64,000 bases of DNA, taken from contig NZ_AUHG01000010.1 in NCBI RefSeq assembly GCF_000423065.1, positions 248,001-312,000 on the forward strand, written 5' to 3'. The notes under the pieces were generated by a model that was not told the DNA's origin, did no database searches, and saw only the letters and a program-made list of their open reading frames with translations. Positions 1 to 64,000 of this stretch are shown here, piece by piece. How positions within the stretch are numbered: position 1 is the first letter of the stretch; each line of letters starts with the position of its first letter. Both the position numbers and the translations under genes were made by a program. This DNA comes from Christiangramia echinicola DSM 19838 (GTDB lineage Bacteria; Bacteroidota; Bacteroidia; Flavobacteriales; Flavobacteriaceae).

Positions 1-704
1 GCAGAAGTACTAACAGATCTAAAATCTGTTAACCATGTAGAACAGCATAACTCACGACCACAAGAACCTATACCTCCTAGACGTGCTGCTTCCTGGCGAA
101 GGCCAATTTGCTTCATCTCAATTCTGGTATTGAATTCTCGAGCGAACTCTTTTATCAGCTGTCTGAAATCCACACGATCTTCAGCAGTATAATAGAAGGT
201 TGCTTTAGAAGCATCCCCCTGAAATTCCACATCGCTAATTTTCATGCTAAGATTAAGCCTGATAGCGATCTGTCTGGATCTTTGCTGGATCTTTGCTTCC
301 CGGTCACGGGCTTCCTGCCAGACGTCTATATCTTTTTGAGAAGCTTTACGGTATATCTTAAGAACTTCTGGTGAATCCTGGTCTACTTTCTTCTTTTTCA
401 TCTGAACTCGTACCAGTTCCCCGGTTAGAGTAACTATCCCTACATCGTGACCCGGGCTGGCTTCAGTCGCCACCACGTCCCCGATACTAAGACTTAGTTT
501 TTCAGTGTTTTTAAAGAAATGTTTGCGGCCGTTCTTAAAGCGAACTTCCACGATATCGAAAGGTTCTACACCTCCCGGAAGAGACATGTTTGAAAGCCAA
601 TCGAAAACGGTAAGTTTATTACATCCGTCGGTTCCACAGGTCCCATTATTCTTACATCCTTTCGGCTGACCGTCTTTGCCGGTCGAGCAACTTGTGCAAG
701 CCAT
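1..704 (-). CDS. ricT: RicT/YaaT-like PSP1-domain protein (3' end outside window)
   Basis: An open frame runs from an ATG at 704 leftwards off the window edge, so only the N-terminal part is present. It begins MACTSCSTGKDG and has a cysteine-rich N-terminus, a central PSP1-type region, and the conserved motif GSCGRELCCSTW near the visible end. In Bacillus the RicT (YaaT) family forms an iron-sulfur complex with RicA and RicF that affects RNA processing and development. The role in Bacteroidota is not settled, and no RicA or RicF partner is visible here. The cysteines fit metal or cluster binding (inference). Upstream on the same strand lies trhO, separated by about 210 bases that contain no convincing gene. 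Confidence 0.85.
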   Translation of the reverse strand, partial: MACTSCSTGKDGQPKGCKNNGTCGTDGCNKLTVFDWLSNMSLPGGVEPFDIVEVRFKNGRKHFFKNTEKLSLSIGDVVATEASPGHDVGIVTLTGELVRVQMKKKKVDQDSPEVLKIYRKASQKDIDVWQEARDREAKIQQRSRQIAIRLNLSMKISDVEFQGDASKATFYYTAEDRVDFRQLIKEFAREFNTRIEMKQIGLRQEAARLGGIGSCGRELCCSTWLTDFRSVSTS

Positions 705-917
705 ATATTATATATATTGAGGAAGTTACTTTATTGCGTGATAAGTAAACATCATTCTGTCCTGCCCTTCAGGCAATTATTGCAGAATCTCCTTCATCTT
801 CAAAGGCCGATCATTTCAGCCAAACACGCATTATAAAAGCACCTTCTTGAGGTTCATAAAAATTTTCAACAGTAAATATACCAATATTAATTGGCACCAC
901 CATTTTAGAAAAGAAAC

Positions 918-1949
918 CTATTGCTTAAATCGTAAAACCTCAGATCTTCCTTTTTTAAAGATCTTATTGCTGGCTCCCTTACCTTTTCGAAGTGCTTTTT
1001 GCTCTTCATAAGGCAATGCCGCGATCTCCTTACAGTCATCTGAACAGCAATCATTCATTTTCTCAGCACATTCCTTACACTGAATAAATAATAAATGACA
1101 AGCTTCATTAGCACAATTCACATGAGTATCACAAGGTTTACCGCATTGGTGACACTGGGCGATCACATCTTCAGAAATTCTTTCAGATCTGCGATGATCA
1201 AAAACAAAGTTCTTTCCAATGAATTTATTTTCAAGTTTTTGATTCTCCACCTGGCGGGTATATTCAATAATACCACCTTCCAGCTGAAAAACATTCTTGA
1301 ATCCGCGATGTTTGTAATAAGCACTGGCTTTCTCACATCTAATTCCACCGGTACAATACATCACCAGGTTTTTATCTTCCTTGTGCTCCTTAAGATCTTC
1401 TTCAATGATATCCAGGGAATCCCTGAAAGTATCCACATCTGGTGTAATCGCTCCCTGAAAATGACCAATTTCACTCTCATAGTGGTTTCTCATATCCACT
1501 AAGATCGTGTTAGGATCATTTATAAGATCATTGAATTTTGCAGCATCTACATGAACTCCTTTATTACGAACATCAAAAGTTTCATCATTAAGTCCGTCGG
1601 CTACGATCTTCTTCCTAACCTTTACCTTTAATTTCAGAAAAGATTTAATATCATGTTCTATCGCGATATTCAATCTTACATTTTCCAGGAAATAGATCTC
1701 ATCAAGAAATTTCTTGAATTCATTAAAACGATCTGCTGGAACTGAAAGCTGGGCATTAATACCTTCGTGGGCTACATAGATACGACCCAAAACATCCATC
1801 TGGTCCCAGGCAATGAATAAATGATTTCTGAATAATTCGGGATTTCCGATCTTTGCATAAGCATAGAAAGAGAGCGTAAGCCTGTCTTCTCCGGCTTCTT
1901 CTAAAAGGGCTTCTCTTTCTTTAGCGCTCAATTTATTGTACAGTTGCAT
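918..1949 (-). CDS. trhO: tRNA uridine(34) hydroxylase TrhO (rhodanese family)
   Basis: This 343-residue protein matches the TrhO/YceA family, which hydroxylates U34 of certain tRNAs on the way to 5-(carb)oxy-uridine modifications. An N-terminal domain (about 20-110) is followed by a rhodanese domain (about 145-235) whose active-site loop reads CTGGIRCEKA, with the predicted catalytic Cys199. The C-terminal part carries a dense cysteine cluster (about 266-306), normal for the long form of the family and probably metal binding. The start is an ATG. A good Bacteroidota promoter precedes it, and recA is transcribed divergently. Confidence 0.93.
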   Translation of the reverse strand: MQLYNKLSAKEREALLEEAGEDRLTLSFYAYAKIGNPELFRNHLFIAWDQMDVLGRIYVAHEGINAQLSVPADRFNEFKKFLDEIYFLENVRLNIAIEHDIKSFLKLKVKVRKKIVADGLNDETFDVRNKGVHVDAAKFNDLINDPNTILVDMRNHYESEIGHFQGAITPDVDTFRDSLDIIEEDLKEHKEDKNLVMYCTGGIRCEKASAYYKHRGFKNVFQLEGGIIEYTRQVENQKLENKFIGKNFVFDHRRSERISEDVIAQCHQCGKPCDTHVNCANEACHLLFIQCKECAEKMNDCCSDDCKEIAALPYEEQKALRKGKGASNKIFKKGRSEVLRFKQ

Positions 1950-1986
1950 GCTATACTAATATTTTAAGTGTTAAAGAAAATTTTTG

Positions 1987-2016
1987 CAAAGATACATTTT
2001 TACTTCAATAGTCCAA
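1987..2016 (-). promoter_or_regulatory. Predicted promoter of trhO
   Basis: Read on the minus strand, TATCTTTG (1987-1994) matches the Bacteroidota -7 consensus TAnnTTTG. A TTG (2014-2016) lies 19 bases upstream, matching the -33 element. This is one of the best two-part promoters in the window. Confidence 0.7.
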
Positions 2017-2039
2017 TATTAGCTTTAAATATCACAAAT

Positions 2040-2062
2040 TTCCAAATATTTGGAATAATTCC
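2040..2062. promoter_or_regulatory. Palindromic candidate operator upstream of recA
   Basis: TTCCAAATATTTGGAA (2040-2055) is a perfect 16-base palindrome. It overlaps a second near-palindrome, GGAATAATTCC (2052-2062), giving three half-sites of the type TTCCAAA/TTTGGAA. It lies in the trhO-recA divergent region, about 90 bases before the recA start and about 20 bases upstream of the likely recA -33 element. A DNA-binding regulator is a reasonable inference, but none is identified. Confidence 0.5.
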
Positions 2063-2083
2063 AAAAAACAGCTTTAAGTTTTA

Positions 2084-2114
2084 TTGTATTGCAAAAAAAC
2101 TTGTCTTATTTTAG
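2084..2114 (+). promoter_or_regulatory. Probable recA promoter (imperfect -7 box)
   Basis: TATTTTAG (2107-2114) differs from TAnnTTTG by one base, and a TTG (2084-2086) lies 20 bases upstream. The recA ATG follows 33 bases later. Confidence 0.45.
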
Positions 2115-2147
2115 CACACCTTATTTATACAATAATAAAATACATTC

Positions 2148-3161
2148 ATGAGCAACGATAAAGAAAAAGACGCGAAGTTAAAGGCACTGAAGCTCACCCT
2201 TGACAAAATGGATAAAACCTACGGTAAAGGTACGGTCATGAAGATGAGCGACCAGGTTGTTGTAGATGTTGATGCTATTTCTACAGGTTCATTAGGCCTC
2301 GATCTTGCATTGGGAGTTGGAGGATATCCTAGAGGAAGAGTTATTGAAATTTACGGTCCTGAATCTTCAGGTAAAACAACGCTGACTCTTCACGCTATTG
2401 CTGAAGCCCAGAAAAAAGGTGGAATTGCAGCCTTTATTGATGCGGAACATGCTTTTGACAGGTTTTATGCTGAAAAATTAGATGTAGATATAGACAATCT
2501 TATCATTTCTCAACCAGATAATGGTGAACAGGCTCTTGAAATCACAGATAACCTTATACGTTCAGGGGCAATTGATATAATTGTAATTGACTCTGTTGCT
2601 GCTCTTACTCCAAAAAGTGAGATCGAAGGGGAAATGGGAGATTCTAAAATGGGTCTTCACGCAAGATTAATGTCTCAAGCGCTTAGAAAACTTACTTCTT
2701 CTATAAGTAAGACCAACTGTACAGTTATTTTCATTAACCAGTTAAGAGAAAAAATTGGGGTGATGTTCGGGAATCCTGAAACAACTACTGGTGGTAACGC
2801 TCTTAAATTCTACGCTTCGGTTAGACTTGATATTAGAAGATCTACCCAAATAAAAGATAGCGCAAACAACGTAATGGGTAATAAAACCCGGGTTAAGGTT
2901 GTGAAAAATAAAGTTGCACCTCCATTTAAAACTGCCGAATTCGACATTATGTACGGAGAAGGAGTTTCAAAAATTGGTGAGATCATCGATATAGGAGTAG
3001 ATTATGAGATCGTGAAGAAAAGCGGTTCATGGTTTAGTTATGAGGATACCAAACTGGGGCAGGGACGTGATGCGGTTAAAACATTGCTAAAAGATAATCC
3101 AGATCTCATGGAAGAACTGGAAGAAAAGATCAAGAATGCGATCAAGATCGCTAAAGAATAA
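2148..3161 (+). CDS. recA: Recombinase RecA
   Basis: RecA forms ATP-dependent filaments on single-stranded DNA, catalyses strand exchange and triggers SOS-type self-cleavage of repressors. At 337 residues it has the usual length. The Walker A motif GPESSGKT lies at about 70-77. The segment around [20 protein letters not shown], the LMSQALRKL region and the [22 protein letters not shown] segment are all typical. The C-terminal tail is acidic and short. It is transcribed alone: an unusual palindrome lies upstream and a rho-independent terminator follows directly. Confidence 0.99.
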
Positions 3162-3167
3162 ACCAGA

Positions 3168-3190
3168 ATCCCCGAAAGGGGATTTTTTTT
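3168..3190 (+). terminator. Rho-independent terminator after recA
   Basis: AATCCC (3168-3173) pairs with GGGATT (3179-3184) around a CGAAA loop, followed by a T-run to 3190. It starts 7 bases after the recA stop. Confidence 0.8.
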
Positions 3191-3247
3191 GCTTTTTACG
3201 CAACCATTTAATTATTGCTGCATCTATAGTATAAAAGCAAAAAACTT

Positions 3248-3688
3248 ATGAAAAAATTGGCACTCATTTTATTATCAATAGTCACCCTAACTAGTTGTTC
3301 TATTAATGATGATAATGGCCCGGCAGCAGAGTATGAATTGGCAACGATTACTGGGAACGATCTCCCAGACAGCTTCGAATTAGGAAAATCTTACACAATT
3401 ACGCTAGACTATGATCTACCATCTCAATGCCATAGTTTTGCGGCACTTGATGCCAGAAGAGGTGGCAGTACCGGAGACGAAAAAAGACAGATCTATGCAG
3501 CCGTGGTTTCTATATTATCAACCAATGCTCAATGCAATGAGGACGTAGCCGGTAATTCAGGCACAACTACTTTTAATATCCTTATTGATGAACCAGAAGA
3601 TTATAAATTCTATTTTTGGACAGGTACAGATGCAGATGACCAGCCTATTTACACTGAAGTTACGGTACCCGTAACAGAAGCTGGATGA
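3248..3688 (+). CDS. Small secreted lipoprotein of unknown function
   Basis: This 146-residue protein begins MKKLALILLSIVTLTSCS, a clear lipoprotein signal with the lipidated Cys at 17. The mature part is acidic and looks beta-rich, with DYDLPSQCHSF and two internal cysteines (SQCHS and AQCNED) that may form a disulfide in the periplasm. I do not recognise a family. It lies 41 bases upstream of the ECF sigma factor gene on the same strand, so co-transcription is possible, but the recA terminator separates it from recA. A surface or periplasmic location is predicted from the signal only. Confidence 0.75.
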   Translation: MKKLALILLSIVTLTSCSINDDNGPAAEYELATITGNDLPDSFELGKSYTITLDYDLPSQCHSFAALDARRGGSTGDEKRQIYAAVVSILSTNAQCNEDVAGNSGTTTFNILIDEPEDYKFYFWTGTDADDQPIYTEVTVPVTEAG

Positions 3689-3729
3689 TTTGAAAATAGT
3701 TTTCAGATTAGACTTAAAAAGAGAGTTAC

Positions 3730-4275
3730 TTGGGATTAAAAGAGCTTATTCGCAAGTGCAGAAATAATGATAGAGATGCACAGGAACAGCTTTATCGCTT
3801 ATATGCGGCTAAGCTTTTCGGGGTATGTCTGAAATATTCTAATAGTCGCCAGGAAGCCGAAGATAATCTTCAGGATGGATTTGTAACCATTTTTGAAAAG
3901 ATCTCTCAGTATAAGAATGAAGGCTCCTTTGAAGGTTGGATGAAAAGGATCTTAATTAACACTGCTTTGCAGAAACACCGGCAACAAAAGGTGTATGGTA
4001 TCACTAACGAAGATTATTTACAACAGGAAGAGATAGAAGTAGAGACCGATGAGCTCTCTGTAGATTTTCTGCTGGAGTGTGTTCAAAATCTTCCAGACAG
4101 ATATAGACAGGTATTTAATCTATATGTGATGGACGGCCACTCACACAAAGAAATTGCAGAATTGCTTAAAATTTCTGAAGGAACCTCGAAGTCTAACCTT
4201 GCCAGGGCAAGAATGGCTTTAAAAGATAAGATTGAAAGAAAACAGAATATTCATAATTCGGCTCAATCATCATGA
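3730..4275 (+). CDS. ECF-type RNA polymerase sigma factor (sigma-70 family)
   Basis: This 181-residue protein has an N-terminal sigma-70 region 2 (about 8-80; EAEDNLQDGFVTIFEKISQY, then GSFEGWMKRILIN) and a C-terminal region 4 helix-turn-helix (about 120-170; LPDRYRQVFNLYVMDGHSHKEIAELL). ECF factors redirect RNA polymerase in response to envelope signals. The start is a TTG at 3730; no in-frame ATG precedes the conserved domain. The stop overlaps the start of the next gene by four bases (ATGA), so the two are translationally coupled and the downstream protein is the likely regulator or sensor partner. Confidence 0.93.
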   Translation: MGLKELIRKCRNNDRDAQEQLYRLYAAKLFGVCLKYSNSRQEAEDNLQDGFVTIFEKISQYKNEGSFEGWMKRILINTALQKHRQQKVYGITNEDYLQQEEIEVETDELSVDFLLECVQNLPDRYRQVFNLYVMDGHSHKEIAELLKISEGTSKSNLARARMALKDKIERKQNIHNSAQSS

Positions 4276-5711
4276 AAGAAAGAAAAAATATAGACCGGAT
4301 TTATCAGGAGAAGTTCAAGGATTTTGAACAGGAACCTAATGAGGAGGTTTGGAAGAAAATTTCGTCAAGACTTGATGAAAAAGAAAAGAAAAGACCATTT
4401 ATCATTCCACTTTGGTGGAAAATTGGAGGTGTAGCTGCGGTATTGGTTTTAATTATCTCCAGCCTTTTATTTTTAGATACTGAAACTCCCTTAACTAATG
4501 AACCTGAAGTGGTTTTTGAAAATCCTGAAAAAACGAATCAGGGTCAGGATCAAAAGGTTACACCCAAAAAGAAAGAAAATCAAAGTGGATCTTCAGAGGG
4601 TATTGTTTCTGAAAATTATATAGAAGAAAAAGGAAAAGACAATTCTAATTCAGATAATAGATCTTTCGAGAATAATCAGGAAATAGAGCCAAATAATACG
4701 GTGGGAACAAAATCGGCCACTACTAATTCTATTGTGTCCAATCAAAATAAAAAGGCAACTATACCGGTTCAGCAAATCGATTCTTCAAAGAATAGATATG
4801 AAACAGAAAACCGAGCAATTCAAACAGAAGAGGTCCAAAATAAGACTTCCGGTGAAATTGCACAGACAGAAAAAACGTTAATAGATTCAACGAAGACAAA
4901 GTCTGTTCTCGAAGAACAAAATGCACTTGCTGAAATTGAAAAGGACAAGAAAAAGACAGAGGAAGAAAATGAAAATTTAGCCGAAGTAAATTCAAAAAAA
5001 TTAAGACTTTCTACTTTCGCCGCTCCTGTATTCTATAAAAATCTTGGAAGCGGAAATGAGCTTTCCAATCAGTTTTCAGGCAACCCATCATCCTCTGACG
5101 TTACTTTTTCTTATGGCGTTAAAGTTGCTTATCAAATTTCTAATAAGCTTAGTATAAGAACTGGTATAAGCAAAGTGGATATCAACAACACCATTCAGGA
5201 TATTTCTTACTCTCCTGCAGCCAGTTCTGTTAGATTTGACAATATAACACCGGTAGCAGATAATATCGATATTAGAGACAATAACTCTTCAGACAGCGGA
5301 CTTCCAACAGGCACTATGGGATTCAGCAATTCTGTTAATGCTTCAGTTTTTACTCCCGGGGAAATAAGTCAGAAATTCGGGTATATAGAAATTCCTGTAG
5401 AACTTGAATTTGCCCTGATTAATAGAAAATTCGGATTAAATATTATTGGAGGAGGTAGTAGCCTCTTCCTGGACAATAATCGCGTTGATCTAATATCCGC
5501 AAATAACAAAACAAAACTTGGAAAAGCCTCTAATATAAACAGTACCAGCTTTAGTACAAATATTGGCCTGGGAATGGACTATAAACTTACAGATAAATTC
5601 AGCATTAGTGTAGAGCCTATTTTTAAATATCAATTGAACACTTTTAAGAATGTTGATAATGTTCAACCAACAAATTTTGGAATATATTCCGGGCTGAATT
5701 TCAGATTTTAA
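4272..5711 (+). CDS. Trans-envelope protein: cytoplasmic head, one membrane helix, C-terminal outer-membrane-type beta-barrel
   Basis: This 479-residue protein is encoded with the ECF sigma factor. Residues 1-46 are charged and predicted cytoplasmic (FKDFEQEPNEEVWKKISSRL). A single membrane helix lies at about 48-68 (PLWWKIGGVAAVLVL). About 70-245 is a low-complexity polar linker rich in Lys, Glu, Asn and Gln. The last 230 residues show alternating beta-strand patterns and end in FRF, as outer-membrane barrels do. The arrangement resembles an anti-sigma factor fused to a porin-like sensor. Anti-sigma activity is inferred only from position and the short cytoplasmic head. The gene ends convergently with plsC, overlapping by four bases. 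Confidence 0.7.
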   Translation: MKERKNIDRIYQEKFKDFEQEPNEEVWKKISSRLDEKEKKRPFIIPLWWKIGGVAAVLVLIISSLLFLDTETPLTNEPEVVFENPEKTNQGQDQKVTPKKKENQSGSSEGIVSENYIEEKGKDNSNSDNRSFENNQEIEPNNTVGTKSATTNSIVSNQNKKATIPVQQIDSSKNRYETENRAIQTEEVQNKTSGEIAQTEKTLIDSTKTKSVLEEQNALAEIEKDKKKTEEENENLAEVNSKKLRLSTFAAPVFYKNLGSGNELSNQFSGNPSSSDVTFSYGVKVAYQISNKLSIRTGISKVDINNTIQDISYSPAASSVRFDNITPVADNIDIRDNNSSDSGLPTGTMGFSNSVNASVFTPGEISQKFGYIEIPVELEFALINRKFGLNIIGGGSSLFLDNNRVDLISANNKTKLGKASNINSTSFSTNIGLGMDYKLTDKFSISVEPIFKYQLNTFKNVDNVQPTNFGIYSGLNFRF

Positions 5712-6448
5712 AGACTGGGATCACGAAGCTCTTCCAGAATGATGTTATGAGTTTTTTCTTTTAACTCTTTCCTGCAGGTAATTTCCAGATCTTTCGTATG
5801 GATGAAATTATGGATTTTCACCCTTAATTTTCCAGGTCTTCCGGTAAGGAATTTATAGGAAAAGCGTTTTTTATTATCGTGAAAAGTTAAAGGAATAATA
5901 GGGATCTTATGTTCTATGGCTAACCTGAAGGCCCCATCTTTAAACTGATCCAGAATTATAGTATGATCATCTGGAACGCCTCCTTCCGGAAATATACAAA
6001 CACTGTTACCCTGTTTTAATCTTCGTTGGGCTTCCTCGAAAGCAGCCTTGCCACTTTTTTGATTTTTCCTGTCAACAAGTATACACGTACGCCGGTAGAA
6101 AAAACCAAAAATCGGTATTTTACCTAATTCCTTTTTACCAATAAAAACAAAGGGTTGTTTTATAACGCTTAGCATTAGCATTATATCCAGCATAGACGTG
6201 TGATTAGCAACAAGCATGTAACTTTTGTTCTTTTTGGGAAGTTCATCTGCATCAACTTTAATATGAAAACCCATTCCATAAATTATGATCTTCGACCAGA
6301 TACGGGCGCAAACATAATACTGCGGGTAAAATTTTTCAGAAGAAGTGAAAACTATTAAAAAGGGAAGCATAATAATAATCGGCACGATCATTAATATATA
6401 GAACCAGATTCGCCATAATAAAATTGCCGCCGATTTAATAAAACTCAT
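5708..6448 (-). CDS. plsC: 1-acyl-sn-glycerol-3-phosphate acyltransferase (PlsC family)
   Basis: This enzyme makes phosphatidic acid by acylating lysophosphatidic acid at the inner membrane. The catalytic motif NHTSMLD (HX4D, about 82-88) and the substrate-binding FPEGG (about 153-157) are present. The N-terminus has a hydrophobic segment (AAILLWRIWFYILMIVPIII). I place the start at the ATG at 6448, giving 246 residues. The longer frame begins at a TTG (6457) that is the end of the promoter -7 box and so is unlikely to be translated. It may be a PlsC paralogue acting on other lysolipids, which sequence alone cannot exclude. Confidence 0.88.
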   Translation of the reverse strand: MSFIKSAAILLWRIWFYILMIVPIIIMLPFLIVFTSSEKFYPQYYVCARIWSKIIIYGMGFHIKVDADELPKKNKSYMLVANHTSMLDIMLMLSVIKQPFVFIGKKELGKIPIFGFFYRRTCILVDRKNQKSGKAAFEEAQRRLKQGNSVCIFPEGGVPDDHTIILDQFKDGAFRLAIEHKIPIIPLTFHDNKKRFSYKFLTGRPGKLRVKIHNFIHTKDLEITCRKELKEKTHNIILEELRDPSL

Positions 6449-6454
6449 AGTATC

Positions 6455-6462
6455 CAAAAGTA
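6455..6462 (-). promoter_or_regulatory. plsC promoter -7 box
   Basis: TACTTTTG on the minus strand is an exact TAnnTTTG match ending six bases before the plsC ATG. The transcript is therefore expected to have almost no leader. No convincing -33 TTG is seen. Confidence 0.5.
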
Positions 6463-6495
6463 GTAAAATGAACCGAGCGAATTCTATAAAAAAAT

Positions 6496-6503
6496 TACCT
6501 TTG
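6496..6503 (+). promoter_or_regulatory. trpS promoter -7 box
   Basis: TACCTTTG is an exact TAnnTTTG match 20 bases before the trpS ATG. The -33 element is unclear. Confidence 0.5.
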
Positions 6504-6523
6504 CAACAAAATCCAAGAAGTCA

Positions 6524-7492
6524 ATGTCCAGAATACTTACAGGAGTACAAAGTACAGGAACACCCCATTTAGGAAATTTATTAGGAGCAATATTACCAGC
6601 TATAGAAATGGCTAATCAGCCAGATAACGATTCCTTTATTTTTATTGCAGACCTGCATTCTCTAACTCAAATAAAAGATGCTGAAACACTTAGGCAAAAT
6701 ACCTATTCTGTTGCGGCGACCTGGCTTGCCTGTGGTCTGGACATAGAAAGAAGTGTTTTCTATCGCCAGAGCGATATTCCCCAGGTTACCGAATTATCCT
6801 GGTATCTAAGTTGTTTCTTCCCCTATCAACGGTTAACACTTGCACATTCTTTTAAGGATAAGGCAGACAGGCTGGAAGATGTTAACAGTGGTTTATTTAG
6901 TTATCCCATGCTTATGGCGGCAGATATCCTATTATATGATGCTGATATCGTTCCTGTGGGTAAAGATCAATTACAACACCTGGAAATGACCAGAGATGTA
7001 GCCGCCAGGTTCCATGCGAAAATGGGTGAGGTATTTGTTATCCCTGAAGCAAATGTGCAAAAAGACACGATGTATGTTCCGGGTACCGATGGTGAAAAGA
7101 TGAGTAAGTCTAAGGGTAATACCATCAATATTTTCCAGACAGATAAAAAATTGAGAAAACAGATCATGGGAATCGCAACAGACAGCACTCCATTGGAAGA
7201 ACCAAAAGATCCTGATACCTGTAATGTTTTTGCTCTTTATAAGCTTATTGCTAATGAAGAACAAACAGCTGTAATGAGAAAGAATTATGAAGCAGGGAAT
7301 TATGGTTACGGTCATGCCAAACAAGCACTTTTTGAACTCGTAAAAGAAAGATTTCAGGAAACGCGTGAAAAATATGAGTACTTCATTAATAATCCTGCAG
7401 AGGTAGATAAAGCTCTTGAAAAAGGAGCTGAAAAAGCAAGGCTTGTTGCTAATGAAGTTCTAAAAAAGGTTAGAGCTAAATCTGGATATTAA
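6524..7492 (+). CDS. trpS: Tryptophan--tRNA ligase
   Basis: This class I aminoacyl-tRNA synthetase charges tRNA-Trp. At 322 residues it has the usual bacterial length. The HIGH-type motif reads TPHLGN (13-18) and the second ATP-binding motif is KMSKS (192-196). The tryptophan pocket segment SWYLSCFFPYQRL and the GKDQLQHLEMTRD stretch are typical. The start is an ATG with a promoter box 20 bases upstream. The gene ends convergently with dprA, overlapping by four bases. Confidence 0.98.
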   Translation: MSRILTGVQSTGTPHLGNLLGAILPAIEMANQPDNDSFIFIADLHSLTQIKDAETLRQNTYSVAATWLACGLDIERSVFYRQSDIPQVTELSWYLSCFFPYQRLTLAHSFKDKADRLEDVNSGLFSYPMLMAADILLYDADIVPVGKDQLQHLEMTRDVAARFHAKMGEVFVIPEANVQKDTMYVPGTDGEKMSKSKGNTINIFQTDKKLRKQIMGIATDSTPLEEPKDPDTCNVFALYKLIANEEQTAVMRKNYEAGNYGYGHAKQALFELVKERFQETREKYEYFINNPAEVDKALEKGAEKARLVANEVLKKVRAKSGY

Positions 7493-8589
7493 ATAACTTC
7501 GAATAGTTTTCCAGGGAGAGGTCTTATAGCGCCTTTTAATTCCATATTCAACAGTAACGAGGCGGTTTTAAAGGTTGGGAACTGGCAATTTAAAGCCAAG
7601 AGATCCAATTCGGTTTTACCGCTGGATTTCAAGAAGTCAAAGATCTTTTGTTCATCTTTTTCGAGCTCGACAAAAAGTTGTTTCTGAACAGATTGTTGCT
7701 TCTCGTTTAGTTCCCAGTTTAGAATATATACCAGGTCTGCAACTGAAGTTAATACATGTGCTTTTTGTGCTTTAATGAGATTATTGCAACCAATACTGTA
7801 TTTATCTGCAGGCCGTCCAGGGACAGCAAAAACCTCTCTATCATAGGAATTGGCAATATCTGCCGTAACCAGGGCACCACCTTTTTCGGCACTTTCTATA
7901 ACTATGGTTGCTTCACTTAAGCCGGCAATGATACGGTTACGTTTCAAAAAATTATTGCGGTCAAAATTGTCGGTACTCCAGAAATCTGTAAAAAAGCCTC
8001 CATTTTTTTCAATTTCTGCCATGTACTTTTTATGAGATTTTGGATAGATCTGGTTTAATCCGTGAGCCAGACAACCAACCGTTTGCAAATTATTCTTAAC
8101 GGCCGCCTTTTGAGCAGTAATATCTACTCCATAGGCAAATCCAGAGATAATAACCGGATCCAATACTGCCAGGTTTTCTATAAACTCCTCGCAAAATGAG
8201 CTTCCATGAGCAGATATTTTTCTAGTACCCACAATGCTAATTACTCTCCTTCTATCAAGTTCTATATTCCCTTTTGAAAATAGAATGATCGGGCCATCAA
8301 GGCAATGTTTAAGTTTCTCGGGGTAATTTTTATCCTGAAAATAATGAACCTTGATATTATTCGCTTCAATAAACTTAAGCTCTTCTTCCGCGGCCTTAAA
8401 ATGTCTGGATTCATTTAATTCCTGAATTCTAACCTGGCCAACTCCATCAATTTTGAGAAGATTTGATCTTTTTTCTTTGAAGACATTTTTTGCACCACCT
8501 AACTTAGCAATCAGTTTTTTGGAAGTTGTATCTCCCAGATTTGGAATGTGTTGCAATGCCATTGCATATAATAGGTCTTCAGAATTCAT
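7489..8589 (-). CDS. dprA: DNA-processing protein DprA (DNA uptake/recombination)
   Basis: DprA protects incoming single-stranded DNA and loads RecA during natural transformation. An N-terminal helix-hairpin-helix-like region (about 1-70; GDTTSKKLIAKLGG and LLKIDGVGQVRIQEL) is followed by the Rossmann DprA core, with ISIVGTRKISAHG, ISGFAYGVDITAQKAAV and ESAEKGGALVTADIAN. A C-terminal winged-helix-like tail (about 300-366) completes it. I chose the ATG at 8589 because homologues start here. An upstream ATG at 8625 would add 12 hydrophobic residues that overlap a likely promoter. recA is nearby but on the other strand. Confidence 0.95.
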   Translation of the reverse strand: MNSEDLLYAMALQHIPNLGDTTSKKLIAKLGGAKNVFKEKRSNLLKIDGVGQVRIQELNESRHFKAAEEELKFIEANNIKVHYFQDKNYPEKLKHCLDGPIILFSKGNIELDRRRVISIVGTRKISAHGSSFCEEFIENLAVLDPVIISGFAYGVDITAQKAAVKNNLQTVGCLAHGLNQIYPKSHKKYMAEIEKNGGFFTDFWSTDNFDRNNFLKRNRIIAGLSEATIVIESAEKGGALVTADIANSYDREVFAVPGRPADKYSIGCNNLIKAQKAHVLTSVADLVYILNWELNEKQQSVQKQLFVELEKDEQKIFDFLKSSGKTELDLLALNCQFPTFKTASLLLNMELKGAIRPLPGKLFEVI

Positions 8590-8674
8590 CCAGGATAATT
8601 TGATTAAAATTACAGAAAAAAACATTTGTTAATAAAATTTCTTTGGGTAACTTTAACCCACTACCAATAACCTA

Positions 8675-8682
8675 TATTTTTG
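8675..8682 (+). promoter_or_regulatory. -7 box touching the start of the HU/SPOR gene
   Basis: TATTTTTG is an exact TAnnTTTG match ending six bases before the ATG at 8689, so the mRNA is probably leaderless. A -33 element is not clear. Confidence 0.5.
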
Positions 8683-8688
8683 CGACCA

Positions 8689-9618
8689 ATGAATATTTCC
8701 AACCACATCCAGGACCTGCTTTATAGATACGAATGTGTAGTTTTGCCCGGTTTCGGTGCTTTCCTTTCGCAAAAGCAGTCAGCATATATAGACGAGAATT
8801 CCAAAGAGTTTTATCCTCCAAATAAAGTTATTTCTTTCAACAGGCAGTTGATCAAGAATGATGGCTTATTAGCGAATTACGTCGCAGATGTGGAATCTGT
8901 GAAATATAACACTGCCAATAACATGATCCAGGAATTCGTTTACGACCTGGAGAATTCACTGCAAAATGATGCGAAGGCAGAATTGGCAAATATTGGTAAG
9001 TTTTATCTAGACCAGGAAGACAAACTTCAGTTTGATCCTTTTAGCGAGATCAATTTTCTTACTCAGTCTTTTGGACTGGCATCTTATAAAACAGCACCTA
9101 TTCAACGTGAGGTTTACAAGAAACAGGTTGAAGAGCTGGAAGAAAAAACGCCATTATTATTCACTCCTGAAAGAAGAAGATCTTCTTTCCTTAAATATGC
9201 TGCTATTGGCCTTATCGCCCTTGGAGTATCTAGCTTCGCCGGCTTGAATATATATAGCAGTCAGGTATCCAAACATAATATTGCAGAACAGCAGGAAGCT
9301 GAAAGCAAACTACAGGAACAAATTCAGCAGGCCACTTTCGTTATTGATAATCCTTTACCAGCTGTAACTTTTGAAGTAGAAAAACAGTCTGGTGACTACC
9401 ATATCGTAGCCGGGGCTTTTAGAGTGGAAGAAAACGCTCAGAAAAAGGTTGATGAGCTGCGCGAAGACGGTCATAAAGCAAGGCTTATTGGCGCTAATAA
9501 ATATGGACTTCATCAAGTTGTTTATTCAAGTCACCAGTCAAGAAGAGAGGCTATAAATAAGCTGTACGAAGTAAAAAGAAGCAATGAAGCTGCCTGGTTA
9601 TTGGTTCAGGAACTTTAA
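8689..9618 (+). CDS. HU/CCDC81-like and SPOR domain membrane protein
   Basis: This 309-residue protein has an N-terminal HU-like (CCDC81-type) repeat region (about 1-130; SNHIQDLLYRYECVVLPGFG and ELANIGKFYLDQEDKLQFDP). A membrane helix follows at about 168-187 (LKYAAIGLIALGVSSFAGL), then a short coiled segment and a C-terminal SPOR domain (about 233-309; YHIVAGAFRVEENAQKKVDE). SPOR domains bind denuded peptidoglycan at the division site. The N-terminal domain is related to DNA-bending HU proteins but may have become a protein-interaction module. A septal role is inferred. The ATG at 8689 is preferred over a TTG at 8680 inside the promoter box. Confidence 0.85.
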   Translation: MNISNHIQDLLYRYECVVLPGFGAFLSQKQSAYIDENSKEFYPPNKVISFNRQLIKNDGLLANYVADVESVKYNTANNMIQEFVYDLENSLQNDAKAELANIGKFYLDQEDKLQFDPFSEINFLTQSFGLASYKTAPIQREVYKKQVEELEEKTPLLFTPERRRSSFLKYAAIGLIALGVSSFAGLNIYSSQVSKHNIAEQQEAESKLQEQIQQATFVIDNPLPAVTFEVEKQSGDYHIVAGAFRVEENAQKKVDELREDGHKARLIGANKYGLHQVVYSSHQSRREAINKLYEVKRSNEAAWLLVQEL

Positions 9619-9658
9619 TTTAATACTTCCTTAACGGCCAAACCTCCTAAATCCTCCT

Positions 9659-9666
9659 TACTTTTG
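9659..9666 (+). promoter_or_regulatory. -7 box before the acyl-CoA thioesterase gene
   Basis: TACTTTTG exactly matches TAnnTTTG and lies 13 bases before the ATG at 9680. A very short leader is predicted. Confidence 0.5.
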
Positions 9667-9679
9667 CAAAAAAATTGAT

Positions 9680-10189
9680 ATGGAGGCTAAACCACCTAGC
9701 GAATCACGTACTACATTAACAGATCTTGTTCTACCAAGCGAAACCAATCCATTAAATAATCTTTTTGGAGGCGAGTTACTTGCTCGTATGGATCGTGCTG
9801 CAAGTATTGCTGCAAGAAGACACAGCAGAAGAATAGTAGTTACCGCATCTGTAAATCATGTTGCTTTCAATAAGGCAATTCCGTTAGGAAGTGTTGTAAC
9901 TGTAGAAGCTGCTGTTTCCAGAGCTTTTAAAAGCTCGATGGAGATATTCATAGATGTTTGGGTGGAAGATCGTGAAAGTGGTCGTAGAAGCAAGGCTAAT
10001 GAGGCTATTTACACCTTTGTTGCTGTAGATGAAACTGGAACTCCAATACAGATTCCACCTTTAGAGCCTGAAACCGATCTTGAAAAGGAACGCTTTGAGG
10101 CTGCCTTAAGAAGAAAGCAATTGAGTCTTGTACTTGCAGGCAAAATGAAACCTGCAGATGCAACGGAGCTCAAGGCGCTTTTCGACTAA
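9680..10189 (+). CDS. Acyl-CoA thioesterase (hotdog fold, YciA/BFIT type)
   Basis: This 169-residue protein has a single hotdog domain. The N-terminal signature NPLNNLFGGELLARMDRAAS contains the Asn/Asp positions typical of the acyl-CoA hydrolase branch. HSRRIVVTASVNHVAF and the strand-rich VEDRESGRRSKANEAIYTFVAVDE follow. It should cleave acyl-CoA to free acid and CoA in the cytosol; chain-length preference cannot be read from sequence. It has its own promoter and ends convergently with the EnvC-like gene, 21 bases apart, with no clear terminator. Confidence 0.9.
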   Translation: MEAKPPSESRTTLTDLVLPSETNPLNNLFGGELLARMDRAASIAARRHSRRIVVTASVNHVAFNKAIPLGSVVTVEAAVSRAFKSSMEIFIDVWVEDRESGRRSKANEAIYTFVAVDETGTPIQIPPLEPETDLEKERFEAALRRKQLSLVLAGKMKPADATELKALFD

Positions 10190-10210
10190 ACTTCTGTGAA
10201 TAGTTTTAGA

Positions 10211-11434
10211 TTACATTCTGTAGATCCAGGCTGCTGGATCCATCTTCTGATCATTTTTATAAAGCAAGAAGTGTAAAGTAGTTTTACCTGTAGATTTACT
10301 GGTTGCTACTTCCCCTATTTCCTGTTCAGTGACCACCCTGTCACCTCTTTTTACATACACCTTTTCAAGGTTATTGTAAATGGTGATATAATCTCCGTGC
10401 CTTACCATTACCGCCTGGTTGGCGCCTTTTACGGCTTGAACCTCACTTACGGTTCCGTTAAATACCGCACGGGCCTTTCCGCCTTTATCGGTATCTATCC
10501 TTACGCCGTTATTGTTCACCATAACAGATCTTACAACCGGGTGCGGCTGCTTACCAAATTTCATAGTTACCACCCCAGATTGTACCGGCCATGGTAATTT
10601 CCCTTTGTTATTATTAAAATCTGCCGCCAGAGCTTCTGCCGCCGGAGTAAGTTTATAAGTACTTCTGGAAGTTGAACCACTTTCCTTATTGGCCTTGGCA
10701 ATAGACTCACGTATCATTTTATCTATCGCGCGGTCTATCTCATCAATTTCCTGTTGCTTACTTTTTATCTGGGAAGCGAACTCACCTTCACGCTGCCTTA
10801 TTGTCGCCATCAACGTTTGCTGAGACTTTCTATTCTTTTCTAATTCAGCCCTGGTTTTACGGTTTTCGGCAATCAATTTATCCTTTTCCTCCTTTTGCCG
10901 AACCAGCCTGGCATTAAGCTCCTGTAATTCCTGTGTATTAGCCTTAATTTCGTCTCCCTGTTGTTTTCTATAGTTCGTATACTGTTTCATATACTGTAGC
11001 CTCTTATAAGCCTGTAAGAAGTTTTTGGAAGACAAGAGAAACATCACCCTGCTTTGCTGGGATTTACTTTTATAGGATTTCTCGATCATCCTGGCATAAT
11101 CCTCTTTGAGTTTTTCCAACTCCTTTCTAAGCTGACCAATTTTGTTGGTATTCGTATTGATCTCGCGGTTAAGTAAATTAGCCTGCTGATTGGTTAATTT
11201 TATAAGATCTTCTGTACTTTTTATTTGCTGGTTAAGATCTTCAACCTGCCCAAGTACCGAACGTTGTTTCTTTTGATTAGAGATCCTTAACTCGTTTATA
11301 CGAGTGATCTCATTACGAAGTTCAATTCGTCTTTTTTCAAGCTCCTCCCTATTGGTTTGAGCATTTGAAATATTAAGGCTGAAAAATAAAACCAGTAAAC
11401 AAAATAGGGTTTTGGGATAATTCAATGCAATCAT
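10211..11434 (-). CDS. EnvC-like murein hydrolase activator (degenerate LytM/M23 domain)
   Basis: This 407-residue periplasmic protein has a signal peptide (about 1-25), a long coiled coil (about 27-250) and a C-terminal LytM domain (about 280-400). EnvC-type proteins do not cut peptidoglycan but switch on amidases at the division site. Three metal-site positions appear changed: the first His is Asn (NNNGVRID), the usual YAHL reads YNNL, and the HxH motif reads TLHF. That supports an activator rather than an enzyme. It is the last gene of a six-gene minus-strand operon and overlaps the previous gene by four bases. Confidence 0.88.
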   Translation of the reverse strand: MIALNYPKTLFCLLVLFFSLNISNAQTNREELEKRRIELRNEITRINELRISNQKKQRSVLGQVEDLNQQIKSTEDLIKLTNQQANLLNREINTNTNKIGQLRKELEKLKEDYARMIEKSYKSKSQQSRVMFLLSSKNFLQAYKRLQYMKQYTNYRKQQGDEIKANTQELQELNARLVRQKEEKDKLIAENRKTRAELEKNRKSQQTLMATIRQREGEFASQIKSKQQEIDEIDRAIDKMIRESIAKANKESGSTSRSTYKLTPAAEALAADFNNNKGKLPWPVQSGVVTMKFGKQPHPVVRSVMVNNNGVRIDTDKGGKARAVFNGTVSEVQAVKGANQAVMVRHGDYITIYNNLEKVYVKRGDRVVTEQEIGEVATSKSTGKTTLHFLLYKNDQKMDPAAWIYRM

Positions 11435-12201
11435 TTTAAGCTGATTTCTTCATAACCTGAAGGGATGTCAAATGGAAAACTTACTTCTTCATTAAAGGTC
11501 AAAGATCGGTAAGTAAGATCTATGTTAGTGTTTGAACCGCCTTCATTGGCAATGATCCTGATATTCTCTGGAAACACAAGGCCATCTACCTTTTGATATT
11601 CATCATAAGTTACCGTTAATCCTCTATTATCTTTATCCTGAATTAGCTGCTGAGCTTCTGCCTTAAAACTACTAGCATTAAGCAAAAACATCTTTTTCAT
11701 CAACATCGCATCATCCTTAACGAATTGAAGCCCGCGAGGAGATTGCACAAAGTCATATTCTTCGGTGCGCAGGTCATAAATAGCCTGCCCGATTAATAAA
11801 TTCTGAAGTTTTTGAAAATCAAGAGGTGTTCCCAGGAAATCACTTACCAGGCTGAAATCACCATCAAAGTAAGTCTGAGATACTTTTTCGTAGTAACTAA
11901 CACTGGTAGGCGTGATGTAAGCTTTTGCTACCGGAAAACCCAGAATACTGGCACTCATCCAGATAGCTTTATCCTTCTCCATTCTGAAACTAAGATTTAC
12001 AGACTGGGTCTTCTCATCATCCTGATATACTGCTCTTAACTTTCCAGAAACCGTATTAAATTGCGTCTCTGTAGAGTAATGCTTCTCTATAACCGAAACC
12101 GCTTCGGCGTTTTTAGTGACTATCTTTCCAGTAGATTTTCGACTTCCACAGGATATTACAAAAGTGGAAAGCAGGATCAGGGCAAATATTTTCTTCAACA
12201 T
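11431..12201 (-). CDS. DUF4292 lipoprotein
   Basis: This 256-residue protein has a lipoprotein signal with Cys18 (STFVISCGS). The body matches the DUF4292 family of Bacteroidota (NTVSGKLRAVYQDDEKTQSVNLSFRM, then IWMSASILGFPVAKAYITP). Its strand pattern and the phrase MSASILGFPVAK recall LolA/LolB-type lipoprotein carriers; a role in moving or assembling outer-membrane components is an inference. It sits between the TPR protein and the EnvC-like gene with overlapping ends, a gene order I recall as common in flavobacteria. Confidence 0.85.
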   Translation of the reverse strand: MLKKIFALILLSTFVISCGSRKSTGKIVTKNAEAVSVIEKHYSTETQFNTVSGKLRAVYQDDEKTQSVNLSFRMEKDKAIWMSASILGFPVAKAYITPTSVSYYEKVSQTYFDGDFSLVSDFLGTPLDFQKLQNLLIGQAIYDLRTEEYDFVQSPRGLQFVKDDAMLMKKMFLLNASSFKAEAQQLIQDKDNRGLTVTYDEYQKVDGLVFPENIRIIANEGGSNTNIDLTYRSLTFNEEVSFPFDIPSGYEEISLK

Positions 12202-13565
12202 CAGTTTATTTCTTTTTTCAAATTTTCCGCTTTGCGGCGATATTCTTCTGCCTTATCTGCATTATTCATACCACTATAACTAATTGACAATTGGGAATAG
12301 AAATCAAATTCCATTCTCTTATCATCTATGAGGTAATCTAATCCAAAAATAAGGCTCTCTTCAGCAGCTTCAAAATCTTCCAGCTCATTCAAGGCAACCG
12401 CCTGTAATAGATATAACATTGGCTGAGACGGAAAACTTTCCAGGGCATCTTCACTTACTTCTTTTGCCGATTCATATTTTTTAAACTCTAGTTGAAGCAA
12501 TAAGGTATTTTTGATCAACTCAAAATTTCCCGGGTTTTCATTCAATCCCAATTCAAAGAATTTTAAAGCATCTTCCCTATTATTCTTTTTTAGATAATAC
12601 TGCCCAACCTGTTCATATAGTTTTGGAGCATTCTCCCATTCAGTCAAATTTCCTGCAACTTCGATAAGCTGCTCTTCATATTCGGGATTATCCTGTACAA
12701 AACTTAAAAAATCATTCAGAACTTTAAATTTAGATTCTGTATCTATTTCTTCACTTTTGAAAACAACTTTCATAGAAGCCACGGCCGCATCTGTTTCGCC
12801 TTTATCCAATTGAAACTTATAAAGAGCCAGGTGAGCCAGTGAAGATCCGGGATTTGTCTCTAAAAGCTCCTGAGCTACACGAAAGGCTTCTTCATCCTCT
12901 CCTTGTTCTGTGTAAATGTAAATAAGGTTCAGGTAATTCTGTTCAATATCTGGATTGGCAGTTATACTTTCCTGCAGATTATTGATCTGTGCACCATTAT
13001 TCTTTGTACGGGCATAAACCTGGCGTCTCAAAGAATTTCTATAACTATTAGCTCCCAGATTTTCATCCAGCTTATCCAGAAGACTTAGCGCCTCATCGTA
13101 ATTTTCATTCAAAAAATAAAGATTAGCAAGATCTTCCTTGTAGGCCTCATCTATTGGTATAAGTTCTTTTACAGTTGAAATTGCACCTTCATAGTCCTTG
13201 GTCATTCCATATGTCTGAAATAAATAAACCAGTATAGACTCCTCTTTAGGAGCGAGTTCCCTGGCCTTTTTTAAATTCTCTATAGACTTATCAAATTGTT
13301 CCAGTTCTCTGTAATTCCTTCCCAATTCAAAATAGACAACCGCTTTTTCTGTATTTAGTTCCAGACATTTCTCCAACGCAGTGATCGCCTTTTCGTAATT
13401 TTCAATGCCTTTTTGTTTTAAGGCTTTAAAGAAATATTCCTGAAACTCATTGCTTACATTTCCAAGATCATCCTGATTAACATCCAAAAACAGCTGCGGC
13501 AATTCCTGGCTTTTTGCTGGAAATACCATAAACACCGCCAAAAAAATGATAATCAGGTTTCTCAT
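12201..13565 (-). CDS. Secreted tetratricopeptide-repeat protein
   Basis: This 454-residue protein has a signal peptide (about 1-19, MRNLIIIFLAVFMVFPAKSQ) and TPR repeats over almost all of the rest, for example KAITALEKCLELNTEKAVVY and SIENLKKARELAPKEESILV. TPRs form scaffolds for protein assembly, so a periplasmic adaptor role is likely, with no known partner. It lies between the nucleotidyltransferase and the DUF4292 lipoprotein genes, overlapping the latter. There is no sign of an enzymatic domain. Confidence 0.85.
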   Translation of the reverse strand: MRNLIIIFLAVFMVFPAKSQELPQLFLDVNQDDLGNVSNEFQEYFFKALKQKGIENYEKAITALEKCLELNTEKAVVYFELGRNYRELEQFDKSIENLKKARELAPKEESILVYLFQTYGMTKDYEGAISTVKELIPIDEAYKEDLANLYFLNENYDEALSLLDKLDENLGANSYRNSLRRQVYARTKNNGAQINNLQESITANPDIEQNYLNLIYIYTEQGEDEEAFRVAQELLETNPGSSLAHLALYKFQLDKGETDAAVASMKVVFKSEEIDTESKFKVLNDFLSFVQDNPEYEEQLIEVAGNLTEWENAPKLYEQVGQYYLKKNNREDALKFFELGLNENPGNFELIKNTLLLQLEFKKYESAKEVSEDALESFPSQPMLYLLQAVALNELEDFEAAEESLIFGLDYLIDDKRMEFDFYSQLSISYSGMNNADKAEEYRRKAENLKKEIN

Positions 13566-13574
13566 ATAAAAAGT

Positions 13575-14585
13575 TTATTCTAATACCGAGTAATCTCCAA
13601 TGCTTATCTGAGTGAATTTACCATCAAATTTAGCATGATTCCCAATCATAGCATTATCAAGATTTGCATTTTTTATGTCTGCAAAAGTCTGAATAAGGCT
13701 ATTCTTAATATTTGAATTTTCAATTTTTGTACCGTCTCCTACAGAAACATTTGGACCTATCTTCGCATTGATCAGCTCTACATTCTCTCCTATATAACAT
13801 GGCTCCGTGATCTCTGAATCTTTGATCTTTACTGAATCTGAGATCAGTTTTTCACCATCCTGATGAAGGAAATTAAGCATTCTTCCATTAGTTTCAACAG
13901 TAACGTTCTTATTTCCGCAGTCCATCCACTCATCAACTTTTCCCGGAACGAATCTTAGGCCGCTTTTACGCATAGCTTCAATACCGTCATTTATCTGGTA
14001 TTCGCCTCCACGGGTAAGTTTAGCATCAAGAACTTCCTGAAGTTTATTTTTTAAAACTTCAACATCTTTAAAATAGTAGATCCCAATTACGGCAAGATCT
14101 GAAACAAATTCTTCAGGTTTCTCAACAAGATCTGTAATTTCATTATTATCATTCAGCTTCACCACACCGTAAGCCGAAGGGTTTTCGACCTTTTTCACCC
14201 ACATCACAGCATCTGCCGATTTATCCAGGTTAAAATCTGCTTTAAATAAAGTATCGGCATAAGCAACAACGGCAGGACCAGTCAATGATTCTTTAGCACA
14301 CATGATCGCGTGGCCTGTACCCAGAGGTTTATCCTGATAATAAATAGTTCCCTTTGCGCCTAGACTATTCGCGATCTTCATTAGATCCTGTTCTACTTTC
14401 TCACCAAAATCTTCGCCTATAATGAATGCAACTTCATCTATCTTTTCATCTAAAACCTTCGCGATATCCTCTACAAGTCTATGAACGATTGGTTTCCCTG
14501 CTATAGGAATTAACGGTTTTGGTACGGTTAAAGTATGTGGACGAAGTCGTGAACCACGACCTGCCATTGGTACGATTATTTTCAT
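13575..14585 (-). CDS. Sugar-phosphate nucleotidyltransferase with left-handed beta-helix tail
   Basis: This 336-residue enzyme has an N-terminal nucleotidyltransferase fold. The nucleotide-binding signature PMAGRGSRLRPHTLTVPKPL lies at about 6-25, and YQDKPLGTGHAIMCA and GGEYQINDGIEAM follow. From about 245 onwards, hexapeptide-type repeats (IKDSEITEPCYIGENVELIN, then NSNIKNSLIQTF) form a short beta-helix. The family makes NDP-sugars (glucose-1-phosphate thymidylyl-, uridylyl- or mannose-1-phosphate guanylyltransferase). The exact sugar and nucleotide cannot be fixed here. The operon context (flippase, envelope proteins) points to cell-surface glycan synthesis. Confidence 0.87.
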   Translation of the reverse strand: MKIIVPMAGRGSRLRPHTLTVPKPLIPIAGKPIVHRLVEDIAKVLDEKIDEVAFIIGEDFGEKVEQDLMKIANSLGAKGTIYYQDKPLGTGHAIMCAKESLTGPAVVAYADTLFKADFNLDKSADAVMWVKKVENPSAYGVVKLNDNNEITDLVEKPEEFVSDLAVIGIYYFKDVEVLKNKLQEVLDAKLTRGGEYQINDGIEAMRKSGLRFVPGKVDEWMDCGNKNVTVETNGRMLNFLHQDGEKLISDSVKIKDSEITEPCYIGENVELINAKIGPNVSVGDGTKIENSNIKNSLIQTFADIKNANLDNAMIGNHAKFDGKFTQISIGDYSVLE

Positions 14586-14605
14586 TTCAATTTTTTAATA
14601 ATTAA

Positions 14606-15040
14606 TTATTTATGGCCGGTACTACCAAAGCCTCCTTCTCCTCTTGATGTTTCGCCAAGAATATCAACTTCTTGCCAGGAAATATGCTCATGTTTCGCGA
14701 TCACCATTTGAGCAATTCGCTCACCACTGTTGATGACGAATTCCTCATTAGACAAATTTACGAGTATCACTCCTATCTCTCCGCGATAATCTGCATCAAT
14801 TGTTCCCGGAGCATTTAGAACGGTAATTCCCTTTTTTGCCGCGAGACCGCTTCTTGGTCTTACCTGGGCTTCATAGCCTAAAGGTAATTCCATGAAAAGA
14901 CCTGTTTTTACGATAGCCCTTTCTAAAGGTTTTAGAGTAATAGGCTCTTCTATATTTGCCCGAAGATCCATTCCGGCTGAAAAATCTGTTTCGTAGTGCG
15001 GCAATTTATGTGCCGACTTATTGATAACTTTTATTTCCAT
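14606..15040 (-). CDS. dut: dUTP diphosphatase
   Basis: This trimeric enzyme hydrolyses dUTP to dUMP and pyrophosphate, keeping uracil out of DNA. At 144 residues it has the standard size. All five conserved motifs are present in order: AGMDLRA (1), [10 protein letters not shown] (2), [17 protein letters not shown] (3), GERIAQMVI (4) and [10 protein letters not shown] (5). It is embedded in an envelope-glycan operon, three bases after the flippase gene and 20 bases before the nucleotidyltransferase gene. This order probably reflects operon packing rather than a shared function. Confidence 0.97.
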
Positions 15041-15043
15041 CTG

Positions 15044-16495
15044 TTATGATTGTATGATTTTGAGAATTTGATCTTTTTCGGAAACGTAGACTATCCCGAT
15101 AAAAAGTAATAATAACGGTATTCCCACTAAATAATTTCCCGGGAATACATAAAATGAAAGGGCTGATAATATTATTGAAAGGCATAGATATCCAATTATC
15201 TTTTTGAGATCATAAGGTATTGGATAATATTTCTGTCCGAAATAAAATGACAATATCATCATTAAACCATAGGCCGCTAGAGTTGCAATCGCAGAACCAG
15301 TGTAACTAATTATAGGAATCAATAGTATATTCAGCACAATGGTGAGAACAGCACCGGCAACAGATATATAACCTCCAAATTTTGTTCTATCAGTTATCTT
15401 GTACCAAACCGAAAGGTTATGATATATACCCAGAAATAAATTGGCTAAAAGTATGAGAGGGACAATTTCCATTGCCTCCCAGTAGGTGTCATTCTGAATT
15501 AATAGAACTTTCAATAAATCAACAAATACTATCACAGCCAAAAGGATCATACTACCGAAGACCACGAAGTAATTAGTAATTTGAGCGTAAGTTTGAGACG
15601 CATTCTTAGAACCGGCATGACTAAAGAAAAAGGGTTCGATCCCTAATCTAAATGCTGTAGCAAAAAGTGTCATAAAAAGCGCTAATTTGTAACAGGCCGC
15701 GTATGCACCGATTTCAGACCTGGCAATATCTGCTGGTAACAAATAATCCAGCATGATCCTGTCAAAAACCTCATTTACAGAAAAGGCAATTCCAGCAATC
15801 AGCACCGGAAAAGCATATTTCATCATAGATTTCCACAGAACAGGATTAAATCTAAATTCAATTTTAAAATAAAATGGAAGCATCAACAGCAAGGTTAGCC
15901 CACTGGCAATGACATTCGAAATGAAGACGTAGCTTATTTCAAAATCGGGAATATAAATACTTTCAAAAAAGGCTGAATCCTTGGAAAGATCTGCCAGATA
16001 AAGTAAAAAGAAAACATTGAGTCCAAGATTTACTGCAACGTTCAATATTTTAATTACTGCATAGCGCATTGGGCGTTCAGAAGCTCGCAACCAGGCAAAC
16101 GGTATGATCACCAATGCGTCTAGTAGAAGGATCCAAATAGCAAGCCTAATATATTCGATGCCAATTCCAGTAATCTGTGAGATATAATCTTTTACCAAAA
16201 AGGCAATTCCGAAAAATACCAGCGAAGTAACCACTAGACTTAGTCCGGAAGTATTTAAAACGTCATTACGATCTTCCTTTTTATGGTAAAACCTGAAAAA
16301 AGCAGTTTCCATACCATAAGCAAGCACTACGTTGAATAAAACGAAATAAGCAAAAATCACCGAAATTTCACCATATTCTTCTTTCGGCAAAACTTCGGTG
16401 TATAATGGAATCAATAAAAAACTAAGCATTCTCGGCAACACAGTTGCCAAACCATAAATGAAGGTTTGTTGAAAGAGTTTCTTAAAGGTACTCAA
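15044..16495 (-). CDS. Oligosaccharide flippase (Wzx/MATE-like, MOP superfamily)
   Basis: This 483-residue integral membrane protein has about 12-14 hydrophobic helices. The N-terminus (FKKLFQQTFIYGLATVLPRMLSF) is typical of polysaccharide flippases that move lipid-linked glycans across the inner membrane. The start is a TTG at 16495, and no in-frame ATG is found upstream. It is the first gene of the six-gene operon reaching EnvC. A near-consensus -7 box (GATATTTG on the minus strand, near 16520) lies in the 60 bases before it. Substrate unknown. Confidence 0.88.
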   Translation of the reverse strand: MSTFKKLFQQTFIYGLATVLPRMLSFLLIPLYTEVLPKEEYGEISVIFAYFVLFNVVLAYGMETAFFRFYHKKEDRNDVLNTSGLSLVVTSLVFFGIAFLVKDYISQITGIGIEYIRLAIWILLLDALVIIPFAWLRASERPMRYAVIKILNVAVNLGLNVFFLLYLADLSKDSAFFESIYIPDFEISYVFISNVIASGLTLLLMLPFYFKIEFRFNPVLWKSMMKYAFPVLIAGIAFSVNEVFDRIMLDYLLPADIARSEIGAYAACYKLALFMTLFATAFRLGIEPFFFSHAGSKNASQTYAQITNYFVVFGSMILLAVIVFVDLLKVLLIQNDTYWEAMEIVPLILLANLFLGIYHNLSVWYKITDRTKFGGYISVAGAVLTIVLNILLIPIISYTGSAIATLAAYGLMMILSFYFGQKYYPIPYDLKKIIGYLCLSIILSALSFYVFPGNYLVGIPLLLLFIGIVYVSEKDQILKIIQS

Positions 16496-16555
16496 CAGGA
16501 GCGGGTTGGTTTAATACAAATATCTGAATAAATCAGGATTATAAAAGCTTTAGCC

Positions 16556-16999
16556 TTAATCCTTTTCGACAATTCCTGTTAGTTTATAATATTTGATCTT
16601 ATCGTCCTGAGTAAAAACAATTATAGCTTCATCCTTTTCTATTGAAAATGGACTTTCCTCTGGTAATTGTGGCGGTGTGTTTCCATATTCCTCTTCAGGA
16701 TCTTCATGCATTACCGTATCTCCCATTCCCATGCGGAAATTAGCTACATAAAGATTTGCCTGTTCCTCGCTTTTCTTAAGCGCAGACTTCATTCCATGAA
16801 AGTAGACAGCATCGAGACTTATTAGCTGATCCTGGATACTAACCACAGGAATATTCAATTCTATGCCATCTGAGTTATAGGTATAATAAACATCACTGAA
16901 TTGAGCCGGAGCACGTTCCTGTAAATCCTTATTGCTTCCGCAGGAAGCAAATAGAGCCAGTGTAAAGATTGCGGCGAAAAAGAATAAAATTTTAGTCAT
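16556..16999 (-). CDS. Small lipoprotein of unknown function
   Basis: This 147-residue protein has a lipoprotein signal ending LALFASCGS. The mature region contains FSDVYYTYNSDGIELNIPVV and an acidic proline-rich segment (EDPEEEYGNTPPQLPEESP). No family is recognised. It lies upstream of the flippase operon on the same strand, 60 bases away, and could be its first gene or a separate unit. Periplasmic or outer-membrane inner-leaflet location is predicted from the lipobox; no function can be assigned. Confidence 0.7.
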   Translation of the reverse strand: MTKILFFFAAIFTLALFASCGSNKDLQERAPAQFSDVYYTYNSDGIELNIPVVSIQDQLISLDAVYFHGMKSALKKSEEQANLYVANFRMGMGDTVMHEDPEEEYGNTPPQLPEESPFSIEKDEAIIVFTQDDKIKYYKLTGIVEKD

Positions 17000-17050
17000 A
17001 ACGATCTATTTTAAGATTTGAAGGTATGAAAACAAAACCTGTACCAAATA

Positions 17051-17073
17051 AAAAAGCCCTCATAAATGAGGGC
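17051..17073 (-). terminator. Terminator of the ATP synthase operon
   Basis: GCCCTCAT (17056-17063) and ATGAGGGC (17066-17073) form an 8-bp stem with a 2-base loop. Read on the minus strand it is followed by a T-run. It lies about 75 bases past the atpG stop. Confidence 0.8.
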
Positions 17074-17085
17074 CTTATTTCCTAA

Positions 17086-17142
17086 CGTCATCCTGAACTC
17101 GATCCAGGTTCTCAAAGAAGTTGAAACAAGTTCAGCTTGACG
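17086..17142. repeat. Imperfect 57-base inverted repeat after atpG
   Basis: The left arm CGTCATCCTGAACTCG and the reverse complement of the right arm, CGTCAAGCTGAACTTG, match at most positions, and the similarity continues towards the centre. It starts four bases after the atpG stop and precedes the terminator. Palindromes of this CGTCA..CTGAACT type are, as I recall, scattered between genes in many flavobacterial genomes. This is the only copy I noticed in the window. Confidence 0.6.
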
Positions 17143-17146
17143 TGTT

Positions 17147-18007
17147 TTATCCGTTCAATGCTTCAGCACCACCAACGATCTCAAGGATCTCATTGGTAAT
17201 AGAAGCCTGTCTTGCTTTGTTGTAAGAAAGTTTAAGATCATCTCTAAGCTCCTTAGCATTATCTGTCGCTTTATGCATCGCAGTCATACGAGCACCGTGT
17301 TCTGCAGCGAAAGAGTCTCTAAGGCCTTTAAAAAGCTGCATCTTAAGAGACTTAGGAATAAGATCTTTAACGATCTCCAGTTTAGAAGGTTCAAATATAT
17401 AATCTAACTGCTTGTTATCTTCACTTTCGAATTTCTGGATAGGAAGAAACTGCTCATCCATCACATACTGAGTAGCTGCATTTTTGAACTGGTTATAAAC
17501 AATATCGATCTTGTCGTATTTCCCGTCTAGGAATAGCTGCATTAATTCTTCAGCGATATCAGATACGTTTTCAAAGGTAAGTTCATCAAAAATGCCATTG
17601 TTATTCTTATGAATTTCAAAAGTCTTTTTAAGGATATCATTACCTTTTTTACCAAGAGTATAAACTTCAACGTCTTTCCCCTGATATTCGTTCTGAATCT
17701 TATTTTTTACCTTCTTGATGATATTGGTGTTAAAAGCACCAGCCAAACCTTTATTAGAGGAAATAGCCACGATCAAAACTTTTTTCACCTCACGCTCTTC
17801 AGCAAATTTGCTTCCAGAGTCATCATCCAGAGTAGCACTTAAATCCTGTAGCAACTGAGTTAACTTTTCAGCATAAGGTCTCATAGATGTAATTGCATCC
17901 TGAGCCTTGCTCAATTTTGCAGCCGATACCATTTTCATGGCACTGGTGATCTGCATCGTTGAGGAAACTGAAGTAATCCTGCTACGTAATTCTTTTAAGT
18001 TTGCCAT
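17147..18007 (-). CDS. atpG: ATP synthase F1 subunit gamma
   Basis: This is the central rotor shaft of the F1 motor, coupling proton flow through Fo to ATP synthesis in the beta subunits. At 286 residues it has the standard length. The N-terminal helix ANLKELRSRITSVSSTMQIT and the C-terminal ITNEILEIVGGAEAL are hallmark segments, as is SSNKGLAGAFNTNI. It is the last gene of atpBEFHAG. A 117-base spacer containing a perfect inverted repeat separates it from atpA, longer than other gaps in the operon, so its expression could be tuned separately. Confidence 0.98.
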   Translation of the reverse strand: MANLKELRSRITSVSSTMQITSAMKMVSAAKLSKAQDAITSMRPYAEKLTQLLQDLSATLDDDSGSKFAEEREVKKVLIVAISSNKGLAGAFNTNIIKKVKNKIQNEYQGKDVEVYTLGKKGNDILKKTFEIHKNNNGIFDELTFENVSDIAEELMQLFLDGKYDKIDIVYNQFKNAATQYVMDEQFLPIQKFESEDNKQLDYIFEPSKLEIVKDLIPKSLKMQLFKGLRDSFAAEHGARMTAMHKATDNAKELRDDLKLSYNKARQASITNEILEIVGGAEALNG

Positions 18008-18015
18008 TTTTATTT

Positions 18016-18126
18016 AGTATTGAGTATTGAGTAATTAGATTTTAATAATTACTCAATACCTTTTTATTTTCATTTATAAATACTACCATCCAAGATCTTA
18101 AACCTCAGATCTCTGTACTCAATACT
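18016..18126. repeat. Inverted and tandem TATTGAG repeats between atpA and atpG
   Basis: GTATTGAGTAATTA (18024-18037) and TAATTACTCAATAC (18046-18059) are perfect 14-base arms around an 8-base loop. A second TATTGAG copy lies directly upstream (tandem), and GTACTCAATAC occurs again at 18116-18126 next to the atpA stop. The element fills most of the atpA-atpG spacer. It could be an mRNA stem-loop inside the operon transcript or the footprint of a small repeat. Confidence 0.65.
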
Positions 18127-19705
18127 AGTTCTTGTATTTAGCCGAAAGTTCTTTCGCAGTCTGAGTTAAAGTGTCAATCACTTCATCAGTTAATTTCCCT
18201 GCTTTAAGCGTATCTAATGTATCTCTGTGCTTCGCATCAAGATATTCAAGATAATCTCTTTCAAACTCTTTTACCTTTTCTACAGGTACATCTCTTAATA
18301 AGTTCTTAGAACCTGCATAAATGATAGCGATCTGCTTTTCTACCGGGTAAGGATCGTTTTGTCCCTGCTTAAGGATCTCCACGTTACGCTTACCTTTTGA
18401 GATCACGTTCATTGTAGCCGCATCAAGATCAGATCCAAACTTAGCAAATGCTTCTAGTTCACGATACTGAGCCTGGTCAAGCTTTAATGTACCAGCAACC
18501 TTCTTCATAGACTTGATCTGAGCGTTACCACCTACACGAGATACAGAAATACCCACATCAATTGCAGGACGTACACCCGAGTTAAATAGATCTGAAGTTA
18601 AGAAGATCTGTCCATCTGTAATCGAAATTACGTTGGTAGGAATATATGCGGAAACGTCACCGGCCTGAGTCTCGATAATTGGAAGAGCAGTAAGTGATCC
18701 GCCACCTTTTACCTTGTCTTTAAGACTATCTGGAAGGTCGTTCATTTGTTTTGCAATATCATCATCGGCGATCACCTTCGCAGAACGCTCAAGAAGTCTT
18801 GAGTGAAGGAAGAATACATCCCCAGGATATGCTTCACGTCCTGGTGGACGACGAAGTAAAAGGGAAACCTCACGGTAAGCAACCGCCTGCTTAGAAAGAT
18901 CATCATAAACGATCAACGCAGGACGACCTGTATCTCTAAAGTATTCACCAATCGCAGCACCGGCAAATGGAGCATACACCTGCATAGGAGCAGGATCTGA
19001 TGCATTTGCAGCAACAATAGTAGTATAAGCTAAAGCTCCTTTATCTTCAAGAGTCTTTGCAATAGCAGCAACAGTTGAAGCTTTTTGACCAATAGCAACA
19101 TATATACAGTATACCGGTTCACCGGCATCGTAAAATTCTTTCTGGTTAAGGATGGTATCAATAGCAACCACAGTCTTACCTGTTTGACGGTCACCAATCA
19201 CAAGCTCACGCTGTCCTCTTCCTACCGGTACCATCGCATCGATAGATTTAATACCTGTCTGTAAAGGTTCAGTTACAGGTTGACGATAAATTACCCCGGG
19301 AGCTTTACGTTCAAGTGGCATTTCATATGTCTCACCTTCAATTGCACCTTTACCATCAATAGGAGCTCCAAGTGTATCAACCACACGGCCAACAATACCT
19401 TCACCTACATTAATGGAAGCAATTCGCTGAGTTCTTTTAACTGTAGAACCCTCTTTGATCTCTTTTGCAGGACCTAAAAGTACTACCCCAACATTATCTT
19501 CTTCAAGGTTAAGAACGATCCCTTCCAGACCACTTTCAAATTGCACTAATTCCCCATACTGGGCATTAGCCAATCCATAAATGTTCGCAATACCGTCACC
19601 TACAGTTAGAACGGTACCTACTTCGTCTAGAGAGGCCTTGGATTCAAAACCTGATAATTGTTGTTTTAATATTGCTGATACTTCAGCAGGATTTACTTCT
19701 GCCAT
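18125..19705 (-). CDS. atpA: ATP synthase F1 subunit alpha
   Basis: This is the non-catalytic nucleotide-binding subunit of F1 that alternates with beta in the hexamer. At 526 residues it is slightly longer than the E. coli protein. The P-loop GDRQTGKT lies at about 171-178, and the family signature [14 protein letters not shown] is present. The N-terminal residues ([19 protein letters not shown]) bind the delta subunit. It sits between atpH and atpG. The beta (atpD) and epsilon (atpC) genes are not in the window; in Bacteroidota they are usually in another locus. Confidence 0.99.
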
Positions 19706-19750
19706 AATTATTCAAGATAAAATGGGACGCCAAAGGCGTACCGGTTTTAA

Positions 19751-20305
19751 TTAAATTTTTGAAACGTATGTGTTGTCTTTTAATTCTCTTTTTAGCCTGG
19801 TCAAGTTACGTGAAATGCTCGCATCATATTGCAGATCCCCGACTCTTAACACAAAACCACCAATGATACTTTCATCAATGATACTTTTTAGGCTGGCTTC
19901 TGAACCTGTTAATTCTTTCACCTTGGCGAGAATTACAGCTTCAAGTTCTTTATCTAAAGGTACTGCAGTGGTAACAACCGCCTGCCGTACATTATTCATT
20001 TCATTAAATAAAATGATATACTGGCTGGCAACGGTATGAAGAATATTAATTCTTCCATTTTCCAGCAGAATATCTATAGCACCTTTGGTAACTGCATTAA
20101 GACCCTTGAAAATTTCAAGTAGGGCGCTTTTCTTAATACTATTTTTTACTACAGGACTGGTAAGCATATTTTCAAGATCCCTACTGTTCTTAACAGTTTT
20201 GGAAATTGAGATCATATCCTCATTTACAGCTTCCGCCGAATTCTTATCCTTTGCTAAAGAAAGGATCGCCTTTGCATAACGTTGTGCGGCTCTGGTTCCT
20301 CTCAT
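19751..20305 (-). CDS. atpH: ATP synthase F1 subunit delta
   Basis: This subunit joins the F1 head to the peripheral stalk (b subunits). It has 184 residues. The N-terminal helical domain (AAQRYAKAILSLAKDKNSAE) and the C-terminal signature SIIGGFVLRVGDLQYDASIS are typical of the OSCP/delta family. Only three bases separate it from atpF, and 45 from atpA. Confidence 0.97.
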   Translation of the reverse strand: MRGTRAAQRYAKAILSLAKDKNSAEAVNEDMISISKTVKNSRDLENMLTSPVVKNSIKKSALLEIFKGLNAVTKGAIDILLENGRINILHTVASQYIILFNEMNNVRQAVVTTAVPLDKELEAVILAKVKELTGSEASLKSIIDESIIGGFVLRVGDLQYDASISRNLTRLKRELKDNTYVSKI

Positions 20306-20308
20306 AAC

Positions 20309-20803
20309 TTAGTTTAGCTTAGCATCACCAATCATCTTCTCGATCATTTGGTGTTGTTCATTTTTTCCTGAAAGTTCTTTACGAACAATTTTCTCAGCGA
20401 TCTCTACTGAAAGTTCAGCCACATGGTTTTTCAACTCGGCCATTGCAGATTGCTTTTCAAGCTCAATACTTCTTTTTGCATCTGCAACAATCTTATCAGC
20501 TTTTACTTTAGCTTCATCTGAAGCATCTGCAATCACTTTTTCTTTTAACTCACGGGCTTCTCTAAGGATAGCATCTCTTTCAGCACGAGCTTCTTTTAGA
20601 AGTTGTTCATTGTCTGATTGAAGATTCTGCATTTCCTTACGAGCATTTTCCGCTGAAGCTAAAGCATCGTTAATAGACTGCTCTCTATTCTTAACAGAGC
20701 TAAGAATAGGTTTCCAGGCGAATTTCGCCATAAGGAAAAGTAATACTAAGAAAACGATGGTTTGCCAGAAGAACAAGCCAATTTCGGGAGTTATTAAATC
20801 CAT
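20309..20803 (-). CDS. atpF: ATP synthase Fo subunit b
   Basis: This is the peripheral stalk subunit. It has 164 residues, with one N-terminal membrane helix (about 8-27, LFFWQTIVFLVLLFLMAKFA) followed by a long charged coiled coil (about 35-164) reaching up to F1. WKPILSSVKNREQSINDALA is the usual family segment. Only one b gene is seen, so the stalk should be a homodimer. Confidence 0.97.
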   Translation of the reverse strand: MDLITPEIGLFFWQTIVFLVLLFLMAKFAWKPILSSVKNREQSINDALASAENARKEMQNLQSDNEQLLKEARAERDAILREARELKEKVIADASDEAKVKADKIVADAKRSIELEKQSAMAELKNHVAELSVEIAEKIVRKELSGKNEQHQMIEKMIGDAKLN

Positions 20804-20888
20804 AGTTTTAAATAATAATAGTTAAAAACATCATTTAAAGAAGTCCTTTTCGCAACCAACCGTTGCGAAAGGGACTCTTTGAAATTAA

Positions 20889-21128
<240 letters not shown>

Positions 21129-21134
21129 TTAAAA

Positions 21135-22238
21135 TTAATGATGTTCATGTTCCTCAACTGCCATCCCGATAAACAGGGCCGACAGAATCGTAAAAATAAA
21201 CGCTTGAAGGAATGCTACTAACAATTCCAGTACTGTTATAAATAAGGCAAAGGGAACCGAAACTCCAGCGATACCTGCATTTTCTAGTATAAATATCAAT
21301 CCAATTAAACTCAGGATGATAATGTGCCCCGCAGTAATGTTCGCAAACAAACGAATCATAAGCGCTGCAGGCTTAATAAGCAATCCTAATCCCTCAACAA
21401 TCGCAAGAATTGGTTTTACCCAGGTAGGAATCCCTGGCATCCAGAAGGTATGCTTATAAAAATCCTTATTTCCGTTGAAGATCATGATCAACATCGTGAA
21501 AAGACCTAATGAAACGGTAACTGCTATATTTCCTGTTACGTTAGCTGCCCCAGGTAAAAGCCCCATTAAATTTGTGATCCAGATAAAGAAGAACACAGTT
21601 AACAGGAAAGGCATGAATTTCATATATTTTTTCTGACCTATCTGAGGAATTGCGATCTCATCCCTTACAAAAAGAACCAAAGTCTCCAGAACATTATTAA
21701 ATCCTTTAGGAGCGTGCTCATTCTTTTTATGGTGTCTTGCCAATCCTACAGAGAAGAAAAGAATCATTAAAATCACCGTTAAAAACATTGCAGCAACATT
21801 TTTAGTGATAGAAAGATCCCAGGGCTTAGAAGCGTTTACCGGGTGATGCTCTGCATCAAACTCAACAGCCTCTGCTCCCGCATTTAACCTATATATATCC
21901 TCATGAAGATTCACAAAGCGCATCCCATCTTTTTCTACTACCGTATTACCAGTGGCATCGTGATGAAATTCGCTGGACATGAACGTCACCAACCCATTGT
22001 CTGTATAAAGAATTACAGGTAACGGAAGGGTAACAGAGCTTTCATCAGCTCCAAAGAAATGCCACTCGTGAGAATCACCAATGTGGTGCATGATCATCTC
22101 GGTTGCATTAAACTCTTCACTAGCTTCCTCAACAGAGGTTTGCTCTTCATTATGCTCCTGTGCAAATGTAAATAAAGGAAGAATGGCCAAAGCCAATGTA
22201 AAGTACACCCTAATCACTAAAGATTTATGTGCTGTCAT
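21135..22238 (-). CDS. atpB: ATP synthase Fo subunit a, long N-terminal form
   Basis: This is the stator half of the proton channel. At 367 residues it is about 100 longer than the E. coli protein because of an N-terminal extension. The extension starts with a signal-like segment (about 8-26, VIRVYFTLALAILPLFTFAQ) followed by an acidic, His-rich periplasmic region. The membrane core starts near 145. The essential arginine is Arg296 in MIRLFANITAGH. This extended form is usual in Bacteroidota. The gene opens the core atp operon, with its own promoter box upstream. Confidence 0.97.
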   Translation of the reverse strand: MTAHKSLVIRVYFTLALAILPLFTFAQEHNEEQTSVEEASEEFNATEMIMHHIGDSHEWHFFGADESSVTLPLPVILYTDNGLVTFMSSEFHHDATGNTVVEKDGMRFVNLHEDIYRLNAGAEAVEFDAEHHPVNASKPWDLSITKNVAAMFLTVILMILFFSVGLARHHKKNEHAPKGFNNVLETLVLFVRDEIAIPQIGQKKYMKFMPFLLTVFFFIWITNLMGLLPGAANVTGNIAVTVSLGLFTMLIMIFNGNKDFYKHTFWMPGIPTWVKPILAIVEGLGLLIKPAALMIRLFANITAGHIIILSLIGLIFILENAGIAGVSVPFALFITVLELLVAFLQAFIFTILSALFIGMAVEEHEHH

Positions 22239-22281
22239 AGTACCTGTTCTACTTAAAAATTATGGGCTCTAAATTTCCGTG

Positions 22282-22289
22282 CAAAGGTA
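22282..22289 (-). promoter_or_regulatory. -7 box of the atpBEFHAG operon
   Basis: TACCTTTG on the minus strand exactly matches TAnnTTTG, in the 135-base gap before atpB and about 43 bases from its ATG. The upstream element is weak (CTTTC rather than TTTG). Readthrough from sprE-bactofilin-atpZ is also possible. Confidence 0.55.
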
Positions 22290-22373
22290 TACTTTTAATT
22301 TTTATCTGAAAGTACACAGTATAATTTTTTAGCAGTTTCGGGAATTTTAACGATTTTACTGAATTACAGTTAG

Positions 22374-22757
22374 TTATTTAGTATTGATAAGCCTTACCGC
22401 GTAAATAGTTTCGAAAATAAGAAATAAGAAATATGGGATAAAAAAAGTGATCATATCTATAAATGGATTCGCTACATCATTCAGCATCATAGGTAATAAA
22501 AAGAGAACGGCCGCAAGCATCTTCAAAAGACTACAGGCCATAAAAGCGAATCCGGTTTTATCACTAAAAGTTTTATGTACGAACGTAAGAAAAAGGAAAA
22601 TTAAAAATGTAGCCAGTACATGAAAGCTATAGATCGCTATGGTAGAATAGTAAAGCTCTATCTCAAAAAAATAATTGAGCAGTGCAAATTGAATTGAAAA
22701 TAAAAGAATAGAAAACGGTATAAATGTCTTTAAAAAGGAAATAAGTTTTGCTTGCAT
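22374..22757 (-). CDS. Four-helix membrane protein in the AtpI position
   Basis: This 127-residue protein has four predicted membrane helices (FIPFSILLFSIQFALLNYFF, IAIYSFHVLATFLIFLFLTF, and two more). It lies between atpZ, which it abuts, and atpB. Many bacteria carry an AtpI-type assembly factor for the c-ring at this place. The sequence is not clearly AtpI, so the role is inferred from position and topology. Confidence 0.65.
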   Translation of the reverse strand: MQAKLISFLKTFIPFSILLFSIQFALLNYFFEIELYYSTIAIYSFHVLATFLIFLFLTFVHKTFSDKTGFAFMACSLLKMLAAVLFLLPMMLNDVANPFIDMITFFIPYFLFLIFETIYAVRLINTK

Positions 22758-22973
22758 TTATTCTTCTTCATTAAGGTCTTTAACCGCCCTGTAAACCTGG
22801 TAAAGAGCAATAAATACACCTAAAAGTGATAGTGAGATTGTATAAACTGAATATTTATTCGGGAATTTCCCATCTAACCAGATACCTGCAAATACTCCAA
22901 CCGCGATAATTATACCCATTTGAAAGGCAATATTAACGAAGCCAATATATTTGTTACGCTGATCTTTTTTCAT
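22758..22973 (-). CDS. atpZ: AtpZ/AtpI family protein
   Basis: This 71-residue protein has two membrane helices (about 12-30 and 42-60). The pattern FQMGIIIAVGVFAGIWLDGKFP is the AtpZ/AtpI signature, with a conserved aspartate at the membrane edge. In other bacteria AtpZ works with AtpI as a small magnesium or calcium transport unit for ATP synthase; that is family knowledge. It overlaps the bactofilin gene by 20 bases and abuts the next gene, so the three are co-transcribed. Confidence 0.88.
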   Translation of the reverse strand: MKKDQRNKYIGFVNIAFQMGIIIAVGVFAGIWLDGKFPNKYSVYTISLSLLGVFIALYQVYRAVKDLNEEE

Positions 22974-23352
22974 TCTCTTTTGTAAGAGGTTTTACGCCCC
23001 CATTCATTTCACATGTGGCATTAAATACCGCTCCCGGTTCTATGGACAGTTTTCCGGCTACTACTTCCCCTTCAATATTTGCAAGACTTCTAAGGGCTAA
23101 AACATCCTTCACAAAAAGTTTACCTTTGAAACTTCCTTCTACATCTGCGTTTTCGCATTCCAGGGTTCCAGTGATCAAACCACCTTTACTTATAACCACT
23201 TTACCTGTAGTTTTAAGGCTTCCATCAAGCGTACCTTCTATTCTAAAACAACCTTTTCCCGAAATTTCACCTTTGATTATGGTTCCGGCAGAAATACGAT
23301 TCTGCTCATTTTGATTAGAAGTAGATTTTGATTTTTTGGGCTCAGAGAACAT
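22954..23352 (-). CDS. Bactofilin (polymer-forming cytoskeletal protein)
   Basis: This 132-residue protein has a central bactofilin domain (about 22-115). It is made of short beta-helix turns such as IKGEISGKGCFRIEGTLDGS and GKVVISKGGLITGTLECENA, with charged disordered ends. Bactofilins polymerise without nucleotide and scaffold envelope processes. It lies 12 bases after sprE and overlaps atpZ, an order that ties a cytoskeletal protein to both gliding/secretion and ATP synthase genes. Confidence 0.92.
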   Translation of the reverse strand: MFSEPKKSKSTSNQNEQNRISAGTIIKGEISGKGCFRIEGTLDGSLKTTGKVVISKGGLITGTLECENADVEGSFKGKLFVKDVLALRSLANIEGEVVAGKLSIEPGAVFNATCEMNGGVKPLTKENEKRSA

Positions 23353-23364
23353 AGTTGGCAGGGT

Positions 23365-25896
23365 TTAGTAATTGTCCATAAAACTTCTTAAAGTTTTCTT
23401 AATTTGTACAATTCTATAATTTTCTGCCGACATGACAAAAGCTTCCCTGTCTATTTTATATTTTTTATTTTTCTTTAATAACTCCTGAAAGCCCAGAGAT
23501 CGGGATTTATTCGATAACCCATGAACAACAACAAAAGTTTGCTCAACATCATAAACATCGATAGAAACTGTTTGTTTGTTGTAATTTAATTCTGACAAAG
23601 CCTTTTCAATAGTTTCCTTTAATTCCTCTGCTTCCCCATCAACAGGATTTTCTACTGGGTAGACAAGCTTGAAATTAGATTGTAAACTGTCTTTAGTAAA
23701 TTCTAAAGCCTTCAATTCCGGAATACTGGTATTTATAATATCCTGTGCTTTTTTGCCTTCAGAAGTCTGAGGATAGGTAAAAGCTACATAATTCAATGCC
23801 TGTTCATACGCATCTACCCCCATCAGTCTTGCAGCAGCACGAGCCTTTAACAATTCAAATTTCGGCACTATAGGATCTCCTGTAAATCTGGAAACATACT
23901 CATTAGATTTATCGATCACTTCCTGATAATCCTGGACTTCATATTTTTTATAAAGTGCATTATATAATACTTCAGGACTATTCTCATCTCTTTGAATACT
24001 TTCAGGATTTATTATAAATGCTGCATATCGTGAATCTGAATAATTCTGAAGTATATCATTCTTAATCGCTTCCTGATCCTGAATTCTTCCTTGCGCAGCA
24101 TAAATATTATATAAATTATATTTTGCCGGAAGGATCAAGCGCTCCTGGGGATCGTTTTCCAGAAGAAACTCCAGTCTCTCGGCAGCAAGGTCATATTCCT
24201 TATAATTCTCGTTGTAAATTACCCCTAATTGAAAATAAGCCAGGTTCCTTTGAGTTGCCAGGCTATCAAGAACAGATTGTTCACCCGGAATCTGTTCCAC
24301 ATAAGTCATAGGGTCATAAAGAGGATCGTTGTCAAGGTTGATATCCATCAAAGTTTCCTGTGCATTAACCGAGCTTTGATTTAATGCATTTGATCCCCAT
24401 CTCCAGTTATCTTTTAATTCCCTACTTCCCCAAACTCTTAGAAATTCCTGTGCTCCTCTCGAAATTCTTAAAGGATTATAAAAATAAAATGTATTCCCCT
24501 GTCCCGCAGGTGGTGCTCCAGCAGATGGGAAGTTATTCTGGGACCCAATACTGGCGGTATATACCGGCAATTGTCCTTCTTCAATATCTTTTAAAGCTTT
24601 CGCTCTTAGATCATCTGTATAGGTAGTGAAATATGCTAAACGTTCCTCGTCAGGCAACCCGGCCAATCTCAGGATACTATCGGTTTCCTCTGCAATCTGC
24701 TCATATTTGATCACATCATCCAGATTGGTCCTTTTCTTTTTGATAGTTCTGTATTCCAGCAAATTTGGAGACATATATGTAAGCGTGCTATCATAATATT
24801 TCCCGGCATCCTGGTAGCGTGCACGGTCAAAATTGATATTAGCAAGGATCTCATAATTTACAGACTTTAGAAAAATATCGCTGGATGGTGACCTCAGCGA
24901 TTTATTGTAATATTCTAAAGCAAGATCTGTAGAATCCAGTCTGTTGTAATATTCTCCTAGCTGAAAATAAATCTTATCCAGATAAGGCCTGTTTTCTCTA
25001 TCCTGCTCCAATTCTGTTAACAGATCAAGCAAATACTGATTGTTACCTGAGTTGAAATCAAAGTTTCTCGCCTTCTGGACATATGCGTTCACATAGTAAA
25101 TCCTTGGTGACTTTCTATGAAGATCTATCACCTCATCGAAAGCAGCATTTGCCGTTGAAGTTTCACCTAAACGGTTATGTAGTTGTCCCAGAATATAGAA
25201 ATACCGACCCTTTTCAGCATTGATATCAGTAAAATCTGCCGCGTTATATAATGGGGCTACAGCCGAATCTATCTGATTAAGGTTTATATAAGCCTGGGCA
25301 AGACTGGCACTTGCATCTGCCAGATCCTGTTCTTTTAACCTGTCTGAATCAAGGATCTTTTTTAAGTTTTTAATAGCCAACTTTTCATTCCCTATACTAA
25401 CATTGGTCTTTTCCCGCCAGATACGGGCATGATTAATATTATCACTTGCTGGATACCTGTAAAGAATATAGTTGAAGGCATCGAGAGCCGGAATAAAACG
25501 CTGGTCAAAATACCGTGATTTACCCAGTAGCATATAGGCCTCATCCATTTGTGGATTTCGTTCTTTACCACTAATCTGCATGGAATGTTTCTGGATGGCT
25601 TTTACAGCCTTCTCCTCTGCTATTCCGAAATTCTGATTTCGAATACTGTCTGGAAGCAGGATCTTATCATCTACATCCAGTCGTTCAATTGGTAAAATAT
25701 CCCAGTAGTTATCGGCGTAGTTCTGATTGATCTCTTCCCTCCCCTGCTCAAAAGCCAACTGACCGTTATACAGGGTGTTATATTCAGAAGTTATCGCATG
25801 ATAATTCCGGTTAATAAACGTGTCTTTCTTTCTGGAACAGCTAAAAATTGCCGCCGAAAGCAACAGAAAAAGGGTATAACGAGTAAACGTATTCAA
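23365..25896 (-). CDS. sprE: Gliding motility/type IX secretion lipoprotein SprE (PorW)
   Basis: This 843-residue TPR-rich lipoprotein has a signal ending SAAIFSCSRKKD (Cys20). The segment INRNYHAITSEYNTLYNGQL is characteristic of the SprE/PorW family, which links the type IX secretion trans-envelope complex to its outer-membrane translocon. It is required for gliding and secretion in Flavobacterium. TPR-like helices fill about 100-740. The start is a TTG at 25896, and no in-frame ATG lies nearby upstream. A near-consensus promoter precedes it. Confidence 0.88.
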   Translation of the reverse strand: MNTFTRYTLFLLLSAAIFSCSRKKDTFINRNYHAITSEYNTLYNGQLAFEQGREEINQNYADNYWDILPIERLDVDDKILLPDSIRNQNFGIAEEKAVKAIQKHSMQISGKERNPQMDEAYMLLGKSRYFDQRFIPALDAFNYILYRYPASDNINHARIWREKTNVSIGNEKLAIKNLKKILDSDRLKEQDLADASASLAQAYINLNQIDSAVAPLYNAADFTDINAEKGRYFYILGQLHNRLGETSTANAAFDEVIDLHRKSPRIYYVNAYVQKARNFDFNSGNNQYLLDLLTELEQDRENRPYLDKIYFQLGEYYNRLDSTDLALEYYNKSLRSPSSDIFLKSVNYEILANINFDRARYQDAGKYYDSTLTYMSPNLLEYRTIKKKRTNLDDVIKYEQIAEETDSILRLAGLPDEERLAYFTTYTDDLRAKALKDIEEGQLPVYTASIGSQNNFPSAGAPPAGQGNTFYFYNPLRISRGAQEFLRVWGSRELKDNWRWGSNALNQSSVNAQETLMDINLDNDPLYDPMTYVEQIPGEQSVLDSLATQRNLAYFQLGVIYNENYKEYDLAAERLEFLLENDPQERLILPAKYNLYNIYAAQGRIQDQEAIKNDILQNYSDSRYAAFIINPESIQRDENSPEVLYNALYKKYEVQDYQEVIDKSNEYVSRFTGDPIVPKFELLKARAAARLMGVDAYEQALNYVAFTYPQTSEGKKAQDIINTSIPELKALEFTKDSLQSNFKLVYPVENPVDGEAEELKETIEKALSELNYNKQTVSIDVYDVEQTFVVVHGLSNKSRSLGFQELLKKNKKYKIDREAFVMSAENYRIVQIKKTLRSFMDNY

Positions 25897-25948
25897 AATG
25901 AACCTTTTGTGGTATCATGAATAACTTTGATACAGCTAGTTTAGTATG

Positions 25949-25978
25949 TAAAAGTAAACTTCTTTTTCTAAAGTCCAA
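25949..25978 (-). promoter_or_regulatory. Probable sprE promoter
   Basis: On the minus strand TACTTTTA (25949-25956) differs from TAnnTTTG in one base. A TTG (25976-25978) lies 19 bases upstream, the preferred spacing. Confidence 0.5.
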
Positions 25979-25991
25979 TAAGATGGATCCC

Positions 25992-26702
25992 CTAGCTTTC
26001 GGCAATCTCTGCTGAAAAGTAGGTCTCAAGTTCATTCAAAGTAGCCTCAGAAGTCTCAAGATCACGAACAATCACTCCTTTATCCAGAACTACGATACGT
26101 TCACAGACTTCAGTCACATGTATTAGATCATGGCTGGAAATAAGAACCGTGGTTCCTGTAGTTTGAGAAAGATCCTTCAGTAATTTCTTCAGTCTTATCT
26201 GGGTGGTAGGATCAAGATTTGCAAAAGGTTCATCCAGAATAACAACTTCAGGATTTCCTATTAGCGCTGCCACAATTCCCACTTTTTTCTGATTGCCTTT
26301 AGAAAGGTCTCTCAGATATTTCTTTCGGCCAATAATTTCACCGTTAAAAAGATCTTCGAATTGCATAAGAAAGGAATCGATATCTGCTTTATTCCGGTTC
26401 CTTAATTCACCAATAAAATAGAAATACTCTTCTGGGGTAAGATAACCTATCAAAAAACTCTCATCGATGAAAGAATTTGTAAAAGGTTTCCAGTCTTCGC
26501 TTTCACTAACGGTAATATCTTTATTAAAAATATTCCCCGTGGTAGGTTGAATAAGGTCTAACAATAGGCTGAAAAATGTCGTTTTTCCCGCTCCGTTATT
26601 TCCTACTAAACCAAAATTTTGCCCTGAAGGAATATCCAGGTGTTCTATATCCAGCACCTTAGTGCCATTGTATACTTTTGAAAGATTTGTTGCTGTGATC
26701 AT
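25992..26702 (-). CDS. ABC transporter ATP-binding protein
   Basis: This 236-residue ATPase has Walker A GNNGAGKTT (34-42), an LSKGNQKKVG signature and a Walker B EVVILDEPFANLDP. It belongs to the ABC-2 exporter type, which pairs with a permease that has no ATPase domain of its own. The permease is the DUF5687 gene ten bases upstream. The substrate is not predictable. sprE follows downstream on the same strand with its own promoter. Confidence 0.93.
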   Translation of the reverse strand: MITATNLSKVYNGTKVLDIEHLDIPSGQNFGLVGNNGAGKTTFFSLLLDLIQPTTGNIFNKDITVSESEDWKPFTNSFIDESFLIGYLTPEEYFYFIGELRNRNKADIDSFLMQFEDLFNGEIIGRKKYLRDLSKGNQKKVGIVAALIGNPEVVILDEPFANLDPTTQIRLKKLLKDLSQTTGTTVLISSHDLIHVTEVCERIVVLDKGVIVRDLETSEATLNELETYFSAEIAES

Positions 26703-26712
26703 TTTAATTTTT

Positions 26713-28197
26713 TTAGTCTCCTTTTTGTTTAAATCCTTGTAGCATTACATATTTCCTTTTGCGATATCTTTGAGCAAGATAGGTAAGTAAAGCAGGCCTT
26801 AATATTAAGCCTATTACTCCTAGCCCAGCCAGAAAACCAACAGCTACCTCGTAACTAATAAATTTATTCAAGATCCAGAAAAAGAAAATCGGGATCAATA
26901 CTAATGGTAAACCTACCAGCCATTGTGAAGCACCGGTCCCCTGATAGTTCATAAACGGACTTTTATCCAGGTCTATCCTTTTTTTATTAAATGATCCGGA
27001 ATATAGTAATAGAGGGATATTTACCCCCATATTGTACAGCGCGCAAGCCAGGTTCAGCAATAAAATATTCCAGCCAAAATAAACATAAGGGGTAGATAGA
27101 ATGGCAAGAATTACCACACTAACAGTAATAAGTCCCATTTTTGAAGCCAGATATTGTCGCATTGGGATATTCTGAGCCATGATCATGGAATAATAAGATG
27201 CATCCCAGGAAGGTATAAACTGCCCGAAGTTGATCATGAAAATGCCCGTTATAAATATTCCCACGAAAACAAAAAATGCCGGCATATCCTGATATGTATC
27301 ATTAGGATAGAAAATTAGTCCATAAGCCAGGAAAATAAACGAGAGGTATATAGTAGTTTTAGGTCTTTTATTTCTCCAGATAAGTTTTAGATCCTGCTGC
27401 AGAAAAGGCGCGATGCTGCCAAACCTTTTGGTCCAACCAAACTCCCTGGTGTTTGCAGCTTTACTCTTACCTTTAAGATCTGCATCCAGATAAAATTTCC
27501 CCTTGAGATTCTGATGGTTCCAAAAGTAAAGTATAACCAACAAGACTAATGGAACAACGGCCAGGTAAGGATTCAAAACAAGGTAATTAAGCAACTGTCC
27601 AAAGTAGCCGGTAAGATCAAATAAGTCCAGATAATCCAGTAATGCTATTATAACTCCTGCAGCTACAATAGGTATCAAAGCTTTCAGATTCTCTGTGAAT
27701 CGCTTCTTAATTATAAAATTGAAGAAATTCATACATAAGGTGGTAGCATACATAGCCACCATCCAGCCAATCATTCCAGAGGTACTATAACCTTCTTTCA
27801 GAATACAGAATAATCCGAAAGGAATGATCAATAATAAGGGCAGAAAGTTATAAAAGGAAAATAATGACTTTACGAGTACAAAATTTACAACCTTGGTTTT
27901 TTTAAAAGGTAAGACCATTAAAGGTTTTATATCCATTACCGGCAAGCTTTGAAGAACAAACCTGAAGATTAATTCGAATGTGAAATATACCAGGGCGAAT
28001 TTGTTCACGATCACTAATGGATCCTGCCCTGGAAATAATTCTTTAAGAAGCGGAAAAAGAGCTACCCCAAAGAAAAGAAACATGGCTGAAAAGTATAAAG
28101 CCAGAAATACCATTAGAATCTTAAGGCCTAAACTTTTTCCAAAACTGGCAGATCTCAGAAAGGATTTCCACTCCAGCCAGGCAAATTTTTTGAACAT
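26713..28197 (-). CDS. DUF5687 membrane protein, ABC exporter permease
   Basis: This 494-residue protein has about 10-12 membrane helices. FAWLEWKSFLRSASFGKSLG at the N-terminus and the conserved positively charged loops match the DUF5687 family, found beside ABC ATPases in Bacteroidota. With the downstream ATPase it should form an exporter. The substrate is unknown, and lipids, peptides or antibiotics are all possible. No clear -7 box is seen in the 95-base gap to the divergent reductase gene. Confidence 0.82.
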   Translation of the reverse strand: MFKKFAWLEWKSFLRSASFGKSLGLKILMVFLALYFSAMFLFFGVALFPLLKELFPGQDPLVIVNKFALVYFTFELIFRFVLQSLPVMDIKPLMVLPFKKTKVVNFVLVKSLFSFYNFLPLLLIIPFGLFCILKEGYSTSGMIGWMVAMYATTLCMNFFNFIIKKRFTENLKALIPIVAAGVIIALLDYLDLFDLTGYFGQLLNYLVLNPYLAVVPLVLLVILYFWNHQNLKGKFYLDADLKGKSKAANTREFGWTKRFGSIAPFLQQDLKLIWRNKRPKTTIYLSFIFLAYGLIFYPNDTYQDMPAFFVFVGIFITGIFMINFGQFIPSWDASYYSMIMAQNIPMRQYLASKMGLITVSVVILAILSTPYVYFGWNILLLNLACALYNMGVNIPLLLYSGSFNKKRIDLDKSPFMNYQGTGASQWLVGLPLVLIPIFFFWILNKFISYEVAVGFLAGLGVIGLILRPALLTYLAQRYRKRKYVMLQGFKQKGD

Positions 28198-28267
28198 AAA
28201 TACTGTATTTAATTAATTGGTATTGAAATTTAAACTTTTGTTACATTTCTAAAACCACCATACTTTG

Positions 28268-28275
28268 TATTTTTG
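28268..28275 (+). promoter_or_regulatory. -7 box of the PaaE-like reductase gene
   Basis: TATTTTTG exactly matches TAnnTTTG, 17 bases before the ATG at 28293. The -33 region is not clear. Confidence 0.5.
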
Positions 28276-28292
28276 CGCACAAATAAAAAATA

Positions 28293-29342
28293 ATGAGTAA
28301 GTTCTATCCGCTAAAAATAAAGGAAATAATTCGCGAAACTTCCCAGGCGGTAAGTTTATCTTTTGAGATCCCTGAAAATCTAAAAGAGGAATTTAGTTTT
28401 TCTGCAGGGCAATATATTACTATTAAGACCGAAGCAGACGGTGAAGAATTGAGAAGAGCATATTCTCTTTGTTCCGCTCCTAATTCAGATGAATTCAAGG
28501 TAACGGTTAAGGAGGTTGAAGGGGGCCGGTTCTCTGTAATTGCAAATAATAAACTTGTGGCCGGTGATGTTCTGGATGTACATCCACCTGAAGGTAAATT
28601 TTTATTTGAACCTGGTTCAGAAATAAAAAATTATGCTGCTTTTGCTGCAGGAAGTGGAATTACCCCGGTACTTTCGATCATAAAAACAGTACTTAGAGAT
28701 GAGCCTCACAGTAAATTTGTGCTTACCTATGGGAATAAATCTGTAGATGACACAATTTTCTTCAAAGAGCTTCTGGAACTTCAGGCTGAATTCCCTCACA
28801 GGTTATTTGTGGAATTCATTTATAGCAGGACCCGTGAAGACAATGCTCATTTTGGGCGTATTGAAACCAGCACGGTGAATTATATAGTTAAGAATAAGTT
28901 CAAGGACCATCCTTTTGATAAGTTCTATTTATGTGGACCCGAATCAATGATAAACCATGTTTCTGAAGTTTTAACTACAAACGGAGTTCAGAAGGAAAAT
29001 ATCCTATTCGAGCTTTTCACTACTACCGAGGAAGAAAAAGAGATACAGGGCGATACTGATGGTGCAACTGCTGTTACTATTACCGTAGATGATGAGGACT
29101 ATACTTTCTCAATGGATAGAAAAGCGGTAGTGCTTGATATTGCTTTGGAAAATGATATTGATGTACCTTACTCCTGTCAGGGTGGTATTTGCAGCAGCTG
29201 TATGGCTAGAATTACTGAAGGTAAGGCTGAAATGAGCAAGAACCAGATCCTTACAGACGAAGAGATCGAAGAAGGTTTTGTGCTTACCTGCCAGGCTCAC
29301 CCAACTACTCCTACTCTGAAAGTAGATTTTGACGACGTTTAA
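28293..29342 (+). CDS. PaaE-like flavin/2Fe-2S oxidoreductase
   Basis: This 349-residue protein has an FAD-binding domain (about 1-100; RRAYSLCSAP), an NAD(P)-binding domain (about 105-235; AAGSGITPVLSIIK and YLCGPESMI) and a C-terminal plant-type ferredoxin domain. The cluster ligands are in CQGGICSSC and a final Cys in LTCQAHP. This is the reductase arrangement of PaaE, which passes electrons from NADPH to a di-iron oxygenase. No paaABCD genes are present, so it may serve another oxygenase or desaturase. It ends three bases from the convergent glycosyltransferase gene. Confidence 0.9.
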   Translation: MSKFYPLKIKEIIRETSQAVSLSFEIPENLKEEFSFSAGQYITIKTEADGEELRRAYSLCSAPNSDEFKVTVKEVEGGRFSVIANNKLVAGDVLDVHPPEGKFLFEPGSEIKNYAAFAAGSGITPVLSIIKTVLRDEPHSKFVLTYGNKSVDDTIFFKELLELQAEFPHRLFVEFIYSRTREDNAHFGRIETSTVNYIVKNKFKDHPFDKFYLCGPESMINHVSEVLTTNGVQKENILFELFTTTEEEKEIQGDTDGATAVTITVDDEDYTFSMDRKAVVLDIALENDIDVPYSCQGGICSSCMARITEGKAEMSKNQILTDEEIEEGFVLTCQAHPTTPTLKVDFDDV

Positions 29343-29345
29343 GTC

Positions 29346-30413
29346 TTAAAGATTCTCCAGTACATTTTGAACAACTTTTTCCGGAGGAATGCTGCGCATA
29401 ACATCTTCGTAGCCCTCCGGAACTTTATTTCCATATACCGAAGTCGGGATCTTGGGATATTTCTCCAGATCGGGTAAAATACAATTCTCCATAGGCTGAT
29501 TAAAAGCCCTGAATCCTGCAAATGGATGCGTTACCCCCCAGATACTAATTACCGGAATTCCGAATATAGCAGCTAGATGAGCATTACCACTATCCATAGA
29601 CAACATCGCATCAAGATTGGATATTAAGCTCAATTCTTCAGAGAATCTTAGTTTACCTACTACACTAATACAATTACTGAATTTGTTTTCCCATTCTTCT
29701 AATTGCTCCTTTTCAGCATCTCCACCACCAAACATGATAATCTTGATATTGCCTCTGGAAGAAAGTTCAGCTAATACCTCTTCCATAAGATCTTTAGGAT
29801 AGCACTTGGAATCATGTTGCGCAAATGGCGCTAAACCAAGCCATTTCTGGGACTGTTTACCCATTACTTCATAAACCTTAGGCAACAATTCCCTTCTGGG
29901 AGGGGGGGTATAATCAGAAAGATCTATTGGAAATCCCAACTCTTCAAAAACATCTGCATAACGCTGATGGGTAGATTTTAGCTGTTTGAATTCCTTATTA
30001 TTTTCCCTGGTCAACGCCTTTTTTTGAGGCCTTCCTTTATTAATCTGTTTAAAAAGTATTCCGTAGAAAAAGAAAAGAGATTTTAAAACGTTTGTTCTTA
30101 ATACATCATGAAGATCTGCAACCGCATCTATTTCCTCTTCCCTCAACTCACGGGCAAGTGTACCAAGCCCAAGAACTCCGTCATGAACTCCCTCAAGATC
30201 TGCCTCATATATTCTAACATTCGGGATATGGCTAAAAAGTGGCGCGTAAAAATGACGTGTAAGAACCGTAATTGTAAGCTGGGGATATTTCTTTACCAGT
30301 ACACTTAAAACAGGAACGATCATAGCTATATCTCCCATTGCAGAGAAACGGATCACTAAAATATGCATTCCTTTTCCCTGATTTTCAGCTAAAGAATTGC
30401 CAGATCTATTCAT
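29346..30413 (-). CDS. Glycosyltransferase family 9 (heptosyltransferase-like)
   Basis: This 355-residue protein has the GT9 N-terminal signature HILVIRFSAMGDIAMIVPVL, and the C-terminal half has SMDSGNAHLAAIFGIPVISIWG, the donor-binding region of ADP-heptose:LPS transferases. The longest frame starts at the ATG at 30413, four bases after the DUF4254 stop. The family usually begins at the internal Met16 (ATG at 30368), so the true start is open. It probably adds a sugar to lipopolysaccharide core; the donor is not determined. Confidence 0.88.
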   Translation of the reverse strand: MNRSGNSLAENQGKGMHILVIRFSAMGDIAMIVPVLSVLVKKYPQLTITVLTRHFYAPLFSHIPNVRIYEADLEGVHDGVLGLGTLARELREEEIDAVADLHDVLRTNVLKSLFFFYGILFKQINKGRPQKKALTRENNKEFKQLKSTHQRYADVFEELGFPIDLSDYTPPPRRELLPKVYEVMGKQSQKWLGLAPFAQHDSKCYPKDLMEEVLAELSSRGNIKIIMFGGGDAEKEQLEEWENKFSNCISVVGKLRFSEELSLISNLDAMLSMDSGNAHLAAIFGIPVISIWGVTHPFAGFRAFNQPMENCILPDLEKYPKIPTSVYGNKVPEGYEDVMRSIPPEKVVQNVLENL

Positions 30414-30417
30414 AAAA

Positions 30418-31026
30418 TTATTTATTTCCTCGAAGTACCGGGTTCAACTCATCATCATTATACATTTTCATCTGCTTATAAACCTTCATGTATTTCTCAC
30501 CCTTGGCTATATCTTCTAGTAGTTGATTTATCGCCTTAGAAAGATCTACTCTTTGCTCCAGTAATACATCCAACTTAGCCTTACACTTCATCTGGTGTTC
30601 CTGAGATGCATCTTCGCGTTTCGCCTCTTCATCCATATGAAAAATCTTCAAAGCAAGAATAGAAAGCCTGTCTATAGCCCATGCTGGACTTTCAGAATTT
30701 ATTTTAGCATCTGTGTTTGGCTGTACATCTTTGTATTTTTCAAGAAAGTAACTATCAATATATTCTACAGTATCTGTACGATCCTGGTTAGAGGCATCAA
30801 TTTTTCTCTTTAATTCAAGAGCCGCGACAGGATCTATATTCTGGTCGCGAATTATATCCTCATAATGCCATTGTACCGTATCAATCCAGCATTTTCTATA
30901 TAATAGATGTTCTATCGTGTTCTTTTCAGCATCATAAGGATTCTTAAACTCCTGATCTACACTGTCAATTTCATGATATTTCTTTATTACCTCTCTAAAA
31001 ATAGTGTTTGCCTTATCTGAAAACAT
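30418..31026 (-). CDS. DUF4254 protein
   Basis: This is a 202-residue, mostly helical, cytoplasmic protein with no signal peptide. WHYEDIIRDQNIDPVAALEL and KRKIDASNQDRTDTVEYIDS match the DUF4254 family, usually found beside heptosyltransferases as here. Function unknown; an accessory role in lipopolysaccharide core synthesis is a guess from context. It has an exact promoter -7 box upstream and a small palindrome in the leader. Confidence 0.82.
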   Translation of the reverse strand: MFSDKANTIFREVIKKYHEIDSVDQEFKNPYDAEKNTIEHLLYRKCWIDTVQWHYEDIIRDQNIDPVAALELKRKIDASNQDRTDTVEYIDSYFLEKYKDVQPNTDAKINSESPAWAIDRLSILALKIFHMDEEAKREDASQEHQMKCKAKLDVLLEQRVDLSKAINQLLEDIAKGEKYMKVYKQMKMYNDDELNPVLRGNK

Positions 31027-31066
31027 ATGGTATTTTTTGTACTAATTCTTTTTTGTTCTTAAGCTG

Positions 31067-31085
31067 CTTTTATAGATCATAAAAG
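31067..31085. promoter_or_regulatory. Palindrome at the predicted transcript start of DUF4254
   Basis: CTTTTAT (31067-31073) and ATAAAAG (31079-31085) are inverted arms around AGATC. The element lies about six bases past the -7 box on the minus strand, so it would be a 5'-end hairpin or an operator at +1. Confidence 0.35.
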
Positions 31086-31091
31086 TCCCTG

Positions 31092-31099
31092 CAAAGATA
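31092..31099 (-). promoter_or_regulatory. -7 box of the DUF4254/glycosyltransferase unit
   Basis: TATCTTTG on the minus strand exactly matches TAnnTTTG, about 65 bases before the DUF4254 ATG. Confidence 0.55.
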
Positions 31100-31146
31100 T
31101 TATTTTTAAAAAGAGTAGGACTGCTACCGGTTGCAATCATTCCTAA

Positions 31147-32070
31147 TTAAACGAAAAAAGCCACGATTATCGGCATTAATATTAATGTTGCCAGAATGAT
31201 CTCTTTAAAGATCTTATCCTTTTTACTATCAAAATAATTTGATGCAATAATACTTAACGGAATAAAGAAAAATATAAGTTCACTTCCATTCTTGGTTGGT
31301 GAAAATATAGCAACAGCTGCCGATATGGCTAAACCAAATAATATCATACTTAAAACCGGTCTCCTCGTAATACTGGCTTTTTGAATTGCTGAAAAGTATT
31401 GAAATAAGGTCCAAATGAGTAAGCCTAGAAAAATACTTAACGGGATGAGCATTCTTAACTCGCCGTATTTTGAGAAATCGAAGTTACTCGCCTGGAACCA
31501 GTCTGAAAATGTGTAGAATTCATCATATGCAATTAAATGGAAGCATATTGTAAGCGAAGTTACTGCCAGAAATCCTATAAATGGAATTAACCAGTTCTTA
31601 AAAGCTGAAGAGAAATTAAGGATCGCAAAGAATACCAGAGCTAGAAATAAAACAGACCAGAAATGATACAAGGTGGCTATACAAATCCAGAAAGTGGCGT
31701 CAAATATTTTCTTCTGAACCGAGATATGTGATTTCAAACTTATAATCCTCCTTAGACCAAAAAGCACACATAAATTGGCAATGATAATAGATTCATTGCG
31801 TAAAAGACTGAAAAAGGAAATACAGAATAACGTGAACAACAATGTTTTATAAGCACTTCTCTTGGTTAGCTCATTCTTTTTTGCAATGAAGTTCAATACC
31901 AACAGGCTTAAAACCAGAATTAAAAGAACACCGAGTTTTTCAAGAAATTCTAACCAGTTAAAACCATTTTCCCAATGAGTAAAATTGGCGCCTATGTAGA
32001 AAAGACCCATCAATAAAATGATGGCGGCAAGGTTAAAAGGCTTCGATTTGCTAAAAAAGCTTGTTAGCAT
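31147..32070 (-). CDS. DUF6427 multi-pass membrane protein
   Basis: This 307-residue protein has about 8-9 hydrophobic helices. FSKSKPFNLAAIILLMGLFY and LRRIISLKSHISVQKKIFDA match the flavobacterial family I recall as DUF6427. Function unknown. It is divergent from the small DUF6341 gene, whose promoter overlaps its first codons; these two are neighbours in many flavobacteria. The hydrophobic layout recalls glycan polymerase-like proteins, but no catalytic signature is visible. Confidence 0.75.
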   Translation of the reverse strand: MLTSFFSKSKPFNLAAIILLMGLFYIGANFTHWENGFNWLEFLEKLGVLLILVLSLLVLNFIAKKNELTKRSAYKTLLFTLFCISFFSLLRNESIIIANLCVLFGLRRIISLKSHISVQKKIFDATFWICIATLYHFWSVLFLALVFFAILNFSSAFKNWLIPFIGFLAVTSLTICFHLIAYDEFYTFSDWFQASNFDFSKYGELRMLIPLSIFLGLLIWTLFQYFSAIQKASITRRPVLSMILFGLAISAAVAIFSPTKNGSELIFFFIPLSIIASNYFDSKKDKIFKEIILATLILMPIIVAFFV

Positions 32071-32090
32071 TAGGGTTTTTTATATTTTTG
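32061..32090 (+). promoter_or_regulatory. Promoter of the small DUF6341 gene
   Basis: TTG (32061-32063), 19 bases, then TATTTTTG (32083-32090): a consensus two-part promoter. It overlaps the first codons of the divergent DUF6427 gene. The ATG follows 23 bases later. Confidence 0.7.
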
Positions 32091-32113
32091 TAATCACAAA
32101 TAAAGTTCAGACA

Positions 32114-32344
32114 ATGAAAGATTTTTTTGAGGGAATACAGTGGGTTTTTGAAAATATACTTTTTTATCCTCTAGATGCATTACGAGCTCTTGAGTTAGAT
32201 TCGTGGTTTCTTGCAAATATCCTTAACTGGGTATTTATGATCGTTGGTTTTTTAGCTTTTCTATACTGGATGAAGCAATTAAAGATTTTCAACGATAGAA
32301 ATGAAGAAAACAGAGAATCTACTTCTCACTCTTTCTTAGGATAA
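32114..32344 (+). CDS. Small membrane protein, DUF6341-like
   Basis: This 76-residue protein starts [20 protein letters not shown] and has one strong membrane helix (about 33-53; [20 protein letters not shown]) followed by a polar tail. The start is the ATG at 32114; the open frame extends upstream to 32018, but that part covers the promoter. I recall this family as DUF6341, paired with DUF6427. Function unknown. It overlaps the end of purD by nine bases on the opposite strand. Confidence 0.8.
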
Positions 32345-33607
32345 ATCGAACCCTATATCTTTTCTAAAATACATCTTATCAAATTGCAGCTTTTCTGCAC
32401 TTTGGTAAGATTTTTTTAGTGCCTTTTTGTAATCTTCCCCAAAGGAGGTTAAAGCAATAACCCGGCCTCCACTAGTTACAATTTCACCGTCTTCAATCTT
32501 AGTCCCGGCATGGAAAACGATAGAATCTTTTATATCGTCTAAACCGGAAATAGTTTTTCCTTTTTGATAGGATTCAGGATATCCTCCAGAAACCATCATC
32601 ACGGTAGTTGCCGATCTTTCATCTATCTCAAGATTTACCTTATCAAGATCGCCTTTCCAGGTACTTTCAAAAAGTCCTACCAGGTCTGTCTTTATTCTTG
32701 GAAGAACAACTTCAGTTTCAGGATCACCCATCCTAACATTATATTCAATTACATAAGGCTCATTATTAACTTTTATTAAACCAATAAAAATAAAGCCTTT
32801 ATAGTCTATTTCTTCTTCAAGTAACCCGTTAACCGTAGGTTTAACTATCCTTTCCTCGATCTTATTCATCAGGGTTTCATCTGCAAATGGAACCGGAGAA
32901 ATAGCTCCCATCCCGCCTGTATTTAATCCTGTATCTCCTTCGCCTATTCTTTTATAATCTTTTGCTGTGGGAAGAATTTTATAGTTCTTACCATCGGTAA
33001 GTACAAAAACACTTAACTCTATTCCGTCAAGAAACTCTTCTATCACCACCTTTTCACTGGCAGCACCAAATTTTCCAGACAACATATTCTCCAGCTCTTT
33101 CTTAGCTTCTTCCAGGTCATCTATAATTAAAACACCTTTACCCGCGGCCAATCCATCAGCTTTTAGAACATATGGAGGATTTAGTGTTTCCAGAAAGTTC
33201 CTACCCGCACCAAGACTTTCATAACTGAAGCTTTCATAGGCAGCAGTAGGGATCTTATGCATAGCCATAAATTCTTTAGCTCTTTCCTTGCTTCCCTCTA
33301 ATAGTGCTCCACGACTGGAAGGACCTATGATCTGTATATTCTTTAACCGGTCATCATTGGCAAAATAATCCACGATCCCTTTTACTAAAGGATCTTCGGG
33401 ACCAACCACGATCATATCAATATTCTTCTCTAAACTTGTATTACCAACGGCAGCAAAATCTATAGGATTTAATTGCAGATTCTCGGCTACCTGGGAAGTT
33501 CCAGCATTCCCCGGCGCTACGAATAACTTACTACATTTACTGCTTTGAGCGATCTTATAAGCAAAAGTATGTTCACGCCCACCTGAGCCAAGGATTAGAA
33601 TATTCAT
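32336..33607 (-). CDS. purD: Phosphoribosylamine--glycine ligase
   Basis: This is the second step of purine synthesis, joining phosphoribosylamine and glycine with ATP. At 423 residues it has full family length. The N-terminal [20 protein letters not shown] and the ATP-grasp segments ([35 protein letters not shown]) are diagnostic. It is transcribed alone from an exact -7 box and ends against the small membrane protein gene. No other purine gene is nearby. Confidence 0.98.
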
Positions 33608-33631
33608 TAGTTGTGTTTTAAATTATTGCTT

Positions 33632-33639
33632 CAAAAATA
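33632..33639 (-). promoter_or_regulatory. purD promoter -7 box
   Basis: TATTTTTG on the minus strand exactly matches TAnnTTTG, 24 bases before the purD ATG. The -33 is weak. Confidence 0.5.
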
Positions 33640-33691
33640 ATTGTTTGTAAATTGAAGCACGAATAAATTCGTTAAAAAAGCTTTTCTGCCC

Positions 33692-35002
33692 TTGGATTGG
33701 TTTAAACTTTCTTTACAGCTTAATAAATTCCCGATAAAAAGGGCACAAAGTACCCTGGAAAAAATTCAAAGTATTCCGGAAGAACACTATGCTGAATTCC
33801 AGAGAAAACGAAGGAATTCCATTATAGATTATCATATACAGCATAATACATTTTACAGGGAATTCTTCAAGTGGGAAGGATTTGACAATTGGGAACATGT
33901 GCCGATAATGAAAAAATCTGATCTTCAGCAACCGCTGAAAGATCGTCTAAGTTCCACTTATAATACCAAGACGGCTTATATTGGAAAAACATCTGGAAGC
34001 AGCGGTCATCCTTTTATTTTTGCCAAGAACCGGTTTGCCCATGCTTTAAGCTGGGCTGGTTTTCAGGACAGGTATAACTGGTATGATATAGACCTGAATA
34101 AATCACTACAGGCGAGATTTTACGGTATTCCGCTGGATTTCTACGGAAATGTTCAGGAACGATTAAAAGACAGGATAAGTTTACGTAGGCGTTTTAATAT
34201 TTTCGACCTCAGCGAAAAGAAAATGGAGATTTTTCTGGAGCGTTTTAAAAAATCAGATTTCAATTACCTTAATGGTTATACCAGTGCAATTGTATTATTT
34301 GCAAGGTTTCTAAAAGATAAGAGCATTATTCTCAAGGAACACTGCCCTAGTTTGAAAATCTGCATTGTTACTTCTGAAAGGCTTTTTGAAAAAGATAAGC
34401 AGCTCATTGAGCAGGCTCTGGGTGTACCAGTTATTAATGAATACGGAGCGAGTGAAGTTGGGTTGATCGCTTTTGAAGATTCAGAAAATCACTGGATCGT
34501 AAATTCTGAAGATCTTTATATTGAAATTCTGGACGAAAAGGATAAGATTCTGCCCTACGGTGTGGAAGGTCGGGTGGTTATTACTTCACTTTACAACAAG
34601 GCTCATCCTATGATTCGCTATGATATTGGTGATATTGGATGCCTTTCTACTAAAAGCACGCTCAAAAAACCAATTCTGGAAAAACTTATTGGTAGAACCA
34701 ATGATATCGCCAGGCTTCCTGATGGCAAAGTAGTACCGGGATTAACTTTTTACTACGTTACTAAAACTATCATTGAGGATAATGGAAACATCAAGGAGTT
34801 TGTGATCATCCAGACGAAGATCAATGAATTCAAAATTGAATATGTTAGTTTAAACGAACTTTCTTCAGATCAAAAAAGTAAGATTCTTGAGGCGGTAGGA
34901 ACATACGTGGGAAAAGATCTTAGGATCGTATTTGAAAGGAAAGATATATTAAAGCGCAGTGGAAGCGGAAAGTTAAAACAGTTTACTTCTCAACTTTCAT
35001 AG
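33692..35002 (+). CDS. CapK/phenylacetate--CoA ligase-like adenylating enzyme
   Basis: This 436-residue protein has the ANL-type phosphate-binding loop GKTSGSSGHPF (about 110) and INEYGASEVGLIAFED, the adenylate-binding motif. PMIRYDIGDIG and a C-terminal lysine region follow. It resembles CapK and phenylacetate-CoA ligase proteins of capsule and exopolysaccharide loci. It should activate a carboxylic acid as adenylate or CoA ester. The start is a TTG at 33692; the frame has no earlier ATG before a stop. It overlaps the convergent glycosyltransferase gene by 20 bases. Confidence 0.85.
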   Translation: MDWFKLSLQLNKFPIKRAQSTLEKIQSIPEEHYAEFQRKRRNSIIDYHIQHNTFYREFFKWEGFDNWEHVPIMKKSDLQQPLKDRLSSTYNTKTAYIGKTSGSSGHPFIFAKNRFAHALSWAGFQDRYNWYDIDLNKSLQARFYGIPLDFYGNVQERLKDRISLRRRFNIFDLSEKKMEIFLERFKKSDFNYLNGYTSAIVLFARFLKDKSIILKEHCPSLKICIVTSERLFEKDKQLIEQALGVPVINEYGASEVGLIAFEDSENHWIVNSEDLYIEILDEKDKILPYGVEGRVVITSLYNKAHPMIRYDIGDIGCLSTKSTLKKPILEKLIGRTNDIARLPDGKVVPGLTFYYVTKTIIEDNGNIKEFVIIQTKINEFKIEYVSLNELSSDQKSKILEAVGTYVGKDLRIVFERKDILKRSGSGKLKQFTSQLS

Positions 35003-35768
35003 TTTTCATCTGCTTAGTCTTCACAAAGAACTGCTCGTTGAGAAAAACTAACATTTTCCATACGCTTGTGAAGAGACCATAGCCCAAGATCTTATGATAT
35101 ACATTGAAGTTATATTTCAACATTTCAACTTTATTCCCTGAAATTGAATTTTTTCTTACCCGGTAAATTGCCAGAGAATCCTGAATTCCAGTTAAGGGAC
35201 CTCCCTTTTCGATCACTTTCAGCCATAAGACCCAATCCTGCCTTTTTGAAATTTCAGGACAATATATTTTCCCCAGGGCTTTAGCACTGTAAATCCCGGT
35301 AAGATTTCCTACATAATTTGCTTTTAGAAGTTTATCGTAAGTAAGAATTGGTAAAGCCTGTATCTTTTTGTTCAATTTGTCTCCATTTTTAGAGATCAGC
35401 TCATAACTGGAAAAACAGGCCGTTATATTTTCGCGTGTAAGAAGATCTAACTGCTTTTTAAGCTTTTCAGGCTTCCATTGATCATCTGCATCCAGGAACG
35501 CTATAAAATCTCCCTGAGCTACTTTAATTCCCTTATTACGGGTGTGATGGGTTCCTTTATTAACTGCGTTTGCTAAAAGATAAATTCGGGCGTCTTTTTC
35601 GGCGAATTGCTGAATGATCTCCTTTGTAGAATCTATTGAAGCATCATCTATAACTAAAAGTTCCCAGTTCACATAACTTTGAGCGACTACAGATTGGATA
35701 GATTCAGAAATAAAATCTGCCGAATTATAAGCCGGCATTATCACTGAAACCAATCCGTTATTTTCCAT
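34983..35768 (-). CDS. Glycosyltransferase family 2
   Basis: This 261-residue GT-A enzyme begins MENNGLVSVIMPAYNSADFI. The donor-binding segment LLVIDDASIDSTKEII and the metal-binding DXD-type AFLDADDQWKPEK are present. QDWVLWLKVIEKGG carries the acceptor-side aspartate. It should transfer an activated sugar to an exopolysaccharide or LPS acceptor in the cytoplasm. The ATG at 35768 is used; a GTG directly before it (35771) is also possible. Last gene of the seven-gene glycan operon. Confidence 0.92.
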   Translation of the reverse strand: MENNGLVSVIMPAYNSADFISESIQSVVAQSYVNWELLVIDDASIDSTKEIIQQFAEKDARIYLLANAVNKGTHHTRNKGIKVAQGDFIAFLDADDQWKPEKLKKQLDLLTRENITACFSSYELISKNGDKLNKKIQALPILTYDKLLKANYVGNLTGIYSAKALGKIYCPEISKRQDWVLWLKVIEKGGPLTGIQDSLAIYRVRKNSISGNKVEMLKYNFNVYHKILGYGLFTSVWKMLVFLNEQFFVKTKQMKTMKVEK

Positions 35769-35770
35769 CA

Positions 35771-36760
35771 CTACCTTCTAATGTGTTCTGAAAAATCCTT
35801 GTGCTCCCTTTTTTGAAGTTCATCGTCACTAAGACCTTTGAAATATTCATAGGTGATCTTCATTCCCTCTGCCCTGCTAACTTTGGGCTCCCAGTTTAGG
35901 ATCTCTTTAGCCCTGGTGATATCCGGCTGCCTTTGCATAGGGTCATCCTTGGGAAGTTCTTTATAAACTATCTTCTGATCTGTCCCGGTAAGGTTAATGA
36001 TCTCTTTAGCAAAGTCTAGAATAGTTATTTCATGAGGGTTTCCAATATTTACAGGGTCTGAATAATCACTTAAAAGCAACCTGTAGATACCTTCTACCTG
36101 ATCATCTACAAAACAGAATGACCTGGTTTGGGTACCATCACCGAATACGGTTAGGTTCTCTCCTCTTAACGCCTGACCAATAAACGCCGGTATTACGCGG
36201 CCATCATTGAGCCTCATTCTTGGGCCATAGGTATTAAAGATCCGTGCAATTCTGGTTTCTAAGCCATGAAACCTGTGATAGGCCATGGTTATAGATTCCT
36301 GGAAACGCTTTGCTTCATCATAAACTCCACGTGGACCAATAGCGTTTACGTTTCCGTAATATTCCTCATTTTGAGGATGCACCAAAGGATCTCCATAGAC
36401 TTCAGAAGTTGATGCTATCAAGATTCGGGCATTCTTTTCTTTGGCAAGACCTAGACAATGCAGAGTTCCTATAGAACCAACTTTCAAAGTTTGAATAGGG
36501 ATCTTTAAATAATCTATCGGGCTCGCCGGAGATGCGAAATGCAGAATATAATCGAGCTCCCCGGCCACATGTACAAACTTTGTAATATCATGGTGATGGA
36601 ATTCGAAATTTTTATTCTTGATAAGGTGTTCTATATTTCTTAGGTCACCCGTGATTAGATTATCCATTCCAATCACTTCAAAACCTTCTTTAATAAAGCG
36701 GTCGCATAGATGTGAACCTAAAAATCCGGCAGCACCGGTAATCAATATTCTTTTAGCCAT
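35771..36760 (-). CDS. UDP-glucuronate decarboxylase (UDP-xylose synthase)
   Basis: This 329-residue extended short-chain dehydrogenase has the NAD motif GAAGFLG (9-15), the catalytic YDEAK, and [18 protein letters not shown] and [16 protein letters not shown], the segment pattern of UXS enzymes. It would convert UDP-glucuronate to UDP-xylose with bound NAD. The neighbouring rfbC and rfbD supply dTDP-rhamnose, so xylose and rhamnose may occur in the same surface glycan. The UDP-glucuronate source (a UDP-glucose dehydrogenase) is not in the window. Confidence 0.9.
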
Positions 36761-36785
36761 AGTGGTAAAATTGATTAAAAATTAA

Positions 36786-37634
36786 TCATTTTTCATCAAT
36801 AAGTTGATGCAGACTAATTCTCCAATCTTTTATCGGTCCGAAATGATTTATAACTTTCTCCTTTGAAAGTACGCTATATTCAGGCCTCTCTGCCAAGGTC
36901 TTAAAAAAACCTGTTTTATTCAATATAACTCTGTCTCTTTTTTCAGAATAATCCAGGATCTCTTCAGCAAAATCATACCAGGTAGCTTCTCCCTCATTGC
37001 TAAAATGGTAAATACCATAGTCTGTGGATCCAGAATTAATGATATCGAGAATATATTCTGCCAGATCATTAGCATTGGTAGGAGTTCCCAATTGAGAAGT
37101 TGTAATATTCAATTCAGCCTTTTCATCAGCTTTTCTTTGAATAGTGTTATAAAAGTTGTGTTCGAATTCTGAATACAACCATGAGGTTCGAAAAATGAAA
37201 TGTTCGTTCAGGATTGAAGTTATTCCCTCCTCTCCTTTCAATTTAGACGCTCCATAAACATTTATAGGCCCAACCTCATCTGTTTCCTTATAAGGTTCAT
37301 TAGCCTTTCCGTTGAAAACATAATCGGTAGAAATATGGATTAATATCGCATTATTTGCCTTGCAGATGGCAGCTATATTCTCTGCCCCTTCAGCATTTAC
37401 CAGGAAAGCTTTTTCCCTTTCATTTTCGGCCTGCTCAACATTTGTGTATGCCGCAGCGTTAATGCAATAGTCTATTTCGTGATTCTGAAAATAGACCTCC
37501 AGGTCCTCCTTCGAAGTAATATCCAGTTCCTTAGAGCTGCAAAATAGAAAGGTAAAATTGGGGTATTTCTTTGAATGTTTTTGTAAACATTGGCCCAACT
37601 GTCCATTTGCACCCGTTACTAAAATGGTTTTCAT
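36786..37634 (-). CDS. rfbD: dTDP-4-dehydrorhamnose reductase
   Basis: This is the last step of dTDP-L-rhamnose synthesis, reducing the 4-keto group with NAD(P)H. It has 282 residues. TGANGQLGQCLQKH near the N-terminus is the cofactor motif, STDYVFNG and the YGASKLKGE catalytic Tyr-Lys pair follow, and FRTSWLYS is typical. It overlaps rfbC by four bases. rfbA and rfbB are not in this operon and must be elsewhere if the pathway is complete. Confidence 0.95.
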   Translation of the reverse strand: MKTILVTGANGQLGQCLQKHSKKYPNFTFLFCSSKELDITSKEDLEVYFQNHEIDYCINAAAYTNVEQAENEREKAFLVNAEGAENIAAICKANNAILIHISTDYVFNGKANEPYKETDEVGPINVYGASKLKGEEGITSILNEHFIFRTSWLYSEFEHNFYNTIQRKADEKAELNITTSQLGTPTNANDLAEYILDIINSGSTDYGIYHFSNEGEATWYDFAEEILDYSEKRDRVILNKTGFFKTLAERPEYSVLSKEKVINHFGPIKDWRISLHQLIDEK

Positions 37635-38176
37635 CCAAATGCTTCCTTAAAAGTTGGTTGAATTCTGTCTTTGTCAGACAGGATCATTTCTTTGGTTGGA
37701 AAGTCCCAATCAATATTCAGGTCTGGATCATTGAAAATAATCCCACCTTCAGATCCAGGTTTATAATAATCATCGCACTTATATGCAAACACCGACTTTT
37801 CTGAAAGGGTTAAAAATCCATGGCCAAAACCTTTTGGAATATAAAGTTGATGAAGGTTTTTATCATCAAGAATCGCCTTATACGTTTTTTTGAAAGTAGG
37901 CGAACCTGGTCTTAAATCTACCACTACGTCCAGTACTTTTCCGTAGATCACCCTAACCAGTTTGGTCTGGGCAAATTCTCCTTTTTGGTAATGTATTCCC
38001 CTTAACACACCGAAAGAGGAAACCGATTGATTATCCTGGACAAATTCTGTGTCTATCCCGGTAAGTTCAGCAAAACGCTCCCTGTGGTAAGTTTCTAGAA
38101 AAATTCCCCGGTGATCTTCAAAAATTCGAGGTTTTACAAGAAAACAATCTTTTAAAGGTGTTTCTTCTACCTGCAT
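37631..38176 (-). CDS. rfbC: dTDP-4-dehydrorhamnose 3,5-epimerase
   Basis: This cupin enzyme epimerises C3 and C5 of dTDP-4-keto-6-deoxyglucose. It has 181 residues. The catalytic His lies in GVLRGIHYQKG, and YIPKGFGHGFLTLSE and YKCDDYYKPGSEGGI complete the active site. It is coupled to rfbD (ATGA overlap) and lies nine bases after the DUF6909 gene. Confidence 0.95.
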   Translation of the reverse strand: MQVEETPLKDCFLVKPRIFEDHRGIFLETYHRERFAELTGIDTEFVQDNQSVSSFGVLRGIHYQKGEFAQTKLVRVIYGKVLDVVVDLRPGSPTFKKTYKAILDDKNLHQLYIPKGFGHGFLTLSEKSVFAYKCDDYYKPGSEGGIIFNDPDLNIDWDFPTKEMILSDKDRIQPTFKEAFG

Positions 38177-38185
38177 TATATTTCT

Positions 38186-39874
38186 TTAAGAATTAAAAAT
38201 TTGATCCAGTATCTTTTCAGTAATAAGATATGTAGGCTTAACCCCAGAAGTTCCCAGTCCTCCAGATGCCAGCGTACTTCCTGTTTCCAGCGGGTTATCT
38301 GAAGCATAATATGCATATCTTACCTTCACATCTTCAGAAATGCTACGTCTAAGCCTGGAAGCAGCCTGGATTGCCTTTTGATAATGAGCTCCTTCCATTT
38401 CCAATCCGCAGACATTCCATGTAGAATCATGGAAAAACCTTAATATATCCTTATTCTGAAGTGAAGTTCCCAGTACTGTGATCATCGCTCCATCAACAAC
38501 ATTAATATCGTGCCCTTCAAGATCAGATTTTTTCAGCTGATTTTCAAACGGATAATTATCTGCCGTACCCTCAAAAAGGTGAGCATCAGGAATCATAATA
38601 TCGCCTTTACCACCTTCTAGAATTCCCGCTTTACCCATAATTGAAATGGATTTTACGTTCATCTTCAGATCTTCATCTTTCAGACTATATGGCTTCAGTA
38701 ACTCATCCATAGTCTCATAGGCCTGCTCTCCAAATGCATAATCCATTACAATAATAACAGGTTTCTCTTCCGGCTTAAGATCACTGAATTTCGTGTTATT
38801 AAAACCTTCTTCCAGTTTTGCAGTATCAAAGATCTGCACATCTATATTGGTTCCACTTTTATCTTCTATAAAGAACATGCCCTTATCTAATGCGGCTTTA
38901 TTAACCTTATTTCTAAGCGAACCATTCCCACTATCACTTAATTCTTCATAAATATCCAGAGCTTTTTTCTTTTTAAGTTCTGCCTTAAGAGCGTAAGGAG
39001 TGTATAGGGTGTTCATTACACTGTGCATGTTCGCACTAATAATATGTAGCGGGCGATCCATTAGATTATTTTCCTTCAGGCAACTCTTGATGTCATTTGC
39101 CCAAATCTCTCCATGAATATGGTGTCCAAGGCGCTCTCTTAGCACCGGACTAAAGGTGATAATTCGTTTTTCATTTTTAACCCCTTCCCTGATAGCCATA
39201 TTCCCAAGTGACCATATAATTCTTAGAAAACGATCTGGGTTATTGGGTGTAGAGAACTTTGGATAGAGATTGGAGATCTCATGAAATGTTCTTCCTAAGA
39301 TACTCGCGGTATGAGTTAGAGCCACTTCACGCTGAGCCTGGGTAAGGTCTCCCTGGTGTTTAACCGCAAATTCCAGCTTTTCCCAATCACGATTTACACT
39401 GCCATCTTCGTCTATAAGAACCCTCTTCATGATCTTGTGAGATTCTACAAAAAGAAAAGTTAGGTGGGTGAGAATATCATAAATTTCAGATCTCCCTCTG
39501 GTGATCTCAATATTCATTTGTTCATCATCTATCCTATAACAATTCCTTCTCCTTTTTGGCGGAACTATAGGCTTAAAATGTGAATTTCCGTAGCCTTCAT
39601 CACTGGTTAGATTAATAAAACGACATTCTTCAATTCCATGTGGAAGCCTGTCTATTACATATAACAATCCTTCCAGTTCTGCTTTATCGTTAGCAATAGA
39701 ACCATAAATTTCCGGCCTTAAGGTTAAAAGTGATTCTCTTAAAGTATCTCCTGAAACACCCATAGGCTTGTAGAATCCTCTGTTAAAGAGGTGTCTCATG
39801 GTTATGTACATGCGTTCTATAGCTCCAGAACTCTCCTGTGCTCTAGTTCGTCCCTGTAATTTTAATATCGACAT
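38186..39874 (-). CDS. DUF6909-type protein with a C-terminal nucleoside-phosphorylase-like signature
   Basis: This 562-residue cytoplasmic protein belongs to a Bacteroidota family I recall as DUF6909, of unknown function. The N-terminal half (1-340) is helical with no known motif. The C-terminal part carries features of the purine nucleoside phosphorylase/nucleosidase fold: SISIMGKAGILEGGKGDIMI (about 410-428), the substrate-binding CGLEMEGA (489-496), and about 30 residues later YYASDNP with a possible catalytic Asp526, the same order as EMEGA...SD in that superfamily. It lies between a GH3-family gene and rfbC. An action on nucleosides or nucleotide sugars is inference. Confidence 0.72.
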   Translation of the reverse strand: MSILKLQGRTRAQESSGAIERMYITMRHLFNRGFYKPMGVSGDTLRESLLTLRPEIYGSIANDKAELEGLLYVIDRLPHGIEECRFINLTSDEGYGNSHFKPIVPPKRRRNCYRIDDEQMNIEITRGRSEIYDILTHLTFLFVESHKIMKRVLIDEDGSVNRDWEKLEFAVKHQGDLTQAQREVALTHTASILGRTFHEISNLYPKFSTPNNPDRFLRIIWSLGNMAIREGVKNEKRIITFSPVLRERLGHHIHGEIWANDIKSCLKENNLMDRPLHIISANMHSVMNTLYTPYALKAELKKKKALDIYEELSDSGNGSLRNKVNKAALDKGMFFIEDKSGTNIDVQIFDTAKLEEGFNNTKFSDLKPEEKPVIIVMDYAFGEQAYETMDELLKPYSLKDEDLKMNVKSISIMGKAGILEGGKGDIMIPDAHLFEGTADNYPFENQLKKSDLEGHDINVVDGAMITVLGTSLQNKDILRFFHDSTWNVCGLEMEGAHYQKAIQAASRLRRSISEDVKVRYAYYASDNPLETGSTLASGGLGTSGVKPTYLITEKILDQIFNS

Positions 39875-39883
39875 AGTAGTTTT

Positions 39884-41377
39884 TTAAATAATCTCTTTGA
39901 GTTGATCTGCGATCTTACGATCATTAGATAATCGTGGAAGCTTATTCTGTCCTCCAAGTTTACCAATGGATTTCATATAGTCCTGAAAGCCATTCCTGGG
40001 AATCCTGGTGATCTTTAATCTCTGTAGAATATGGCCTTCTATGAGATCCAGGTAATATGAATTCTGCTTCTGTAAAGATCTATCAATAATGTCAGCAAAT
40101 CTATTCAAATCTTCCGGTTCCTGCTCAAATTCTATAAACCATTCGTGATAAGGCAGTTGTTCTCCTTCAGGATTTATCTGAGGCGCCACGGTAAATTCGC
40201 TAATTTCAGCACCTGTTTCGGCTACGGCGTCCTGCATCGCTTCTTCTACTTCCTTCGCGATCACATGTTCTCCAAAGGCAGAAATAAAATGCTTAATTCT
40301 ACCTGAAACTATGACCCGGTAAGGTTTTGTTGAAGTAAATTGAACGGTATCTCCAATATTATAAGCCCACAAACCAGCAGAAGATGAAATGAGCATCACA
40401 TAATTCACACCTTCTTCAACATCCTTTAATAAAAGCCTTTCAGGATCTTCTGAATAGAATTCTTCTGCTTTAATAAATTCATAGAACATACCAGAATCAA
40501 GTTGCAACAGCATTCCCTTTACATCCTGCTTATCCTGAAAAGCGAAAAATCCTTCAGAAGCAGGATAAAGCTCAATACTATCTACTTTTCGCCCTATAAG
40601 AGTTTCAAATTTAGAGCGATAAGGTTCATAATTAACGCCTCCATAAATGAACAGGTCAAAATTGGGAAAGATCTCGCCAACTTTTTTGCCTGTTTTATCA
40701 ATAAGCCTTTCAAAATACATCTGTACCCAGGATGGAATCCCGCTAATTACAGACATATCTTCCTTAAGTGTTTCGTCAACTATCGCGTCTACTTTAATTT
40801 CCCAATCATCAATACAATTGGTTTCCCAGCTAGGCATTCTATTTCTCTGTAAATATCCCGGGACATAATGAGCAACTATACCTGAAAGTCGACCTAATTT
40901 CACCCCGTTTTTTTCATCCATCTCAGGACTTCCCTGAAGGAAGATCATCTTGCCATCTACAAATTTAGATTTACCGGTATCAGCGATGTAACATAGAATA
41001 GCATTTCTAGCCGCATTAATATGGGTTGGCATAGATTCCTTAGTAAGTGGAATATATTTAGCACCACTGGTTGTTCCAGAAGTTTTAGCATAATATAACG
41101 GCTTACCCGGCCAGAGAATATCTTCCTGCCCTTCAACCATCATATCTACGTATTCTTTTAGCTCCTCGTAATCTCTCACCGGAACCTTTTTAATGAAATC
41201 TTCATGTGAACTTATCTCGCTAAAACCGTGATCCTTACCAAATCTGGTATTCCTGGCTTTGGTTATAAGTTCCTCAAAAACTTTTTGTTGAGTTTCGTGT
41301 GGATTGCCGGCCCACTTATCGATCTTCTTCCTGATATGAGAAGCAAATATTCTGGCTGCAAATGATTTTATAGACAT
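39884..41377 (-). CDS. GH3-family acyl-adenylating protein
   Basis: This 497-residue protein matches the GH3 family, first known in plants where it conjugates hormones to amino acids. The adenylating loop YYAKTSGTTSGAKYIPLT (about 95-112), YGGVNYEPYRSKFE, IELYPASEGFFAFQD and YNIGDTVQFTS are the three ATP/AMP-binding regions. Bacterial GH3 proteins probably form acyl-amides through acyl-adenylates; the substrate is unknown. It lies three bases after the M23 peptidase gene and nine before the DUF6909 gene, so all three are co-transcribed. Confidence 0.9.
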   Translation of the reverse strand: MSIKSFAARIFASHIRKKIDKWAGNPHETQQKVFEELITKARNTRFGKDHGFSEISSHEDFIKKVPVRDYEELKEYVDMMVEGQEDILWPGKPLYYAKTSGTTSGAKYIPLTKESMPTHINAARNAILCYIADTGKSKFVDGKMIFLQGSPEMDEKNGVKLGRLSGIVAHYVPGYLQRNRMPSWETNCIDDWEIKVDAIVDETLKEDMSVISGIPSWVQMYFERLIDKTGKKVGEIFPNFDLFIYGGVNYEPYRSKFETLIGRKVDSIELYPASEGFFAFQDKQDVKGMLLQLDSGMFYEFIKAEEFYSEDPERLLLKDVEEGVNYVMLISSSAGLWAYNIGDTVQFTSTKPYRVIVSGRIKHFISAFGEHVIAKEVEEAMQDAVAETGAEISEFTVAPQINPEGEQLPYHEWFIEFEQEPEDLNRFADIIDRSLQKQNSYYLDLIEGHILQRLKITRIPRNGFQDYMKSIGKLGGQNKLPRLSNDRKIADQLKEII

Positions 41378-41380
41378 ATA

Positions 41381-42250
41381 TTAATTGAAATCAATGTATT
41401 CTGAAGGATCTACAGGATTACCTTCGTTCCATAACTCGAAATGAACATGAGGACCTGTAGTTAATTCCCCTGTATTTCCGGCAGTGGCAACAACCTCACC
41501 GGCTCTAACCATTTCACCCTGAGCTTTAGATAAAGAAGCGTTATGCTTATAGGCCGAAATTAGACCATAACTATGTTTTATAATAATTACATAACCGGTT
41601 TCAGCTGTCCACTCGGCGAAGATCACACGACCATCAGCGACAGATTTTACCGGTGCATTACGTGAAGTTACCACATCTACTGCGTAATGCTTATCCTCTA
41701 TACTATATGGGTCTGAAATGGTTCCTTTCACCGGAGGAAAAAGTGAAAAATTAATATTATCTGTTGCCGTTGGTAAAATATTATACTTATCCTCCTGTTC
41801 TACCTCTTCCCTTAAAAGCGAATCTGCTTTTATACGGTTAATTTCTTCATATTCGGCATCAGTAATTGGTGCGCTTAGAATCGAATCTCTATTCAATTGA
41901 TCAAGATCCAGTTCCCCGGTTAGCGCATTTTTTATAGAATTAAGATATTGATCATTTAACCTGATCACATTTTGAAGTGAATCTGAAACATAAGAAAGAT
42001 TTGCGGCCTCTTCTTTTAATTGTGCCGAAGAATATCCCGGTATATACTCTCTTAAAGGCGTAAAAGCAATAAGTACTGTAGTGATCGCCACGAGGAAAAT
42101 TGCCGAAAGACCAACGGTAACAAAGACATTTAAACGGGTTAATCTAAATGAAAAACGCTCTTCGAAAGTGTCCTCATTAAGAACTACCATTCTATATTTA
42201 TGAAGTAATTTCTTAGCGAACTTCTTTTTCTCGTTTTTATTTTGAGCCAT
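41381..42250 (-). CDS. M23 family metallopeptidase, membrane-anchored, active site intact
   Basis: This is a 289-residue protein. A short cytoplasmic basic N-terminus precedes one membrane helix (about 42-62; VFVTVGLSAIFLVAITTVLI), a periplasmic coiled segment and a C-terminal LytM domain. The zinc and catalytic positions are present: HYAVDVV, YKHN and HVHFELW. It should cut peptidoglycan cross-bridges, unlike the EnvC-like protein in this window. The start is the ATG at 42250; a TTG at 42271 is the end of the promoter -7 box. First gene of the seven-gene operon. Confidence 0.9.
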   Translation of the reverse strand: MAQNKNEKKKFAKKLLHKYRMVVLNEDTFEERFSFRLTRLNVFVTVGLSAIFLVAITTVLIAFTPLREYIPGYSSAQLKEEAANLSYVSDSLQNVIRLNDQYLNSIKNALTGELDLDQLNRDSILSAPITDAEYEEINRIKADSLLREEVEQEDKYNILPTATDNINFSLFPPVKGTISDPYSIEDKHYAVDVVTSRNAPVKSVADGRVIFAEWTAETGYVIIIKHSYGLISAYKHNASLSKAQGEMVRAGEVVATAGNTGELTTGPHVHFELWNEGNPVDPSEYIDFN

Positions 42251-42268
42251 AGCCGTGATTAGGTTATA

Positions 42269-42276
42269 CAAAGATA
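42269..42276 (-). promoter_or_regulatory. -7 box of the M23/GH3/rhamnose operon
   Basis: TATCTTTG on the minus strand exactly matches TAnnTTTG, 18 bases before the ATG at 42250. It is the only clear promoter before the seven minus-strand genes. Confidence 0.55.
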
Positions 42277-42381
42277 AATTAAATAATTACCTATAATAAA
42301 TCGCTAGAAAAGGAATTCTACCGAGTATTTTCCTTAAGGCAATTTATTGTCTTGTTAACGTTTAGATTGGTTAATTCTTGT

Positions 42382-42389
42382 TAAGTTTG
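42382..42389 (+). promoter_or_regulatory. tatA promoter -7 box
   Basis: TAAGTTTG exactly matches TAnnTTTG, 19 bases before the tatA ATG. The -33 is weak. Confidence 0.45.
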
Positions 42390-42408
42390 TAAAACTAAAT
42401 CATAAGAC

Positions 42409-42618
42409 ATGAATGCATTTATTTTGCCTTTGGCTATAGGAGCTCCACAAATTATTTTAATTGTGGTAGTTATTTTATTGCTCTTCGGAGGACGTAAAAT
42501 TCCTGAATTAATGAGAGGATTAGGGAGTGGAATTAAAGAATTTAAAGACGCTTCTAAAGATGACGATAACGATACATCAAAAGATAATAATAAGAAGGTT
42601 GCTGAAGATAAAAAGTAA
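42409..42618 (+). CDS. tatA: Twin-arginine translocase subunit TatA/E
   Basis: This 69-residue protein has one N-terminal membrane helix (about 9-27; [20 protein letters not shown]) and an amphipathic helix beginning at the conserved [21 protein letters not shown] charged tail follows. TatA oligomers form the pore that exports folded proteins with twin-arginine signals. tatC is not adjacent. It has its own promoter and a strong shared terminator, so it is monocistronic. Confidence 0.95.
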
Positions 42619-42640
42619 CACGTACTTATATATAAAATAA

Positions 42641-42672
42641 AAAACCCAACTTTTCAGTTGGGTTTTTTATTT
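42641..42672. terminator. Bidirectional terminator between tatA and the DUF4837 gene
   Basis: AAAACCCAACT (42641-42651) pairs with AGTTGGGTTTT (42656-42666) around TTTC, with A/T runs on both sides. It serves tatA on the plus strand and the DUF4837 gene on the minus strand. Confidence 0.88.
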
Positions 42673-43651
42673 AGTCAAATTTCGCCGATTGCAGTATTGC
42701 ATCGAGCTCAAATATATTATCCCGTTTTCCTCTGGAAGGAGAGAATACAAAACCTTCTAAAATTACAAATCTGTTATTCTTTTCATCCTTTACCGCGTAA
42801 TTGACGAAAGGTCCAGCCATAAAATCATTTTCAACTTCCCATGTACCTCTGGTTTCGTAGGCAAATTTACCATCAATCTTCGTTTCAAATAAATAAGGAG
42901 CATAAGCCTTTTCAGTGATCATATAAGAACCCTCAAGACGTCCAGGGATTCTAGCTTCCCCAATAGAGTCTCTCATTTTAATGATATTTGCTATAACGGT
43001 AGAATCGTTCTCTAATTTATTAATTGGCACTTCATATACAAGAATCTCCATACTCCCTTTAGGAATTTCCTTTCTTATCCATGAAAAATGCTCATCCTCT
43101 TTCGCATATCTATATGCAGAAGGAAATTTTAAATTCAGTCCGAATTTTTCGCTCAAAGCATCATCTTTTTTCAGCGACTTACGAATTCTCCGTTGCTTTT
43201 CAGTTAATTCGGTATGCTTAAAGGTTTTAACAATGGAATCTGACTGTTTATTAATAACATCAATAAGTTCTGAAGAATTGCTCCCCATAACCACTATACC
43301 TGTTTGAGGTCTGGAAAACTCATCTTCAATAAGATTCATCCCTTTAGAGCTGTTATTTTCAATTTTCAGAAATATACGGGTGTTTCTTACAAACCCGGTA
43401 AATGTTTCTGGTGGAATCTGGCTTAAGCTGAATAATGGTTCTTCTTGAGGCAAGCCGTCTACTGGTGCCGCAAGGTTAGTTCTAATAGCCTCCCCTACTT
43501 CTCCTTCCCAAAGATCATTCTCAATAACTACGGTTAACTGGTTTATATTTCCTGAAGAATCTGATAGAATTCGATCTTCTTTTTTCGATTTCTCGTTCTT
43601 ACAGGCGATTAAAAGGAAAATACTGGCTAGCAGGATTAGGCTACGTTTCAT
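42671..43651 (-). CDS. DUF4837 lipoprotein
   Basis: This 326-residue protein has a lipoprotein signal (Cys17 in LLIACKNE). INQLTVVIENDLWEGEVGEA and SRPQTGIVVMGSNSSELI match the DUF4837 family of Bacteroidota, of unknown function. It lies 23 bases after the lytic transglycosylase gene on the same strand, an order that recurs in related genomes as I recall, pointing to an envelope role. Confidence 0.85.
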   Translation of the reverse strand: MKRSLILLASIFLLIACKNEKSKKEDRILSDSSGNINQLTVVIENDLWEGEVGEAIRTNLAAPVDGLPQEEPLFSLSQIPPETFTGFVRNTRIFLKIENNSSKGMNLIEDEFSRPQTGIVVMGSNSSELIDVINKQSDSIVKTFKHTELTEKQRRIRKSLKKDDALSEKFGLNLKFPSAYRYAKEDEHFSWIRKEIPKGSMEILVYEVPINKLENDSTVIANIIKMRDSIGEARIPGRLEGSYMITEKAYAPYLFETKIDGKFAYETRGTWEVENDFMAGPFVNYAVKDEKNNRFVILEGFVFSPSRGKRDNIFELDAILQSAKFD

Positions 43652-43674
43652 TTTTTCGGTTTTGATTAGACGTC

Positions 43675-45261
43675 TTAACTTTTGGAAACCTTAAGTTTCA
43701 TGCCCGGTTTAAGACTATTTGTGTTCATATCATTCCATGACCGCAAATTTTGTACCGAAACTCCAGGGAATTTTTTTGAAATACTCCATAGAGAGTCTCC
43801 CTGCTTCACTGTATAGATCCTTGAATCTGAACCTTTACTGGACCCGGAAGAGGATGTACTGGAAACTACATCCACTGGTTTACTAGGGTAAATGGTAAGA
43901 TATTGGCCAACTCGAATATTATTCCCTCGCATATTATTCCATCTCCTAAGGCTGCTAACACCAACTCCATATCGCTCTGCAATCTTGCCTAGATAATCAC
44001 CCCTTTTAACCTTATACCTAATACGGTCTTTGGTTTCTACGTATTTTGGAAGTTCTTTTTTCTCTTCAACTATCTGGTTTTCGGCAAAATCGTAAATAGC
44101 ACTTTCGTTGCTCACGAATTTACCAGATGCAGGCTTAGGAAGCCTTAGACTGTACTTTTCATCTTCAACGAATGGGATGATATCTAATTTAAAAGCCGGA
44201 TTAAGAAATTGAAGCATTTCCTTTTCCACGCCAGTTACCTTAGAGATCTGATCGAAAGTAAGTAATTGTTTAACCTGAATAGTATCTGTTTCAAAATAGA
44301 CTACATCAGGATTTTTTGGTTGAAAATTATGCTCATCTGCATATTCAAAAAGATATAAAGTTGCCAGGAATGCAGGCACATAACCTGCTGTTTCACGTGG
44401 AAGATATCTTCTTAAATGCCAGTAATCATTAGAACCACCACTTCTTCTAATGGCTTTGGAAACATTTCCAGGACCTGAATTATATGATGCCAAAACAAGG
44501 TCCCAATCTCCAAAAACTTTATATAAGCTCGCTAAATATTGTGCTGCAGCCTCGGTAGATCTCTCCGGGTCCATACGTTCATCTACATAAGAACTTACAT
44601 CCAGACCGTGCATTTTACCGGTTGTGAACATAAATTGCCACAATCCAGTTGCGCCTACACGAGATTTAGCTTTAGGATTTAAAGCCGATTCTACGATAGC
44701 AAGATATTTTATCTCTAACGGAATATCATATTTATCCAGTTCCTGCTCGAACATTGGGAAATAATAGCTACTAAGAGCCATTAATCGCTCCATCCCTTGC
44801 TTATTTCTCTTTAAATAAGACTTTATAACACTTTCAAGAATGGGATTATATTCAACATTAAATGGAGTCCGGGCATTCAATTTTGCAAGACGTGACTTAA
44901 GAGTGTCTGTAGGAAGCTCTTTATAGACAACATCTTCATAATCCTGCTCCTGAATACTTTTCTGCATTTCCTCGAACAGGTCTGAATTTGTTAGCTCAAG
45001 TTTCCATAATGAATCTAATGTTTTAGCCTGTGGAAGATCCTCCAATTTCACTTTAGAAGAATCTCTTATCGCTGCAGAAATTGGCAATTTATCTCTGAAT
45101 TCTGGATCTGGTTTGGCAAGTTTTATTTCGGTGTCGTCACTTTTTTGAAATATCTGAACCCTGAAATTCGCTTTTTCAACCCGCTCATTTTCCTTTTTCT
45201 GCTGAGCCAGGGTCGACATTCCGGCAAGCAGTAACAACATTAAATATCTTCGCTTCAGCAT
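43675..45261 (-). CDS. Membrane-bound lytic murein transglycosylase with two LysM domains (MltD-like)
   Basis: This 528-residue protein has an N-terminal signal peptide (about 1-19). The transglycosylase domain (about 150-310) has the catalytic glutamate in AIVESALNPKAKSRVGATGL and YNSGPGNVSKAIRR. Two C-terminal LysM peptidoglycan-binding domains follow (IRYKVKRGDYLGKIAERYGV and IYTVKQGDSLWSISKKFPG). It cleaves glycan strands to 1,6-anhydro products in the periplasm. Forty-nine bases separate it from pgk upstream, so part of its transcription may come from the pgk promoter. Confidence 0.93.
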   Translation of the reverse strand: MLKRRYLMLLLLAGMSTLAQQKKENERVEKANFRVQIFQKSDDTEIKLAKPDPEFRDKLPISAAIRDSSKVKLEDLPQAKTLDSLWKLELTNSDLFEEMQKSIQEQDYEDVVYKELPTDTLKSRLAKLNARTPFNVEYNPILESVIKSYLKRNKQGMERLMALSSYYFPMFEQELDKYDIPLEIKYLAIVESALNPKAKSRVGATGLWQFMFTTGKMHGLDVSSYVDERMDPERSTEAAAQYLASLYKVFGDWDLVLASYNSGPGNVSKAIRRSGGSNDYWHLRRYLPRETAGYVPAFLATLYLFEYADEHNFQPKNPDVVYFETDTIQVKQLLTFDQISKVTGVEKEMLQFLNPAFKLDIIPFVEDEKYSLRLPKPASGKFVSNESAIYDFAENQIVEEKKELPKYVETKDRIRYKVKRGDYLGKIAERYGVGVSSLRRWNNMRGNNIRVGQYLTIYPSKPVDVVSSTSSSGSSKGSDSRIYTVKQGDSLWSISKKFPGVSVQNLRSWNDMNTNSLKPGMKLKVSKS

Positions 45262-45310
45262 ATTTTCATTTTACATTAACAAACGAAAAGAAATCAAACT
45301 TCGTACCTCT

Positions 45311-46495
45311 TTAATTTTTAATTGCTTCAATTCCTGGTAAGGATTTTCCTTCAAGCATCTCAAGCATAGCGCCACCACCGGTAGATACATAACTTACCTT
45401 ATCATCAAGGCCGAATTTTTTAACAGCTGCAACAGAATCTCCGCCTCCAACTAAAGAAAATGCGCCATTTTTTGTAGCTTCAACTATCGCTTCACCCAAT
45501 TGAATAGTTCCTTTGGCGAAAGTATCCATTTCAAAAACACCAAGAGGACCGTTCCATAATATGATCTTAGAGTTCTTGATCACATCTGAAAAGTTCCTTA
45601 TAGTTTCCGGGCCTACATCAAGACCCATCCATCCATCAGGAATATTATCCACGGCTTCAGTTTGCGTGCTTGCCTGTTCAGAAAAACTATCTGCGATTAT
45701 GGAATCAACAGGAAGATGAACTTCAACACCTTTTTCCTTAGCCTTCTTGAGGATTTCCAGGGCGAGTTCCTGTTTATCATCTTCTACCAGAGAAGTACCA
45801 ATATGGCCTCCCTGAGCCTTAATAAAGGTATAGGTCATACCTCCACCAATAATAAGGTGATCTATTTTATCAAGTATATTTTCTATAACAGTGATCTTAG
45901 ACGAAACCTTTGCTCCACCCAGAACAGCAGTAACCGGTTTTTCAGTACTGTTTAGCACTTTATCAAGACTTTTTATCTCCTTTGCTAACAGGTAACCAAA
46001 ACATTTTTCTTCGAAGAACTTAGCAACCACTGTGGTAGAAGCGTGCGCTCTATGCGCTGTCCCAAAAGCATCATTAACATATATATCACCCAACCTCGAA
46101 AGCTTTTGTGCGAAATCTTCATCACCTGCTGTTTCTTCTTTATGAAAACGAAGATTTTCTAATAGAAGGATCTGCCCTGGCTCTAAATTCTTAGATGCAT
46201 TTTCAACTTCTTCGCCAACGCAATCTTCAACGAATTTCACTTCTACCCCAATAACTTCTGAAACTTTACTGGTTATATGCTGAAGGGAATATTTACTTTC
46301 CTTACCCTTTGGTCTTCCCAGGTGAGACATTAAAACAACACTACCTCCATCTTCAAGAATTTTAATAATTGTAGGCTTAGCAGCTTCAATCCTGTTCGCA
46401 TCTGTCACTTTCATCTCTTCATCCAGCGGAACATTGAAGTCAACTCGTATAAGTGCCCTTTTATTATTAAAATTGTAATCGTCTATAGTTTTCAT
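45311..46495 (-). CDS. pgk: Phosphoglycerate kinase
   Basis: This glycolytic enzyme transfers phosphate from 1,3-bisphosphoglycerate to ADP. It has 394 residues. The N-terminal [22 protein letters not shown] and the C-terminal glycine-rich nucleotide loop [16 protein letters not shown] are diagnostic. It is divergent from holB, each with an exact promoter -7 box. Confidence 0.99.
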
Positions 46496-46510
46496 AGTAT
46501 TGCTTTCTTA

Positions 46511-46518
46511 CAAATATA
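46511..46518 (-). promoter_or_regulatory. pgk promoter -7 box
   Basis: TATATTTG on the minus strand exactly matches TAnnTTTG, 15 bases before the pgk ATG. Confidence 0.55.
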
Positions 46519-46552
46519 AATTTTTCCGAAGATAATAAAGCGTATATAATTT

Positions 46553-46560
46553 TATATTTG
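46553..46560 (+). promoter_or_regulatory. holB promoter -7 box touching the start codon
   Basis: TATATTTG exactly matches TAnnTTTG and ends three bases before the ATG at 46564. Transcription would start at or near the A of the start codon, so a leaderless mRNA is expected. Confidence 0.5.
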
Positions 46561-46563
46561 CCT

Positions 46564-47721
46564 ATGCTTTTTAACGAAATAATTGGTCTTCCACACATTA
46601 AAAATCACCTGACGACCACCGCCGACAGAAATAGAATTCCGCATGCTCAACTTTTTACCGGACAACCGGGAAGTGGCGCTTTACCTATGGCCATCGCTTA
46701 TGCTCAATATATTCTATGTAATAATTCTGGCGGAGAAAATAACAATGAAAAGGCTAAAGCCTGCAATTTGAAGTTCAAAAATTATTCGCATCCAGATCTG
46801 CATTTTGCCTTTCCTGTTGCGAACAATGATAAGGTAAAAAAGAACCCTGTTTCATCCCATTTCCTGGAGGAATGGAGAACCTTTTTAAAAAGCACCCCAT
46901 ACGGAAGTTTATATGACTGGTATCAAAATCTTGGAGTTGAGAAAAAACAGGCACAAATAAGTGTCCATGAGGCTCAGGATATTGTGAAATCTCTTTCCTT
47001 AAAAGCATATGAAGGTGGTTTTAAAGTAATGATCATCTGGATGGCCGAAAAAATGAATATAGCGGCTTCTAATAAATTGCTTAAGCTAATAGAAGAACCT
47101 CCTAATAAGACAGTTTTTATTCTGGTTGCTGAAGATGAAGAAAATATAATTCAAACCATAAGGTCACGTTGCCAGAGTCTGCATTTTCCTCCTTTAAGTG
47201 AAGCAGATATTTCTCAAGCATTAATAGAGCGTGAACATTGTACTCCCTCCATAGCCAGGAAAATTGCACACCAGGCAAATGGAGATTTTACCAAAGCTAT
47301 TCATATTCTAAATAAAAATGCGGGAGACGAACAGTTTGAAGCCTGGTTCATTAGCTGGATAAGAAGTGCCTTTAAAGCGAAAGGGAATAAAGCGACAGTG
47401 CTGGAATTAGTGGCGTGGAGTGAGGAAATCGCTGCTCTGGGAAGAGAAACCCAGAAAAGTTTCTTATTATACTGCATGGATTTTTTCCGGCAGTCATTAA
47501 TGATAAATTATAAGGCTAAGAACCTGGTCTACCTGGAGCCTTCAGCCGAAAAGTTCAAGCTGGAAAATTTTGCGCCATTTGTACATGGTAATAATATTAT
47601 GGAAATTACAGAAGCTCTTGAAAATGCTATTTATCATATCGAGCGAAATGGAAATGCCAAAATTATCCTGACCGATCTTTCAATTAAATTAACCCGATTT
47701 TTACATAAAAAAGCAGCTTAA
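46564..47721 (+). CDS. holB: DNA polymerase III subunit delta'
   Basis: This 385-residue clamp-loader subunit helps place the sliding clamp on DNA. The N-terminus LFNEIIGLPHIKNHLTTTAD and PHAQLFTGQPGSGALPMAIA contain the degenerate Walker A expected for delta'. KVMIIWMAEKMNIAASNKLL, KLIEEPPNKTVFILVAED and TIRSRCQSL are family hallmarks, the last including the SRC motif. The ATG at 46564 is chosen; a TTG six bases earlier is part of the promoter. The next gene starts three bases after the stop. Confidence 0.95.
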   Translation: MLFNEIIGLPHIKNHLTTTADRNRIPHAQLFTGQPGSGALPMAIAYAQYILCNNSGGENNNEKAKACNLKFKNYSHPDLHFAFPVANNDKVKKNPVSSHFLEEWRTFLKSTPYGSLYDWYQNLGVEKKQAQISVHEAQDIVKSLSLKAYEGGFKVMIIWMAEKMNIAASNKLLKLIEEPPNKTVFILVAEDEENIIQTIRSRCQSLHFPPLSEADISQALIEREHCTPSIARKIAHQANGDFTKAIHILNKNAGDEQFEAWFISWIRSAFKAKGNKATVLELVAWSEEIAALGRETQKSFLLYCMDFFRQSLMINYKAKNLVYLEPSAEKFKLENFAPFVHGNNIMEITEALENAIYHIERNGNAKIILTDLSIKLTRFLHKKAA

Positions 47722-47724
47722 CAC

Positions 47725-48120
47725 ATGGAAAATATTACTTCAAATTTAACTGAACTATTAATCCTTATTTTTATCATTATCACTTTTTTACAATCTGGAA
47801 TAGATAAAGCATCAGACTGGGGTGGGAATACTGGATGGCTTAAAGATCATTTTTCTGGTACTATCCTCGCCGGGATTGTACCCTTGATGGTTGGTATCAT
47901 TCTAATAATTGAAGTCATAACCGGCCTTTTAGCCGTTGCTGGTATCTGGAAAATATTAGCTAGTAATGACCCAACCCTGGCTCTATATTCATGTGCGCTT
48001 GCATGTATCACTTTATTAATGTTATTATTTGGTCAGCGTATAGCTAAAGATTACGCCGGTGCTTTTACCTTAACTGGATACTTTATCGTTTGTATGTTTG
48101 GTGTTTATATAATGAGCTAG
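47725..48120 (+). CDS. DoxX-like four-helix membrane protein
   Basis: This 131-residue protein has four predicted membrane helices (about 10-28, 48-70, 80-100, 108-129). ITFLQSGIDKASDWGGNTGW recalls the start of DoxX family proteins. The family is linked to redox and quinone metabolism, but the function here is unknown. It is co-transcribed with holB (three-base gap), which is probably only packing. A strong bidirectional terminator follows. Confidence 0.75.
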   Translation: MENITSNLTELLILIFIIITFLQSGIDKASDWGGNTGWLKDHFSGTILAGIVPLMVGIILIIEVITGLLAVAGIWKILASNDPTLALYSCALACITLLMLLFGQRIAKDYAGAFTLTGYFIVCMFGVYIMS

Positions 48121-48140
48121 GATTTCAACTTAAGACATAA

Positions 48141-48175
48141 AAAAAAGCTTCAGAATTATCTGAAGCTTTTTTTAT
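48141..48175. terminator. Bidirectional terminator between the DoxX-like and OmpH-like genes
   Basis: AAAAAAGCTTCAGA (48141-48154) pairs perfectly with TCTGAAGCTTTTTT (48159-48172) around ATTA. It has an A-run before and a T-run after, so it works in both directions. Confidence 0.9.
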
Positions 48176-48193
48176 TTTCTATAAACTACCGGA

Positions 48194-48751
48194 TTAGTCT
48201 TCTACTTCTTCCTCTGTAGTTTCCGTTTCCACTTCTTCGCTTCCACCGTAATCTTCATTTAATTTTTCAAGAATGTCCTGAGTGATATCAAGTCCTTCTT
48301 CAGCATACATAATGTTAGCACTCTCGTTAGAACCAAATATATAAGTATACCCATTATCCTTACCGTAATCTTTTACGTAATCTTTGATCTTATTTACGAT
48401 AGAATCCATTACAACATTGCTCTGCTCTCTTAAACGATTGCTTTGCATTTGCTGTTGCTGTTGAAGCATTTGTTGCTTCTGCATTAACTCCTGCTCTTTC
48501 TCCTTACGTTGAGATTCAGACATTGAATTCATATCAGACTGGTATGCCTGAACTTCTTGTTGGAAAACACGCGCTACGGAATCTAATTGTTGTCTAACAG
48601 AATCTGACTTGGAAGTGAACTCTGCCTCCACATCTTTCATCTCTTTATATTCCTGAACAATTTTCGTAGTGTCCACATAAGCTGTTTTTTGCTCATTACA
48701 TGAAACCATCATAATTGCAACTGCTGCAATTCCAATAAATCTTCTGATCAT
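48194..48751 (-). CDS. OmpH/Skp-like periplasmic chaperone, lipoprotein form
   Basis: This 185-residue protein begins MIRRFIGIAAVAIMMVSCNE, a lipobox with Cys18. The rest is the OmpH/Skp coiled-coil domain: YVDTTKIVQEYKEMKDVEAE, a Gln/Met-rich helix pair, and YTYIFGSNESANIMYAEEGL. Skp holds unfolded outer-membrane proteins; classical Skp is soluble, so lipidation is a departure. The acidic C-terminal tail is also unusual. It has its own promoter box and a terminator. Confidence 0.88.
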   Translation of the reverse strand: MIRRFIGIAAVAIMMVSCNEQKTAYVDTTKIVQEYKEMKDVEAEFTSKSDSVRQQLDSVARVFQQEVQAYQSDMNSMSESQRKEKEQELMQKQQMLQQQQQMQSNRLREQSNVVMDSIVNKIKDYVKDYGKDNGYTYIFGSNESANIMYAEEGLDITQDILEKLNEDYGGSEEVETETTEEEVED

Positions 48752-48770
48752 AATTTTTCGTTTTGTGTGG

Positions 48771-48778
48771 CAAATGTA
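48771..48778 (-). promoter_or_regulatory. -7 box of the OmpH-like gene
   Basis: TACATTTG on the minus strand exactly matches TAnnTTTG, 19 bases before the ATG. The rest of the 211-base gap up to 48962 is AT-rich, with a short inverted repeat (ACTTATT/AATAAGT at 48859-48875) and no gene. Confidence 0.5.
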
Positions 48779-48962
48779 TAAAAGTATTTTTAGTACAGAA
48801 GCCTAATTTTTAATTGATATAAGGATTTACTATTGAATATATTTTCTATATAATTAATACTTATTAAAAATAAGTGATTTCAAAGCTTAATACAGGCCGT
48901 ATCCAGAATAAGGCTATATAACGGATATCCAAAGCAGCGAAAGTCCTTAAAAACGGCTTAAA

Positions 48963-49781
48963 TTACGTTTTGAGTGATTTTTTAAAGAAATAAGCGATGG
49001 AAGAATACTCACCAGAATTTCTGGCCTTGATATTCGAAACTAATCCGCGATAAAAGGCATTTATAAAATTAGTTTTCGAATTTTTATTTTTTTCACTTAA
49101 AAGGCTCACATAATAAGAATCAAATTTCAATGGCTTCTCATCTATGAGTTTAAAATGATTCTCAGATAGCTTTCTTTCTATTCCTTTTCTGGAAAAATGC
49201 CAAAGGTGTCTAGGTACATCCCAGGCAGCCCAATCTTTTTTATAATAGTTAGCTTCGTAAGAATTATGATTTGGAACAGCAATAATTAAAATTCCGTCGT
49301 CATCTAAAAGTTCATAAAACTCGTTGATCTTTTGTTCAAGGTCTGGTAGATGTTCCAGAACATGCCAAAGGCTTATAACCTTAAATTTCTTATTCTGAAT
49401 TTTAGAAAGATCGTCTTTTAAATTAAGCCCTTTCAAAACTCCCAATTCCCTGGCAGTTTTATTTGGCTCTACTCCTTCTACGTTCCAGAGATAAGATTTC
49501 ATCTTATTAAGAAATTCTCCTGTGCCTGCTCCCACATCTAAAATTGTTCCCTGCTTAAAGTACCTTCTAATCCAACTGGCTTTTTTAGAAAGCATATGGG
49601 ATTTAACCAGCTGATATATTTTATCCTGAAGATTACCCCTGGAATCACTATGGGAAATATAATCTTCGCTTTCGTAATATTTAGAAAGATCTAATGGAAC
49701 GGGATCTGTTCTTAGAATACCATCTTCGTATTTCAAAATTTGAAATTCCTCCCCACTAACCAAATGATCTTTACAAACCAT
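48963..49781 (-). CDS. SAM-dependent class I methyltransferase
   Basis: This 272-residue protein has SAM motif I TILDVGAGTGEFL and SLWHVLEHLPDLEQKI with ILIIAVPNHNS (motif post-II/III). DHLVSGEEFQILKYED at the N-terminus is the lead-in typical of this family, often found with surface glycan or lipid methylation; the substrate is unknown. The frame stays open to a GTG at 49853, but that codon lies inside a parS palindrome and homologues begin near KDHLVSGE, so I prefer the ATG at 49781. Confidence 0.85.
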   Translation of the reverse strand: MVCKDHLVSGEEFQILKYEDGILRTDPVPLDLSKYYESEDYISHSDSRGNLQDKIYQLVKSHMLSKKASWIRRYFKQGTILDVGAGTGEFLNKMKSYLWNVEGVEPNKTARELGVLKGLNLKDDLSKIQNKKFKVISLWHVLEHLPDLEQKINEFYELLDDDGILIIAVPNHNSYEANYYKKDWAAWDVPRHLWHFSRKGIERKLSENHFKLIDEKPLKFDSYYVSLLSEKNKNSKTNFINAFYRGLVSNIKARNSGEYSSIAYFFKKSLKT

Positions 49782-49845
49782 TTCAGGATCATTTTCAATT
49801 TTAGAATCGTATTTATTTACAGTTGAAATCAAAAATAAATTGCTA

Positions 49846-49861
49846 TGTTCCACGTGGAACA
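49846..49861. other. parS-type centromere site, left of mnmG
   Basis: TGTTCCACGTGGAACA is a perfect 16-base palindrome. It equals the GC-variant of the conserved ParB-binding parS site (established family: TGTTNCACGTGAAACA and relatives). It lies ten bases past the mnmG stop, in the mnmG-methyltransferase gap. Confidence 0.88.
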
Positions 49862-49870
49862 GTGATATAA

Positions 49871-51742
49871 TTATCTACCCATATAAACCAACAATACCGA
49901 AATATCATTTGGACTAACTCCACTGATTCTAGATGCCTGCGAAATGGTTGCCGGCTGAACTTTTTTCAGTTTCTCTCTTGCCTCGTAAGACATAGATTTT
50001 ATTTTAGAGTAATCGAAGTTATTCGGAATACGAATATTCTCTAAACGATTTAATTTATCAGCATTATTCTTTTCCTTTTCTATGTATCCGGAATATTTAA
50101 CTTGAATTTCGGTCTGTTCTATCATTTCTTCATCCAGATCATTTTCTGAAATAAACTCCTCTACCCCACTGAAATTTTTTACATCTTCCATGGTGATCTG
50201 AGGTCTTGAAAAAACTTTAAAAACTTTATCGCTTTGTTTCATAGGAGAAGATTTTCTCTTCTCTAAAACAGGATTTGCTTCTTCGGGAACTACACTAAGA
50301 TCTTTCAGAAACTGAACGAATTTAAAAGATTTCTCTTTTTTATCTTCCATCTTCCTCATTCGATCTTCAGAAGCCAGACCAATATTATAGGATTTTTCAG
50401 TTAACCTGAAATCGGCATTATCCTGTCTTAACAATGTCCTGTATTCGGCACGCGAAGTAAACATTCTATATGGCTCTTCTGTACCTTTTGTAATAAGATC
50501 ATCTATAAGAACACCAATATAAGCCTCATTACGTTTAAGTATAAATTCATCCTTCTCCTGAACTTTTAAAGCAGCATTTATTCCCGCCATCATTCCCTGG
50601 CAAGCGGCTTCTTCATATCCAGTGGTTCCATTAATCTGTCCCGCAAAATATAAACCTTCAACCAGTTTAGTTTCGAGTGTATGCTTTAATTGTGTTGGCG
50701 GGAAATAATCATATTCGATAGCATAACCAGGACGGAAAAATTTTACATTCTCGAATCCTGCTACAGAACTCAGTGCTTTAAATTGAACATCTTCTGGTAA
50801 CGATGTTGAGAATCCATTTACATAAACCTCTACAGTATTCCAGCCTTCTGGTTCAACAAAAAGTTGATGTCTATCCTTATCTGCAAAACGATTGATTTTA
50901 TCCTCTATAGAGGGACAATATCGTGGACCAATACTTTTTATTCTACCATTAAACATTGGCGACCTATCAAAACCTTCCTTCAATATTTCATGAACCTCAT
51001 TAGAGGTGTAGGTCATATGACAGGCACGTTGTTTACTTAAAGGTTTTGTTTCGTCTGAATAGGAAAATTTACCAGGTATATCATCTCCAGGTTGCTCAAC
51101 CATTTTAGAATAATCCAGGGATCTTCCATCCACTCTTGGAGGAGTTCCGGTTTTCATTCTTCCCGCTTCAAAACCAGCTTCGATAAGATCTTTTGTAATT
51201 CCAGTTGCGGCTCTTTCTCCTGCTCTACCTCCTCCAAATTGTTTATCTCCTATATGGATCAATCCGTTTAGAAAAGTACCATTAGTACAAACCACAGAAT
51301 TAGCCATAATTTCTAAACCTAAAGAAGTTCTAACTCCTACAACTTTGTCATTTTTTATAATTAGACCGGCAACCATTTCCTGGTAAAAATCCAGATTCGG
51401 TGTTTGTTCCAGTTTTATTCTCCAGTCCTCTGCAAACCTCATTCGGTCACTTTGAACTCTAGGACTCCACATTGCAGGTCCTTTAGATTTATTCAGCATT
51501 TTGAATTGGATGGCGCTGGTATCGCTTACAATACCACTATAACCTCCCATCGCATCGATCTCCCTAACAATTTGCCCTTTGGCAATACCACCCATTGCGG
51601 GATTGCAACTCATTTGAGCAATGTTTTGAAGATTCATGGTAATAAGAAGGGTTTTGCTACCCATATTTGCGGCTGCAGCTGCTGCCTCACTTCCGGCATG
51701 CCCCGCTCCAACAACAATAACATCATACTGCTTTTCGAACAT
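49871..51742 (-). CDS. mnmG: tRNA uridine-5-carboxymethylaminomethyl modification enzyme MnmG (GidA)
   Basis: This FAD enzyme works with MnmE to modify U34 of tRNAs. It has 623 residues. The FAD motif VGAGHAGSEAAAAAA lies at about 11-25. The conserved CNPAMGGIAKGQIVREIDA, GLYFAGQINGTTGYEEAACQ and a C-terminal helical tail (EAREKLKKVQPATISQASRI) are diagnostic. The gene is flanked by two perfect parS palindromes. In many bacteria gidA sits near oriC beside rsmG, parA and parB, but none of those is here. Confidence 0.98.
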   Translation of the reverse strand: MFEKQYDVIVVGAGHAGSEAAAAAANMGSKTLLITMNLQNIAQMSCNPAMGGIAKGQIVREIDAMGGYSGIVSDTSAIQFKMLNKSKGPAMWSPRVQSDRMRFAEDWRIKLEQTPNLDFYQEMVAGLIIKNDKVVGVRTSLGLEIMANSVVCTNGTFLNGLIHIGDKQFGGGRAGERAATGITKDLIEAGFEAGRMKTGTPPRVDGRSLDYSKMVEQPGDDIPGKFSYSDETKPLSKQRACHMTYTSNEVHEILKEGFDRSPMFNGRIKSIGPRYCPSIEDKINRFADKDRHQLFVEPEGWNTVEVYVNGFSTSLPEDVQFKALSSVAGFENVKFFRPGYAIEYDYFPPTQLKHTLETKLVEGLYFAGQINGTTGYEEAACQGMMAGINAALKVQEKDEFILKRNEAYIGVLIDDLITKGTEEPYRMFTSRAEYRTLLRQDNADFRLTEKSYNIGLASEDRMRKMEDKKEKSFKFVQFLKDLSVVPEEANPVLEKRKSSPMKQSDKVFKVFSRPQITMEDVKNFSGVEEFISENDLDEEMIEQTEIQVKYSGYIEKEKNNADKLNRLENIRIPNNFDYSKIKSMSYEAREKLKKVQPATISQASRISGVSPNDISVLLVYMGR

Positions 51743-51761
51743 ATCCTGATCTAATTTTTAG

Positions 51762-52193
51762 CTATTGTTCCACGTGGAACAATTTCATTTTTTCTTCTTC
51801 CTTGCGTCGCATTAACTCTTGATCCCTTTCAGATTTATCCTTATAACCACAAAAATGCAACACCCCGTGTATCACTACACGTTTTAATTCTTCCATAAAA
51901 TCTACGTTGAAATTTGAGGAATTCTCCTCCACTCTATCGGTGCTTATAAATATGTCACCGTGTAAAGTATTACCTATAGAATTATCGAAACTTATAATAT
52001 CGGTATAGGTGTCATGTGAAAGATATTTTACATTAATATCATGGAGATACTCATCGTCACAAAAAATAAAGTTGATATCACCAACATACTTATTTTCTGA
52101 TTCTATTACCTGATCCACCCAATTGCGAAAATCATTTTCCTTTTGAAGGACAAAGTCGTTTTCACTGAAAAAATTAATTTCTCCCTTTTCCAA
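51762..52193 (-). CDS. ybeY: rRNA maturation RNase YbeY
   Basis: This 143-residue metalloprotein is involved in 16S rRNA 3'-end maturation and ribosome quality control. The zinc-site segment reads HGVLHFCGYKDKSERD, with His109 and His113. The canonical third histidine is replaced by Asp119, a variation I recall from other Bacteroidota. The last codons, which encode KLFHVEQ, are formed by a parS palindrome. The start is a TTG at 52193, overlapping the DUF4175 gene by 20 bases; no in-frame ATG precedes it. Confidence 0.92.
   Translation of the reverse strand: MEKGEINFFSENDFVLQKENDFRNWVDQVIESENKYVGDINFIFCDDEYLHDINVKYLSHDTYTDIISFDNSIGNTLHGDIFISTDRVEENSSNFNVDFMEELKRVVIHGVLHFCGYKDKSERDQELMRRKEEEKMKLFHVEQ
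51764..51783. other. parS-type centromere site, right of mnmG, inside the ybeY 3' end
   Basis: ATTGTTCCACGTGGAACAAT is a perfect 20-base palindrome containing the same 16-base core as the left site. It includes the last ybeY codons and stop, and lies 21 bases upstream of the mnmG start. The two cores are 1,920 bases apart. Confidence 0.9.
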
Positions 52194-55100
52194 AATAATC
52201 CTTTACTTTCTCTTTGTAAATTTGCCGCAAAGGTAAGGTTTGTCTGTTTAAAATTTCAGTAGAATTAAAATATTCTTTTGCCCTATCAATCTGATTCTGA
52301 AGACTGTTTTCATAGTCAAGCCTATTCGTTTCAGATTTACGTTTATCGTCTGTACCCTGTAGCTTATGTGCCTTCTCAAATTTAAGTAACTCATATTGTA
52401 GTTGCTGCATTCGCTTAGCCGTTTCGGGATCAAAACCTTTATCTAATAATTGCTCCTCTATTTTCTTCATTTCCTCGACCGCCTTATTACCAGATTCCAT
52501 GCCGTTCTGTTTCAATAACTCTTCCATCTGCATACGCAGCATCTGCTGTTCCTTATATATTATATAAAGATCGCCACTTTGACCTTCACCTTCTCCCTGG
52601 GGCTGCCCTTCTTTAGGTTGTTCTTTACCTTTAGATTTCCCTTCCATCTTATCTGTGAGCTGCTGTTGCTCTTTGATAATATCCTGAAGCTGGAATTCCT
52701 CCCCACCCTTGCCATTTCCACTTTGTGGATTAGCCATCATCTGTTGCATAGATGAAAGAATTTGATCGAGCAAATTAGCGAGATCATTAGCCCCGGTAAC
52801 TACATATTGCTGACTAGAGGTTCCCTGTGGAATTTCGTTATCTGATAATCTTTCTATCGACTTTTCTATGTCGAATTCTATATTGGTGAGCTTATCTGTG
52901 ATCACTTCATTCACCATCGGATTTCTCATGGCAAGTGCATAAAGACTATCATCAATATGCCTGAAGTTCTCTCTAAGATTACTTTGCTCTTTTAATCTGC
53001 CGGCATACTTTGGGTTATTCTGCTGAATAACCTTAAAGTCGTCCAGTAGATCTTCCTGTTCAAAAGAAAATACGATCAAATTATCCAGGATCTGCCGTAA
53101 GGTTTCAGCATCGGCTTCCAACTGTTCCTGTTGTTGCATCATAGAAGACTGTTGCATTTGCTGACTCATTTGTTTCATCTTCCTGGCCGCATCCTTTTGC
53201 TTCTCTTTAGCGTCTGAATTGTTATTCTGTTCCAGATTCTCTTTAGCATCTTTTTGATCTTTCTGAATACTTTCCTCTTCAACCTCTTCCCTATCCAGAT
53301 CCTGAGGCTGCTTTAATTTTTCATTTTCCTTTTCCAGCTCATTCATCTTATCCTTAAAATCTTCGAATTCCCTGTTTAATTCCTCCTGATTTTCCGGAGT
53401 ATTTTCATCTTCAGACTCAGATAAATTTTCCTGCTCCTCAGAAAGCTTTTCCAGATCACGAGCTAATTTTTGCTTCTTTTCTTCTACATAATATCTCTTA
53501 GTAAGCTCTAAAAGTTGTTCCAGATTCCGTTGATTGTTTTTATTCTGCTTAGACAATTCTTCCAGCTTTTTACCCAGATCTTCTTTCTGGATCTTTTCAG
53601 AATATTCCTCCAGCTCTTTCAATAATTCTTCATTTGCTTCCAGCCGTTTCTCATTATTCTCTAATCTTTTACTTAACTCTTCTTCCATTGAAGAACGCTC
53701 GCTATCGTCATTTTTCTGAAGACTTTTTTCTAGCTTTTCAGAATAACTCTTCATGATCTCATTCTGCTTCTTTTGCCTTTTTAAGAATTCTTCCAGTTTT
53801 TTTCTTTCATTATAATTTAGTTCCTCTTTTTCCTTTTCAAGATTGGAGATCTCTTTAAGTTGCTCCTCGCTCTTTTCATATTCCTCCAGCCTTTCTCCTA
53901 TATTCTTTATAGCATCGTTTTGTTCCTGCAAATTTTCATCCTTAATTTCATTAAGGCTCTTTTTTCTATAAGTAAAAGTTTCAGACCTGGCAGATTTAGA
54001 TCCGTTCACCGCATCATTATCAAAAACCCTGAAAAAGTAACTATAACTATTTTCAGCCTCCAATTCTAAATTACCCGGAAAGCTAAAATGAAACTCGTCA
54101 AAACTCTCTTTTGAAACCGGAATATTAAGCCTATCTGGCTTTTCTTTATTCTCTTCCGTGAAATACACAAGTTCAAGTCTCCTTAGACCGTAATCGTCTG
54201 ATATATCTCCTTTAAAATATTGAATATCAAAACTTAAACTATCTTTTTGAGATGAAACCGTAATTTCAGGATATTGATCCTTAATGACATTCACTGTATA
54301 ATCAAGGTTCTCAAAATCTTCAACTAGTTTATTCGAAGCACTAACGGAATAAGATAAATTGGAAACAAGGATCTTTTTAAAGCTGGCTTTATCATCAACT
54401 ACCTCTACCACTATTGTAGAATCTGGTATTTTAAAATTGATGTTCCCTGTATTTTTAGTATTAAAGTTCCAGTCAATATTAGTCCCTTCAGGCACAGTTA
54501 TATTACCGGTTCCGGAAAGTTTTTCATCATTTAAACCCGTATAAGATGGGTAATCTATAGCCATTTCAAAATTGAGAAGCTTAGGAACTTTTATAACTTC
54601 CAGTTCGTATTCCTGTGAGATTACTTCGGTAGATCTCAATTGAAATTCTATGTTTTCAGATAGGTCAGAAAAGGTATATTCAAAAATACCAGGAGATATT
54701 TGCTTCATGAAATTCTCATTTCCATCTAAAAGAATCTGTACGGTTTCAGGATTAAATTCTCCTAAGGTGCTCACCTGGATTTTATAGTTCTCCCCTTCCC
54801 TGGCCCTTAATTGGTTATTCTGAATAATAAACTGAAACGGTGCTGGTTTTAAATAAGCCGTATTATAATCTGAGATTCTGCCAAAGCTTTTTGTGATCAC
54901 TTCACTTTTCCCTGCTGCGATCAACCCCAGAATTATTAGAACGGGGAAGATCACATACCTAAGATAATATTTGTTCTTTCCCAGATCTATGGCTTTTGAA
55001 AATGGAATGGGATTCAACTCTCTGGACCGTTGATTTATACTTGCGATCAAAAGATCAGATTGTTTTGAGTTATTTTTTAACTGAAGTAAATTGGTTAGCT

Positions 55101-55419
55101 TATCATTAACCCCCGGAAAATGCTTCCCTATGATCCTTGATGCCTCAAATTGATCAATTCCCTTGGAAATTTTCAAAAGCTTGAACAAAGGGATCCCCAC
55201 GAAATTGAAAAGCAAAAGCAATTCTACGATAATAAATAACCAGAAAAGTATGCTACGACCGGTGGTTGAAAGCCAGAAAAAATATTCCAGCCCTATGATA
55301 AGAAGAAAGTAAATAAGGCCAGTGGCAATAAACAATATGCTTCCTTTAAGTATTAGGTTGAGATAATACTTTTTGATGAAAGCTTCCAGTTTGTCCTGCA
55401 CCATCCCAAAATTCCCCAT
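52174..55419 (-). CDS. DUF4175 giant membrane/coiled-coil protein
   Basis: This protein has about 1,081 residues. Two N-terminal membrane helices (LILKGSILFIATGLIYFLLI and a second near 55-75) and a third near 155 anchor it. A beta-rich periplasmic region (about 180-480) follows. A very long charged coiled coil (about 485-760) and a Gln/Met-rich and Gly-rich C-terminal part complete it. It matches DUF4175, a Bacteroidota family of unknown function often called a large integral membrane protein. The ATG at 55419 is used; a TTG two codons earlier is also open. Operon with ybeY and mnmG. Confidence 0.85.
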   Translation of the reverse strand: MGNFGMVQDKLEAFIKKYYLNLILKGSILFIATGLIYFLLIIGLEYFFWLSTTGRSILFWLFIIVELLLLFNFVGIPLFKLLKISKGIDQFEASRIIGKHFPGVNDKLTNLLQLKNNSKQSDLLIASINQRSRELNPIPFSKAIDLGKNKYYLRYVIFPVLIILGLIAAGKSEVITKSFGRISDYNTAYLKPAPFQFIIQNNQLRAREGENYKIQVSTLGEFNPETVQILLDGNENFMKQISPGIFEYTFSDLSENIEFQLRSTEVISQEYELEVIKVPKLLNFEMAIDYPSYTGLNDEKLSGTGNITVPEGTNIDWNFNTKNTGNINFKIPDSTIVVEVVDDKASFKKILVSNLSYSVSASNKLVEDFENLDYTVNVIKDQYPEITVSSQKDSLSFDIQYFKGDISDDYGLRRLELVYFTEENKEKPDRLNIPVSKESFDEFHFSFPGNLELEAENSYSYFFRVFDNDAVNGSKSARSETFTYRKKSLNEIKDENLQEQNDAIKNIGERLEEYEKSEEQLKEISNLEKEKEELNYNERKKLEEFLKRQKKQNEIMKSYSEKLEKSLQKNDDSERSSMEEELSKRLENNEKRLEANEELLKELEEYSEKIQKEDLGKKLEELSKQNKNNQRNLEQLLELTKRYYVEEKKQKLARDLEKLSEEQENLSESEDENTPENQEELNREFEDFKDKMNELEKENEKLKQPQDLDREEVEEESIQKDQKDAKENLEQNNNSDAKEKQKDAARKMKQMSQQMQQSSMMQQQEQLEADAETLRQILDNLIVFSFEQEDLLDDFKVIQQNNPKYAGRLKEQSNLRENFRHIDDSLYALAMRNPMVNEVITDKLTNIEFDIEKSIERLSDNEIPQGTSSQQYVVTGANDLANLLDQILSSMQQMMANPQSGNGKGGEEFQLQDIIKEQQQLTDKMEGKSKGKEQPKEGQPQGEGEGQSGDLYIIYKEQQMLRMQMEELLKQNGMESGNKAVEEMKKIEEQLLDKGFDPETAKRMQQLQYELLKFEKAHKLQGTDDKRKSETNRLDYENSLQNQIDRAKEYFNSTEILNRQTLPLRQIYKEKVKDYFGKGRN

Positions 55420-55509
55420 TTTCAATGCAATGTTTCCTTAAAAATACAATAAAAATTATTCTTATTTCAGATGAGTCCTACTGGGTTTAGGATTGGATTA
55501 ATAAGGTTG

Positions 55510-55517
55510 TATCTTTG
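55510..55517 (+). promoter_or_regulatory. gltX promoter -7 box
   Basis: TATCTTTG exactly matches TAnnTTTG, 20 bases before the gltX ATG. TTTA, one base from TTTG, lies 20 bases upstream of the box. Confidence 0.55.
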
Positions 55518-55537
55518 CCCTCAAAAATCAGAAAAAT

Positions 55538-57055
55538 ATGTCTTCTAAAGTAAGAGTAAGATTTGCTCCCAGCCCTACCGGACCATTACATATTGGTGGT
55601 GTAAGAACAGCCTTATATAATTATTTATTTGCGAAAAAGCACGGTGGTGATTTTGTATTGAGAATTGAAGATACAGATCAAAACCGTTATGTTGAAGGAG
55701 CTGAAGATTATATTATAGAATCTCTTAACTGGTGTGGAATTCCGTTTGATGAAGGCCCGGGAAAAGAGAAAGGATTTGGCCCGTACAGGCAAAGTGAACG
55801 TAAGGATAAATATAGAGCCTACGCTGAAAAGCTGATAGAATCTGGCAATGCATACTATGCTTTTGATACTTCAGATGAGCTTGACGCGCATAGAAAAGAT
55901 CATGAAGAAAAAGGTAAAACTTTTATCTATAACTGGCATAATCGCGAAAAATTAAAGAATTCCATATCGCTTTCTCAGGATGAAGTTCAGCAGAAATTAG
56001 AAAATGATGAGGACTATGTGATCAGGTTCAAATCGCCAAAAGATGAAATTTTACATCTAAAAGATGTGATTCGTGGAGATATGGAGATTGATACGAATAT
56101 CCTTGATGATAAAGTGCTTTTTAAGAGTGACGGGATGCCAACCTATCATTTAGCAAATATTGTAGATGATCATCTAATGGAAATCACTCATGTAATTCGC
56201 GGGGAAGAATGGTTGCCTTCTTTAGCCTTACATTATATGCTTTACAGAGCTTTTGGATGGAGTGCTCCAGAATTTGCTCACCTTCCATTGATCTTGAAAC
56301 CACAGGGTAAAGGGAAATTAAGTAAACGTGATGGCGAAAAAATGGGATTCCCTGTTTTTCCGTTAGAATGGAAAGATCCAGAGACAGATGATATCTCTGC
56401 AGGTTACCGCGAGGAAGGCTATTTCCCGGAGGCTGTAGTAAATATGCTGGCATTCTTAGGATGGAACCCAGGGACAGAGCAGGAATTCTTTAAATTAGAA
56501 GAATTGACCACAGCCTTTGAACTGGAACGAGTTCATAAAGGTGGAGCTAAATTTGATCCAGAGAAAACAAAATGGTTCCAGCAACATTATATGCAGGAAG
56601 CTGATAACGATTTTCTGGCAGATGAATTTCAAATACAGCTGGAGAAAAAAGAGATTACAGCAGAAAAAGAATATATAAAGAAGGTGGTTGCCCTTATCAA
56701 AGAAAGAACAGTCTTTGCTGAAGATTTCTGGGATCAGGGATATTTCTTCTTTATTGCCCCTACTTCATTTGATCCTAAAGATTCAAAGAAAGCCTGGAAA
56801 GAAGATACGGGTGAATTAATGACCGAACTTAAAGGATTCCTGAATTCTGTTGATAATTTTGAAGCAGAAAGTCTTCAGGAAACGGTAAAAGGCTGGATTA
56901 AAAGTAAGGAAATAGGCTTTGGAAAGGTAATGATGCCTTTACGTGTAGCGCTCGTTGGAGCTTTACAGGGTCCAGATCTTTATAAGATTGCTGAATTTAT
57001 AGGAAAAGAGGAAACTCTGAAAAGAATTCAAAAAGCAGTAGATACTCTTAAGTAG
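55538..57055 (+). CDS. gltX: Glutamate--tRNA ligase
   Basis: This is a class I synthetase of 505 residues. RFAPSPTGPLHIGGVRTALY near the N-terminus contains the HIGH-type motif, and GKGKLSKRDGEKMG contains the KMSKS-type motif. The C-terminal anticodon-binding domain ends in LYKIAEFIGKEETLKRIQKA. glnS is also present in the window, so glutamine tRNA is charged directly and GltX need not be non-discriminating. Monocistronic, with a terminator. Confidence 0.98.
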   Translation: MSSKVRVRFAPSPTGPLHIGGVRTALYNYLFAKKHGGDFVLRIEDTDQNRYVEGAEDYIIESLNWCGIPFDEGPGKEKGFGPYRQSERKDKYRAYAEKLIESGNAYYAFDTSDELDAHRKDHEEKGKTFIYNWHNREKLKNSISLSQDEVQQKLENDEDYVIRFKSPKDEILHLKDVIRGDMEIDTNILDDKVLFKSDGMPTYHLANIVDDHLMEITHVIRGEEWLPSLALHYMLYRAFGWSAPEFAHLPLILKPQGKGKLSKRDGEKMGFPVFPLEWKDPETDDISAGYREEGYFPEAVVNMLAFLGWNPGTEQEFFKLEELTTAFELERVHKGGAKFDPEKTKWFQQHYMQEADNDFLADEFQIQLEKKEITAEKEYIKKVVALIKERTVFAEDFWDQGYFFFIAPTSFDPKDSKKAWKEDTGELMTELKGFLNSVDNFEAESLQETVKGWIKSKEIGFGKVMMPLRVALVGALQGPDLYKIAEFIGKEETLKRIQKAVDTLK

Positions 57056-57078
57056 CTATCAAAAAAATATAAAGTTAC

Positions 57079-57113
57079 AACCGGTTTTGAATTATTTTAA
57101 AGCCGGTTTTTTT
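57079..57113 (+). terminator. Terminator after gltX
   Basis: AACCGG (57079-57084) pairs with CCGGTT (57103-57108), extended by TTT/AAA pairs with one bulge, followed by a T-run. Confidence 0.75.
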
Positions 57114-57174
57114 ATTTATAAGGATTCACCCTTTTATTCTTAAATTGAAGCATTCTTAATTTAATATTTAATAC

Positions 57175-58134
57175 ATGCTCAATTTAGTAATTATACCGGT
57201 TTTAGCGATTATAGCTCTTCTGGTTATTGTCTCTGGAATTTTCATAGTTAGGCAACAAAGCTCCGCAGTTGTAGAACGCTTCGGTAAATTCACCAGTATT
57301 AGAAACTCTGGTCTTCAATTAAAAATACCAATAATAGACCAGGTTGCTGGAAGAATTAATCTAAAGGTACAACAGTTGGATGTTTTGGTTGAAACTAAGA
57401 CCAAAGACAATGTTTTTGTCAAACTTAAGATCTCAGTTCAATTCCAGGTTCGTAGAGATAATGTATACGACGCCTTTTACAAGCTTGAAAGCCCTCATGA
57501 CCAGATAACTGCTTATGTATTTGACGTTGTGCGCGCAGAAGTACCTAAAATGAAGTTAGATGATGTATTTGAACGTAAAGATGACATCGCAATCGCGGTA
57601 AACCGTGAATTGAATGAAGCAATGCAGTCTTATGGTTATGATATCATTAAAACCCTGGTTACAGATATTGATCCGGACGTTCAGGTAAAAGCTGCGATGA
57701 ATCGTATAAATGCCGCTGAACGAGAAAAGGTAGCTGCAGAATATGATGCAGAAGCAGACAGGATTAAGATTGTGGCAAAAGCAAGGGCTGAAGCCGAAAG
57801 CAAAAGATTACAGGGACAGGGAATTGCAGACCAGAGAAGAGAAATTGCCCGTGGACTGGAAGAAAGTGTAGATGTTCTTAACAATGTTGGTATTAATTCG
57901 CAGGAAGCATCTGCTTTGATCGTGGTAACTCAGCATTATGATACTTTACAGGCTATTGGAGAAGAAACGAATAGTAACTTGATATTACTACCAAATTCTC
58001 CACAGGCTGGCAGCGATATGCTGAATAATATGGTTGCTTCCTTTACCGCTTCTAACCAGATTGGTGAAGCAATGAAAGAACAGAACCGAAAACAAGCTGA
58101 TAAAATAAAAGGTAAATCAAATAAAGATGAATAG
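57175..58134 (+). CDS. SPFH/Band 7 family membrane protein (stomatin-like)
   Basis: This 319-residue protein has one N-terminal membrane helix (about 3-24; LVIIPVLAIIALLVIVSGIF) and a Band 7 domain (about 25-200; QQSSAVVERFGKFTSIRNSG, then DVVRAEVPKMKLDDVFERKD). An alanine-rich coiled helix (REKVAAEYDAEADRIKIVAK) drives oligomerisation. These proteins form ring-like membrane microdomains and often control membrane proteases. No NfeD-type partner gene is adjacent. A strong terminator follows. Confidence 0.93.
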   Translation: MLNLVIIPVLAIIALLVIVSGIFIVRQQSSAVVERFGKFTSIRNSGLQLKIPIIDQVAGRINLKVQQLDVLVETKTKDNVFVKLKISVQFQVRRDNVYDAFYKLESPHDQITAYVFDVVRAEVPKMKLDDVFERKDDIAIAVNRELNEAMQSYGYDIIKTLVTDIDPDVQVKAAMNRINAAEREKVAAEYDAEADRIKIVAKARAEAESKRLQGQGIADQRREIARGLEESVDVLNNVGINSQEASALIVVTQHYDTLQAIGEETNSNLILLPNSPQAGSDMLNNMVASFTASNQIGEAMKEQNRKQADKIKGKSNKDE

Positions 58135-58137
58135 AAA

Positions 58138-58165
58138 AAAGCCCCAATCGGGGCTTTGATTTTTT
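58138..58165. terminator. Bidirectional terminator between the SPFH and DUF6327 genes
   Basis: AAAGCCCC (58138-58145) pairs with GGGGCTTT (58150-58157) around AATC. An A-run precedes it and a T-run follows. Confidence 0.88.
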
Positions 58166-58185
58166 TTAAGTGATAGTATGAATGA

Positions 58186-58419
58186 TTAACTTTTTGTAGA
58201 AGCAACTACTTTTTTAACCCCTATTATTTTAGAAACAGCTTTAAGCACCAATGCTTTTTGCATAATAGAACCTATAATACTGCCAGCCAGAGAAACCGGA
58301 GAAAGACTTTGTTTAGTTTGATCTATACTTAATTTGATCTCCTCCTTATCTATTTCCGTCTGAAGTTTAAGAATCTTAAGATCCTTATCTATTTCTTCAA
58401 AAGATGAATATATTCTCAT
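58186..58419 (-). CDS. DUF6327-like small protein
   Basis: This 77-residue protein begins MRIYSSFEEIDKDLKILKLQ. It has a charged N-terminal helix and a more hydrophobic C-terminal half (SLAGSIIGSIMQKALVLKAV). I recall this family as DUF6327, found after YtxH and holin-like genes in flavobacteria. Function unknown. It overlaps the previous stop by one base, so the three genes are coupled. Confidence 0.72.
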   Translation of the reverse strand: MRIYSSFEEIDKDLKILKLQTEIDKEEIKLSIDQTKQSLSPVSLAGSIIGSIMQKALVLKAVSKIIGVKKVVASTKS

Positions 58420-58778
58420 TAGTCATTTTTATCGTCAAATACAGCCTTTGAGAACTTTCTCAGTACAAGCTTCTCAATTGGTTCCTTTCCAAATATAAAA
58501 ATCAGGACAAAAACTATTAAATAGAATCCACCTATAATAAAATATCCAGAACTTGGAACTCCAATAGCTTCACTAATCACTATCGCAAGGGCAAAAGAAA
58601 GCATAACGCCAGCTGTACTCAATAAAAAACCCATCACCAGAAAACGAACTAAGGAGGTTGCCCCCTTCATTCCCTGTTTAAAGGCTTTTAGTTTATAATA
58701 TTCAGAATTGCTGTGTAAAAACGACTGAACATTATTATTTAGATCATGTACACTGTTGGATACCTTTTCAAATGCCAT
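58419..58778 (-). CDS. Phage-holin-family membrane protein (Holin-X type)
   Basis: This 119-residue protein has two membrane helices (about 41-65 and 72-95; LVRFLVMGFLLSTAGVMLSF and YFIIGGFYLIVFVLIFIFGK). The layout fits the chromosomal holin superfamily III, which in this context is not a phage lysis gene. It lies six bases after the YtxH gene. A stress or membrane-integrity role is inferred from the gene trio. Confidence 0.8.
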   Translation of the reverse strand: MAFEKVSNSVHDLNNNVQSFLHSNSEYYKLKAFKQGMKGATSLVRFLVMGFLLSTAGVMLSFALAIVISEAIGVPSSGYFIIGGFYLIVFVLIFIFGKEPIEKLVLRKFSKAVFDDKND

Positions 58779-58784
58779 ATAATA

Positions 58785-59159
58785 TTATACTACTGCTTTA
58801 TCTGGAGAATTTCCAGTAGACTTATTTTCTTTGTCTTTCTGCAATTTAGCATTTTGTTTTCTTAATTCCTCAAGTTTAGTTTCCATAGCAGCCAGAATAT
58901 CATCTGCTTTGTGACTTGCAGAAGATAAAGTTTCTTCAAGTCTTACCTCAAAATCCACTCTTGCTTTTTTGGCCTTTTCACTCAAGTTAGAACTTGTTTC
59001 ATGATAACGCTTGTTAAGGTTACCCTGAGCCTTTTGGGCATCACTCTTCAATTTTTTGCGTGTCTTTTCCCCGCTATCTGGAGCATAAAGTAATCCTACT
59101 CCGGCACCTATTGCCGCTCCTGTGATTAATGCCAAAAGTGTATTTCCTGTACTTGCCAT
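58785..59159 (-). CDS. YtxH domain protein
   Basis: This 124-residue protein has an N-terminal membrane helix (LLALITGAAIGAGVGLLYAP, about 6-25) followed by the YtxH signature SGEKTRKKLKSDAQKAQG and a charged coiled coil. YtxH proteins are small stress-associated membrane proteins in many bacteria. It is the first gene of a three-gene operon with an exact promoter box. Confidence 0.9.
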   Translation of the reverse strand: MASTGNTLLALITGAAIGAGVGLLYAPDSGEKTRKKLKSDAQKAQGNLNKRYHETSSNLSEKAKKARVDFEVRLEETLSSASHKADDILAAMETKLEELRKQNAKLQKDKENKSTGNSPDKAVV

Positions 59160-59192
59160 AAGTTTTTGAATTTTAAGTTATTATTATTCTAC

Positions 59193-59200
59193 CAAAGGTA
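59193..59200 (-). promoter_or_regulatory. -7 box of the YtxH/holin/DUF6327 operon
   Basis: TACCTTTG on the minus strand exactly matches TAnnTTTG, 33 bases before the ATG at 59159. Confidence 0.55.
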
Positions 59201-59287
59201 ACGGATGCGTCTCCTATAGGTTGTTAATAACCGGTTAATATGTTAAAAGTGCTATGCTAAAGTATTCTTAAAAAAAAGAACTAACAC

Positions 59288-60967
59288 CTAATTCTTGATC
59301 TTAGCCCAGGAATCACGCAAGCCTACGGTTCTATTAAATACAGGCTTAGCTTCTGTAGAATCCCTGTCTACACAAAAATAACCAATTCGCTGAAACTGAA
59401 CTTTATCCTGAACACTGGCATCTTTCAAACTTGGTTCTAAATATCCGGTCACTACTTTTAGAGATTCCGGATTCACGAAATCAAGATAATCTTTATCCTT
59501 TACACCGTCGGGGGTTTCTTCAGTGAATAACCTGTCATAAAGCCTAATTTCAGCTTTAAGGGCATGTTTTATCGATACCCAGTGAAGGGTTCCCTTAACT
59601 TTTCTAAGTGATTCTTCAGTTCCACTTCCACTTTTACTTTTAGGATCGTAAGTACAATGGATTTCGGTAATATTCCCTTCAGAATCCTTTACGACATCTT
59701 CTCCCTTGATGATATAAGCATTCTTAAGCCTTACTTCTTTTCCTAATGTGAGTCTAAAGAATTTTCTATTAGCGCTCTCTTTGAAATCTTCTTTTTCAAT
59801 GTATAATTCACGTGAAAAAGGAACTTTTCTGCTGCCGGCAGATTCATCTTCAGGATTATTTTCGGCCTGCAGCCATTCTTCTTCTCCCTCAGGATAATTT
59901 GTGATTACAAGTTTAACGGGATCTAAAACTCCCATAACTCTTGGGGCAACTTTATTAAGATCTTCCCTGGCACAAAATTCAAGATGAGAAACATCAATTA
60001 GATTTTCCCTTTTCCCTACACCAATAGAATCGGCAAATTTTCTGATCGCATCTGGAGTATAACCTCTTCTTCTTAAACCTGAAATTGTAGGCATTCGAGG
60101 ATCATCCCATGAATTTACATATCCTTTTTCTACCAGTTGTAATAGTTTTCTTTTACTAACGATGGTATGACTAAGATTTCTCCTGGCGAATTCACGTTGT
60201 TTAGGCTCAAAATCTCCTGGTTTACTAACCTTTTTAATGAACCAGTTATATAATTCACGATGTGGAAGAAACTCGAGTGTACAGAATGAATGTGAAACAT
60301 GCTCGATAAAATCACTTTCGCCATGTGCCCAGTCATACATCGGGTAGATCTTCCAATCTGTCCCTGTACGATGGTGACTTTTATGAAGACATCTGTACAT
60401 CACAGGATCTCTCATAAGCATATTGGTAGCACCCATGCTAATTTTGGCTCTTAAGACATCACCTTTTTCCGGAGTGTCTCCATTTTTCATTTTTTCGAAC
60501 AGTTCAAGGTTTTCTTCTACTGAACGATTTCTATATGGACTATCTGTTCCTGGTTGGGTTGGAGTACCTTTTTGCTCAGCGATCTCTTCAGAAGTCTGAC
60601 TATCAACATAAGCATCTCCATTTTTGATCATCTCTACAGCCCAGTCATATAGCTGTTGAAAATAATCTGAGGCATAACATTCTTCGGCCCATTTAAAACC
60701 AAGCCATTCTATATCTGCCTTAATAGCATCTACATATTCCTGCTCCTCTTTCATTGGATTGGTATCATCAAAGCGCAGGTTTACCGGGGCATTATATCTC
60801 TCGCCCAGACCAAAATTAAGGCAAATAGAAGACGCGTGACCTATATGTAGATAACCATTAGGCTCCGGAGGAAACCGAAACTTAAGTTCTTCTTTTTTAT
60901 AGTCCTTTTGCAGGTCTTCTTCAATGATTTGCTCTATGAAATTGAGCGACTTTTTTCCTTCGTCCAT
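59288..60967 (-). CDS. glnS: Glutamine--tRNA ligase
   Basis: This 559-residue class I synthetase has the HIGH-type motif in RFPPEPNGYLHIGHASSICL, the TIVSKRKL ATP motif and the GLRRRGYTPDAIRKFADSIG segment. Two C-terminal beta-barrel anticodon-binding domains follow. RFDDTNPMKEEQEYVDAIKA is diagnostic of GlnRS as opposed to GluRS. No GatCAB genes are seen. Transcribed alone from an exact -7 box. Confidence 0.98.
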   Translation of the reverse strand: MDEGKKSLNFIEQIIEEDLQKDYKKEELKFRFPPEPNGYLHIGHASSICLNFGLGERYNAPVNLRFDDTNPMKEEQEYVDAIKADIEWLGFKWAEECYASDYFQQLYDWAVEMIKNGDAYVDSQTSEEIAEQKGTPTQPGTDSPYRNRSVEENLELFEKMKNGDTPEKGDVLRAKISMGATNMLMRDPVMYRCLHKSHHRTGTDWKIYPMYDWAHGESDFIEHVSHSFCTLEFLPHRELYNWFIKKVSKPGDFEPKQREFARRNLSHTIVSKRKLLQLVEKGYVNSWDDPRMPTISGLRRRGYTPDAIRKFADSIGVGKRENLIDVSHLEFCAREDLNKVAPRVMGVLDPVKLVITNYPEGEEEWLQAENNPEDESAGSRKVPFSRELYIEKEDFKESANRKFFRLTLGKEVRLKNAYIIKGEDVVKDSEGNITEIHCTYDPKSKSGSGTEESLRKVKGTLHWVSIKHALKAEIRLYDRLFTEETPDGVKDKDYLDFVNPESLKVVTGYLEPSLKDASVQDKVQFQRIGYFCVDRDSTEAKPVFNRTVGLRDSWAKIKN

Positions 60968-60987
60968 AACTGATTTAAAATAAAAGG

Positions 60988-60995
60988 CAAATTTA
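60988..60995 (-). promoter_or_regulatory. glnS promoter -7 box
   Basis: TAAATTTG on the minus strand exactly matches TAnnTTTG, 20 bases before the glnS ATG. Confidence 0.5.
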
Positions 60996-61114
60996 TCAAA
61001 AATTAAGTGGTTACAGTTAGTTTAGAGCTAATAGTATCATTAAAATTAATTCCTTAGAATTGGATAGCCTTAAGAAAAACTTATCCAGGAGCTCAAATTA
61101 TATACTTTACAATT

Positions 61115-61122
61115 TATCTTTG
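61115..61122 (+). promoter_or_regulatory. folB promoter -7 box
   Basis: TATCTTTG exactly matches TAnnTTTG, 13 bases before the GTG at 61136, predicting a short leader. Confidence 0.5.
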
Positions 61123-61135
61123 TAAAAAAATTATT

Positions 61136-61492
61136 GTGGGAGTAATAAAACTTAAGAATATCAAGGTGTTTTCATATCATGGATGCCTTGATGAAGAAAG
61201 TAAAATAGGTAGTGAATATAGGATAGATCTTAAGGTTTATGGTGATCTTTCTCATTCAGCTAAGACAGATAAGCTTAGCGATACGATAGATTATGTTCAT
61301 TTGAATAAAATAGTGAAGGAAGAAATGGCCATACGTTCCAAATTACTTGAGAGTGTGGCAGAAAGAATTCTGAACCGAATCATGGACGAACTCATTATGG
61401 TTCAGAAGGCTAAGGTTGAAGTTTCTAAAATTAATCCGCCTATTGGTGGTAATGTAGCGATGGTCACGGTAAGCAGAACGAAATCCCGTTAG
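61136..61492 (+). CDS. folB: Dihydroneopterin aldolase
   Basis: This folate-pathway enzyme converts 7,8-dihydroneopterin to 6-hydroxymethyl-dihydropterin and glycolaldehyde. It has 118 residues. The N-terminal KVFSYHGCLDEESKIGSEYR has the conserved glutamates, and VEVSKINPPIGGNVAMVTV has the family lysine and KxxPP-type turn. The start is a GTG at 61136, supported by the promoter box just upstream. Downstream lies tRNA-Cys with its own promoter. Confidence 0.93.
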   Translation: MGVIKLKNIKVFSYHGCLDEESKIGSEYRIDLKVYGDLSHSAKTDKLSDTIDYVHLNKIVKEEMAIRSKLLESVAERILNRIMDELIMVQKAKVEVSKINPPIGGNVAMVTVSRTKSR

Positions 61493-61500
61493 ATTTTAGT

Positions 61501-61529
61501 TTTGAAACTTAAAATTTTTATTACATTTG
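61501..61529 (+). promoter_or_regulatory. Promoter of tRNA-Cys
   Basis: TTTG (61501-61504), 17 bases, then TACATTTG (61522-61529), a TAnnTTTG match 13 bases before the mature tRNA end. Confidence 0.6.
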
Positions 61530-61542
61530 CCTTCCCTTAAAG

Positions 61543-61613
61543 GGCATCGTGGCCGAGTGGCTAGGCAGAGGTCTGCAAAACCTTGTACAGCGGTTCGAAT
61601 CCGCTCGATGCCT
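61543..61613 (+). tRNA. tRNA-Cys (anticodon GCA)
   Basis: The acceptor stem GGCATCG/CGATGCC closes the molecule, with T as discriminator base, as usual for Cys. The anticodon stem GAGGT/ACCTT presents the loop CTGCAAA, with the GCA anticodon. The T arm is AGCGG TTCGAAT CCGCT. It is 71 bases long and CCA is not encoded. A hairpin terminator begins six bases downstream. Confidence 0.93.
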
Positions 61614-61618
61614 CAACA

Positions 61619-61647
61619 AAGCTTCCTGTAACCGGGAAGCTTTTTTT
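61619..61647 (+). terminator. Terminator after tRNA-Cys
   Basis: AAGCTTCC (61619-61626) pairs with GGAAGCTT (61635-61642), followed by a T-run to 61647. Confidence 0.82.
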
Positions 61648-62377
61648 ATTCCTCGTTGTTGTTCGTGAAGTTTTCTAATTTCCCAATCAAAGAATCTTTG
61701 GGAGTAATTTCATCTATCTGATCCTTAATTTCGTCTACCTGGTTCGGGAATAACCCCTGAAAGATAAGTACAACACCAAATACTATCAAAATTACGCTAA
61801 TCGCTTTCTTCATAACATAAATACGATTAGGTGTTAATTTCCTATTCAGTTTTTTAGCAAGAAGGATCTTGGCTATATCAACAATTAAATACGTTACCAG
61901 CACACTACTTAGAAAAACAGATATCCTATTGGGCTCCATATCCAGTTTAGGCCCAAATACGATGATTACTCCGAGCCAGAAGCCCAGAACCCCAATATTG
62001 ATAAAATTAAGCAGGAAACCCTTTGCACAGAGGCTGAAGTAGTCGCTCTTGGGTAGTTTTCTAATTTCAGGAGTTTCATCATCGGTATGCAACACCTTTT
62101 TAGTCTGAATAAAACTCATCAAACCATAGGTAGCCAGTATCATTCCACCAAAAATAAATAAGGCTGGATCATCCTTTAAACTTTCTAAAAGTTTGGTAGT
62201 ACTAAAATAGGCAATGGCAATGAAGACTATATCTGCCAGAATTACTCCTATATCCAATGCAAAAGCAGCCCTGAATCCTTTAATGGCAGCGGTTTCCAGC
62301 AATACAAAAAACACCGGACCAAATAGAAAAGCCAGGAAAATACCTAGTGGTAGGGCAGCTAAAACATCCTGAAACAT
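61646..62377 (-). CDS. LysE-type exporter
   Basis: This 243-residue membrane protein has six hydrophobic helices. The N-terminus LAALPLGIFLAFLFGPVFFV with FFVLLETAAIKGFRAAFALD is the LysE/RhtB signature, which places it among amino-acid exporters. The loop after helix 3 is longer than usual and the C-terminal tail is acidic. The exported substrate is unknown. It has an exact promoter box and ends against the tRNA-Cys terminator. Confidence 0.88.
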   Translation of the reverse strand: MFQDVLAALPLGIFLAFLFGPVFFVLLETAAIKGFRAAFALDIGVILADIVFIAIAYFSTTKLLESLKDDPALFIFGGMILATYGLMSFIQTKKVLHTDDETPEIRKLPKSDYFSLCAKGFLLNFINIGVLGFWLGVIIVFGPKLDMEPNRISVFLSSVLVTYLIVDIAKILLAKKLNRKLTPNRIYVMKKAISVILIVFGVVLIFQGLFPNQVDEIKDQIDEITPKDSLIGKLENFTNNNEE

Positions 62378-62394
62378 ACAGATTAGTTGTTTTG

Positions 62395-62402
62395 CAAATG
62401 TA
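62395..62402 (-). promoter_or_regulatory. -7 box of the LysE-type gene
   Basis: TACATTTG on the minus strand exactly matches TAnnTTTG, 17 bases before the ATG at 62377. Confidence 0.5.
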
Positions 62403-62476
62403 AACTTTTTGAACTTTTAGAAGAATTTACTCCTGTTAAAGACTGATTTACATAGATTAAGTAGTAATAACTATCA

Positions 62477-64000
62477 TTAATTGGCTTCAACCTCTGCCCT
62501 GTTTCCTAATAAAGTGAAATCAAGATGCCTCTTAACCAGATCGGCATTCTTCACTTTCACATATACTTCGTCTCCAAGAGTATAACTCTGTCCTGTACGC
62601 TTTCCAACTACAGAAAATTCATCGGGATTAAATTCATAATGATCATCATTCATGTCTCTTAATCGAATCATTCCCTCACATTTATTCTCAACGATCTCGA
62701 CGAAGATACCCCATTCAGTTACCCCTGAAATAACTCCAAGGAATTCCTCATTCTCATGGTCCTGCATGAATTTAACCTGCATGTATTTTATAGAATCCCT
62801 TTCGGCATTGGTAGCCAGGTTTTCCATTTCACTACTGTGATGGCATTTTGCTTCGTACTCTTCTTCACTGGCAGATTTTGCTCCATCTAAATAATGCTGA
62901 AGAAGCCTGTGCACCATAACATCTGGATATCTCCTTATGGGCGATGTAAAATGAGTATAATGATCAAATGCCAGCCCGTAATGTCCAATATTTTCAGTTC
63001 CGTAGTAGGCTTTACTCATGGTCCTTATTGCCAGGGTATCAACCATATTCTGCTCTTTTCTACCCTGCACATCTTCTAGTAATTTATTAAGTGAAGAAGT
63101 TGTTGTACTACGATCCTTAAGGTTCAATTTATGTCCAAACCTACCTACAATTGTTTGAAGGGAAGCAAGTTTTTGATCATCCGGTTCATCATGACATCTG
63201 TAAACAAAGGTCTTTTTCGGGCTTTGTTTCCCAATATATTCAGCAACTTTTCTATTGGCCAGAAGCATGAATTCTTCAATAAGTTTATTGGCGTCTTTGG
63301 CAGTTTTAAAGAAAACTCCTACCGGTTCATTTTCTTCATTCAAATTGAATTTCACCTCTACTTTATCAAAAGATATCGCACCATCACGCATTCTTCTAGA
63401 ACGCATTTTTTTTGCAAGCCTGTTAAGAGTAACAACCGCTTCAACTAATGCGCCTCTTACAGAATAGGAATGATTTCTAATTGAAACATCCTCAGGAATA
63501 GTTCCAGTACCGGTTTCAATGATATGTTGCGCTTCTTCATAAGCAAAACGTTCATCTGAATAAGTAACTGTTCTACCAAACCATTGATCCTTAACGTTGG
63601 CATTATCATCTATTTCAAATACTGCTGAAAAGGTGAATTTTTCTTCTTTCGGCCTTAATGAACAGGCATTATTAGAAAGAATTTCTGGAAGCATAGGCAC
63701 TACTCTATCTACAAGATAAACTGAGGTGGCCCGGTCATAAGCTTCTTCATCTAAAAGAGTTCCCGGTTGCAGGTAATGAGAAACATCTGCAATATGAATA
63801 CCTATTTCAAAATTCCCATTTTCTAATTTCTGGAAACTCAAAGCATCATCAAAGTCCTTTGCATCCTTGGGATCTATAGTAAAAGTAAGCACATCTCTCA
63901 TGTCCCTTCTTTTACCTATCTCTTCTTCATTAATTGAAGTATCTATCTGATTGGCAAATTCTTCAACTTCTTCAGGAAAATCATGCGGTAAACCATATTG
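62477..64000 (-). CDS. rnr: Ribonuclease R (5' end outside window)
   Basis: The frame is open from the right edge of the window to the stop at 62477. The visible 507 codons contain the catalytic RNB domain (TIDPKDAKDFDDALSFQKLE, with the metal-binding aspartates; HYGLAFDHYTHFTSPIRRYP) and a C-terminal S1 RNA-binding domain (FLGVISGVTEWGIFVEIVEN). RNase R is a processive 3'-5' exonuclease that degrades structured RNA. The N-terminal cold-shock domains would lie beyond position 64000. An internal ATG at 63901 is not the true start, because the sequence upstream continues in frame with typical family residues (PHDFPEEVEEFA). Confidence 0.95.
   Translation of the reverse strand, partial: QYGLPHDFPEEVEEFANQIDTSINEEEIGKRRDMRDVLTFTIDPKDAKDFDDALSFQKLENGNFEIGIHIADVSHYLQPGTLLDEEAYDRATSVYLVDRVVPMLPEILSNNACSLRPKEEKFTFSAVFEIDDNANVKDQWFGRTVTYSDERFAYEEAQHIIETGTGTIPEDVSIRNHSYSVRGALVEAVVTLNRLAKKMRSRRMRDGAISFDKVEVKFNLNEENEPVGVFFKTAKDANKLIEEFMLLANRKVAEYIGKQSPKKTFVYRCHDEPDDQKLASLQTIVGRFGHKLNLKDRSTTTSSLNKLLEDVQGRKEQNMVDTLAIRTMSKAYYGTENIGHYGLAFDHYTHFTSPIRRYPDVMVHRLLQHYLDGAKSASEEEYEAKCHHSSEMENLATNAERDSIKYMQVKFMQDHENEEFLGVISGVTEWGIFVEIVENKCEGMIRLRDMNDDHYEFNPDEFSVVGKRTGQSYTLGDEVYVKVKNADLVKRHLDFTLLGNRAEVEAN

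Follow-up and report, generated by a model that had tools for sequence, protein, structure and literature searches.

Chromosomal ParABS systems and the origin

Chromosomal ParABS systems, as seen with Bacillus subtilis (Spo0J), Pseudomonas aeruginosa, and Caulobacter, rely on palindromic sites, parS, of the family TGTTTCACGTGAAACA or TGTTCCACGTGGAACA, on ParB proteins possessing canonical domains, and on few sites, which are clustered at the origin of replication. The locus considered here resembles these systems in all of those respects. ParB loading, CTP-gated ParB sliding, and ParA-driven separation are known for this family, in part as covered by PMC8494293. The par operon usually is found within the origin (ori) domain, as stated in PMC7022226. 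The exact 16-mer that is the subject of this study appears as well in the literature on P. aeruginosa parS.

Within the Flavobacteriaceae, oriC has been predicted beside mnmG both in Mariniflexile litorale (PMC11278836) and in Algorimicrobium (PMC12843772), with that position agreeing with GC skew, as is also the case here. For Mariniflexile, the position of dnaA disagreed with skew (PMC11278836). A text search of the main texts of those two publications returns no mention of parS, and in one figure legend of PMC11278836 the oriC and ter labels are swapped relative to the text. In a Hi-C study of bacteria from the gut, two Bacteroidetes among them, parS clusters together with GC skew have been used to place ori (PMC10197239), as they are here. 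Passages of that publication describe use of a parS consensus with 2 mismatches, an ori which is not always at dnaA, and an absence of known condensins from the two Bacteroidetes. The system there is one of gut species, and the bracketing of mnmG by parS is absent from the passages describing it.

Already in print, that is, are an oriC near mnmG (two species) and the unreliability of dnaA as an origin marker, and the sites themselves are canonical. What is new is rated here as a layout variant of a known system. No account of parS bracketing mnmG in Bacteroidota, or of a distant parAB, was found among the publications listed in the literature searches, and passages of PMC5771137 (Porphyromonas) offered nothing of use here, though Livny et al. 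(2007) may already report such sites.

Two palindromes flanking mnmG

The window, i.e., the whole 64,000-nucleotide stretch of Christiangramia echinicola DNA that was analysed, is C1:248001-312000, with C1 being its home contig. A scan of the window finds TGTTCCACGTGGAACA at 49846-49861 and again at 51766-51781, approximately 1.9 kb apart and flanking mnmG. The predicted parS site 1 (49846..49861, no strand assigned) is a perfect 16-base palindrome only, found just 3' of the mnmG stop codon, while the predicted parS site 2 (51764..51783, likewise without strand) is a 20-base perfect palindrome which encloses the second 16-mer. An earlier reading of this DNA from sequence only had described two perfect 16-mers, the second within a 20-base palindrome, and both positions are reproduced.

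Between the two sites is mnmG itself (gidA; 49871..51742, minus strand), encoding Pfam GIDA and MnmG C-terminal domains, and for which the best matches in named genomes, among the matches listed, are to Christiangramia (Gramella) at 93 to 97 percent identity. On the same strand, ybeY (51762..52193; Pfam YbeY) contains site 2 within its 3' codons. Site 2 there supplies the last codons of the gene (..LFHVEQ stop), with the Pfam match stopping earlier, at residue 137 of 143. A SAM-dependent methyltransferase ORF (48963..49853, minus strand; Pfam Methyltransf_23) has a called 5' end which overlaps site 1, that is, the site overlaps the GTG start of this ORF, as called. Read along the minus strand, the order is a DUF4175 protein, ybeY, parS, mnmG, parS, the methyltransferase, and an OmpH-like protein.

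In the whole genome (3.51 Mb, 18 contigs) there are two exact copies of TGTTCCACGTGGAACA, versus approximately 0.0005 expected per genome given base composition; for the looser core, GTTNCACGTGNAAC, 0.14 copies are expected. The earlier claims that a chance origin is negligible and that these match the parS family both hold up, with the palindrome being of the TGTTNCACGTGNAACA type and present in two exact copies. A genome-wide search for the 16-mer, which had been put forward as a check, indeed yields copies which are few and clustered. Allowing up to 3 mismatches, nine sites are found genome-wide (two exact, three with 2 mismatches, and four with 3) versus four for a reversed-pattern control, and within the window there are 3 matches versus a shuffle mean of 0.18.

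The third of those window matches (44389-44404, 2 mismatches) was considered as a further parS and rejected. It encodes the residues YLPRET of an MltD-like lytic transglycosylase, i.e., of a protein possessing SLT and LysM domains. The LPRET motif is found in 26 of 80 relatives, using 18 distinct codings, with a parS-like word in 9 of the 26. As the match codes for a motif that is spelled in 18 ways across 26 relatives, it is not taken for parS.

Conservation of the sites among relatives

Eighty named loci were compared. As these are the best 80 of at least 577 confirmed mnmG matches, they represent close relatives. In all 80 the core, GTTNCACGTGNAAC, is present within 600 bp of mnmG on both sides. 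The strict 16-mer in these same loci is found on both sides in 46, upstream only in 29, downstream only in 3, and on neither side in 2, with the difference between strict and core counts consisting of one or both outer bases. The flanks carry approximately 0.25 to 0.38 bits of information per column. Among non-coding words near mnmG, parS words have the top 8-mer count, with 217 occurrences of the top 8-mer near mnmG and 0 elsewhere in the same 80 loci.

Across the family, the 16-mer TGTTNCACGTGNAACA is present in 132 of 149 genomes, and its reversed pattern in none of the 149; as genomes are related, these counts, like the others given here, are not independent. Among 47 family genomes that were compared for location, 72 of 75 sites are within 2 kb of mnmG, and 46 genomes have such a site. 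Of the 17 family genomes from which the strict 16-mer is absent, four were searched for the core, and three of those had it. The fourth, G123, is a single contig with both ParB and DnaA present, which has neither a parS core nor an mnmG match, a joint absence that could represent an assembly gap or a masked gap at the origin.

For 23 near-complete family genomes (22 single-contig plus one of two contigs), the core is found in 22, with 45 of 50 sites within 2 kb of mnmG and with mnmG bracketed in 20. The five core sites away from mnmG belong to G023 (three), G100 (one), and G121 (one), and three of these 23 genomes contain a single copy of the reversed core each. At the class level the core is present in 81 of 90 genomes, versus one reversed-control match in each of 15 of the 90. 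Comparison by eye of 30 of those 81 class genomes finds a site approximately 1 kb or less from mnmG in 29; the thirtieth, G161, has no mnmG match. In two of these 29 genomes a core is seen inside the mnmG coding region (G169 C18:41456 and G219 C1:1086926) in addition to a site beside mnmG.

Location relative to the replication origin

GC skew was taken at four-fold degenerate sites along C1, as the mean of the two gene orientations wherever a stretch has both. Of the 10 stretches up to 312 kb, 9 show a negative value, and all 14 beyond that point are positive. Computed over C1:278-332 kb, per-gene cumulative four-fold skew is lowest at C1:303425-307159, which corresponds to an approximate origin at window 55425-59159 (no strand assigned), with the curve shallow and the resolution approximately 10 kb. 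The nearer parS site lies 3.6 to 7.4 kb away from this minimum, and another dip is found near C1:315 kb.

For seven complete relatives, skew was sampled in 20-kb stretches, 15 to 20 of them per genome and spaced by as much as 290 kb, and the skews are weak. Within those limits parS attains the top score as a skew origin in 6 of the 7. The best grid origin in those six genomes is 2 to 263 kb from parS, i.e., within sample spacing. In the seventh, G023, skew is irregular, and the rank of parS within the grid is 0.13. Neither dnaA nor parB reaches the best score in any of the seven, and both score below parS in all of them. The suggestion from sequence only that this locus is near the origin is supported, indirectly and at limited resolution, by its position at the skew switch on C1 and by the top score of parS in 6 of 7 relatives. 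Of the two markers which had been proposed for placing it there, that is, skew and dnaA, it is only skew which does so, with dnaA instead found on another contig.

Gene-strand bias fails to single out parS as origin in these seven genomes. The rank of parS among grid points is 0.39, 0.40, 0.51, 0.71, 0.04, 0.40, and 0.83, and the bias favours both dnaA and parB in G014 (0.08) and parB in G032 (0.04).

The E. coli-type DnaA box has the consensus TTATCCACA. A cluster of E. coli-type boxes was not found near the parS sites. Exact copies of TTATCCACA number 29, scattered over the genome, versus 39 for a reversed control. A loose group of four boxes is present at C1:320226-322470, inside genes and approximately 21 kb from the sites; three of these have one mismatch and the fourth is exact, with no further exact copy across the 102 kb that was scanned. 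An AT-rich intergenic gap following the methyltransferase gene, from window 48752 to about 48962-48990, was considered as a candidate oriC. By eye it carries TTTAAG-like repeats, as do the gaps of several relatives, and between 48752 and 48962 it holds what we take to be a promoter-like block of a familiar type. No DnaA box with fewer than 2 mismatches is found in the window's copy of 48752-48962, with the gap being extractable from 20 of 81 sequences.

A single parAB pair on another contig

The sequence-only reading had noted that parA and parB are not in the window, and the parAB pair is found instead on another contig, C5, along with dnaA. There is a single ParB_N match in the genome (C5:164708) and a single DnaA match (C5:19209). 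The ParB homologue whose existence was to be checked is thus present as one gene with a ParA-type neighbour: its product has ParB_N, HTH_ParB, and ParB_C domains above cut-off (Pfam) and can be aligned (phmmer) with ParB/Spo0J proteins of known structure, with a gene for an AAA_31 ParA-type ATPase immediately upstream. Within the family a ParB match is found in 146 of 149 genomes, the three without one being 64 to 82 percent complete.

With parS on C1 and both parB and dnaA on C5, their separation in this genome is at least approximately 0.36 Mb (parB) and 0.32 Mb (dnaA). Where relatives are assembled as a single contig, both parB and dnaA are 0.8 Mb or more away from parS, in 21 of 21 cases. 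Unlike what is usual for ParABS, where the par operon is within the ori domain (PMC7022226), parB in 21 of 21 is 0.8 to 1.5 Mb from parS, i.e., 21 to 42 percent of the chromosome. Expressed as fractions of the chromosome over these 21 genomes, the parS-parB distance is 0.21 to 0.42 (mean 0.31, sd 0.06) and the parS-dnaA distance is 0.20 to 0.49 (mean 0.36, sd 0.07), while dnaA-parB ranges from 0.02 to 0.45. The first two vary less than does the third (Levene 0.0009 and 0.012, uncorrected for relatedness), and these steadier distances are what one would predict were inversions to occur symmetrically around a parS-located origin. As dnaA is far from parS, dnaA is unusable here as an origin marker.

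ScpA was found in none of 60 family genomes, the present one included, while 9 of 14 control genomes were positive. Smc-ScpAB, which is a usual partner of ParB, thus probably is missing.

Does the bracketing of mnmG matter?

It had been suggested that bracketing of a single gene by two sites may be relevant to ParB spreading. That idea does not fare well, as only 6 of the 29 class genomes compared by eye have mnmG bracketed (G000, G127, G168, G178, G210, and G215), with 21 of the 29 possessing nearby sites on just one side of mnmG, and as the sites of G023 are found apart from mnmG. In G023, mnmG is 278 kb from parS and without any site, while three sites surround the methyltransferase gene, with genes of OmpH-like, LysE-like, and RNase R-like type close by, just as the window has them (gene names in G023 come from reading translations). 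G023 thus separates parS from mnmG, with parS staying with the origin neighbourhood. The bracketing looks incidental, and the reading that fits best is one of two redundant sites on either side of a gene that has long been their neighbour.

Interpretation and alternatives

The two palindromes are, very probably, the chromosomal parS of a ParABS system and mark the region of the replication origin. What they constitute appears to be an ordinary origin-marking centromere of unusual layout, with parAB and dnaA far off in relatives. ParB from the single parAB pair on the other contig would load at these sites as a CTP-dependent sliding clamp and then spread across mnmG and its neighbours, with ParA moving the ParB-loaded region so as to give rise to early separation of sister origins. 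Possession of two sites probably represents redundancy, and mnmG would be a long-standing neighbour rather than a functional partner.

From a different perspective, the palindromes might be viewed as regulatory elements of the ybeY-mnmG-methyltransferase genes, that is, as serving in operator function, processing, or termination without any centromere. In 80 named relatives the sites are found next to mnmG, at gene boundaries or close to them, which is in keeping with this, but a palindrome that lacks a loop makes a poor terminator. The three sites of G023 also remain in their usual neighbourhood despite the departure of a siteless mnmG, and the same 16-mer is found in six publications, several of which concern the parS of P. 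aeruginosa, Burkholderiales, or Bdellovibrio. A regulatory role instead of a centromere consequently is quite improbable. Improbable too, and slightly more so, is that these are true parS but only a secondary cluster, with the main origin and centromere near dnaA or parAB. Here one can point to par operons and most parS being found in the ori domain as a conserved feature, as PMC7022226 has it, to parAB and dnaA being together on C5, and to a gene-strand bias which favours dnaA or parB in 2 of 7 sampled genomes. Against this, the genome has no other exact site, and in 7 of 7 sampled genomes both dnaA and parB are worse than parS as skew origins.

Least credible, indeed scarcely so, is an origin of the palindromes in chance or in protein-coding constraint, i.e., upon the YbeY tail FHVEQ. 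Site 2 is in fact translated. Among the window plus 80 relatives, though, 4 are without a recognisable ybeY motif, and in the 77 scoreable sequences the upstream site falls within ybeY or runs across its end in 30, one of which is the window, but is intergenic, outside ybeY and with no FHVEQ tail, in 47. The approximately 0.0005 exact copies expected per genome and the presence of both sites in 80 of 80 loci argue as well against chance or coding as explanation.

Returning to parS as origin-marking centromere, a broader proposal, which we favour by a modest degree, is that the Flavobacteriaceae possess a ‘split’ centromere system, one in which marking and moving the origin falls to parS alone, with parAB and dnaA kept mid-arm and with ParB functioning without Smc-ScpAB. 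If so, then it would be parS and the mnmG neighbourhood, rather than dnaA, that confer origin identity, and assemblies that are rotated to dnaA would begin at the wrong place. For a large family in which dnaA misleads, parS offers a sequence by which the origin can be marked in practice. The layout also allows one to examine if origin segregation by ParABS depends on Smc loading or on linkage of the operon, and genetically tractable members of the family exist, e.g., Flavobacterium johnsoniae.

Multiplied sites

Seven Aquimarina loci (L027-L030, L032, L035, and L050) have two or three parS upstream of mnmG, approximately 36 to 49 bp apart, together with one further site 337 to 477 bp downstream, and some of the upstream sites have one changed outer base. 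The pattern is one of local multiplication of sites. G181 has twelve core sites, on C24:13203-13809, C28, C40, and C43. Seven of these form one array, with sites 98 to 99 bp apart, which resembles a tandem repeat carrying one parS per unit.
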